31,949 bases of DNA. Origin: a virus. The stretch's first letter is position 1; the number at the start of each line of letters is the position of its first letter. Of the stretch, positions 1 through 31,949 are shown piece after piece. The notes below the pieces were generated by a model that worked only from the letters and a program-made list of their open reading frames with translations, was not told where the DNA came from and made no database searches. The stretch spans positions 1 to 31,949 of the IMG/VR virus record IMGVR_UViG_3300026531_000053. One strand, 5' to 3'. A program made the position numbers and the translations under genes.

Positions 1-33
1 AACTTAATGGTTAATCCTTTTTGTCAAGGTATT
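1..33. other. Probable host flank left of the prophage
   Basis: Short AT-rich stretch without a gene. If the GGTAT pair (29-33 and 31851-31855) is the target duplication, this is host intergenic DNA lying just downstream of the host gene fragment at 31856-31949. Joining position 33 to 31856 gives a plausible gene end followed by ordinary intergenic sequence. The assignment rests on the candidate duplication only. Confidence 0.45.
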
Positions 34-40
34 ATAAAAG

Positions 41-214
41 AGACGTTTGAGACACCTCTTTCTTATTTGTGGCTTATTTAAATGTAATTAAATAATAACT
101 CTCAAATGCTAAATGAAATTCGTTGAGTATAATCAAGAAAACGAGACGTAACACTTTTCCATTCCAGACGTAACACTTTTCCAAGATTTTTTCCATTCCA
201 GACGTAACACTTTT
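41..214 (+). repeat. Left-end transposase-binding-type repeats
   Basis: Three direct copies of AGACGTAACACTTTT start at 144, 166 and 200. The last two sit inside a 26-bp perfect repeat (155-180 and 189-214). A weaker AGACGT site is at 41-46, seven bases inside the presumed left terminus, where Mu has its L1 site. Inverted relatives occur at the right end (31704-31720 and 31793-31808). In Mu, MuA binds several such sites per end, so these are inferred to be the transposase-binding sites. Apart from these and the palindrome at 235-264, the gene-free stretch 34-337 shows only AT-rich sequence. Confidence 0.7.
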
Positions 215-234
215 AAATTATATTACAACCAAAG

Positions 235-264
235 TGCACACGTAAGAGTTTAACCACGTGTGCA
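235..264. promoter_or_regulatory. Perfect 9-bp inverted repeat near left end
   Basis: TGCACACGT (235-243) and ACGTGTGCA (256-264) are perfectly complementary arms with a 12-base spacer. There is no T-run next to it, so it reads as a protein-binding palindrome or cruciform rather than a terminator. It lies between the end repeats and the last gene of the late operon. Confidence 0.45.
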
Positions 265-337
265 AATATACGGCATTTAAAAGGCTGTTAAAAAGCTCTT
301 AAATTATTATTAAACATCTGACCTTAGTTTTGTCTCC

Positions 338-994
338 CTATTTTTCAATCATTAATAAATCCGGTCTATATATATCCTTTACATCCGTTGACGGTTCAAA
401 CGTCGACAACTCCCTATCCTGTGGCACTTTCTTAATGACACCATTGCTAATATCATCAAGCGCCTGCCTCATGAGCTGGACGCCGAGCGGCTCTAATTCC
501 CAAAACCAAAGCTCACGAGCCCCTTCTTTCGGGTTGAGCCAATATTTCGGCTTTATAAAAACATGCCCCTGATACGCAATATCACCACGATCAATACCGG
601 CATTCAGCCAATAGATCGTTCCACCGGTAACTGATTCACGCATCCGGATAGCCCACTCGATTGCCGACCTGCCACGGTGCAATGGTAACAAACTCGGATG
701 ATAACCTATCCACCCATATTTTGCCTTATAGCGTGTCTTTTTGACTACATAGTCAAACGAATGAGCCGCAATACCCAAATCGACACCTTCCGGAAAGTTA
801 TCACCGTTCAACGTTCCGGCAGGTATAATTGGCAATTCATTAATAGCCGCCAATCTGCCGATATACTTATCATCAAGCGGGCAACTAACGCCCATTACTT
901 CAACCCGCGGATGTGCCAAACATAGTGCCAACACATCCTCGCCGAACTTCTTTTGCCCGGCTATAAATACTCGTAATTTATTTTTTATCTTCAT
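338..994 (-). CDS. Formyltransferase-like protein of the terminal accessory cassette
   Basis: 218 residues from the ATG at 994; a GTG three codons upstream (1003) is an alternative start. It has the formyltransferase fold signature of the Fmt/PurN group: HPSLLPLHRG at residues 99-108 and GIDRGDI at 133-139, which holds the conserved Asp (D135). The Asn that precedes the catalytic His by two positions in folate-dependent formyltransferases is Gly here (G97-Y98-H99), so the chemistry may differ from simple formyl transfer. The frame overlaps the end of the GNAT frame by 17 nt, so it is the last gene of the leftward late operon and is coupled to the ATPase-GNAT gene. From context I infer a role in nucleobase modification of phage DNA. 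The substrate is unknown, and methionyl-tRNA formylation is unlikely for so short a protein. Confidence 0.75.
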   Translation of the reverse strand: MKIKNKLRVFIAGQKKFGEDVLALCLAHPRVEVMGVSCPLDDKYIGRLAAINELPIIPAGTLNGDNFPEGVDLGIAAHSFDYVVKKTRYKAKYGWIGYHPSLLPLHRGRSAIEWAIRMRESVTGGTIYWLNAGIDRGDIAYQGHVFIKPKYWLNPKEGARELWFWELEPLGVQLMRQALDDISNGVIKKVPQDRELSTFEPSTDVKDIYRPDLLMIEK

Positions 995-1505
995 AATTCT
1001 CACCTAAATATTTAAATGCCTGTATTGCTCTAAAATGGCCGCCATAACCGCTTCCTCTCATCATTCCTTTACCCGTTCGTTTGATGCTTTCCATACTGCG
1101 CTTTTTATTGGTGCCATAAAGCTGTGCGTTGGTCTGCACCCAAAGTGGAGAGTTGCGTAAGTAATGAGCAAGTTGCGGATGGCTTGTATGAAAAAAAGTA
1201 TGATATTTCTTTCCCCTTCTTCCCTGACCGTCCAAGTGATACTGCATCACCGCATTGAGAAACTGTGTCCCGACTCCTGCGCCTTGCCACTCCGGCATAA
1301 CAACCAGCCGACTCGCCCTATATGCCTTTGCAGTAAATAACGGCATAACGGCCACGTGGGCAACCAACTCGCCGTTTACAGTGCCAACAAAGTATTCGGC
1401 TGCCGGCGGATGTGGCAAGTCTAAATAGTAATGCTCTTTAAAAAATTTCCAGTAACTTCCGTTAACCTTCCAAATATCGAGCTTGATAGCGGGGCGTTGG
1501 AACTT
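978..1505 (-). CDS. GNAT acetyltransferase domain, -1 frame continuation of the ATPase
   Basis: This frame is open from a stop at 1533-1535 down to the TAA at 978-980 and has no ATG or GTG near its beginning; the only candidate is a TTG at 1418, inside the domain. The reading upstream of that TTG (WKFFKEHYYLDLP and so on) looks like genuine domain sequence, so the protein is most likely made by ribosomes shifting from the ATPase frame on the A10 run. The acetyl-CoA loop appears as MPEWQGAGVGTQFL, followed by AVMQYHL. An ABC-type ATPase fused to a predicted acetyltransferase is the known architecture COG2401. The shift product would be 377 residues (202 from the ATPase frame plus 175). By position and fold it is an analogue of the Mu Mom enzyme, also a GNAT-fold protein, but homology is not shown. 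Confidence 0.72.
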   Translation of the reverse strand, partial: KFQRPAIKLDIWKVNGSYWKFFKEHYYLDLPHPPAAEYFVGTVNGELVAHVAVMPLFTAKAYRASRLVVMPEWQGAGVGTQFLNAVMQYHLDGQGRRGKKYHTFFHTSHPQLAHYLRNSPLWVQTNAQLYGTNKKRSMESIKRTGKGMMRGSGYGGHFRAIQAFKYLGENYEDKK

Positions 1506-2110
1506 TTTTTTTTGAAGGATGATGTCCGTGTATCATAAATCCAGTCCGGTTGCAACCACTCTATAATATCATAGTGTGGAGATAATAGAACTACCTTATT
1601 GTTTCCGGAACGCCTCCAAGACTTCTGGAACGCCAAAGCCCCAATTTTGGCAATCTGTCGATCTACCACACTCGTAAATTCATCAATAACCACTTCCTTG
1701 GGCGGTTCTACCAATAGCCGGGCCAAACCCGCCCGGAACTGCTGTCCGTTACTCAATGCTTTGAATGGTCTAAGCCAAGCCGGAACATCTCCAAGTCCAA
1801 CAGAAGCCAAAGCCCCGGTAACCCGGTTAAAATCACCTTCTGGTGCAATAGCATCAACAATAGGCTTATCATCCGGCCAACCCTCATATAGATTTACAAT
1901 CTTATCTCTACCAAAAAACAGTTTTCCGATACTACTTTTTCCGGATCCACTTGGCCCAACGATTAACCCGATTTGCCACTCCATATCCTCAATAGGAATA
2001 TGAGCCGTATGCTCCCAGTTCGCCCCTGTTTCGGCATTAAACAAACTCTTTACCCTGTTAGCACGATAACTGTCAAAATCCGCCGTGCTATGTTTAACTT
2101 CTATTTTCAT
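1421..2110 (-). CDS. ABC-type ATPase, N-terminal part of COG2401-like protein
   Basis: 229 residues if read without frameshift. All ABC ATPase motifs are present in order: Walker A GPSGSGKS (52-59), signature LSNGQQ (119-124), Walker B with catalytic Glu KEVVIDEF (138-145) and an H-loop His (H179). No membrane segments are seen, so this is a soluble ATPase, not a transporter. After K202 the in-frame tail of 27 residues is low-complexity and unlike the family. The alternative -1 frame continues as a coherent GNAT domain, so the tail is probably the termination product of a frameshifting gene. Its ATG overlaps the stop of the 43-residue gene upstream (ATGA). In COG2401 proteins this ATPase is fused to the acetyltransferase; its role is unknown, possibly remodelling or positioning DNA for modification. 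Confidence 0.85.
   Translation of the reverse strand: MKIEVKHSTADFDSYRANRVKSLFNAETGANWEHTAHIPIEDMEWQIGLIVGPSGSGKSSIGKLFFGRDKIVNLYEGWPDDKPIVDAIAPEGDFNRVTGALASVGLGDVPAWLRPFKALSNGQQFRAGLARLLVEPPKEVVIDEFTSVVDRQIAKIGALAFQKSWRRSGNNKVVLLSPHYDIIEWLQPDWIYDTRTSSFKKKSSNAPLSSSIFGRLTEVTGNFLKSITI
1504..1513 (-). promoter_or_regulatory. A10 slippery run joining ATPase and GNAT frames
   Basis: On the minus strand the ATPase codons run TTC AAA AAA AAA AGT. A -1 slip on A AAA AAA gives AAG TTC CAA CGC and enters the GNAT frame directly. The GNAT frame has no usable start of its own. Transcriptional slippage on A10 would also work, and a true indel (a broken fusion) cannot be excluded from sequence alone. Confidence 0.65.
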
Positions 2111-2238
2111 ACATTTACAATTTTTAGCTTTAAACCTTCCTTTTTTAGTTTTTCAAATACTTTCTTTTGCTGCTCTTCTGATTCACAAATCACAATGACT
2201 CCCCATTGTGGTTTGTATTGATATTTTTTCTTTGCCAT
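2107..2238 (-). CDS. 43-residue small protein leading the ATPase-GNAT cassette
   Basis: A short frame starting MAKKKYQYKPQWGVIV and ending LKIVNV. It has a beta-strand (WGVIVIC), an acidic/Gln turn and an amphipathic Lys-rich helix (EEQQKKVFEKLKKEGLKLK), followed by a final strand, so it can form a compact beta-alpha-beta fold. Its TGA overlaps the ATPase start (ATGA), a strong sign of translational coupling and of a real gene. I take it to be a partner of the ATPase-GNAT protein. Its function is not known. Confidence 0.7.
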   Translation of the reverse strand: MAKKKYQYKPQWGVIVICESEEQQKKVFEKLKKEGLKLKIVNV

Positions 2239-2267
2239 ATCTTTATTTTGTTTTAATTTTGCTTTAT

Positions 2268-2353
2268 CTCACACAAAAACAGGCTACCGCCCCAAACCGA
2301 AGACTTTGTCCTCGGCACCTGGGGAGGTAGCCTGTTTCTTGTTTTTGTGTGAG
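2268..2353. terminator. Large nested hairpin between tail fibre and accessory cassette
   Basis: Arms 2268-2288 and about 2326-2353 pair over some 20 bp (core CAGGCTACC/GGTAGCCTG). Inside are CCCCA/TGGGG (2290-2294 with 2320-2324) and CCGAAGAC/GTCCTCGG (2297-2304 with 2308-2315) closed by a TTT loop. Read leftward, the core stem is followed by TGTTTTTG; read rightward, by TGTTTCTTGTTTTTG. It can therefore terminate in both directions. It probably limits how much late transcription reaches the accessory cassette. Confidence 0.65.
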
Positions 2354-2399
2354 AGCTTAAATAAGAAGGTGTCGGGGGCTTTTTTATCTTCTATATAAA

Positions 2400-3206
2400 C
2401 TAATTAATAGTTGCCAACCAAGAAATTGTAAACTCGTTTTGATAATTTTTAGTAGAAATGACCAGAACTATAAAATAATCGTCAAACTTTCTTGTTACTG
2501 CCATTATCGGAATATCGTTTGTCTCACCCCCCTCATCAAATAGCCAACTAATTTGAACTGTATAATTTGCATTCGGAATTGATACCGGGAGATCTATTTG
2601 ATAATAGTGCCTTCCCTGTACCAAATTTTCAATGTTTTTTTCTCCTCTATAAAAAAAATTGTTAATAACTTTTGGTATTTTTTCATTTAACTTCTTTGGC
2701 GTAAGCGCCTTTAAATCATCCGTTCCGGCATCAACTTCCGCCTGCGTGGCAATTTCCATAATGCCTGCTGCGTTTTCCGTAGCCTGCCGGGTTAAATCAT
2801 GCAACTTTTTGACATTATCTATCCGAATCATAGACGAATGCGGAAACTCCGCTACACCTTCACCCGGCTGTCCGCATTTGGCATATCTATTTATATAGGT
2901 TGGATAGGTAGGCAATGTGCCGGTTCCGGATGCACTTGTGTTATATTCTTGTTCTGTTACCTCTTCAATAATAACCACAGTGTCCGTTTTTTGACCGCCC
3001 TTAAAAAAGAATAACTCTCCCGCATAACTAATAAAACCGTCAGATACATTACTCCCGGCAATATCCACACCGGTAATGATAACAGGATCATCAGGGTGAA
3101 CCAATTTACCCAATACTTCTGCTATCATCTCATAGGCAGAGGCAACCCACTTCCAACTTTCTGTGCTACCATAGTATCCGGTAGCGGCAATATTCATTTT
3201 TTTCAT
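2400..3206 (-). CDS. Tail fibre / receptor-binding structural protein
   Basis: 268 residues, at the end of the baseplate genes where Mu-like phages carry fibre genes. The segment MEIATQAEVDAGTDDLKALT (about residues 150-169) is the short motif seen in many phage tail fibre and collar proteins, where it joins shaft to tip. The C-terminal third is rich in beta-type alternation and aromatic residues, as in a receptor-binding tip. No chaperone or fibre assembly gene was seen next to it; the next gene left is the accessory cassette beyond a large hairpin. The N-terminal part (AATGYYGSTESWKWVASAY) probably attaches to the baseplate. Confidence 0.7.
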   Translation of the reverse strand: MKKMNIAATGYYGSTESWKWVASAYEMIAEVLGKLVHPDDPVIITGVDIAGSNVSDGFISYAGELFFFKGGQKTDTVVIIEEVTEQEYNTSASGTGTLPTYPTYINRYAKCGQPGEGVAEFPHSSMIRIDNVKKLHDLTRQATENAAGIMEIATQAEVDAGTDDLKALTPKKLNEKIPKVINNFFYRGEKNIENLVQGRHYYQIDLPVSIPNANYTVQISWLFDEGGETNDIPIMAVTRKFDDYFIVLVISTKNYQNEFTISWLATIN

Positions 3207-3207
3207 A

Positions 3208-3720
3208 TTATTCGTATTTTAATATGTATTTTTTACTGTATAATTTATAATAGTCAACCAGCAGCTTTACTGCCGTTTCAAACTTTTCAACCGCTTCCGT
3301 AGTGCCGGGTTTCAACCGAAGCGGAATTACAACTTCAAAATCGGAATTATAATTGTCGAAATCTGCTTGGTCTCTAAACCAGACCGGTAAGCTGTCTTGT
3401 CTGTCATAATACCATACTGGTTTTTCATCTTGCTTGTCGTAATGCCAAACAGGCTCAATTAATTCAGAGTTAACTATCCTGATCCCTCGTAAGGATTTAT
3501 CAAACTTATCATTCAAAACTTTTTCCAGATAAACCACTTGACTGTTGTGGCTCATTTGATATAACTTTTCCTTTCTAAATTGCAGATATAAATTATATAA
3601 TGCCACTACCGGCGATATCAGACTACCAAGCCAATGCACGCGTGTTTGCTTGCGTAAAAATGTGGCAAGATTGCCTTGTATCACCTTTATAAAATCGACA
3701 TTAAATATCTGTATATTCAT
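3208..3720 (-). CDS. Tail/baseplate-associated protein, family not recognised
   Basis: 170 residues from the ATG at 3720, which touches the stop of the upstream gene (TGATG); a GTG one codon upstream (3723) is an alternative. It carries a short degenerate repeat, VWHYDKQD / VWYYDRQD / VWFRDQAD, around residues 100-125, rich in Trp, Tyr and Asp. By position between the J-like baseplate protein and the fibre it corresponds to Mu gp48-type baseplate-to-fibre adaptors, but I see no direct sequence signature. Confidence 0.55.
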   Translation of the reverse strand: MNIQIFNVDFIKVIQGNLATFLRKQTRVHWLGSLISPVVALYNLYLQFRKEKLYQMSHNSQVVYLEKVLNDKFDKSLRGIRIVNSELIEPVWHYDKQDEKPVWYYDRQDSLPVWFRDQADFDNYNSDFEVVIPLRLKPGTTEAVEKFETAVKLLVDYYKLYSKKYILKYE

Positions 3721-4604
3721 CACTCTTCTAACTTGATATAATTTATAGTTGTATTTGTTTCGTCGAGCTCATACCAACCGGCATCAGGAACAGCAAACTC
3801 TTTATGAATTCCGTCTGCAATATCATATACAGCCTCCCAACTTCCGGTTGCCGTTTTAACCATAACTTTCTTTAATACCGGATAGGCGATACCTTCTACT
3901 TGCTGAATGGCATCCACTAACTTTGTCAATATAAGTTGCGTATCAAAATCCATTGTTTTTAGATAGTCTTTAATTGCCGGTATAACCGTTCCTTCTCCGG
4001 TGGCTATATAGTTACCTTCGGCATCTATTAATTGCGGATCATAATACACATCCGCTTCTATCTTGATGCTATCCGCCGGGTAACTGCGAACGTTGATAAA
4101 CGTGCCGGCGTCTGTTACCCTGTCCATATAAGAGATAAAAGCATAACGCTCGGTGGCAGACAAAGGAACCAAATTTCCGTTATCGTCTTTGGCCACTTTA
4201 ATCAGCAAAGTGCCACGCCCGGATAATATCAATTTACGAACGCTGGCATATTTCACTATTTTGGCATTATCGTCAATGGTGTCGTAATAATCTTTATCCT
4301 GAGGTAAATTGTATCCTTTTTGAAACGCCAATGCCTTTTCTCTATACCAACCGCGGGTATGCGGTCGAGTAGCTGCGATACGTTCTTCCACTTCTTGCCG
4401 AAACATATCAAACAATTTTTCCAAAAACCAAATAACAACAGCCACTACCCAAACCGTTCGCCGCCATTCCGCAACTTTGGAAGTGCTATTGGGCGGTAAG
4501 TTTGATTGCTCATCCGGAGTTAAAACTTCCAAAGCCGACAACTCACTGCTTTGGCTCATCATCGATAATATTTGCTCTTGTATTTGGTTGATAGTTCTGC
4601 TCAT
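3720..4604 (-). CDS. Baseplate J-like protein
   Basis: 294 residues. The C-terminal part (TGEGTVIPAIKDYLKTMDFDTQLI followed by an LVDAIQQVEGI-type segment), written here in part, matches the general pattern of gpJ/gp47 baseplate proteins: a domain that ends with a short helix and a 'V.GI' turn before the final strands. A hydrophobic helix (VWVVAVVIWFLEKLF, about residues 51-66) near the N-terminus is unusual for this family and may be a buried helix rather than a membrane anchor. The next gene left starts at its stop codon. Position after the hub, spike and LysM genes fits a baseplate wedge protein. Confidence 0.6.
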   Translation of the reverse strand: MSRTINQIQEQILSMMSQSSELSALEVLTPDEQSNLPPNSTSKVAEWRRTVWVVAVVIWFLEKLFDMFRQEVEERIAATRPHTRGWYREKALAFQKGYNLPQDKDYYDTIDDNAKIVKYASVRKLILSGRGTLLIKVAKDDNGNLVPLSATERYAFISYMDRVTDAGTFINVRSYPADSIKIEADVYYDPQLIDAEGNYIATGEGTVIPAIKDYLKTMDFDTQLILTKLVDAIQQVEGIAYPVLKKVMVKTATGSWEAVYDIADGIHKEFAVPDAGWYELDETNTTINYIKLEE

Positions 4605-4605
4605 T

Positions 4606-4968
4606 TTAGTATCTTTTTAAGTCGATATAGAAAACATCATTGTTATTCATCCACCAGTGCATATCCGGATATAACACCCGCAGTTCGTTACCGTATCGGG
4701 TAAAGTTTTGTCGCCTTCCTTGAACTTTTACCTCCCGGACATTACCGGCAAAAGGAGTTACTACTCGAAGTAATTTGTTATCCCAGTCATACCGAACGGC
4801 AACTTGCGGATGCACCGGTTGATCCGTGTCTATATCCCAACTTTGTGACCATTTGCCATTGTTTACCTTTACGATATTGTCTTGACTATCATAGATAGCC
4901 TCTACCAGCTTGCAACAGCCACAGCGTTTGTAACGCTTCGCTAATTTTCTTAACCATTTATATTTCAT
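4606..4968 (-). CDS. Tail-module protein of unknown family
   Basis: 120 residues. The N-terminus is strongly basic with a CGCC cluster (KRYKRCGCCK, about residues 11-20), followed by predicted beta strands (RVVTPFAGNVREVKV, ELRVLYPDMHWW). It lies between the J-like gene and a structured non-coding stretch, in the baseplate block. No homology recognised. The two close cysteine pairs could bind metal. Confidence 0.5.
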   Translation of the reverse strand: MKYKWLRKLAKRYKRCGCCKLVEAIYDSQDNIVKVNNGKWSQSWDIDTDQPVHPQVAVRYDWDNKLLRVVTPFAGNVREVKVQGRRQNFTRYGNELRVLYPDMHWWMNNNDVFYIDLKRY

Positions 4969-4987
4969 AGCACATAATTTTACTTTT

Positions 4988-5097
4988 TAAAAAAAGCCGG
5001 ATATGTCCGTAAGCAGCGTCCCGCAAACATCAACCATATCCGGCTGGGCTATTCCCTATCGTCATAGGGCGTCACGGCCAAAATTGACGGCATCATA
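4988..5097 (-). ncRNA. Structured intergenic RNA with a strong terminator
   Basis: The 188-base gap 4969-5156 holds three hairpins in a row on the minus strand: TGACG/CGTCA (5070-5089), CCCTAT/ATAGGG with a 4-base loop (5054-5069), and an 11-bp stem AGCCGGATATG/CATATCCGGCT (4995-5045) followed by seven Ts, a clean intrinsic terminator. A weak promoter (TTTG, 17 bases, ATTCTTTG; 5103-5131) lies just upstream. It could be a small RNA of about 110 nt, or a leader/attenuator splitting the tail operon. No convincing reading frame fits: the best one is broken by a TAG in the middle. Confidence 0.45.
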
Positions 5098-5156
5098 AAC
5101 CCCAAAGAATGAAGCTTGTATTGTGTCCAAAAATTGAAAACATTAATTGCCACCAA

Positions 5157-5972
5157 TCAAACTCTCCTATAACTTAATATTACATTATTTCTGGCGCTAG
5201 GCATTGCGTATTGTGCCGTAAGCCTTATCTTGCCAATATGCCCGGTTTCTTTTTGAATGCCATTTATTGAGTATCTAATACGGAAGGCTATATCTGTATA
5301 GGCATATTTTTGGTTTGAGCATACATGACAGCCGGGTACAACTATATTTTTTCCTGAAAAATCAAAATGATGTTCATTTTTCAGGTCAAGCATCATTGTT
5401 TGTGACGTTATTGGTATTTCAAAAACTCTGTCATTCCATTGATGCTTCTTTGGGTGCGTATAGCCGCTTCTTCTCAACGAATTAGTATCTGAATTACTTA
5501 CTTTTCTTCGCCTCCTGTCAATAAGTAATACAGGGTTGTCAACTTTTTCAAGAAATTCCGGATCAGATAGCTGAACTCTCAGCAGATATTTGTATATATC
5601 CTCACCGTTGGGATGCGGATTAGTGTGAAGAGAATCAACTAATACTTTTGTAATTGTTCCGTCATAATCTTTTAATCCCCAGCTGAATAATAATCTCATA
5701 TCATCAAAATTTTGTTGTTCAAATGTAAATAGCGATAAATCATAGTTCCCGGATACGGGATGTATGTCGTTTCTTTTGTAATAATCCACAATATCCGGTT
5801 GCAATAAGCCTTTGTCCACTCCCGGTACTACCAATCTTTGCCCGGCAACCAAATTGGCCGTAACAGATATATCATTCGCCTGTGCCAGCTCAAATACAGC
5901 TTCTATCGTGCCGTATTCCTGCACGCTGATGTCAAAAAGTGACTGGTTATTTAAGACTGTTATTTCTTTCAT
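5157..5972 (-). CDS. LysM-domain tail protein
   Basis: 271 residues. The N-terminal 50 residues form a LysM-like module (start ITVLNNQSLFDISVQEYGT, end GQRLVVPG), as in tail proteins of the gpX type that contact the tail tube or peptidoglycan. The rest is beta-rich and of unknown fold. The start codon overlaps the stop of the next gene upstream by 4 nt. Placement after the spike and hub genes supports a baseplate role. Confidence 0.65.
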   Translation of the reverse strand: MKEITVLNNQSLFDISVQEYGTIEAVFELAQANDISVTANLVAGQRLVVPGVDKGLLQPDIVDYYKRNDIHPVSGNYDLSLFTFEQQNFDDMRLLFSWGLKDYDGTITKVLVDSLHTNPHPNGEDIYKYLLRVQLSDPEFLEKVDNPVLLIDRRRRKVSNSDTNSLRRSGYTHPKKHQWNDRVFEIPITSQTMMLDLKNEHHFDFSGKNIVVPGCHVCSNQKYAYTDIAFRIRYSINGIQKETGHIGKIRLTAQYAMPSARNNVILSYRRV

Positions 5973-6415
5973 TTACTTTCCAATTCTCTTTCAAGTTCCC
6001 GTATACGTGCTTGCATGTTTTTGAATCGCTTATCGAAACTCTTTTGCATTTTGGCAATTCTATCTTCATACACATCCACCATCGACTTGTATTTTTGCTC
6101 TAACTGATTACACTTTGCCTTATATTCATTTTCAAGCTCTTCTGTCTTTTTTTGATAATCCATTTTGATCTCTGCAATGGTTATATCATACCTTGACTTT
6201 AAATCGTCCAAGGCCTCTTGATATAAATCCATCAGCTTTTTTTCCTTGTCAACACTGGCCGTCTCGTTTGAAATTTTAAGCGCCTTATTCTCTTCAAGCA
6301 GTCTGTCCAGTTTTGCCCGGTTACTTTTGCGCTCAAACAAATACATAATGATACCACCACTGCCGAATAAAAGAGTGAGTATTTGCCCACCGTATGTCAT
6401 TATTAAGTCTCTCAT
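5969..6415 (-). CDS. Single-membrane-segment coiled-coil protein
   Basis: 148 residues: one hydrophobic segment (about 8-26, ILTLLFGSGGIIMYLF) followed by more than 110 residues of charged coiled coil rich in Glu and Lys. This shape resembles inner-membrane spanins or membrane-anchored phage accessory proteins. A lipoprotein spanin already exists at 12881-13360, so a second spanin would be redundant; a holin-associated or tail-anchoring role is equally possible. It overlaps the LysM gene by 4 nt. Confidence 0.55.
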   Translation of the reverse strand: MRDLIMTYGGQILTLLFGSGGIIMYLFERKSNRAKLDRLLEENKALKISNETASVDKEKKLMDLYQEALDDLKSRYDITIAEIKMDYQKKTEELENEYKAKCNQLEQKYKSMVDVYEDRIAKMQKSFDKRFKNMQARIRELERELESK

Positions 6416-6426
6416 CTTATTATATT

Positions 6427-6663
6427 TTATGCTTGTATAATTCCCGTTCCGGTACCGGTACCAGTTTGTGCCGTTGCTGTGCCGGTTGTCGTAACATTTA
6501 CATTTACCTGTGTTTGTCTCCCCACCACAAAATCAAATATTGCTTGTGCCATATCATCAGCCATTTGCCGGCGCGCCTGTTCCGGATCAACATTGGGATC
6601 ATTAGATATTTGATCCATTGCTTGTTTTAATTTTTGCGCCAATTGTTGTTTTGTATCTGCCAT
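6427..6663 (-). CDS. Small tail-module protein with Thr/Gly-rich tail
   Basis: 78 residues: a helical N-terminal half (QLAQKLKQAMDQI) and a low-complexity C-terminus of Thr, Gly and Ala (TGTATAQTGTGTGTG). It lies 6 nt from the spike gene and 11 nt from the coiled-coil gene, within the operon. Spacing and codon use support a real gene; function unknown. Confidence 0.55.
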   Translation of the reverse strand: MADTKQQLAQKLKQAMDQISNDPNVDPEQARRQMADDMAQAIFDFVVGRQTQVNVNVTTTGTATAQTGTGTGTGIIQA

Positions 6664-6669
6664 TTTAAA

Positions 6670-7149
6670 TTATTTTAAAACACTATTTAAACGTTGTTTA
6701 ATTTGATTCATCGCCCCTACATTAATCGTATTGCCTTGCACTACTACAATCTTATTCAGCTCGTCAATCATATCGCTTAATATGAGCGATAAATTTTCAT
6801 TGCCTTTTTCTATCTTATAGCCGTTGGTATCTATCTCAAAACCGGTATCTTGTATTTTTCCGGTTATTTTTTCCACTTCCGAAACCGAAACTACAAACAG
6901 GCTGTCGTCTGTGTTGCCTATTTGCGCTACCAATACGCTACTGCCGGTTTTGGGTATCACTAAAACCGCATTTTCGTTGCCGTCAATGCTCGCTTTTAAC
7001 CGGACATCCTTGTAAGGAAACCCGCTCTTATCTTCTATTTCAATCGTCCCGGACGCTTCATCAACCGATTTCACTTCTCCCGGGAATATCACCGCATCTT
7101 TTTTGACTAATACGGACAAGCTTTTTTGTAATTCTTGGTCTAATCCCAT
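6670..7149 (-). CDS. Baseplate spike protein, gp45/gpV-like
   Basis: 159 residues. The N-terminal 80 residues read as an OB-fold typical of contractile-tail spikes (FPGEVKSVDEASGTIEIEDK, then VLVIPKTGSSVLVAQIG). The C-terminus is shorter than in Mu gp45 and has a helical end instead of an evident beta-helix. The gene directly follows the hub gene (2-nt gap), the usual hub-spike order in Mu and P2 relatives. Confidence 0.65.
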   Translation of the reverse strand: MGLDQELQKSLSVLVKKDAVIFPGEVKSVDEASGTIEIEDKSGFPYKDVRLKASIDGNENAVLVIPKTGSSVLVAQIGNTDDSLFVVSVSEVEKITGKIQDTGFEIDTNGYKIEKGNENLSLILSDMIDELNKIVVVQGNTINVGAMNQIKQRLNSVLK

Positions 7150-7151
7150 AG

Positions 7152-8126
7152 CTATAATTTTATACCGAGATACACCTTTCTTCTCGCTCCGTTGGCGCCG
7201 AATGTCGTTTCAACTTTATCTATAAAATAAGTTCCGGCACGCTTCGGGTATCGCTCATCGGCAAGGGCAACTTGCATTCCCCTGTCGGCAAATGGCACCA
7301 AAAAACCGGTTAAACTGCCTCTATAACCGTCATATTTCATATCGGCAAGCTCACTTTTACCTATCTGCTCCAATGTTTTTTTGTCCGATACATTATATTT
7401 ATATATGGTTCGTTGCTCGCCCTCGCTGTCGCCCACCATTACCTCTATTTTGGTATTGTCTTTTAACACACCGATCACTTTCACATAGAGCTTTACGTCA
7501 CTGGCTTTTTTGTATTGCAAATCGGCTTTTATCACGTTTTTGTTCAAATCATACTTAACTTCGCCCGACGATTTTCCGGTGTATTTAAGTCCGGCAAACA
7601 ACTTTCCTTCGTCATCGATATATATGGACAACCCATAGTTTTCTTTTATCTTTTGCAGAGCTTTGGCACCGTTTACATCTTTTAAAATGAAATTGTCAAA
7701 ATTCACTTCCGGTATATCCCCCGATAGTTCCACTCCGGTTCCACCGGTTATCTCGGACAATACGCTTTTCAAATCCGTTTTGCCGAAGTTCTTGCGGATA
7801 TTCTTTTTACGCAACAGATATACGGCATCTTCACACACAATCGTAACGGTCGGGCGATTGGGCTTTACTTCTTTTACATAGCCCTTAAATTCGGTATGCT
7901 CAAACACTCCTTTATATTTCAATGTAACGCTCACCGCATCACCGGCACTGATAGCCTCGCTTAAATCTATTTTTTTTGTCCGGTTACCTTGCAACTCAAA
8001 AGCAGTGATAGGCAGCTTTATTTCTGCTGTATCAGACAACAACTCAACCGAACGAACAACCTTTATATTGTTTACGCGGTTAAACCGGTATTTTCCTATT
8101 GATATGTCAGCCTCTAATACAAACAT
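7152..8126 (-). CDS. Baseplate hub, gpP/gp44-like (gpD family)
   Basis: 324 residues with the pattern of the phage late control gene D / Mu P group: an N-terminal beta barrel (ISIGKYRFNRVNNIKVVRSV), a central LysM-like segment (ALQKIKENYGLSIYIDDEGK, about residues 155-175) and a C-terminal barrel (RAGTYFIDKVETTFG). It forms the hub that carries the spike. It sits between the DUF6046 gene and the spike gene with 1-2 nt spacing. Confidence 0.7.
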   Translation of the reverse strand: MFVLEADISIGKYRFNRVNNIKVVRSVELLSDTAEIKLPITAFELQGNRTKKIDLSEAISAGDAVSVTLKYKGVFEHTEFKGYVKEVKPNRPTVTIVCEDAVYLLRKKNIRKNFGKTDLKSVLSEITGGTGVELSGDIPEVNFDNFILKDVNGAKALQKIKENYGLSIYIDDEGKLFAGLKYTGKSSGEVKYDLNKNVIKADLQYKKASDVKLYVKVIGVLKDNTKIEVMVGDSEGEQRTIYKYNVSDKKTLEQIGKSELADMKYDGYRGSLTGFLVPFADRGMQVALADERYPKRAGTYFIDKVETTFGANGARRKVYLGIKL

Positions 8127-8127
8127 T

Positions 8128-8619
8128 TTACTTTTTTAATATGGCATAAAAATCTTCATCACTTACGGCATTGATATAATATGTCTGCGCATACGGACTT
8201 CCGGCCATTTTACCAAATCCGTAACCGGTTACAACTATCTTATGAATATTAAATATCGCTGCCAGCTCATTTTCTATTTCAATAGCTTCGTCCATTTCCA
8301 AAACTTCCATAAGCTGTTCAACCGCTTCTTGCGGATAACTTTTTTTACCTAAGATGATGCCTTCTATTTTTATCCGGTAATCTTTTGAGCTGATCAACTC
8401 TTTCACACTGCCTTTTTTAGCATCACCGGTCAAAACGGTTTCCACTATGCGCTTTTGCCGGTTGATAGTGATCAGCGGTTCATTGGGTAGCCGGTAACCG
8501 CCGATAACCACTTGCATAAAAAAAGGACGGCCAAGCAAATCGACACCCGATTTACCTACCAGTGGAGACACATCTTTCGGCATACCTTGCGATAATTCTA
8601 TGTCATAAATATCAGCCAT
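8128..8619 (-). CDS. DUF6046-like tail protein
   Basis: 163 residues with the pattern of DUF6046 proteins of Bacteroidota phages (KGSVKELISSKDYRIKIEG, then ...INAVSDEDFYAIL at the end). In Mu-like layouts the gene between tape measure and hub encodes a DNA-circularisation/baseplate protein (Mu N); this is the positional counterpart. It overlaps the tape-measure gene by 8 nt. Confidence 0.65.
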   Translation of the reverse strand: MADIYDIELSQGMPKDVSPLVGKSGVDLLGRPFFMQVVIGGYRLPNEPLITINRQKRIVETVLTGDAKKGSVKELISSKDYRIKIEGIILGKKSYPQEAVEQLMEVLEMDEAIEIENELAAIFNIHKIVVTGYGFGKMAGSPYAQTYYINAVSDEDFYAILKK

Positions 8620-10543
8620 TACTCAATTGCATTTGATTAGCACTGTTTAAAATACGTAGTAAAATTGCTTTTAATTTATCTTCTATTTCGTCAATACCTT
8701 CGTTTAAAGTCGATGTGGTTAAGATCAATTGCTCAATCATTTTATCAAAATGAATATTGATATTCGTTTGTTTTTTACCGCCACCCGAAATACTATTGAT
8801 ACCTTTTTGTATTTGTGTATCCGTTTGGTTACCGTCTTGCAATCCGGCTACACCTTCACCGGTATCTATTACGCCCGGTGTATTTGACTTTTTACCGGGT
8901 TTATAACTCATTATTCCCGCGAGTTTTTTACCGGGTTTAAAATCTTTATACCTGATTTCGTTCACGCCTTTTTGATAGGCAGCCGCAGACTTGCGACCTA
9001 TTTCTTTCATGCCGGCTACGGCTTGTTTTGCCGTGCCTGCACCTATCAAATCTTTGGTAGCCTGTTTTCCGGTTTGCCAAGCTTTTTTCCACTCGCCCTT
9101 AAAGAAATACATCAATGTTTTGCCAATACCGGCAATACCTTTAATCAACTCTTTTATCCGGTTAATTACCAAGTCTTTAAGTAGTGTTCCAAATTCTTTT
9201 AAGGCGGTCCAACCGGCTTGCATACCCCCTCTAAACCAGTCCACCTTTTTATAGGCCCAAACCATCGCAGCGCCAAGTGCCAAAATAGCTGATGCGATAG
9301 CAATTGCCGGGTTTAAATTCATTATGAAATTAAGCACTTTCATCGCGCCTGAAAAAATACCGGTTGCTATGGCAACCGCTTTTGTAGCAATACTATATCC
9401 TATGCCGGCGGTAGTGCCTAAAATATACTTATAACTCAAAAGGGTAACAGCACCGGCAAGCAAGCCGATAGATACTGCATTCTCATCGATAAATTGCTTA
9501 AATTCTTGTAGTTTTTGTGGTAAAACTTGAAGCAAATTAACAAACTTCAATCCCCAGTCCACCAATTTTCCGGCAACCGGCAAAAGCCTTTCACCTATCT
9601 TTATAGCAATGGTCTGTAATTTACCTTTCAGAGTAGATAAACGCCCGGAAAAGGTTTTGCTTTGTGCGTCCATTAAATTATAGAACTGTGCGCCTTTCCC
9701 TGTCATATTTTGAAAAGCCTGCTCAATATAAGGGAATGTTATTTTACCCTGCGAAGCTAATTTTTTCACTTCACTGCTTTGCACACCCATCACCTTGGCC
9801 AGTTCGTCAAAAATGGGAATACCGCGTCCGGCAAGCTGGTTTAAATCTTCGCTGTAAACCGTATTTTGCACCTTTATTTTGCCGTAAATTTGCGATAACT
9901 CATTAAAAGGAATTTTAAGCCCGGAAGCTACATCTCCAATGCTTTTTAAGGTGGGCTCCAATTTTTCGGCTGTGATACCAAAGGATAATAAACTACGCCC
10001 GGACTTTATCACTTCGGCGTTGGAATAAGGCGTTTTATTGGCAAACTTGTTGAGCTTACCCAAAACCACATCGGCTTTTTCGGCACTTCCGAGCATCGTC
10101 GTAAAGCTTACTCTGGTTTGTTCCATTTCCGCTCCCAAGTTGATCACTCCTTTAATACCGCTCCAAGCGGCAAGTGCCGCACCAATACCACCGGCAATAC
10201 CAATCATACCGCCCATTTTGCCGGACAGCATACTCAAACGCTGCCTAAAAGACAAAGGTGGTAAATTCTCTAATTTTCGCAGTTGGCGTTCCGTTTTTCT
10301 GATATATCCGTTAAAACGCCTGATTTCACGAACACTAAAAGAAGCATCTCGCTTTTGGCGAAACTTCTCTAACCGCACACGCAAATCGTTGATACTCTTG
10401 CCGGTTTTTTGATTATTGTTTTTGAAATCGGCATAATTTTTGTTAATTTTGCTAAATGAACGCTGGGCACTTTGAGCCATTTTCATAAAAGCGCTACTCA
10501 TATAGTCCTTTGCAAAAAACGAATATGTATAACTTGCTGCCAT
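8612..10543 (-). CDS. Tail tape measure protein
   Basis: 643 residues, the longest tail gene. Residues about 134-250 form the tape-measure N-terminal domain (RVSFTTMLGSAEKADVVLGK ... GRGIPIFDELAKVMG). There are two hydrophobic regions (GMIGIAGGIGAALAAW near 112; about 355-430). The N-terminus is basic and helical. It follows the frameshifting chaperone gene, as expected, but here a 237-nt gap with an opposite-strand gene separates them. Confidence 0.9.
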   Translation of the reverse strand: MAASYTYSFFAKDYMSSAFMKMAQSAQRSFSKINKNYADFKNNNQKTGKSINDLRVRLEKFRQKRDASFSVREIRRFNGYIRKTERQLRKLENLPPLSFRQRLSMLSGKMGGMIGIAGGIGAALAAWSGIKGVINLGAEMEQTRVSFTTMLGSAEKADVVLGKLNKFANKTPYSNAEVIKSGRSLLSFGITAEKLEPTLKSIGDVASGLKIPFNELSQIYGKIKVQNTVYSEDLNQLAGRGIPIFDELAKVMGVQSSEVKKLASQGKITFPYIEQAFQNMTGKGAQFYNLMDAQSKTFSGRLSTLKGKLQTIAIKIGERLLPVAGKLVDWGLKFVNLLQVLPQKLQEFKQFIDENAVSIGLLAGAVTLLSYKYILGTTAGIGYSIATKAVAIATGIFSGAMKVLNFIMNLNPAIAIASAILALGAAMVWAYKKVDWFRGGMQAGWTALKEFGTLLKDLVINRIKELIKGIAGIGKTLMYFFKGEWKKAWQTGKQATKDLIGAGTAKQAVAGMKEIGRKSAAAYQKGVNEIRYKDFKPGKKLAGIMSYKPGKKSNTPGVIDTGEGVAGLQDGNQTDTQIQKGINSISGGGKKQTNINIHFDKMIEQLILTTSTLNEGIDEIEDKLKAILLRILNSANQMQLSNG

Positions 10544-10784
10544 GTTAGAACTTGCTTTTTTTCTGTTGTTTATTTTTGTTGCCTACTACATTTACAGGGC
10601 TTTTAAACTATTTGTTTGGGCAAACCCGAAAACAAAAATTAAAACCACTACATCTTATAATATTCCCGGGGTATTATCGCTTTACGGAGCTTTATTCTTT
10701 TTACTGGCCGGTCATTATCTTGCCGGTGGTCTCTTTGCTATTCTTTTTGTCATTATCAGTATGATAAGTGTCGAGTTCCGTTAA
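10542..10784 (+). CDS. 80-residue membrane protein encoded against the tail operon
   Basis: The only plus-strand gene in the left half. Its ATG overlaps the tape-measure ATG on the other strand (10541-10544), and its stop overlaps the end of the chaperone extension (10781-10784), so it exactly fills the gap between two operon genes. It has an N-terminal membrane segment (LELAFFLLFIFVAYYIY), a basic loop (NPKTKIKTTTSYN) and one or two more hydrophobic segments. No alternative minus-strand frame covers the gap. It might be an independently expressed prophage gene or a holin-like protein; I do not recognise the family. Confidence 0.5.
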   Translation: MLELAFFLLFIFVAYYIYRAFKLFVWANPKTKIKTTTSYNIPGVLSLYGALFFLLAGHYLAGGLFAILFVIISMISVEFR

Positions 10785-10945
10785 GTTTTAGCCTCTTTTT
10801 TTCGTATATCCAAAAGTTGCGCATAGGTTTCAGCCCATTGTCTGTCCGACAGCCTGTCCGGGTCAATATGCAAGTGATACCGCATCATTGTATTGATATA
10901 GCCAATCCAGTTATCCTGCAAACGCCCCCGGGCAGACGCTACAAC
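10781..10945 (-). CDS. -1 frame extension of the tail assembly chaperone
   Basis: 54 codons with no start codon of their own, entered from the chaperone gene by -1 frameshift at A AAA AAG. The predicted extension starts VVASARGRLQDNWIGYINTM and ends DIRKKEAKT. The joined protein is 96 + 54 = 150 residues. This is the gpG-gpGT arrangement of lambda and the equivalent in Mu (gp41-gp42): a short and a long chaperone coat the tape measure during tail assembly. Confidence 0.75.
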   Translation of the reverse strand, partial: VVASARGRLQDNWIGYINTMMRYHLHIDPDRLSDRQWAETYAQLLDIRKKEAKT

Positions 10946-11232
10946 TTTTTTAGCTTCACATCGGCTATTTCAATGATGTCGTCCAACTGCTTGCTAATTC
11001 CTAAAAAATAGGCATCGTCTTCCCTTAACGCTTCATCACCGCCCAACCAACAGTTATCCAAAATCACTTCGGTATAACCAAGCGGATTGGTTTGTGCCTC
11101 TGCCATAGCAAAAGACAAAGTTTGCCGGTCAGGGTGTTTGATATATGCTTTCTTATCTCCGGCGGATAGTTCATAAATATCGCCGTATTGCTTTTTCCAT
11201 TCTTGTATTTGTTTGGCTGTAATCTTTGGCAT
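10939..11232 (-). CDS. Tail assembly chaperone, short form
   Basis: 97 residues, acidic, ending ...ADVKLKKL. It lies between the tail tube gene and the tape measure, the place of tail chaperones in contractile and siphoviral phages. Its last codons hold a -1 slippery heptamer leading to a 54-codon extension. Mu gp41 and lambda gpG are the functional counterparts; sequence similarity was not tested. Confidence 0.75.
   Translation of the reverse strand: MPKITAKQIQEWKKQYGDIYELSAGDKKAYIKHPDRQTLSFAMAEAQTNPLGYTEVILDNCWLGGDEALREDDAYFLGISKQLDDIIEIADVKLKKL
10945..10951 (-). promoter_or_regulatory. A AAA AAG slippery heptamer (tail chaperone)
   Basis: In the 97-residue gene the last codons are CTA AAA AAG TTG TAG. 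A_AAA_AAG is the classic -1 slippery heptamer of E. coli dnaX, placed two codons before the stop. The shifted frame is open for 54 codons and reads as protein-like sequence. Confidence 0.8.
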
Positions 11233-11265
11233 TTTTTCTGTATTTGAAAGGTTTTTAAAAGTTTG

Positions 11266-11691
11266 TTAAGCGCGTTTTAATCCTAAAAACTTGATAGGTG
11301 CTGATATTTCCATAAAAGGATCACCCTGTTTGATTTCCATAGTGTCTTCCAAAAATTCGGCACCTTGTAAAATAAAAGTTTCTATTTTGTTAGATTTTTT
11401 TCGCACAAATGAAACCGTTATATCAAAAGGATCCAAATCGGTTAAGTCTTCATCCGGCAACAAGGTAGCTCTCAATTGAGATGCCACACTTTGCGTAAAG
11501 GTTAATTCACCTTCATAAGACTTGTTTTTGCTCTGTAAGGCATGCGGATTTTCGCCACGGGCATACAGTTCTTCTTTTTCCTTTTTTACGGTAAATTTAA
11601 CGCCTCTTATGCGTTTTATAACGCCCAAATTCGACGTGGCTATTTGCACGTCAGACCATTTAAACTCGGGGCTTCTGCTATCAAAAGTCAT
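11266..11691 (-). CDS. Tail tube protein
   Basis: 141 residues with the beta-rich pattern of contractile-tail tube proteins (VKFTVKKEKEELYARGENPH, then ELTFTQSVASQL, TVSFVRKKSNKIETFILQGA, ending FMEISAPIKFLGLKRA). It directly follows the sheath gene in the operon, the normal sheath-tube order (Mu L-M). It polymerises as the inner tube around the tape measure. Confidence 0.75.
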   Translation of the reverse strand: MTFDSRSPEFKWSDVQIATSNLGVIKRIRGVKFTVKKEKEELYARGENPHALQSKNKSYEGELTFTQSVASQLRATLLPDEDLTDLDPFDITVSFVRKKSNKIETFILQGAEFLEDTMEIKQGDPFMEISAPIKFLGLKRA

Positions 11692-11704
11692 ATCTGTAAT
11701 TTTT

Positions 11705-12877
11705 TTAATTTAAACTCGTTGAAAATCCCAACTCAATGGTGATATATCTGCCATAACCTACCGGCAATACCGATAAGCTGATGTTTACATTGTCCGTTCC
11801 CAATATGTCTTGGTTAGGGTCTATATCGGCATGCACGCCCGAAATTTCACCAGTTGCTACCATTTGTTGGGTTAAGGCGTTTTCAATCTTTGCCTCCCAA
11901 CTTTTGATAAGTGCCGGGGCAATTTTGCCTTGTGCATCTACAGGTATTTCGTCCAATATTTCTTCTACAAAAGTCAAATAGGCCAAACGGCGGGCTTTGT
12001 AAATGGCGCGCACACGTGGAATATCCGACAAATCATTTGCCATTGATTGAGCCGTAGGAGCATCCGAAAAGAAATATCCGGCTTTACCTTGAAAACTACG
12101 CAAAAAGATATAGCCCTTATCATGCAAGGTATCCCATTGGGACTGTTTGTCTTCCACCTTGCCTTGGTCTGTAAAGTAACCGGCAAGCACCGGAAGGGCA
12201 CCGGATTTTACGCGTCCCGGATTTCGTTGCACCGGATCAATGGCAAGCCGCCCGAGTAATAAGCCGATAGCAGCATTTTTTTCGCCATTTGCATTACTGA
12301 TCAATACCGATACAAATTCTTTGCTTTCGGTATGTAAATCGGTTAAATCGGCCACATTGCCGTTAAAACTTTTGCCGTCTATAATCAAACTGAAATCTTG
12401 ATAAAAAACGCCAAAGTGTTCTGCCAACTGCTGTCCATTAATGCGTGCTTGTGCCACATCTTCGTCTAAACCGCCAGATATGGTTTCACTGCCGGTTGCC
12501 TCTTTACTGACACCCAAAAGGCGAATACGTCCGCCTGCATCAGTGATCAGTTTTTGAGCATATGGATTGTTTACGTCCAACATGCCGGACATTAAAACGC
12601 TGTCGTCCACTAACATCAGCCATAGTTCGGCTCCGTTACCGGCAACATCGTAAAAATCTTTTATGTGTTTATAAGCATAAGCATTGATACCCGTTGGGGT
12701 TATGCCTGCATTATAAGCTTCTTTTAGCCCATAAAACACTTTGCTTTCACCGGTTTGTATTTTTCCGGTTACCGAAGCTCCGGTTAAAACCATACCGGCA
12801 ACACCGTCTATGGTGGCAACTGTTTTGCCGAGATTTTCGTCATTTACATTGATGACTACTTTGGGTAATCCACTCAT
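11705..12877 (-). CDS. Contractile tail sheath protein (DUF2586-like)
   Basis: 390 residues. The start (PKVVINVNDENLGKTVATID) and the end (INISLSVLPVGYGRYITIEL-type strand, VNISLSVLPVGYGRYITIE) match the DUF2586 sheath family of Bacteroidota phages. The central part contains the typical sheath segments VPVDAQGKIAPALIKSWEAK-like (here EIPVDAQGKIAPALIKSWEA), near residue 310. It makes this a myovirus-type phage. Confidence 0.8.
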   Translation of the reverse strand: MSGLPKVVINVNDENLGKTVATIDGVAGMVLTGASVTGKIQTGESKVFYGLKEAYNAGITPTGINAYAYKHIKDFYDVAGNGAELWLMLVDDSVLMSGMLDVNNPYAQKLITDAGGRIRLLGVSKEATGSETISGGLDEDVAQARINGQQLAEHFGVFYQDFSLIIDGKSFNGNVADLTDLHTESKEFVSVLISNANGEKNAAIGLLLGRLAIDPVQRNPGRVKSGALPVLAGYFTDQGKVEDKQSQWDTLHDKGYIFLRSFQGKAGYFFSDAPTAQSMANDLSDIPRVRAIYKARRLAYLTFVEEILDEIPVDAQGKIAPALIKSWEAKIENALTQQMVATGEISGVHADIDPNQDILGTDNVNISLSVLPVGYGRYITIELGFSTSLN

Positions 12878-12880
12878 TTT

Positions 12881-13360
12881 TTAATTATTTTTTTTGGTTA
12901 AATTGTTGACCACAATCAAAAATCCTAATCCTGCAAACACATAGACAATATATACGGGCTTAAATGTTGCCCCTTTGGATTTATAGTCCGTTTCTTTTTT
13001 ATTGTCTTTTATTTTTGTATCAGCAGTTTTATTTTCTTTTCGCTGATACAGATTGATTTTAAATTGTGGCTTCTGCTTACATACGGTTTGCTTTGTAATG
13101 CCTTTTTTGGTCTTTATTATCAAGTCAAGGTTGGGACTGTGCCGCCGGTAAACAGAATCTTTATCCGGCACAATTTGCCGGTTGTTAAATGTTACACTGT
13201 CCGGCTCAATCCGCTCAATCCGCACACCTTTTTCAATCACCTGTTCGGTGCTGTGTATTTTTGTGCGTGTGCGCTGTTTTTCGCTGTGCTTGGTAGTGGT
13301 CTTAAACAAACCACATCCGGAAAGCGTGAGCAACAACAATGTTATTAATAACTTTCTCAT
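12881..13360 (-). CDS. Unimolecular spanin (lipoprotein with C-terminal membrane segment)
   Basis: 159 residues. The N-terminus is a lipoprotein signal with lipobox LSGC (C16). A hydrophilic, Lys/Thr-rich periplasmic linker follows, and then a C-terminal transmembrane segment at about 134-152 (VYIVYVFAGLGFLIVV) with a short basic tail. An outer-membrane lipid anchor plus an inner-membrane anchor in one chain is the u-spanin architecture of phage T1 gp11, which fuses the two membranes in the last step of lysis. It overlaps the endolysin gene by 4 nt. Confidence 0.75.
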   Translation of the reverse strand: MRKLLITLLLLTLSGCGLFKTTTKHSEKQRTRTKIHSTEQVIEKGVRIERIEPDSVTFNNRQIVPDKDSVYRRHSPNLDLIIKTKKGITKQTVCKQKPQFKINLYQRKENKTADTKIKDNKKETDYKSKGATFKPVYIVYVFAGLGFLIVVNNLTKKNN

Positions 13361-13776
13361 AAACGTTTATAAGCTAATAACCGGCTTTTGGGATATGCCG
13401 ATATTTTTACTTGATTATTTTGGTTACCGCCCAGTATGTAAATATGCATGGGCGTTTGTCTGATAAAAAAACCTACATGTCCTTTCCAACTCTGCGGGCT
13501 TTCGCGCCACAATACAACTACATCGCCCACTTCGGGCTGAAATACCTGCGTGCCTACATTGAGCCAACTGCGTGCCGTAAGCTTGCCGCTATACGGTTTC
13601 CCGGCTTGTTTGGCAACCCAATTGACAAAAGCACTGCACCAGCTGGTCTCATCGTGCAGTTTGGCACCGTCAAATCCCAATTCATTGAAGTATTTTAATA
13701 CTTCCGGATTATCACGATGCCCAGCTACCTCTTTGATCCCGTATTGCGACAGTGCTATGTCAATAACTCGCTTCAT
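13357..13776 (-). CDS. Endolysin, TIGR02594 / CHAP-type cell wall hydrolase
   Basis: 139 residues. It has the NlpC/P60-CHAP-type catalytic Cys in ETSWCSAFVNW (C47) and the His in GHVGFF (H100), followed by GGNQNNQV (about 116-123), as in the TIGR02594 family of phage cell wall hydrolases. There is no signal peptide, so export would need a holin. The gene overlaps the u-spanin gene by 4 nt and starts 3 nt after the capsid gene, placing the lysis cassette between head and tail genes. Confidence 0.85.
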   Translation of the reverse strand: MKRVIDIALSQYGIKEVAGHRDNPEVLKYFNELGFDGAKLHDETSWCSAFVNWVAKQAGKPYSGKLTARSWLNVGTQVFQPEVGDVVVLWRESPQSWKGHVGFFIRQTPMHIYILGGNQNNQVKISAYPKSRLLAYKRL

Positions 13777-13778
13777 TA

Positions 13779-14702
13779 TTATATACTTTTAGCAACAACT
13801 TCACCGGCAGCCTCTTCAACCAGTTTAATCACTCCTTTACCGTCTTTACGAGCTACGGTTCCGCCGGCTCTTACAAGTGCAGACATTTTACTGCCGTATA
13901 ACTCGGCATCATCAACGTTTAAAAACACTTTGACCTTACCTTCTGCTCTACGGACAAAACTCTCGTGCCAGAATATAGCACCGTTGTTATCCGTATCGGC
14001 GGTAGTAGTGGAATCATAACCACGCAAAGTGCCTCCGGCGGTATAAACCGTCACCTTACTGCGCACAAAGAAGTGAAAGCCCATAAATGATCCGACAGAA
14101 CCATTTACCAAAGGTTTTACTTTATTAAAATCAGAGTTTTTTACCTCCGGAATCATCAACAAGTCTTCCATCATTTCGGGCGTGATGAGTGCATAACGAC
14201 CGGCAAGCGGAATGTCTTGTTTGTTCATCTCGGTGGCAATCTTTTGCAAGTCTGCCAATACCAATCGTTTGCGTTCTCCGGTTCCTGCGGTAGTAGGTCT
14301 GGTTTTTCTACCCGATGTTCTAAACATAACCGACTGTGTATTACTACTCCAATCAATAGCCAAGCCACGGGCTACTTCCGTTATCAACTGCAATTTGTGT
14401 TCCTCCAATATAGAAGCCCGCTTGTTGTAGTTGACCAATAGTTCTTCACTGTATTGCAACCAAGTAGGATCGGTTGAATATTCGTGTAAGGCGTATTCGC
14501 TCGCCGTATCCTGACGTTTGGTGGCAGTGCCCTTATCGGTTCTGTCACGCTTCACGGTAGGCACTGTGCCAACGTGTGGCAACTGCACCTTGTTAAAGTT
14601 TACAAAGACGCTATCGTCCTTACTTCTTTTGTAAAACTGATTGTCAGGAAAAATGTTTTTCTGCAAATCTTTGCTAAATGCTATTTTTAGTAATTCTGCC
14701 AT
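13779..14702 (-). CDS. Major capsid protein
   Basis: 307 residues. Position directly after the protease/scaffold gene and pattern of a HK97-fold coat protein: N-terminal arm ending FYKRSKDDSVFVNFNKVQLP, a helical spine (YNKRASILEEHKLQLITEVA) and A-domain strands (YALITPEMMEDLLMIPEVK; MGFHFFVRSKVTVYTAGG). Mu T (major head subunit) is the counterpart. The C-terminus (VRAGGTVARKDGKGVIKLVE) is consistent with the P-loop domain end. Confidence 0.75.
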   Translation of the reverse strand: MAELLKIAFSKDLQKNIFPDNQFYKRSKDDSVFVNFNKVQLPHVGTVPTVKRDRTDKGTATKRQDTASEYALHEYSTDPTWLQYSEELLVNYNKRASILEEHKLQLITEVARGLAIDWSSNTQSVMFRTSGRKTRPTTAGTGERKRLVLADLQKIATEMNKQDIPLAGRYALITPEMMEDLLMIPEVKNSDFNKVKPLVNGSVGSFMGFHFFVRSKVTVYTAGGTLRGYDSTTTADTDNNGAIFWHESFVRRAEGKVKVFLNVDDAELYGSKMSALVRAGGTVARKDGKGVIKLVEEAAGEVVAKSI

Positions 14703-14723
14703 TTTGTATAATTTTTTTAATGG

Positions 14724-15200
14724 TTAGTGTTTTTCGTAATACTCGTTAAAGAGTTTTTCAAAAGCTTCCGGATCATTTTGTTTCAATTCGAGTAAATAAT
14801 CCGGGTCGTTTAATTCATACCAATGGTAATCCTTATCGGCCTCTTTACCTTTTGATTGTCCACTGCCTATTTGCTTAATAAATGTTTCGGCCGCGTTGTC
14901 TTTTTTTACTCCGTCAATCAGTTCGGTAATAACTTGTTTGGCATTGTCATGGTCTGCATCAAAGAGCTTTTGGTAAGCCTTAATTTGGCTGTCGTTTAAG
15001 AGTTGTAACTCTTTCGCCTTGTTAAGCAATGTTTTTGCTTCTTGTTGACGGGCCTCTTTTTGGGCTTTTTCAATATCGGCAAGCTTTTGTTCTGCCGATG
15101 TTTGTGCCTGTTTCATTTGTGTGATTGCATTGAGCACATCAGCCTCAGTTGCCTTTGCATCCAGGCCAAGTGCTATTGCAATGTTTTTAAAATCTGCCAT
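14724..15200 (-). CDS. Scaffold protein from an internal in-frame start
   Basis: Within the protease gene an ATG at 15198-15200 begins MADFKNIAIALGLDAKATEA, which reads like an independent protein start at the exact junction between protease and scaffold halves. It would give a 158-residue scaffold. Mu gpZ within gpI and lambda Nu3 within C are the precedents. No strong ribosome binding site is visible, which is usual in Bacteroidota. Confidence 0.5.
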   Translation of the reverse strand: MADFKNIAIALGLDAKATEADVLNAITQMKQAQTSAEQKLADIEKAQKEARQQEAKTLLNKAKELQLLNDSQIKAYQKLFDADHDNAKQVITELIDGVKKDNAAETFIKQIGSGQSKGKEADKDYHWYELNDPDYLLELKQNDPEAFEKLFNEYYEKH

Positions 15201-15680
15201 ATTATGATCGTTTAAGTTTAATTTTTCAATATCGAAATCCGCCCCGTTATCGCCATACAAGCGGATAGCGTTATCATTACCGCCTATATCAACAATAGAA
15301 GCTTCACGTAATTTGCTTTTGGTTACCGTAGCCCGTGTCTGTCCGGGCAATAAAAATTCTTTTTCGGTAGAAGTTTCTTTGGGCTTGATACCCACTGATG
15401 CCATTTTAATAAAGCCGTTTTTAACCTTATCGGCGATCTTTTTGGCAAACTCATCATTTTCATCAAACACGGCATCGGCAAGCAGTTTGCCGTTTTCTTT
15501 GCGGATGTTTTCCCAACGCCCGATCACTTCGCTGCCGTTGGCTCTCGGCCACATACCCCGCTCGTGCATATATAACATTACCGGGTTCTTTTTGAACTGC
15601 TCAATGTCTATACCGTCGGTAAGGATGCGAAAACCGTATTCGTTTAAGTTTTCGTCTGATAAAATGAATGTATCTGCCAT
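14724..15680 (-). CDS. Prohead protease with C-terminal scaffold
   Basis: 318 residues from the ATG at 15680 (MADTFILSDENLN). A frame open further upstream gives a longer form from 15743 with a poor-looking N-terminus. The first 150 residues fit a prohead protease of HK97/U35 type (VMLYMHERGMWPRANGSEVI with the catalytic His; later KMASVGIKP and LREASIVDIGGNDNA). The rest is a charged coiled coil (AQTSAEQKLADIEKAQKEAR) typical of a scaffold, with an acidic end. It is cleaved or released after capsid assembly. An internal start at 15200 would give the scaffold alone. Confidence 0.8.
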   Translation of the reverse strand: MADTFILSDENLNEYGFRILTDGIDIEQFKKNPVMLYMHERGMWPRANGSEVIGRWENIRKENGKLLADAVFDENDEFAKKIADKVKNGFIKMASVGIKPKETSTEKEFLLPGQTRATVTKSKLREASIVDIGGNDNAIRLYGDNGADFDIEKLNLNDHNMADFKNIAIALGLDAKATEADVLNAITQMKQAQTSAEQKLADIEKAQKEARQQEAKTLLNKAKELQLLNDSQIKAYQKLFDADHDNAKQVITELIDGVKKDNAAETFIKQIGSGQSKGKEADKDYHWYELNDPDYLLELKQNDPEAFEKLFNEYYEKH

Positions 15681-15865
15681 AATTAGGACGTTTTTCGTTC
15701 GGAAATTTTTTACAAAATTGCTTCCGTTTATACCGGCTTGCAAATTTCAAATCTATCATACTTATTTTTTAGCAGCATCATACACATAATATTATAGTAT
15801 CATTGATAAATATTTTTTATACAACTGTAAATCCCTGCAATTTTGCACTATAAACAATAGTAACA
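15681..15865. promoter_or_regulatory. Divergent late promoter region
   Basis: 185 bases between the leftward protease operon and the rightward head operon. It is AT-rich. On the minus strand TAGATTTG (complement of 15748-15755) fits the Bacteroidota -7 box, 68 bases before the protease ATG, but no good -33 TTTG lies 19 bases upstream. No clear -7 box was found for the plus-strand operon. A shared activator site is possible but I could not identify one. Confidence 0.35.
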
Positions 15866-16171
15866 ATGAACGACTATCTGCTAACCGGTGATATGGACTT
15901 AAAAATTGAAAACGGCGATTTTGCTGTGGGCGATCCTACATTGCAAAATCAACAAATCATTTTAAAGGCTCAAAAAGGCGAAATAAAAGAATATCCGGAA
16001 CTGGGTGTCGGGGTCGATAACGAAGTCTTTGCCGAAAACCATAATAAATTGCTGATTGAAATCAAACGCAATTTTAAATACGATGGTATGAAAGTGAAAC
16101 AACTCGGCTATCTCGATAACGGTAAATTGTTTGTCAATGCCGTTTATCCTGATGAACCGTTGAATCGATGA
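15866..16171 (+). CDS. Baseplate protein, gp46/gpW-like
   Basis: 101 residues. The pattern DLKIENGDFAVGDPTLQNQQ, followed by ILKAQKGEIKEYPELGVG, is typical of the small baseplate proteins Mu gp46 / P2 gpW / T4 gp25. It is the first gene of the plus-strand head operon, away from all other baseplate genes, which are on the minus strand; that is unusual, since gp46 normally sits beside gp45 and gp47. The stop overlaps a short tandem repeat. Confidence 0.65.
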   Translation: MNDYLLTGDMDLKIENGDFAVGDPTLQNQQIILKAQKGEIKEYPELGVGVDNEVFAENHNKLLIEIKRNFKYDGMKVKQLGYLDNGKLFVNAVYPDEPLNR

Positions 16172-16226
16172 ATTGATGAATTGATGAACACCGGTCATCC
16201 GGCATCCGGCATCAAACATCCGGCAT
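16161..16226 (+). repeat. Short tandem repeats after the gp46-like gene
   Basis: TGAATCGA, TGAATTGA, TGAATTGA form an 8-bp tandem at 16161-16184 that includes the stop of the preceding gene. CATCCGGCAT occurs in overlapping and separate copies at 16196-16212 and 16217-16226. The 118-base gap up to the terminase holds nothing else recognisable. These look like replication-slippage repeats; a regulatory function is not evident. Confidence 0.45.
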
Positions 16227-16289
16227 ATAGTTATAAGACCGTTTAATTAGTGTTTAATCGTGTTTAATTTGAAAGATATTTAATTTTTA

Positions 16290-16814
16290 ATGCCAATGAG
16301 TAATACAAAAAAGAAAACGTCGGAAATCAAAAAAAAAGGACGTATGCCAAAAGCCGTTGCCGAAAAAAAGCAGGCGGAAGGTAAAAGAATGTTTGTAAAC
16401 GGATTTACCCTGTCCGAAATAGCCGATATACTCGGAGTGTATATCGACACGGTTAAAAGTTGGCACGTCAAATACGAATGGGAAAAAGCCCGGAACATTC
16501 AAAGCATCAGCATCAACGCTATTAAAGAAGAAATCTTAAAATCATTTGCGGCACTCAAACGCGGTGAAGAGCCTTTATTGTCGCCAGACAAAATATCCAA
16601 ACTGGTGGCGGCACTCGAAAAGCTGTCGGACAAAAAAAAGAATTTGGCTTATATGTATGAAAATTACGAACTGCTGACAGACGAGTTGATAAAGGTAGTG
16701 CTCAAATTCAAAACCAAAAAAGACAAAGAAGCCGGATTGAAAATGGTAAACCAAGTGCGTAAAGTAATGGACGATATTATCAACCGCACTTACAAAGAAG
16801 CGATGAATGAATAA
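16290..16814 (+). CDS. Terminase small subunit
   Basis: 174 residues. The N-terminus is basic (KKKTSEIKKKGRMPKA), followed by a helix-turn-helix (FTLSEIADILGVYIDTVKSW, about residues 39-58) with the WHVKYEWEKAR segment characteristic of DUF1804-type small terminases. The remainder is helical and charged, suited to oligomerisation. It overlaps the large subunit gene by 8 nt. It would recognise phage DNA and recruit the motor. Confidence 0.8.
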   Translation: MPMSNTKKKTSEIKKKGRMPKAVAEKKQAEGKRMFVNGFTLSEIADILGVYIDTVKSWHVKYEWEKARNIQSISINAIKEEILKSFAALKRGEEPLLSPDKISKLVAALEKLSDKKKNLAYMYENYELLTDELIKVVLKFKTKKDKEAGLKMVNQVRKVMDDIINRTYKEAMNE

Positions 16815-18360
16815 AACGGAGCTCAAATATCAACACGAGCGCTGGCTCGAACGGGGCAAAGAACTGCGGGCGGCAACCTTTGAAAGCTTAATCAAAGAAA
16901 CACCCGAAGAACAGGAAAGACGGATTAAATGGCTGTTAAAACCCGAAAATTACACCAAATTCTTTGACTATTATTTCGGTGCCGGAACGCCCATACCTTT
17001 GGCGGACGCTCCCTGTGCCAGGTTTCATCAGGAAAGCTACGAGCGGGTGTTCAAAAATCCGCATATCGTCCAACTGCGACAATGGTTCCGGGGCGCTGCC
17101 AAATCCATTCATACCAACGTAGGCAACGTTACACACCTCAAACAAAACAACGAATTGAGCTTTGCCGTCATCGTAGGGCAAACCGAAGACCACGCCCAAC
17201 TGTTACTGTCCGACTTGCAATTACACTTCAAATTCAACGAAAGGTATATCAAAGACTTTGGCGACCAGCATACTTACGGTTCGTGGGCTGACGGCGAATT
17301 TGAAACCCGTGACGGCACTTTCTTTAAGGCGTTGGGTATTGACCAGCCTTTTAGGGGACTGCGGCGCGGTGCCAACCGCGTGGACTTTTGCAGTGTGGAC
17401 GATGTAGAAGACCGCAAGATTGCCAAAAACAAACAGCGTATCAAAGAACGGGGCGAAAAAATAACCGGTGATATTGTCAAAGGTTTTTCATTGCACCGGG
17501 GGCGCTTGATTATCCCGAATAACTATATCATAAAGGACGGACTGCTGGACTATGTAAAAAAAGAGATGAAGGATAACCCGAACCTCGAAGTGCATACCGT
17601 CAACCTGTCCGATGACAAAGGCAATCCCTCGTGGCCGGAACGCTATACCAAGCAAATGGTAAAAACAATCAATGCGTCCACCGACTATTATACCTCGCAA
17701 CGCGAAGACTATAACAACCCTATTGAAAAAGGCAAACGATTTAAAGAAGAATGGATCCGTTTTAGAGAAATACCCAAAGACGTGGTGTGGGAAGCGCTGG
17801 TGTCTTATTGGGATTTGTCCTATAAAGCTACCGGCGATTTTAAGGCAAACGCCATACTGGGGGTGTATCGCGGGCGTATCTATGTAATAGATGTGTTTGT
17901 CCGTCAATGTGATATATCGGAGGCTATCCGCTGGCATTTTCAACGGATGAAAGAACTGGCGGCAAAAGGATTAAAACCGGTATGCTATTACGATGCAACG
18001 GCGGCACAAAAAGAAGTCTATCAACCGATATGGATACAAGAAGCCGCTAAAAGCCGGTTTTACGAAATACCGATGCCCGATTTAAGCCAACGCGTTGATA
18101 AACACCTGCGGATTGACGCAACGCTGACAAACGTATTGTTTAACGGCACACTGGTATTTAACAAAGAACTGGAAGGAACCGATGATATGGAAGCCGCCAA
18201 AAGACAACTGCTGTCTTTTGAAAAAGGCACCAAAGAACCGGACGACTTCCCGGACGCACTCGAAAGCGGGGTGCGCAAAATACAAACCTTTGCCCTTGAC
18301 TTTGGATCCGGAAACCAAACCCAACCGCTGATAGTCAAACGAAAACGCGGCGGGTTTTAA
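16807..18360 (+). CDS. Terminase large subunit
   Basis: 517 residues. The ATPase part shows a Walker-A-like RGAAKS (95-100), a coupling segment FAVIVGQTEDHAQLLL and a Walker B region ending CSVDDVEDR (about 197-205). The nuclease part shows the first acidic residue in SYWDLSYKATGD (about 338-349), YYDATAAQKE and the last acidic cluster DDFPDALE near the C-terminus. These match Mu gp28-type TerL, which packages by headful from the integrated ends. The gene is complete. Confidence 0.9.
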   Translation: MNKTELKYQHERWLERGKELRAATFESLIKETPEEQERRIKWLLKPENYTKFFDYYFGAGTPIPLADAPCARFHQESYERVFKNPHIVQLRQWFRGAAKSIHTNVGNVTHLKQNNELSFAVIVGQTEDHAQLLLSDLQLHFKFNERYIKDFGDQHTYGSWADGEFETRDGTFFKALGIDQPFRGLRRGANRVDFCSVDDVEDRKIAKNKQRIKERGEKITGDIVKGFSLHRGRLIIPNNYIIKDGLLDYVKKEMKDNPNLEVHTVNLSDDKGNPSWPERYTKQMVKTINASTDYYTSQREDYNNPIEKGKRFKEEWIRFREIPKDVVWEALVSYWDLSYKATGDFKANAILGVYRGRIYVIDVFVRQCDISEAIRWHFQRMKELAAKGLKPVCYYDATAAQKEVYQPIWIQEAAKSRFYEIPMPDLSQRVDKHLRIDATLTNVLFNGTLVFNKELEGTDDMEAAKRQLLSFEKGTKEPDDFPDALESGVRKIQTFALDFGSGNQTQPLIVKRKRGGF

Positions 18361-18394
18361 TTCTAAAATCTAATTTCTAAAATCTAACTTTACA

Positions 18395-18850
18395 ATGAAT
18401 GTAAGAAAAGAAATTTACAAAACCTTATCACCTGTTATCAACGGCATCACCGCTATTGAGTGGGTGGACTTATGGAAGGCACAGATGAACCGCCCGAAAG
18501 AACATTATCCCTTTGGGTTTCCGGCTGTGTTTATCGGCATCAATAACATATCCTACCAAGATATGACATTGGGCACCAAAGAAGGCAGGGCACAGATTGA
18601 CCTGTATGTGTTTTTTGACAAATACGGCGACACCTTTGCCGGTGCCGATGACCAAGACAATTCCCTGCTGATACTCGACACACTTGACGAAATTGTTCAG
18701 ACGGTGGAAGATACGGAAGGGGGTTTGTTTACCGGACTGAAATTGTCCGGCGATGAAGATGTAAGCACGCGGTATAACCGTCCGGCATATATCCTCAAAT
18801 TTGAATGTTTGATATATAATCCCGTAAAAGCTGACGAATATGTTTCTTGA
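18395..18850 (+). CDS. Head-tail joining / tail terminator-like protein
   Basis: 151 residues, between TerL and the DUF1320-like gene. Alternating strands (GRAQIDLYVFFDKYGD; RPAYILKFECLIYNP) and the position suggest a small alpha/beta connector protein of the tail-terminator type. No signature motif was recognised, so the assignment rests on context. Overlaps the next gene by 11 nt. Confidence 0.5.
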   Translation: MNVRKEIYKTLSPVINGITAIEWVDLWKAQMNRPKEHYPFGFPAVFIGINNISYQDMTLGTKEGRAQIDLYVFFDKYGDTFAGADDQDNSLLILDTLDEIVQTVEDTEGGLFTGLKLSGDEDVSTRYNRPAYILKFECLIYNPVKADEYVS

Positions 18851-19259
18851 ACAAACAGAACTCAAAACCGTAGGCGTGCCCGAAGTTATTGAAAAAGTCA
18901 TCAATAACGACAGCGATATTGTTACACAAATCATTGCCGAAAGCATCGACATAATGAAAGGCTATTTATCGCCACACTTTGACGTGGAAGCCATTTTTAA
19001 CGCTACCGGCAACGATAGAAGCCTTGTTGTGCTGAAATACCTTAAAGATATAGTGATATACGAAATCTATATCCGCAAAACGCACGACATCAACGAAGTA
19101 GCCGAAAAACGCTATAACGAAGCAATGCTATGGCTCGAAAAAGTAGCCAAAGGCATCATACAACCGGCTGGCTTACCGCTCCCGGAAAGCGACACCGACA
19201 GCACCGGTGACGGATTTATCAAATTTGGCAGCCAAACCAAATACAGCAGTAATTTTTAA
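18840..19259 (+). CDS. Head-tail connector, DUF1320 (Mu gp36-like)
   Basis: 139 residues, with the helical pattern of DUF1320 proteins: IAESIDIMKGYLSPHFDVEA, LKYLKDIVIYEIYIR and the segment RYNEAMLWLEKVAKGI, which is highly typical of Mu gp36 homologues. It forms part of the connector between portal and tail. The gene overlaps the upstream gene by 11 nt. Confidence 0.75.
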   Translation: MFLEQTELKTVGVPEVIEKVINNDSDIVTQIIAESIDIMKGYLSPHFDVEAIFNATGNDRSLVVLKYLKDIVIYEIYIRKTHDINEVAEKRYNEAMLWLEKVAKGIIQPAGLPLPESDTDSTGDGFIKFGSQTKYSSNF

Positions 19260-19262
19260 GCT

Positions 19263-19760
19263 ATGAACAAAAACTTTGAAATGGACTTGGCTGAAATGGC
19301 CATTGACTTGGAACGATTTTTCAAAACCGATATGCTCGATATTATCGGGGTGGAAGCCGTTAACCATTTTGAAGAGAGCTTTGAAAACGAAGGTTTTACC
19401 GATGTAGCCCTGAAAAAATGGGAACCTCGCAAAGCAACCGACCGCCGGGGCAGAGACATAACCCGGTATAGAACCGCCCGCATTGGCAAACCCGGACAAC
19501 TCAACGCCTACGGCAGACGCATACAAGGGCGCGCAATACTAACCGGACATAACAGCGGTGGCGATAAACTGCGTAACAGTTTGCGATACACCACCGGTAA
19601 CAGCAAAGTGGATATAGTTACCGATAAAGATTATGCCAAAACCCACAACGAAGGTGAAGGTAATATGCCTAAAAGACAATTTATGGGACACAGTGCCCAA
19701 CTCGACCGTAAAATATTAAAAAAAATTGATAAACAACTTAAAAAAATATTAAAGCAATGA
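19263..19760 (+). CDS. Virion morphogenesis protein, Mu gpG-like
   Basis: 165 residues. The segments FTDVALKKWEPRKATDRRGR, RAILTGHNSGGDKLRNSLRY and YAKTHNEGEGNMPKRQFMGH match the phage virion morphogenesis family (PF05069, Mu gpG / P2 gpS), where the conserved 'L..tG.L..S' and 'P.R.F.G' stretches are key. It completes the head-tail interface. The end overlaps the portal gene start by 4 nt. Confidence 0.85.
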   Translation: MNKNFEMDLAEMAIDLERFFKTDMLDIIGVEAVNHFEESFENEGFTDVALKKWEPRKATDRRGRDITRYRTARIGKPGQLNAYGRRIQGRAILTGHNSGGDKLRNSLRYTTGNSKVDIVTDKDYAKTHNEGEGNMPKRQFMGHSAQLDRKILKKIDKQLKKILKQ

Positions 19761-20950
19761 GCCAAGTAAAAATATACAACGCTAACGGAAAACTGATCAG
19801 TAGTGCCAAAAACGAATTGCAATTGGGCCAAAAGGCACAAAGCATTGTGCTTGATTTGGTAAAAACCGCCCATTCGGTATTTCGCAAGGAACTCGACCAC
19901 TGGAAAATGGCACGCGCCGAATTTCTTAACGGCGACCACCCAAAAACTTGGCTGCTGCAAGAAGTCTATAACGATGCCGCCATCGACAGCCACCTGACCG
20001 CCGTTATGGAAAACCGGATATTGCGAATAGTAAACAAACGCTTTGTCCTTACCGATAAAAAAGGGATTCAAATATCCGAAAAATCAGCCTTGTTTGAAAA
20101 AAAATGGTTTGGCGATTTGCTCCGATACGCTATGGAAAGTATCTTTTTCGGATATTCGTTGATGTTTGTCGAAAAAGACAAAGCAACCGGTGAAATAACC
20201 GGCATTCGCAATATTGACCGCCGACACGTGATCCCGCAAAACAATATAGTAGTAAAAGAAGTAACCGACGACAAAGGTTTGGATTACAGCTTATTTCCCA
20301 ACGATTTGATATTTATTAAGATGTATAACGGCTTGGGATTGCTCGAAAAAGCCACGCCGCTAACCATACTCAAACGCCACTCGTGGGCAAGCTGGGATGA
20401 GTTTGAACAAATATTCGGTATGCCTATCCGTATTGCCAAAATAGGCAGTATGAGCGATGCCGTAAAAACAGAAGTGGCTCACTGGCTCGAAAATATGGGA
20501 ACAGCCGCCTACGGCGTATTTCCCGCCTTTGCAGAAATAGACATCAAAGAAGCCAACAACCGCGATGCCTTTAACGTGTTTATGAAAAAGATTGAAAAGG
20601 TGGACGAGCAAATAAGCGTGTTGGTAAACGGGCAAACAATGACTACTCTCGACGGAAGCAGTTACAGTCAGGCAAACGTGCATCAAAAAACCCAAGACGA
20701 AATTACCCGTGCCGATATCAAAACCATTCTGCACTTTCTCAACGACCGGCTCAAACCCACCTTACAAGCCTTGGGCTATCCAGTGGGTAAAGACGAAATG
20801 TTTGCCATAGAACAAACAACCGACCCGGGCGAAAAAATAAAAACAGATGCCATACTACTGCAAAACGGCTACCGGTTGACCAAAGAATATATCGAAAAAA
20901 CCTACGGCGTGGAACTGGACGACACACCCACCGCCGAAAAAAAAAAGTAG
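19757..20950 (+). CDS. Portal protein, DUF935 (Mu gp29-like)
   Basis: 397 residues. Typical DUF935 features: RAEFLNGDHPKTWLLQEVYN near residue 55, DSHLTAVMENRILRI, the segment FGYSLMFVEKD, RHSWASWDEFEQIFGMPIRI and WLENMGTAAYGVFP. It forms the dodecameric DNA gate of the capsid. The gene ends in an A10 run directly before TAG (EKKK-stop), where -1 frameshift would fuse it to the following gpF-like frame. Confidence 0.9.
   Translation: MSQVKIYNANGKLISSAKNELQLGQKAQSIVLDLVKTAHSVFRKELDHWKMARAEFLNGDHPKTWLLQEVYNDAAIDSHLTAVMENRILRIVNKRFVLTDKKGIQISEKSALFEKKWFGDLLRYAMESIFFGYSLMFVEKDKATGEITGIRNIDRRHVIPQNNIVVKEVTDDKGLDYSLFPNDLIFIKMYNGLGLLEKATPLTILKRHSWASWDEFEQIFGMPIRIAKIGSMSDAVKTEVAHWLENMGTAAYGVFPAFAEIDIKEANNRDAFNVFMKKIEKVDEQISVLVNGQTMTTLDGSSYSQANVHQKTQDEITRADIKTILHFLNDRLKPTLQALGYPVGKDEMFAIEQTTDPGEKIKTDAILLQNGYRLTKEYIEKTYGVELDDTPTAEKKK
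20941..20947 (+). promoter_or_regulatory. A AAA AAG slippery heptamer at the portal stop
   Basis: The portal gene ends GAA AAA AAA AAG TAG. A_AAA_AAG sits immediately before the stop, inside an A10 run (20937-20946). A -1 slip reads GTA GCT ACC CGC and enters the gpF-like frame, open for 396 codons. The gpF-like frame has no ATG before its conserved-looking N-terminus. Confidence 0.65.
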
Positions 20951-22137
20951 CTACCCGCCCGCTACTTGATTTATATTACCGTTCGCAATGCGGTTGCGGT
21001 GTGGATCACACGATACAACTCGCCGATGACGACACACCGCTTCCGGACAGAACCTATATTGACGAGCTTTTAAACAGTGTTTATAAGGGCGATAAAGTAG
21101 ATTTAAAAGCCGTTTACAAGTATGTTTACGACCAACTCTCGCAAAACATCTATAAAGGATTTGGCAGCGATTTTACCCGTCTCGGCTACAATACACCCGA
21201 TTGGGAAAAATTGAGCAACCTGCAATACAATGCCGGTGTGTTTGCCGCTTTTAAGAATCACTCGCAACTGCGCGAGATGACACGCCTGCTGATTGCCGAT
21301 GACGGCACCCGCCGGAGCTGGAAAGACTTTAAAGAAAAAGCCCTGATGCTCGACAATACTTATAATGTGCGTTGGCTCCGGGCAGAATACAACCACGCCC
21401 ACTCCGTAGCCCGCTCCGCCCGCGAATGGGTAGAAGCCGAAAAAACCGCCCACCTGTATCCCAACCTGCAATATGTAGCCGTAAACGACAGCCGGACACG
21501 CACACAGCACCGGCGCTGGCACGGTATTATTTTGCCTGTCAATCACAGTTTTTGGGATACACACTTCCCGCCCAACGACTGGGGGTGCCGGTGCAAAACC
21601 AGACGAACAGATAAACCGGTGGATACCAAAGGAGTGAACGTAAACGATCCGGTAAAAAACAAAGACGGTTTTAATATCAACTTTGGCAAACAAGGAAAAG
21701 TATTTGCCGATGACCACCCGTATTATCAAATTAATGGTTATGAAAAAGTATTTAAAGAAGCTAATAAACAACTGAACAATTACTTAAAAAAAGAAATATT
21801 AAAGAAATATACTGATGTAATCTTGCATAGAAAAGAAATAGGAAATGTGCTAATAAATAAAAAAGGAATTGAAAAAATAATAAATAAAAATTATAACAAC
21901 AGCCGTGTGCTACACTATGTTCTAAATTTTGAACAAATACTCAAAGAAATGGCGCTTGACGGCATTAAGTATCCACCTAATACAATAAAAAAAAGAATGT
22001 CAAAAAAGAACATTTTACATTACTTGAAAGGAACATTTAAAGGGTATGATAAAAATTATATTGTTTGGCTTGAAAGAGATAACGCATTAGAAAAAGCAGA
22101 ATATAAACTATATTTGATAAAAGAAGAAAACAGATAG
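20947..22137 (+). CDS. Minor head protein, Mu gpF-like, with AT-rich effector-like C-terminus
   Basis: Read from the portal slippery site the frame has 396 codons; from its only plausible own start, GTG at 21001, 378. The bases before that GTG encode RPLLDLYYRSQCGCGVDH, which looks like real N-terminal sequence. The SPP1-gp7/gpF core is clear: LRAEYNHAHSVARSAREWVE, VNDSRTRTQHRRWHG and the WGCRCKTRR metal-type end. From about 21690 the composition becomes AT-rich, and the sequence (DVILHRKEIGNVLINKKGIE, later LKGTFKGYDKNYIVWLERDN) resembles the nuclease-type (PBECR) domains known at the C-terminus of many phage gpF-like proteins. That would be an effector carried in the capsid. The core call is firm; the domain call is tentative. 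Confidence 0.8.
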   Translation, partial: VATRPLLDLYYRSQCGCGVDHTIQLADDDTPLPDRTYIDELLNSVYKGDKVDLKAVYKYVYDQLSQNIYKGFGSDFTRLGYNTPDWEKLSNLQYNAGVFAAFKNHSQLREMTRLLIADDGTRRSWKDFKEKALMLDNTYNVRWLRAEYNHAHSVARSAREWVEAEKTAHLYPNLQYVAVNDSRTRTQHRRWHGIILPVNHSFWDTHFPPNDWGCRCKTRRTDKPVDTKGVNVNDPVKNKDGFNINFGKQGKVFADDHPYYQINGYEKVFKEANKQLNNYLKKEILKKYTDVILHRKEIGNVLINKKGIEKIINKNYNNSRVLHYVLNFEQILKEMALDGIKYPPNTIKKRMSKKNILHYLKGTFKGYDKNYIVWLERDNALEKAEYKLYLIKEENR

Positions 22138-22195
22138 CCAAGAGCTGTGGGATTGACCTGCATAGGTTCAACTACCCACCAATGACCATCTGTTT
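22128..22195 (-). ncRNA. Small stem-loop RNA c of a tandem array
   Basis: Arms ATCTGTTT/AAACAGAT (22188-22195 with 22128-22135) enclose CCCAC/GTGGG (22175-22179 with 22147-22151) and TTGACCT/AGGTTCAA (22153-22171). On the minus strand the outer stem is followed by TTCTTCTTTT, a terminator-like tail. A -7 box TATCTTTG (complement of 22200-22207) ends 4 bases before the stem. The stem overlaps the stop of the gpF-like gene, so it may also limit rightward read-through. Confidence 0.45.
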
Positions 22196-22228
22196 ATAGC
22201 AAAGATACAAAAAATTTCTATATAAAAT

Positions 22229-22294
22229 AAGACCGGAAAGAGTTCGCAGGATATAACCACCGAAGTAGAGATAGTCCGCCCTTTGACCGGTCTT
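22229..22294 (-). ncRNA. Small stem-loop RNA b of a tandem array
   Basis: AAGACCGG (minus, 22287-22294) pairs with CCGGTCTT (22229-22236), closing a 50-base interior, and is followed by ATTTTAT. A -7 box TATATTTG (complement of 22301-22308) ends 6 bases before the stem. The interior folds less clearly than in its neighbours. Same layout as RNAs a and c. Confidence 0.4.
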
Positions 22295-22311
22295 GTGTAA
22301 CAAATATAATA

Positions 22312-22372
22312 AAAGCAACCTTAATGGGTGAGCGTAAAGACATAAAAGTCTTTTCTCACCGGGGGTTGCTTT
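22312..22372 (-). ncRNA. Small stem-loop RNA a of a tandem array
   Basis: A three-tier stem: AAAGCAACC/GGTTGCTTT (22364-22372 with 22312-22320), GGTGAG/CTCACC (22355-22360 with 22327-22332), AAAGAC/GTCTTT (22348-22353 with 22336-22341), with a 6-base loop. On the minus strand it ends GGTTGCTTTTATT, terminator-like. A -7 box TATCTTTG (complement of 22379-22386) ends 6 bases before the stem, so the transcript would start at the stem base. A simple bidirectional terminator is the alternative. Confidence 0.5.
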
Positions 22373-22394
22373 ACAATGCAAAGATACAAAAAAA

Positions 22395-22562
22395 TCAGTT
22401 CCAAATAATGCCTTCAATGGTTCGCAGAGACAAGTAATATTTTTCTGCCAGTAGTTTACGAATTTCAATATCGCGCCAACGCGGATATTTTTTTTGTAAG
22501 CTGATATACTCGCGCCGAATGTCTTGGTTGCGTTTTTGTATTAAGGTTTTATCTCGTGCCAT
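22395..22562 (-). CDS. 55-residue HTH-like protein at the end of the early operon
   Basis: Starts MARDKTLIQKRNQDIRREYI and ends LSLRTIEGIIWN. It is basic and entirely helical by pattern; the last 25 residues (IRKLLAEKYYLSLRTIEGII) fit a helix-turn-helix. Small proteins of this type are common in Bacteroidota phages. It has its own promoter (22567-22598) only four bases from the ATG, suggesting a leaderless message. Its position between early and late genes is that of Mu mor/C, so a middle or late regulator is a reasonable guess. Confidence 0.65.
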   Translation of the reverse strand: MARDKTLIQKRNQDIRREYISLQKKYPRWRDIEIRKLLAEKYYLSLRTIEGIIWN

Positions 22563-22566
22563 AGAG

Positions 22567-22598
22567 CAAAATTACGGGCGTTGTTTTATAAATGCAAA
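22567..22598 (-). promoter_or_regulatory. Bacteroidota-type promoter before the 55-residue gene
   Basis: On the minus strand TTTG (complement of 22595-22598), 20 bases, then TAATTTTG (complement of 22567-22574). This matches the TTTG-N19-TAnnTTTG consensus with one extra base of spacing. The -7 box ends 4 bases before the ATG, so the transcript would be leaderless or nearly so. Confidence 0.6.
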
Positions 22599-22625
22599 TG
22601 TTTGTGTAAAAAAAATGTCCGCCAA

Positions 22626-22850
22626 CTACGTTGGGGACTCAAAGCGTTTACCGCATATTTGGCATACCGGAACCGCATACGGATTGGCAAAGGCATCGTC
22701 TTCAACGGCTGATTTGCCGTTTTTGTATTTATGTGGGCAAAGCTTTTGTATATCATTTATGATAGCGTCCACCTGATTTAATTCGTCCTGTATCAGTCGG
22801 CGTTTGCGCTGCCAAAATACGATGCTGTTTTTGAGTTCTTTTTGGGTCAT
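22626..22850 (-). CDS. Small zinc-finger-like protein
   Basis: 74 residues from the ATG at 22850, chosen because it overlaps the stop of the 47-residue gene upstream (ATGA); an upstream in-frame ATG (22913) lies inside that gene. A helical N-terminal half (KELKNSIVFWQRKRRLIQDE) is followed by a C-terminal Cys/His set CPHKY ... CQICGKRF that could hold one zinc ion. Function unknown; DNA binding is plausible. Confidence 0.6.
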   Translation of the reverse strand: MTQKELKNSIVFWQRKRRLIQDELNQVDAIINDIQKLCPHKYKNGKSAVEDDAFANPYAVPVCQICGKRFESPT

Positions 22851-22990
22851 AATTGTAGTAATATAATTAGATATGCTATAATTACGCAGCAGAACCCTGT
22901 TATATCGTTCCATACATTTTTAAACTTCCCAAAAAATAGAAACAAAAGTCCTATTATAAATAATGCTATTGATAATCCAATTTCATTCAT
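22847..22990 (-). CDS. 47-residue membrane protein
   Basis: Starts MNEIGLSIALFIIGLLFLFF and has a second hydrophobic segment near its end (CCVIIAYLIILLQL). Between them is a short polar loop (GKFKNVWNDITG). Its TGA overlaps the start of the zinc-finger-like gene (ATGA). Two membrane segments in 47 residues resemble small phage inner-membrane proteins. Function unknown. Confidence 0.55.
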   Translation of the reverse strand: MNEIGLSIALFIIGLLFLFFGKFKNVWNDITGFCCVIIAYLIILLQL

Positions 22991-23011
22991 AATTATAAAA
23001 TTTATAATTAA

Positions 23012-23443
23012 TTACTCATTTTCCCATCGCTTTTGGTTTAGATAGGTTTCAGGATATGCTTTGGCAATACCTTTGTTTTGCCATAAGTAGTTATCATACA
23101 CTTTTATATATGCCATTGCTTTGGCTTTGTCGGCTAATGATAATTGCTTCCATAGGCGTTCTGCACGGGCTTTTTTGCCCATCTTGTTAGCATAAGTATC
23201 CCAAAACTTTGGAAAAGACAGATCCGGTGTAACCGGTTTCACTTCAAACACCTTTTTGTTTTGCTTAAAAAAATCAATTCCGGAGATATGGAACGGAAAA
23301 TTATCTTTTAAAATAGACTGTGCCTGTTTCCGTGGCTCTGCCTCTGACTGATAGTGGTAACTCTCAATAAATCCGTTATTGAAATACCGGAAAAAGAAGG
23401 CTACCGGTTTGTCTTTTACTTGTATTATATATGCTTTTTTCAT
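23012..23443 (-). CDS. Early-operon protein with replisome-organiser-like C-terminus
   Basis: 143 residues. The C-terminal half (FWDTYANKMGKKARAERLWK ... YPETYLNQKRWENE) fits the short motif at the end of many phage replication/DnaT-like proteins: 'F...Y..K.gK..A...W..L' and 'P.TYLnq.rWe'. The N-terminal half is a short alpha/beta segment (KAYIIQVKDKPVAFFFRYF). Mu replicates by transposition and needs the host replisome, so a role in loading host replication proteins is conceivable. Confidence 0.55.
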   Translation of the reverse strand: MKKAYIIQVKDKPVAFFFRYFNNGFIESYHYQSEAEPRKQAQSILKDNFPFHISGIDFFKQNKKVFEVKPVTPDLSFPKFWDTYANKMGKKARAERLWKQLSLADKAKAMAYIKVYDNYLWQNKGIAKAYPETYLNQKRWENE

Positions 23444-23444
23444 C

Positions 23445-23792
23445 TTATAAAAGTTTATCTAATTGGTTAAAAACAGATCTGACATATAGGCTGATATGCT
23501 CCGGCGTTTCTACCTCAAACAGTACATTGTACAGGGTGTATGCCTCCGGATAGTTCAGCTTTAACTTAAACTCTTTCTTTTTGAGCGGATTGAGTTGTTT
23601 GTCCACCAAACTTTTGGCGAGCTTTTCGGTAAGTTTCAACGCCGTTTGATACGCCAATGTTCTTTCTTTTGATATTTGAGACTTGCCGTTTACCATAATA
23701 TCATCACGGCTCATTAGCCAATAGCGCATAGTGGTTACAGCAGCTTCGAGCTGTGGCAGTGTGAGTTTTATAGGTATTTTTATCAGTATCAT
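23445..23792 (-). CDS. Early-operon hypothetical protein (115 residues)
   Basis: Mostly helical with a Lys-rich middle (PLKKKEFKLKLNYPEA) and no recognised motif. It is packed tightly in the operon, with 1 nt to its neighbours on each side. Function unknown. Confidence 0.55.
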   Translation of the reverse strand: MILIKIPIKLTLPQLEAAVTTMRYWLMSRDDIMVNGKSQISKERTLAYQTALKLTEKLAKSLVDKQLNPLKKKEFKLKLNYPEAYTLYNVLFEVETPEHISLYVRSVFNQLDKLL

Positions 23793-23793
23793 T

Positions 23794-24066
23794 TTATTTG
23801 ACTATTACACGCTCCAAAGCGTATATGGTTTTTTTAAGTTCTTCGGGAGTTTGGTCTTTGAGCAGTTTTTTTGCCGGTGTCCGCGTGGCGATGAAACGCC
23901 CTAAACGGTTTAAATCGGCTACTTCGCCAAATTTGGGGTGGGTTGTTGTCCATCCGAGCTGATGTGCCAAGCTCAATATATAGCGGTGGGCTTGGTTGTC
24001 TTTGTCAAACAGGGCATACTTATAGTAGCTCTGTTTGTTTTGGGTTTGTGTTTTTGTGGCATTCAT
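23794..24066 (-). CDS. Early-operon hypothetical protein (90 residues)
   Basis: Basic, helical protein (RYILSLAHQLGWTTTHPKFG, then a C-terminal LKKTIYALERVIVK helix). Tight operon spacing (1 nt to both neighbours). Mu-like phages usually carry gemA/gp16-like proteins in this region, but the motif of that family is not visible here. Confidence 0.55.
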   Translation of the reverse strand: MNATKTQTQNKQSYYKYALFDKDNQAHRYILSLAHQLGWTTTHPKFGEVADLNRLGRFIATRTPAKKLLKDQTPEELKKTIYALERVIVK

Positions 24067-24067
24067 A

Positions 24068-24232
24068 TTATTGTTCTTTTATAGGGTTCGGATATGAATT
24101 TTCGACCGGCTTACGCGAGCGATGAACAGGGGGGACCCGGTAACCGAGTATAGGGTTTATCTTATGGTTCCACCAGTCAGCCGGAATGCCGGTTTGTTTT
24201 CGTTTGTTGTATTTGCGTTTTTTCTTTTTCAT
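24068..24232 (-). CDS. Small very basic protein
   Basis: 54 residues from the ATG at 24232 (MKKKKRKYNKRKQTGIPADW); a GTG at 24277 would add 15 residues that overlap a stable hairpin. The first 12 residues are almost all Lys/Arg and the rest is polar with Pro and Trp (ADWWNHKINPILGYRVPPVH). Nucleic-acid binding is likely from charge alone. Function unknown. Confidence 0.5.
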   Translation of the reverse strand: MKKKKRKYNKRKQTGIPADWWNHKINPILGYRVPPVHRSRKPVENSYPNPIKEQ

Positions 24233-24235
24233 TAG

Positions 24236-24282
24236 ATCCCGTGCCGGGTTGCGAATCCGGATGACAGACGCACTCACGGGAT
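24236..24282 (-). promoter_or_regulatory. Leader hairpin before the small basic gene
   Basis: ATCCCGTG/CACGGGAT arms (24236-24243 with 24275-24282) enclose a CCGG/CCGG stem (24244-24247 with 24257-24260). It ends 3 bases before the ATG at 24232. It could occlude translation or mark an RNA processing site. There is no T-run, so it is not an obvious terminator. Confidence 0.4.
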
Positions 24283-24293
24283 TGGTTTACACC

Positions 24294-24485
24294 CTACTTA
24301 AATTGTTTGCGACCTTCGTCTAATCTTTTGGTGTATTTTTGCAAGGCGTTTATCTCTTCATCGGTGTAGGGTGCCGCCTGCTTTACCCACTCACCGGTGC
24401 CGGTTCTTATCACATACTTGCCGTTTACCTTTACGGCGTTGATATTCTTAATTACGATGTCTATATCGGGGGCTCTTTTACTCAT
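24294..24485 (-). CDS. Small early-operon protein (63 residues)
   Basis: Begins MSKRAPDIDIVIKNINAVKV, followed by short strands (YVIRTGTGEWVK) and a C-terminal helix (DEEINALQKYTKRLDEGRKQ). Operon position between DUF3164 and the basic small gene. No family recognised. Confidence 0.5.
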   Translation of the reverse strand: MSKRAPDIDIVIKNINAVKVNGKYVIRTGTGEWVKQAAPYTDEEINALQKYTKRLDEGRKQFK

Positions 24486-24517
24486 AATATAGCTTTTAAA
24501 GGGTTAATAATAGGTGT

Positions 24518-25171
24518 TTAAAGTGCCGAAAACTGAATAACAATATCTTTCCATTTGCCGTTTTCGTCCTTTTCATACGCACGAACATATTGTGCAATGC
24601 CTACTACTACTTGGCTGTTTTCTAACAGCTCAAAGTTTTTGGTAAGTTCCGGATCATTAATTTCTCGGACTTCTTTCCGGATTTTTGCCAACAAACGCGG
24701 GTCGTAGTCACCCTCTTTGTTTTTGCTCATTATAGTATCGAGTATGCTATAAACCAATTTGCTGCGTTCGGCAAATTTTTTGCGAAAAAACTCTTTGATG
24801 CCTTCAATGGCCACATAGGCTTCTTCTGTAAATGCCATTTTTTCGGGACGGTCTATTACTATTTTTTTTGTTTTATCCTCATTTTGTAGGCTGAACGATT
24901 TGCGATTTTTTGGCATTTCTTTTTCGTGTAATTCAAACAAACGTTTATACATTTCACTTGCCTTGTCAAGAGTGCTATATTTTAAATGTTTTAACTCTTT
25001 ATGCACTTCTTTAAACGAGTTTACCGTAACTTCGACAAAGTCGTTTTTTTCTTGCTCAAAAGCTTTGATTTTGCGTTTTTGCAGTAGCTTTTGCTCTTTT
25101 TGTTTTTCTTCAAGCAAGGCTTGAAGTTCTTCGACTGATAGTTCTTTCGGGTCTTTTACTTGATTACTCAT
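24518..25171 (-). CDS. DUF3164 family protein
   Basis: 217 residues. The pattern of DUF3164 is visible: helical N-terminus (ELQALLEEKQKEQKLL), the central SFSLQNEDKTKKIVIDRPEK segment, and a C-terminus with GDYDPRLLAKIRKEVREIND followed by a sequence ending DIVIQFSAL. The family is a regular member of the early operon of Mu-like phages, downstream of B. Its function is unknown. It overlaps the upstream gene by 8 nt. Confidence 0.8.
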   Translation of the reverse strand: MSNQVKDPKELSVEELQALLEEKQKEQKLLQKRKIKAFEQEKNDFVEVTVNSFKEVHKELKHLKYSTLDKASEMYKRLFELHEKEMPKNRKSFSLQNEDKTKKIVIDRPEKMAFTEEAYVAIEGIKEFFRKKFAERSKLVYSILDTIMSKNKEGDYDPRLLAKIRKEVREINDPELTKNFELLENSQVVVGIAQYVRAYEKDENGKWKDIVIQFSAL

Positions 25172-25490
25172 TTTTAGTATTTTTTTGTTGGTTAATCTTT
25201 TGTTTTTGGGCTTGGTAATTGTGCCAGTCTATAATGTTGATATACGCCGTTGATTGTTGGCGACAGAGTTCATACGCATAGGTAATGGCGTTGCGCTCGC
25301 TACGGGTGTAGGGCGATGCTTTTGCCACTACTTGACGGTAGGCTTTCTTTAAAGCCGTGTAGTTCTTAATGCCTATTGCCGGTAGCTTGGCAAAGGGATA
25401 CAGTATTTTACCGGTGGACGAATAACGCTTGTCCGGCGGTAAATGTAGTCGGGTTAACCGGTGTAGTTGCTTAAACTTTTCTGCACTCAT
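25164..25490 (-). CDS. Early-operon hypothetical protein (108 residues)
   Basis: Basic protein (HLPPDKRYSSTGKILYPFAK) with a helical C-terminal half ending in a Gln/Lys/Asn-rich tail (AQKQKINQQKNTKNE). It overlaps both neighbours in the operon (8 and 20 nt). No motif recognised. Confidence 0.5.
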   Translation of the reverse strand: MSAEKFKQLHRLTRLHLPPDKRYSSTGKILYPFAKLPAIGIKNYTALKKAYRQVVAKASPYTRSERNAITYAYELCRQQSTAYINIIDWHNYQAQKQKINQQKNTKNE

Positions 25491-25668
25491 CTTGTAGTTG
25501 TTTTAGTTGGTTCATATATCTGCGATAGTCCTTTTGAAAATCGGCTCGCAGTTGGGGGCTCAAATCCGGTGTATTAATTAAAATAGATTTGACCACCCAT
25601 AAACGCTTTTGTAAGCGGTTTATCCGGTTTATTCTTTGTTGCTTTGTTAATTTTTCGTCTGATGTCAT
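25471..25668 (-). CDS. Small helical basic protein overlapping its upstream gene
   Basis: 65 residues from the ATG at 25668 (MTSDEKLTKQQRINRINRLQ); an in-frame ATG at 25710 is also possible. Strongly helical and basic (RADFQKDYRRYMNQLKQLQD). It overlaps the end of the 127-residue gene by 95 nt in another frame, unusually much for this compact operon. Confidence 0.45.
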   Translation of the reverse strand: MTSDEKLTKQQRINRINRLQKRLWVVKSILINTPDLSPQLRADFQKDYRRYMNQLKQLQDECRKV

Positions 25669-25957
25669 TGATAATGGGTTTTGGATAGGTTTTGATGCTA
25701 TAAATGTCACGGGTTATCATGCTTAAAAGCAAAGACCGTTTGATGTTAATGGACTTAACGCCTTTGAGCTGTAAAAAACGGCGTTCGGTGCGCTTAAATT
25801 CACGCACATACCACCGGAATAACTTGCCGTTGATAAGCATTAGTTGCATTTCGGTAGGTGTAAGGGCAAAGTGTCCGCACCACACCGTAAAACCGCTTAT
25901 TACGAGATTGTTATACTCGCTGTCGGTTAGTTTTACAAGGGTTTTGAAGCTTTTCAT
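25574..25957 (-). CDS. Early-operon protein (127 residues)
   Basis: Start chosen at the ATG at 25957, which overlaps the stop of the MuB-like gene (ATGA). The frame is open further upstream inside that gene but is not used there. It contains TVWCGHFALTPTEMQLMLIN and a basic middle (REFKRTERRFLQLKGVKSIN). Its last 30 or so codons share DNA with the next gene in another frame. Function unknown. Confidence 0.5.
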   Translation of the reverse strand: MKSFKTLVKLTDSEYNNLVISGFTVWCGHFALTPTEMQLMLINGKLFRWYVREFKRTERRFLQLKGVKSINIKRSLLLSMITRDIYSIKTYPKPIINDIRRKINKATKNKPDKPLTKAFMGGQIYFN

Positions 25958-26811
25958 ACTGCTGTTTTTTGTAGTTCTTGGTATTTTTCCACAATACGTT
26001 TTACACGCCGCAAATCGCCACCGCTTTCTTGGTGTATTTGCTTGTATTGTTGCACACTCAAACCCACCAGTCCGTTGGCTTCGCATACGGCTTTGATGTC
26101 TTGATAGGTGGCGGGTTGGGTTTGGATAAATTTTCGCCCTATACGCGATAGTATTTCGCGGTATCCGCGTTTGTCGCGCTTGGCGTTTTTTTCTATCTGT
26201 ATAGCCAAAAACGGAGCACCCGAAAGCACAAAGGCGGCGTGTCCGTCGAGTTGGTTATACAGGTCTATATAAAGCATAAAAGGAGTGTCTTTCAGTTTGT
26301 CGGCTTCATCGAGTATCACCACAGGGCGGTGCATACTTTTAAGGGTATTGACCGTTAGTTGTATCATTTCGTGCAGGCGAAGCCCGGCACTTTCGCGTCC
26401 CATTGCCCGAAGCAATTCGGCTATAAAGGTGCGTTGCGTAAAGTGAAAAGCACACTGCAAATACACCACGTTGTTGTGCGTGCGTTCGTAGGTGCGGTAG
26501 GTGTGTGTTTTGCCGGCACCGGCATCACCGGTAACGGCTATGCTGATACTGCGCTCTTGGGCTACTTCTATCAACTTGGTGAGCTTGGCAAATTGCGATG
26601 TTTGGGCGGTTTGCCAACCGGACAGGTTAATACCGAGATTTGCTTGTGCTTTTTGCCACAATTCGTCGGATATTTTGTCCCATTTGCCGTTGATAATGTT
26701 GCTTACATTGGCAGGGCTGATGCCTGCACGCACCGCCAGTTTGTTCTGACTGTGCTTGGTTTTAAGCTGTGTTAAAACCTTTGCGATTTGTTGTTTTTGT
26801 AGGGTGTTCAT
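25954..26811 (-). CDS. MuB-like AAA ATPase (transposition target selector)
   Basis: 285 residues. The N-terminus carries a helix-turn-helix (NKLAVRAGISPANVSNIING, about 23-42), as in Mu B. The AAA core shows Walker A TGDAGAGKT (94-102), Walker B VVILDEADKL (about 163-172) and sensor 1 FVLSGAPF. MuB binds target DNA, recruits MuA and provides target immunity. It is the gene immediately after the transposase, as in Mu. The C-terminal helical region (LRRVKRIVEKYQELQ) is the expected DNA-binding end. Confidence 0.9.
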   Translation of the reverse strand: MNTLQKQQIAKVLTQLKTKHSQNKLAVRAGISPANVSNIINGKWDKISDELWQKAQANLGINLSGWQTAQTSQFAKLTKLIEVAQERSISIAVTGDAGAGKTHTYRTYERTHNNVVYLQCAFHFTQRTFIAELLRAMGRESAGLRLHEMIQLTVNTLKSMHRPVVILDEADKLKDTPFMLYIDLYNQLDGHAAFVLSGAPFLAIQIEKNAKRDKRGYREILSRIGRKFIQTQPATYQDIKAVCEANGLVGLSVQQYKQIHQESGGDLRRVKRIVEKYQELQKTAV

Positions 26812-26847
26812 ATTATTAGTTTTTAGTTGATAGTTATTAGTTGTTAG

Positions 26848-26874
26848 AGATTGCTTTACTGCGTTCGCAATGAC
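26848..26874 (-). repeat. REP-like palindromic sequence between transposase and MuB-like genes
   Basis: On the minus strand it reads GTCATTGCGAACGCAGTAAAGCAATCT. It forms a small imperfect palindrome (ATTGC ... GCAAT) like the GTCATTGCGA...GAAGCAATC dispersed repeats known from many bacterial genomes. It is the only gap above 50 bases inside the early operon upstream of MuB (26812-26883). A weak terminator or mRNA-stability role is possible. Confidence 0.4.
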
Positions 26875-26883
26875 ATTTATTGA

Positions 26884-28893
26884 CTATAATTCGTTGAGCC
26901 AGTCTTCTTCGGCTTGGCTACGCAGTTGTTTGGGTGCGTTGCCTGCTGTTTTGAGCACCAGCTCGGCATCATCGGTTCCGTTTTTCAGTATTTGGTTTTG
27001 ATGCGCTATCAGTGCATTATTGTCAATGCCTGTGCGGGCTACCATTTGGTTATATTGTTCTTGTATTCGTTGGCGTTCTATATCACGGGTTTCAAATTCG
27101 GCTTGCCAACGTTGTTTATCGCCTGTATTCATCAGTATTGGCACTTGCACGTGTTCGTGTTTAAGCTCGGCTACGGCAACTACTTGCATACCGGCACCTG
27201 TGGATACCAGTAGTTCTATTTGCTCTAAATTATCTGGGTCATACCGGCGATACAGTTTGGTTCCGGTGTAGTTTTCGCGGAAGTCAATATCGGGTAGCCC
27301 TTGACTGTTATATACTTCGTATTCGTAGGTTTCGCCGGATATATCGAGTGTTATACCGCCACGGGTGTATTGTCGCGGGCGTGGTGTGGTAACCCAGAAT
27401 ATGCGTTTGATTTCGTCAGCCGACAGCGGTTGCGACACGATAGCCGGCTGTGCATATACTTGGTTTCTGGTTTTGCCTTTTATGGTGCTGTGCGGGGCAT
27501 TGTTCCATTGAGCCACGCTTATCTGCCACGCGCGTATTACTTCGTTCAGGTCGGGAAGCAAGTCGGTGTTTGACCATTTGTTACCAGCCGGGTCGGTTTG
27601 TTTTTGGCGGATCACTTCCATATTTACTTTACTCTGCGCCCTACGGCTCATAGGACTTTGCCGGTCGGAGAACCACCAACGGCTGATTACCTGTGTTTGC
27701 AGGTTTTTAAACAGCAACTCTGCCGGCCCGTGTGCTTTGACACGGTGCGGGTAATGGGTGCCGCCTTTGGCTACCAGTTGGTTGTATAGTTGCTGTGTGC
27801 CGGTGGTCAGGTGTCCACTTTGGTGGTCGTAAGTAATGAGATAGGGGCGTGCTTGGGCGGTTTGTGCCGCCATTTTCATTGCCCGGAAGTGATCGGTATG
27901 GTCTTCGGTATGGCTGATGCTGTAACCGATGATTTTTTCACTGTAAACGTCAAAAACAGGGTCTATTTTGAGTTTGGCAGCCATTTTCAGCTGATTGTCA
28001 AAATAGTGTATCATATCGAGTTTAGAGCCGTCTATTACCCAGTATGCGTTGGGGAAAAGGGCTGTTTTTTGCAGTTTAAGGTAGTGGCTGTATAGTTTTT
28101 GCCATTCGCCTACACCGTCGCGGATGAGTGTCCATACGCGTTTTTGTTTGGGGCGGTGTAGCCAGCTGTATATAGCCGATTGGTCAAGCCGTGGCCAATT
28201 ATTGGCAGCGGCCGCTTGCTGATACATTTCGGCGAGCATTGGCACAGTAGGTTTATTGACAAGGCAGTATTGCGACAGCAGATAGTCTGCCACGGCACCG
28301 GTTATTTTGGCACGGTTGGTATTGTTCCAACGGTGTGCGTGCCGGTTGATAACCGCCTGTGCTTGCAGTTTTTTGTATTGTTTGACTATGGTGCTCAAAC
28401 GGGTGCGACTGGTGGGTAGCATACAGTTGGAGTCTGTGGCTATAAGCTGTCGCACCGCCGAGCCAAAAGCCGATACCGAGCCAAATCCGAGTGATTTGAT
28501 AATGGATTTGTTGATGTTAGTGAGCAAATTCAGATACCGGCATTCTTGTTTATATAGATTAATGTATTGTTCGGGCAGTTTGCGACCGTCCGGTAAGCGA
28601 TAATTTTCTATGGTTTGGTTATCATCCGCCGTAAGTGTAAACAAGGGGTTGTTATAAATGCTTTGCCGGTGGTAATAGTCCATTACATTTCCATAAGTGG
28701 CGGTAATGAGCTGTTTATAGTGGTCTTTGAGTGTATCGAAGCGTATCAATAGCTTGCGCCGGTCGTCCGGATCTTTGATAAACTCCCAGCTGGCGGATTG
28801 GCGGTGATTGGCCAACTTTATAGTATTGCTTTTTATCCCCGCTTTTTCGGCTTCGCTAAACGCTAGATATAGTATGTTATTGACAATTTTCAT
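26884..28893 (-). CDS. MuA-like DDE transposase
   Basis: 669 residues, close to Mu A (663). The catalytic triad is visible: D288 in YWVIDGSKLD, D356 in LITYDHQSGH and E392 in AHGPAELLFKNLQ. The N-terminal 250 residues hold DNA-binding helices for end sites, including a segment QQAAAANNWPRLDQSAIYSW that resembles the winged-helix end-binding part. A beta-barrel domain follows the core (about 490-560). It carries out strand transfer and replicative transposition, acting on the end repeats listed above. Confidence 0.9.
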   Translation of the reverse strand: MKIVNNILYLAFSEAEKAGIKSNTIKLANHRQSASWEFIKDPDDRRKLLIRFDTLKDHYKQLITATYGNVMDYYHRQSIYNNPLFTLTADDNQTIENYRLPDGRKLPEQYINLYKQECRYLNLLTNINKSIIKSLGFGSVSAFGSAVRQLIATDSNCMLPTSRTRLSTIVKQYKKLQAQAVINRHAHRWNNTNRAKITGAVADYLLSQYCLVNKPTVPMLAEMYQQAAAANNWPRLDQSAIYSWLHRPKQKRVWTLIRDGVGEWQKLYSHYLKLQKTALFPNAYWVIDGSKLDMIHYFDNQLKMAAKLKIDPVFDVYSEKIIGYSISHTEDHTDHFRAMKMAAQTAQARPYLITYDHQSGHLTTGTQQLYNQLVAKGGTHYPHRVKAHGPAELLFKNLQTQVISRWWFSDRQSPMSRRAQSKVNMEVIRQKQTDPAGNKWSNTDLLPDLNEVIRAWQISVAQWNNAPHSTIKGKTRNQVYAQPAIVSQPLSADEIKRIFWVTTPRPRQYTRGGITLDISGETYEYEVYNSQGLPDIDFRENYTGTKLYRRYDPDNLEQIELLVSTGAGMQVVAVAELKHEHVQVPILMNTGDKQRWQAEFETRDIERQRIQEQYNQMVARTGIDNNALIAHQNQILKNGTDDAELVLKTAGNAPKQLRSQAEEDWLNEL

Positions 28894-28901
28894 TTTGGCT
28901 C

Positions 28902-29102
28902 TTATACTATTGGTTGAAGCGCTTTGATAAGTCTTTCTAAATCAGAAAATATGGCTCTGCTTTTTTTTGAGATAGCCGGGCGCCTGCCTGTGGCTATCAT
29001 ATAGACATATTTTCGCGATACTTTATGTTTGGTTGCCAACAAACTCATTGAGCCTTTGAGTATTTTTACTTCTTTATCAGTAAATGGTGCGATATTTTTC
29101 AT
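28902..29102 (-). CDS. Small HTH regulator (Ner-like position)
   Basis: 66 residues, the first gene of the early operon. It contains an HTH-like stretch: LKGSMSLLATKHKVSRKYVY, then MIATGRRPAISKK. In Mu the equivalent position is ner, a Cro-like regulator that represses both early and repressor transcription. It begins 26-27 bases after a likely early transcript start. Confidence 0.65.
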   Translation of the reverse strand: MKNIAPFTDKEVKILKGSMSLLATKHKVSRKYVYMIATGRRPAISKKSRAIFSDLERLIKALQPIV

Positions 29103-29134
29103 ATCTTTGTCTTGTTTTAGTAACTTTTATAATG

Positions 29135-29154
29135 CAAATATACAGAATTTTCTG
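29135..29154 (-). promoter_or_regulatory. Early promoter -7 box with adjacent operator-like palindrome
   Basis: On the minus strand TATATTTG (complement of 29135-29142) fits the Bacteroidota -7 box; a TTG lies 17 bases upstream, slightly short of consensus. The palindrome CAGAATTTTCTG (29143-29154) touches the -7 box on its upstream side, so a bound repressor would block the promoter. On the plus strand TATCTTTG at 29102-29109 could be the -7 box for the repressor operon; no -33 was found for it. Confidence 0.5.
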
Positions 29155-29171
29155 AAACACAAGCCGGAAAT

Positions 29172-29855
29172 ATGAAAAAAAATACAGATATATCTGAAAG
29201 AATTAATCAACTGCTTGATTTTTTGAGTATTAGCAAAAATGAATTTGCTAAAAAATTAGGATATAATAGGTCGCAAACAGTGTATGATATAGTGAATGGT
29301 AAAGCTAAACCAAGTTTTGATTTCTTTAATAAGTTATTTAATTCAGAATATTCTGATATTGTAAGCCCAGAATGGTTGTTAACCGGTAAGGGTGAGATGC
29401 TGAAAGGTAAAGAGATGATCCCTGCCGGTGATGTAATAGAAAAAGACGGCATCAGCCCGATACCGCTGGTTGAACAAAGTGTGGTGGCGGGTTTTGGCAG
29501 TAGTGATTTTGCCATAACCGACAGAGATGTAAAAGAATACTATGTGGTGCCAAAGTTTAGATACCACAAGGTGGATTTTATGATTGAAGTATATGGAAAC
29601 AGTATGTATCCTAAATATAACAGCGGCGATATAGTTGCTTGCACCATTATAAACGACAGCCAGTTTATACAATGGAACAAACCGCACGTAGTAGGTACAA
29701 AATATCAAGGAATATTGGTCAAACGTATATTGCCGGGCAAAGACGATAATAGCGTAATATTAAAATCGGACAATAAGGATTATCCTCCTTTTGAAGTGCC
29801 TAAATCCGAAATAACTGGTATGGCACTGGTAGTGGGTGTAATTCGGTCGGAATAA
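29172..29855 (+). CDS. S24/LexA-like phage repressor
   Basis: 227 residues. Residues about 9-50 form a helix-turn-helix DNA-binding domain (FAKKLGYNRSQTVYDIVNGK). The C-terminus is an S24 peptidase domain: catalytic Ser in YGNSMYP (S144) and Lys in GILVKRI (K184). An Ala-Gly pair (A106-G107) lies 37-38 residues before the Ser, where LexA-type proteins cleave themselves, so RecA-stimulated induction is plausible. This differs from the Mu c repressor, which lacks a peptidase domain. It heads a rightward operon with the two genes that follow. Confidence 0.9.
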   Translation: MKKNTDISERINQLLDFLSISKNEFAKKLGYNRSQTVYDIVNGKAKPSFDFFNKLFNSEYSDIVSPEWLLTGKGEMLKGKEMIPAGDVIEKDGISPIPLVEQSVVAGFGSSDFAITDRDVKEYYVVPKFRYHKVDFMIEVYGNSMYPKYNSGDIVACTIINDSQFIQWNKPHVVGTKYQGILVKRILPGKDDNSVILKSDNKDYPPFEVPKSEITGMALVVGVIRSE

Positions 29856-29867
29856 AACATATACCTT

Positions 29868-30758
29868 ATGAAAAAAACAATTAATTATTATTTCTATTAT
29901 TTAGACCCTAACTTCAACGATTTCTTTTCTGATGAAAAAGTTGATGAGCTTAAAAAAGATTTGTCTCAATCATTATTAGAAGGATTTCAGAAAAACCCTA
30001 TTAATAATGAATATGTATTACTTAAAGATGGAATTGCAAAAGTATTGCCTAATACTATTAAAAAAGATGGTGATTTTATATATGCCGCCTTATCACGTAT
30101 CCAAACAGAAGGGCTTCCGCCTAAAACAGATAAAAACACATTAGATCCAAAAGATCTTGCCCTTAAAGATAATGAAGGCTTATTATATACAACACCATTT
30201 CTTTATAACTATAAGAAAAATATATTGATGTATCCATATATATCAAATGGTGTTCCTGTGTCAAGCGCCGTAAAATTTATGCAGTTAAACTTTACACCTC
30301 CTGACTTTAAACCGGTTAAGATATCTCATCCTGATGATTTGAATAGGTTTATTGAATCAGATAAATTCAATACTATTGAAATAGAAACTATTGTCCCAGA
30401 AATCATTAAGGATTTAGATGATGATTCGATTCAAGATATTTTAAAAGCAAGTAACAATTTTAGGGCTAAAAAAGTTTATGTAAGATTATCAGGTTCAAGA
30501 AAAGAAGGCCTTAATCCTTCGGAAGTTATAAAGACCGTAAAGAAGTTTTTTAAAGACGGAAGTGCTAATAAGTTAAAAGTATCTGCCGTAATAGATGAAG
30601 AAACCAATCAAAAGGAATTGTTTGATTTTGTTACAAAAAACATAAAAGGAAATATCGAAATAGAGCTCGGGAGAAATGCAAAATATTCTCACAGTGAATT
30701 AAGAGAAAAATTAATTGAGAAATATAATGAGTTATCTCGGTTTTTAGATATTATTTAA
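29868..30758 (+). CDS. RexA-like soluble protein (candidate exclusion sensor)
   Basis: 296 residues, starting 12 nt after the repressor. No signal peptide or membrane segment. AT-rich compared with the transposition genes. The layout repressor / ~280-300-residue soluble protein / 144-residue four-span membrane protein is exactly that of lambda cI-rexA-rexB. RexA is 279 residues. A similar run of features is visible: a 'DNEGLLY...PFLYNYKKNILMYP' segment (here LKDNEGLLYTTPFLYNYKKN) and a later strand-rich part (AKKVYVRLSGSRKEGLNPSE). I infer a superinfection-exclusion/abortive-infection sensor. Sequence homology to RexA is suggestive at best. Confidence 0.5.
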   Translation: MKKTINYYFYYLDPNFNDFFSDEKVDELKKDLSQSLLEGFQKNPINNEYVLLKDGIAKVLPNTIKKDGDFIYAALSRIQTEGLPPKTDKNTLDPKDLALKDNEGLLYTTPFLYNYKKNILMYPYISNGVPVSSAVKFMQLNFTPPDFKPVKISHPDDLNRFIESDKFNTIEIETIVPEIIKDLDDDSIQDILKASNNFRAKKVYVRLSGSRKEGLNPSEVIKTVKKFFKDGSANKLKVSAVIDEETNQKELFDFVTKNIKGNIEIELGRNAKYSHSELREKLIEKYNELSRFLDII

Positions 30759-30774
30759 TTTATATATTTGTGTG

Positions 30775-31209
30775 ATGAAAATCACGCACTCACATATTGA
30801 AAAGTATTATCCAATTGTTGTCAGCATTATCGTATTAGTGGCACTTTTCATATACCAGCCAATTGATAAAGATGAGGCCGGTAGTATTGTAGCAAGTAGT
30901 TTAACCATTTTTTCTGTTATTTTTGGTTTTTTTCTTACTATTTTAACCATTTTAAAAAGTTTTGAAAGCAATAGGGCAATCAAACTTTTAAGAAAGGCGA
31001 ACAGATATGATGATTTTTTAAAATATATTAAAAAGCCTCTAAAATGTAGCCTATATATTACAATATTATCTTTTATAGGTATAGTAATTCCTGATTTGTT
31101 CTTATGGCACAATTTGCTTTTACTAAATATCTTGGTTTTCCTTTCAGTTTACACTTTATTAATGAGTATTAGATTTATACAAATTTTACTTCTATTGATA
31201 GATGGGTAA
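30775..31209 (+). CDS. RexB-like four-span membrane protein
   Basis: 144 residues from the ATG at 30775 (a GTG lies one codon upstream). There are four hydrophobic segments: about 11-28 (YPIVVSIIVLVALFIY), 36-60 (SLTIFSVIFGFFLTILTIL), 88-110 (SLYITILSFIGIVIPDLFLW) and 112-142. The loop after the second is basic (SNRAIKLLRKANRYDDFLKY). Lambda RexB is also 144 residues with four membrane spans and a basic loop after the second. It lies 16 nt after the RexA-like gene and is AT-rich. I infer an ion-channel effector of an exclusion system. Confidence 0.5.
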   Translation: MKITHSHIEKYYPIVVSIIVLVALFIYQPIDKDEAGSIVASSLTIFSVIFGFFLTILTILKSFESNRAIKLLRKANRYDDFLKYIKKPLKCSLYITILSFIGIVIPDLFLWHNLLLLNILVFLSVYTLLMSIRFIQILLLLIDG

Positions 31210-31240
31210 TTAAAATTAAATCCTTAATTATTTTTTCCTA

Positions 31241-31460
31241 TAACCACTGACACCAGCAAAATGTAAACCTAACTTTATTATTTGTTGGACGTAAAATGTA
31301 AACCTAATTGTAAACCTAATTGTAAACCTAAATGATTTTTGCGGTAACCACCGGCACCGGCAAATGTATACCTAATTTTATTATTTGTTGGATGAAAAAT
31401 GCATACCTAATTGCATGCCTAAATGTATGCCTAAATGTATGCCTAAATGATTTTTGCGGT
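31241..31460. repeat. Two diverged blocks of 12-bp iterons at the right end
   Basis: Nine copies of TGYAWRCCTAA. Block A: 31262, 31297, 31309, 31321 (all TGTAAACCTAA). Block B: 31365, 31400, 31412, 31424, 31436 (TGTATACC, TGCATACC, TGCATGCC, TGTATGCC plus TAA). In both blocks the first two copies are 35 bp apart and the later ones 12 bp, and the flanks match (TTTATTATTTGTTGGA; ATGATTTTTGCGGTAAC). So a unit of about 103 bp was duplicated and then changed in step within each block. The layout is that of an iteron array bound by a protein. It lies just after the RexB-like gene. Confidence 0.75.
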
Positions 31461-31596
31461 AACAATGGTAAGGTTTAGCCAAGTAAACTTATATATTGCC
31501 AAAAGCCCTAATAATATGGGCTTTGCCGTTTGTATTTAAGAGCTATAATAATTGCCTAAAAGGCCGTAAATAAAGAATTTATGTATGGAAATTTCT

Positions 31597-31700
31597 GGGT
31601 AATTAATAGCCCAAAAAAGTAATTAAACAGGTATTAAAAAGTAATTAACAGGTATTTAATAGGGTAATTACGGGGTAATTAAAGGGTAATTAATCGGTAT
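31597..31700. repeat. GTAATTA repeat cluster in helical phase at the right end
   Basis: GTAATTA starts at 31599, 31619, 31641, 31664, 31675 and 31686, with spacings of 20, 22, 23, 11 and 11 bases, close to multiples of one DNA turn. CAGGTATT occurs between them (31628, 31649) with a relative at 31694. Such phasing favours binding on one face of the helix or DNA bending. Between 31460 and 31597 I see only AT-rich sequence without a gene. Confidence 0.6.
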
Positions 31701-31703
31701 TTT

Positions 31704-31808
31704 TGTTACGTGTGGAACGGAAACGCAAAATCGGCAAAAATAACCTCTACTACTGTATTTATTAGGGTTTTCATTAAATTAGATGTAAATAGAAAATGTT
31801 ACGTCTGG
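31704..31808 (-). repeat. Right-end transposase-binding-type repeats (inverted)
   Basis: On the minus strand CCGTTCCACACGTAACA (31704-31720) and CCAGACGTAACATTTTC (31792-31808) match the left-end repeat CCATTCCAGACGTAACAC. They face the opposite direction to the left-end copies, as expected for the two ends of a transposable phage. The remaining 45 bases to the presumed end contain no further clear copy. Confidence 0.7.
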
Positions 31809-31850
31809 TTGGGTGCCTTATATGAGATAGAAAGAAAGACATTTTTAACA

Positions 31851-31855
31851 GGTAT
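31851..31855. repeat. Candidate 5-bp target-site duplication
   Basis: GGTAT here and at 29-33. Mu-type transposition makes 5-bp duplications. The phage end just inside reads ...TTAACA, ending in the CA typical of this family. Caveat: TTAACAGGTATTTA also occurs inside the phage (about 31646-31659), so the match may be partly phage sequence. Confidence 0.4.
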
Positions 31856-31949
31856 TTATTTTCCTTGCCGGAAAAGAAATTCTTTCTCCTCATCGGTAAG
31901 GCTATCATATCCGGATGAATTTATTTTCTCTAAAATCCGGTTTAATTTG
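31856..31949 (-). CDS. Host gene, C-terminal fragment (rhomboid-type / DUF6576-like end)
   Basis: Only the last 30 codons are in the window. The end reads ILEKINSSGYDSLTDEEKEF followed by LFRQGK and a stop. The 'GY.SLt.EEKefLf' end is the conserved C-terminal motif of Bacteroidota rhomboid-family membrane proteases (DUF6576). The gene's stop lies within 6 bases of the presumed insertion point, so the prophage is inserted just behind an intact gene. Confidence 0.65.
   Translation of the reverse strand, partial: KLNRILEKINSSGYDSLTDEEKEFLFRQGK

Follow-up and report, generated by a model that had tools for sequence, protein, structure and literature searches.

A phage cassette combining a ParB-like tail, a frameshifted ABC ATPase-GNAT fusion and a formyltransferase-fold protein, predicted to modify DNA bases

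What is the function of the three-gene cassette that closes the late region of a Mu-like phage, in the slot held by Mom in Mu? The window analyzed here is the whole of virus record IMGVR_UViG_3300026531_000053 (31,949 bases), a Mu-like transposable myophage with PHROG matches to transposase, transposition ATPase, terminase, portal, sheath, tape measure and baseplate genes. The cassette lies on the minus strand. It opens with a 43-aa protein (2107-2238), followed by an ABC-class ATPase (1421-2110; 0-frame product of 229 aa), a GNAT domain in the -1 frame (978-1514) and a formyltransferase-fold protein (FT, 338-994). The stop codon of the 43-aa ORF overlaps the ATPase start (ATGA), the ATPase and GNAT are joined by a -1 shift into a 377-aa fusion ending at 978, and FT runs from an ATG at 994, giving a 17-nt overlap with GNAT, to its end at 338. 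The initial annotation had described a tight unit with an ATGA overlap, a frameshift fusion and a 17-nt overlap, and each of these elements was recovered at its place. Pfam recognizes ABC_tran (5e-8), Acetyltransf_7 (1e-6) and Formyl_trans_N (8e-13) in the window, and the cassette matches PHROGs 28816, 11143 and 9240.

The ATPase conserves the Walker A, the LSNG signature, the Walker B DE, the D-loop and the H-loop, and its ABC fold is supported by Foldseek. The GNAT domain bears the motifs QGxGxG and F-x2-H-Y-Y-L, and nearly all of its relatives match Acetyltransf_7/Acetyltransf_1 in Pfam. Since the acyl-CoA motif QGxGxG is conserved, acyl transfer is likely. Against the PDB, the GNAT profile gives weak matches to generic GNATs only, and one member matches the TmcA GNAT family weakly (E 0.09). 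Full ABC motifs joined to a GNAT, together with a genomic link to a ParB-like protein or a part of one, place the fusion in the ABC ATPase-GNAT family; in many divergent relatives a ParB gene adjoins ABC-GNAT. It had been claimed that the ATPase plus GNAT architecture has no established function, which is not quite right, as the pair was already predicted to acylate a DNA nucleobase (Iyer 2013, as reported in PMC7824862). As a prediction, then, ABC-GNAT as a DNA acylation enzyme is already known, and the review names Tenacibaculum phage pT24 for this protein family. The pT24 ABC-GNAT is 36% identical to that of the window, and its gene has an in-frame TGA within the GNAT region (L024, about 5756). 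To this predicted system the window cassette adds FT, a stand-alone ParB tail and a -1 frameshift, none of them mentioned in the passages of PMC7824862 on the family. The literature searched, a body to which Iyer 2013 and Krishnan 2020 do not belong, yielded no prior account of a programmed frameshift, of a ParB tail standing free in transposable phages or of FT in the cassette.

Beyond FT, the end of the phage holds only three GACGTAACACTTTT repeats (145-214, plus strand; chance 0.03), which are probably transposase-binding sites. The cassette is therefore the last late unit and occupies the place of Mom in Mu. This Mom-like position, proposed in the initial annotation, is borne out by the transposase in the window, by MuA-type transposases in 23 of the 30 records that have the tail only, and by the location of the cassette just before the end repeats. 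Mom is expected to have a GNAT fold. The likeness to Com/Mom extends to the transposable phage, the last late position and the small ORF in front, but not to sequence: the kinship to Mom that the comparison suggested is not detectable (hhalign probability 0.1%, E 0.79), the Mu end has neither ABC ATPase nor FT, and the com-mom region of Mu contains nothing that a ParB-tail model matches significantly.

What else can occupy such a slot? In Gordonia Sourvirus and close relatives, the space between ParB and terminase is a hot spot for swapped DNA-modification gene sets (L200-L203; L004/L005 1-7000). NHagos and AnClar carry ABC-GNAT and FT there. CaiB, which is 76% identical to NHagos genome-wide (PMC9302106), has instead Tet_JBP (weak, E 6e-4), an amino acid:DNA transferase (5e-27) along with a P-loop nucleotide kinase (8e-59), and PMC9302106 reads these genes as nucleotide-modifying; CloverMinnie shows the same gene layout as CaiB. 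The Sour slot contains QueC, a QueD-like protein, a radical SAM protein, GTP cyclohydrolase and an annotated TGT, and that of Evaa annotated methyltransferases. Thymine-hypermodification cassettes (TET/JBP, amino acid:DNA transferase, kinase) and 7-deazaguanine cassettes (Que, DpdA-type TGT) thus share the ParB/terminase slot in sister phages, with enzymes entirely unlike ABC-GNAT and FT. In Peternella_1 and fF4, Bacteroidota transposable phages with a tail gene related to that of the window, the corresponding end encodes a D12 N6-adenine methyltransferase; close relatives of the window's tail-gene protein were not found in viral contigs.

Modification of phage DNA bases is the leading explanation of the cassette and a probable one, its specific chemistry being a prediction. 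It leads because of the slot swap, the D12 methyltransferase at the matching end and the published ABC-GNAT prediction, the swap being the strongest argument. The ABC ATPase, identified as such by sequence and fold, most likely dimerizes on DNA and offers a base to the attached GNAT, which would move an acyl group from acyl-CoA to an exocyclic amine, for example adenine N6 or cytosine N4. Judging from a position equivalent to that of Mom, of methyltransferase genes and of hypermodification genes, the cassette would make the modified DNA resistant to host restriction. The initial annotation had proposed an undescribed DNA hypermodification system; the modification reading is strengthened by the swap with known DNA-modification gene sets and by co-occurrence of the genes, while its novelty is reduced because ABC-GNAT acylation was already predicted. 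Against DNA modification count the absence of FT at some loci, a related FT clade that is solitary in chromosomes, the possibility that phage GNATs acylate proteins (PMC7824862) and the lack of a downstream structure able to stimulate the frameshift. If DNA modification is true, a widespread phage cassette makes a yet-undescribed DNA base with an enzyme that includes an ABC ATPase. Among Gordonia phages in culture, some have the cassette where close relatives have other modification genes, so that a long-standing prediction can be tested on existing stocks.

Alternatively, the GNAT might modify a host protein, such as RNA polymerase, the ribosome or a defense protein, with the ABC ATPase targeting it and FT formylating an N-terminus or amino group. 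Phage GNATs may also acylate proteins, and Rac and other phage GNATs are described as acetylating RNA polymerase (PMC7824862); of the GNAT families, moreover, only generic ones match. We consider protein acylation unlikely, since ParB adjacency and the locus swap with several types of DNA-modification set fit DNA far better. RNA might be the substrate in place of DNA. In TmcA, an ATPase joined to a GNAT acetylates tRNA cytidine at N4, and a TmcA-like modification of RNA or tRNA could evade tRNA-cutting defenses. The general plan of TmcA and NAT10, with an ATPase coupled to a GNAT that targets a base amine, would be the same, and the weak TmcA-like match noted above agrees with it. However, TmcA and NAT10 have a helicase in place of the ABC ATPase, act on RNA and come without ParB or FT. 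Both the link to ParB and the exchange with DNA-modification genes favor DNA, leaving an RNA substrate very improbable.

What, then, is the 43-aa protein? Used alone, it gave no match by tblastn in the phage collection, and its homologues were therefore located through position and a local profile. They match the last 35-45 residues of full-length proteins whose genes immediately precede ABC-GNAT, and Pfam identifies many of these proteins as ParB_N. The protein (PHROG 28816) is by this homology a stand-alone ParB-like C-terminal tail domain rather than the independent novelty it had first seemed; the ParB_N domain is absent from the window, where only the tail is present. In transposable phages the tail stands by itself; elsewhere it is part of a longer protein, such as the ParB-like protein encoded ahead of ABC-GNAT in non-transposable phages. 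A MuA-type transposase accompanies 23/30 free-tail records as against 0/17 attached-tail records (p 2e-7), counted with PHROG 310 because Pfam Mu-transpos_C (PF09299) was too insensitive. ParB_N occurs in two of the 30 free-tail records, both times distant from the cassette. Among the Gordonia phages tested, those with ABC-GNAT have the tail on their ParB, and those whose ParB precedes other modification genes lack it. Because the tail sits on ParBs beside ABC-GNAT and not on those of sister phages with other modification genes, the most likely role of the 43-aa protein is to dock on the ATPase, and its sequence distribution suggests a docking domain specific for ABC-GNAT.

Porphyromonas phage annotations label the small ORF an acr candidate, a name that looks misleading. 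The annotation would fit an anti-CRISPR or other counter-defense operon, with the small protein as inhibitor and the enzymes as accessories. Such an operon is highly improbable, since other phages have the small protein as the tail of ParBs next to ABC-GNAT, and in the near clade it is invariably found ahead of ABC-GNAT.

FT is assigned to the formyltransferase fold by Pfam, by its AlphaFold model and by active-site conservation. It scores 48.9 bits against Formyl_trans_N (PF00551; 8e-13), with a curated cut-off of 26.1. The model (pLDDT 91) matches the hydrolase domain of 10-formyl-THF dehydrogenase and methionyl-tRNA formyltransferase, the best ones at a TM-score (query) of 0.75-0.79. In classical formyltransferases the catalytic Asn is Asn106 of PurN. 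FT has Gly100 at this position and keeps His102 and Asp138 (residues numbered from the upstream GTG at 1003), so that it shares fold and active-site His/Asp with PurN, methionyl-tRNA formyltransferase and the dehydrogenase hydrolase domain, but not the complete Asn-His-Asp site, the Asn being replaced mostly by Gly. The altered active site seen at first reading proved general: across a 37-sequence alignment the Asn position is always Gly and His102 and Asp138 are invariant, and in a 76-sequence alignment the position is Gly in 65/76 and Asn in 0/76. Does this imply a loss of formyl chemistry? Not necessarily, because 10-formyl-THF dehydrogenase likewise lacks Asn there (aligned Ile).

One-carbon chemistry for FT is a guess. 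The role put forward as most likely, and only tentatively, is that FT supplies or elaborates the transferred group with a one-carbon unit, and the FT partner points to a DNA-base modification not yet described. Taken further, a base might be modified jointly by an acyl-CoA GNAT and a non-canonical folate-type one-carbon enzyme, yielding a formylated or formyl-acyl base, with stoichiometry set by frameshifting and a detachable ParB-tail docking subunit; as a whole this is possible but rather doubtful.

Members of the FT clade are about 200 residues long and go with the phage cassette, apart from some that are solitary in chromosomes. Gly-type members stand alone in Oxalobacteraceae and alphaproteobacterial chromosomes (L150, L155, L159, L164-L167, L169, L170, L173, L176, L177), with no neighbor conserved between families; what these members do could point to the substrate on which the phage FT acts. 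In Porphyromonas-type phages (L002, L006) FT is shortened to about 157 aa, the His/Asp region being kept and most of the N-terminal subdomain gone, and in Gordonia phages (L004 2312-2962) it is annotated as a tRNA-methyltransferase, a name that looks misleading. PHROG 9240 matches in 146/148 flavobacterial-family genomes, presumably through housekeeping formyltransferases, and is therefore unusable for counting the cassette FT.

How constant is the cassette? FT follows GNAT in 70/77 near-clade loci, a count made on loci fetched via ABC-GNAT; the genome loci were fetched through FT and are biased toward it. FT is absent from the other seven (one degenerate; e.g. L062, L064, L081) and from 7/7 divergent relatives, while the tail is present in each of the 81 near-clade loci whose upstream sequence is long enough. 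Since FT is missing from some near-clade and all divergent loci, the core consists of tail or ParB plus ABC-GNAT, and FT is a clade-specific addition. The three genes occur together in Porphyromonas, Pseudomonas and Gordonia phages, and the range of the cassette covers prophages of Flavobacteriia and other Bacteroidota, Proteobacteria, Gordonia phages and many uncultivated viruses. A search for FT and the 43-residue protein in other phages, proposed in the initial annotation, thus finds both in unrelated phages (FT 70/77, tail 81/81), in counts that are not of independent events, as the loci share descent. Most relatives are metagenomic contigs, and the named isolates agree with them.

The GNAT frame is reached from the ATPase only through a -1 shift at ten A's (1504-1513, minus strand; 0-frame TTC AAA AAA AAA AGT, which contains A_AAA_AAA), a site identified by comparing junctions. 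Relatives from viral contigs and bacterial genomes share this shift, which recurs across dozens of independent genomes. In 167 loci classified, the ATPase/GNAT junction has a frame change in 58 and lies within a single ORF in 109. The shift is -1 in 42 of 44 non-redundant junctions, in the same codon region; the two +1 junctions belong to L008 and the visibly degenerate L020, both of which contain another frame change. An in-register A_AAA_AAA/G slippery site is found at 38/42 of the -1 junctions compared to 1/109 single-ORF relatives (Fisher p about 6e-30, a value inflated by kinship among sequences). The frameshift fusion, noted in passing at first reading, thus emerges as a conserved programmed event. 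As in dnaX-type frameshifting, an in-register X_XXY_YYZ heptamer is kept at the junction, but no downstream stimulatory RNA structure better than shuffles was seen in the window. Four loci (L016, L033, L097, L133) have the exact dnaX-like A_AAA_AAG, with six A's, a run too short for ordinary transcript slippage, and GC-rich loci (L013, L095, L097; 55-59% over the locus) also carry the -1 junction. Firmicutes phages P335, Javan141, Oenococcus, Thomasclavelia and Enterococcus 9184 likewise require -1; of these five the A heptamer was seen in 9184 alone, and the slip site was not identified in the other four.

The junction sequences suggest ribosomal -1 frameshifting on A_AAA_AAR, which would yield ATPase alone and ATPase-GNAT in a set ratio. 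A separate GNAT made from an internal start is not a general solution, as no ATG, GTG or TTG precedes the HYYL motif in the window or at 27/42 junctions. That the frame change is a sequencing error or marks a pseudogene, and that the window cassette is dead, is scarcely credible: homopolymers are prone to error and L008 and L020 show extra frame changes, but -1 recurs at the same codon region in 42/44 junctions, some slip sites are just six A's followed by G, and the frameshift was confirmed in 13/14 bacterial assemblies tested (G054 is a single ORF), including both cassette copies of the complete Chryseobacterium ZHDP1 chromosome. These junction and assembly counts refute sequencing error as a general explanation; a run-length error confined to this one contig could occur. 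Annotations based on single reading frames will split or truncate the frameshifted enzyme in Bacteroidota genomes. The metagenome-assembled L142 (3880-4998) has an A10 run, yet its two domains are joined in frame, which reflects either a fixed fusion or an error in the homopolymer.

Upstream of the cassette lies a long two-tier hairpin (2267-2354, minus strand), recognized by its folding energy and by an apex shared with relatives. The 176-nt stretch that holds it folds at -64.1 kcal/mol (z -8.7), and Rfam has no match to the hairpin or elsewhere in the window. Across many Bacteroidota phages the hairpin is about 88 nt long, mostly at -42 to -60 kcal/mol and usually present once per phage; the apex is conserved as GGAGGAC-loop-GTCTTCT, and the stems differ yet stay paired. 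From these sequence features it may be a terminator, a leader or regulatory RNA, or the boundary of exchangeable cargo. Its distance upstream of the ATPase is about 200 nt in L009, L012, L015, L019, L091, L115, L119, L129, L137 and others, and about 1.3 kb in L011, L016, L118 and L133. The hairpin also occurs in L197, around 8504, and in phage fF4 it is the DNA methyltransferase that it precedes, by about 100 nt.
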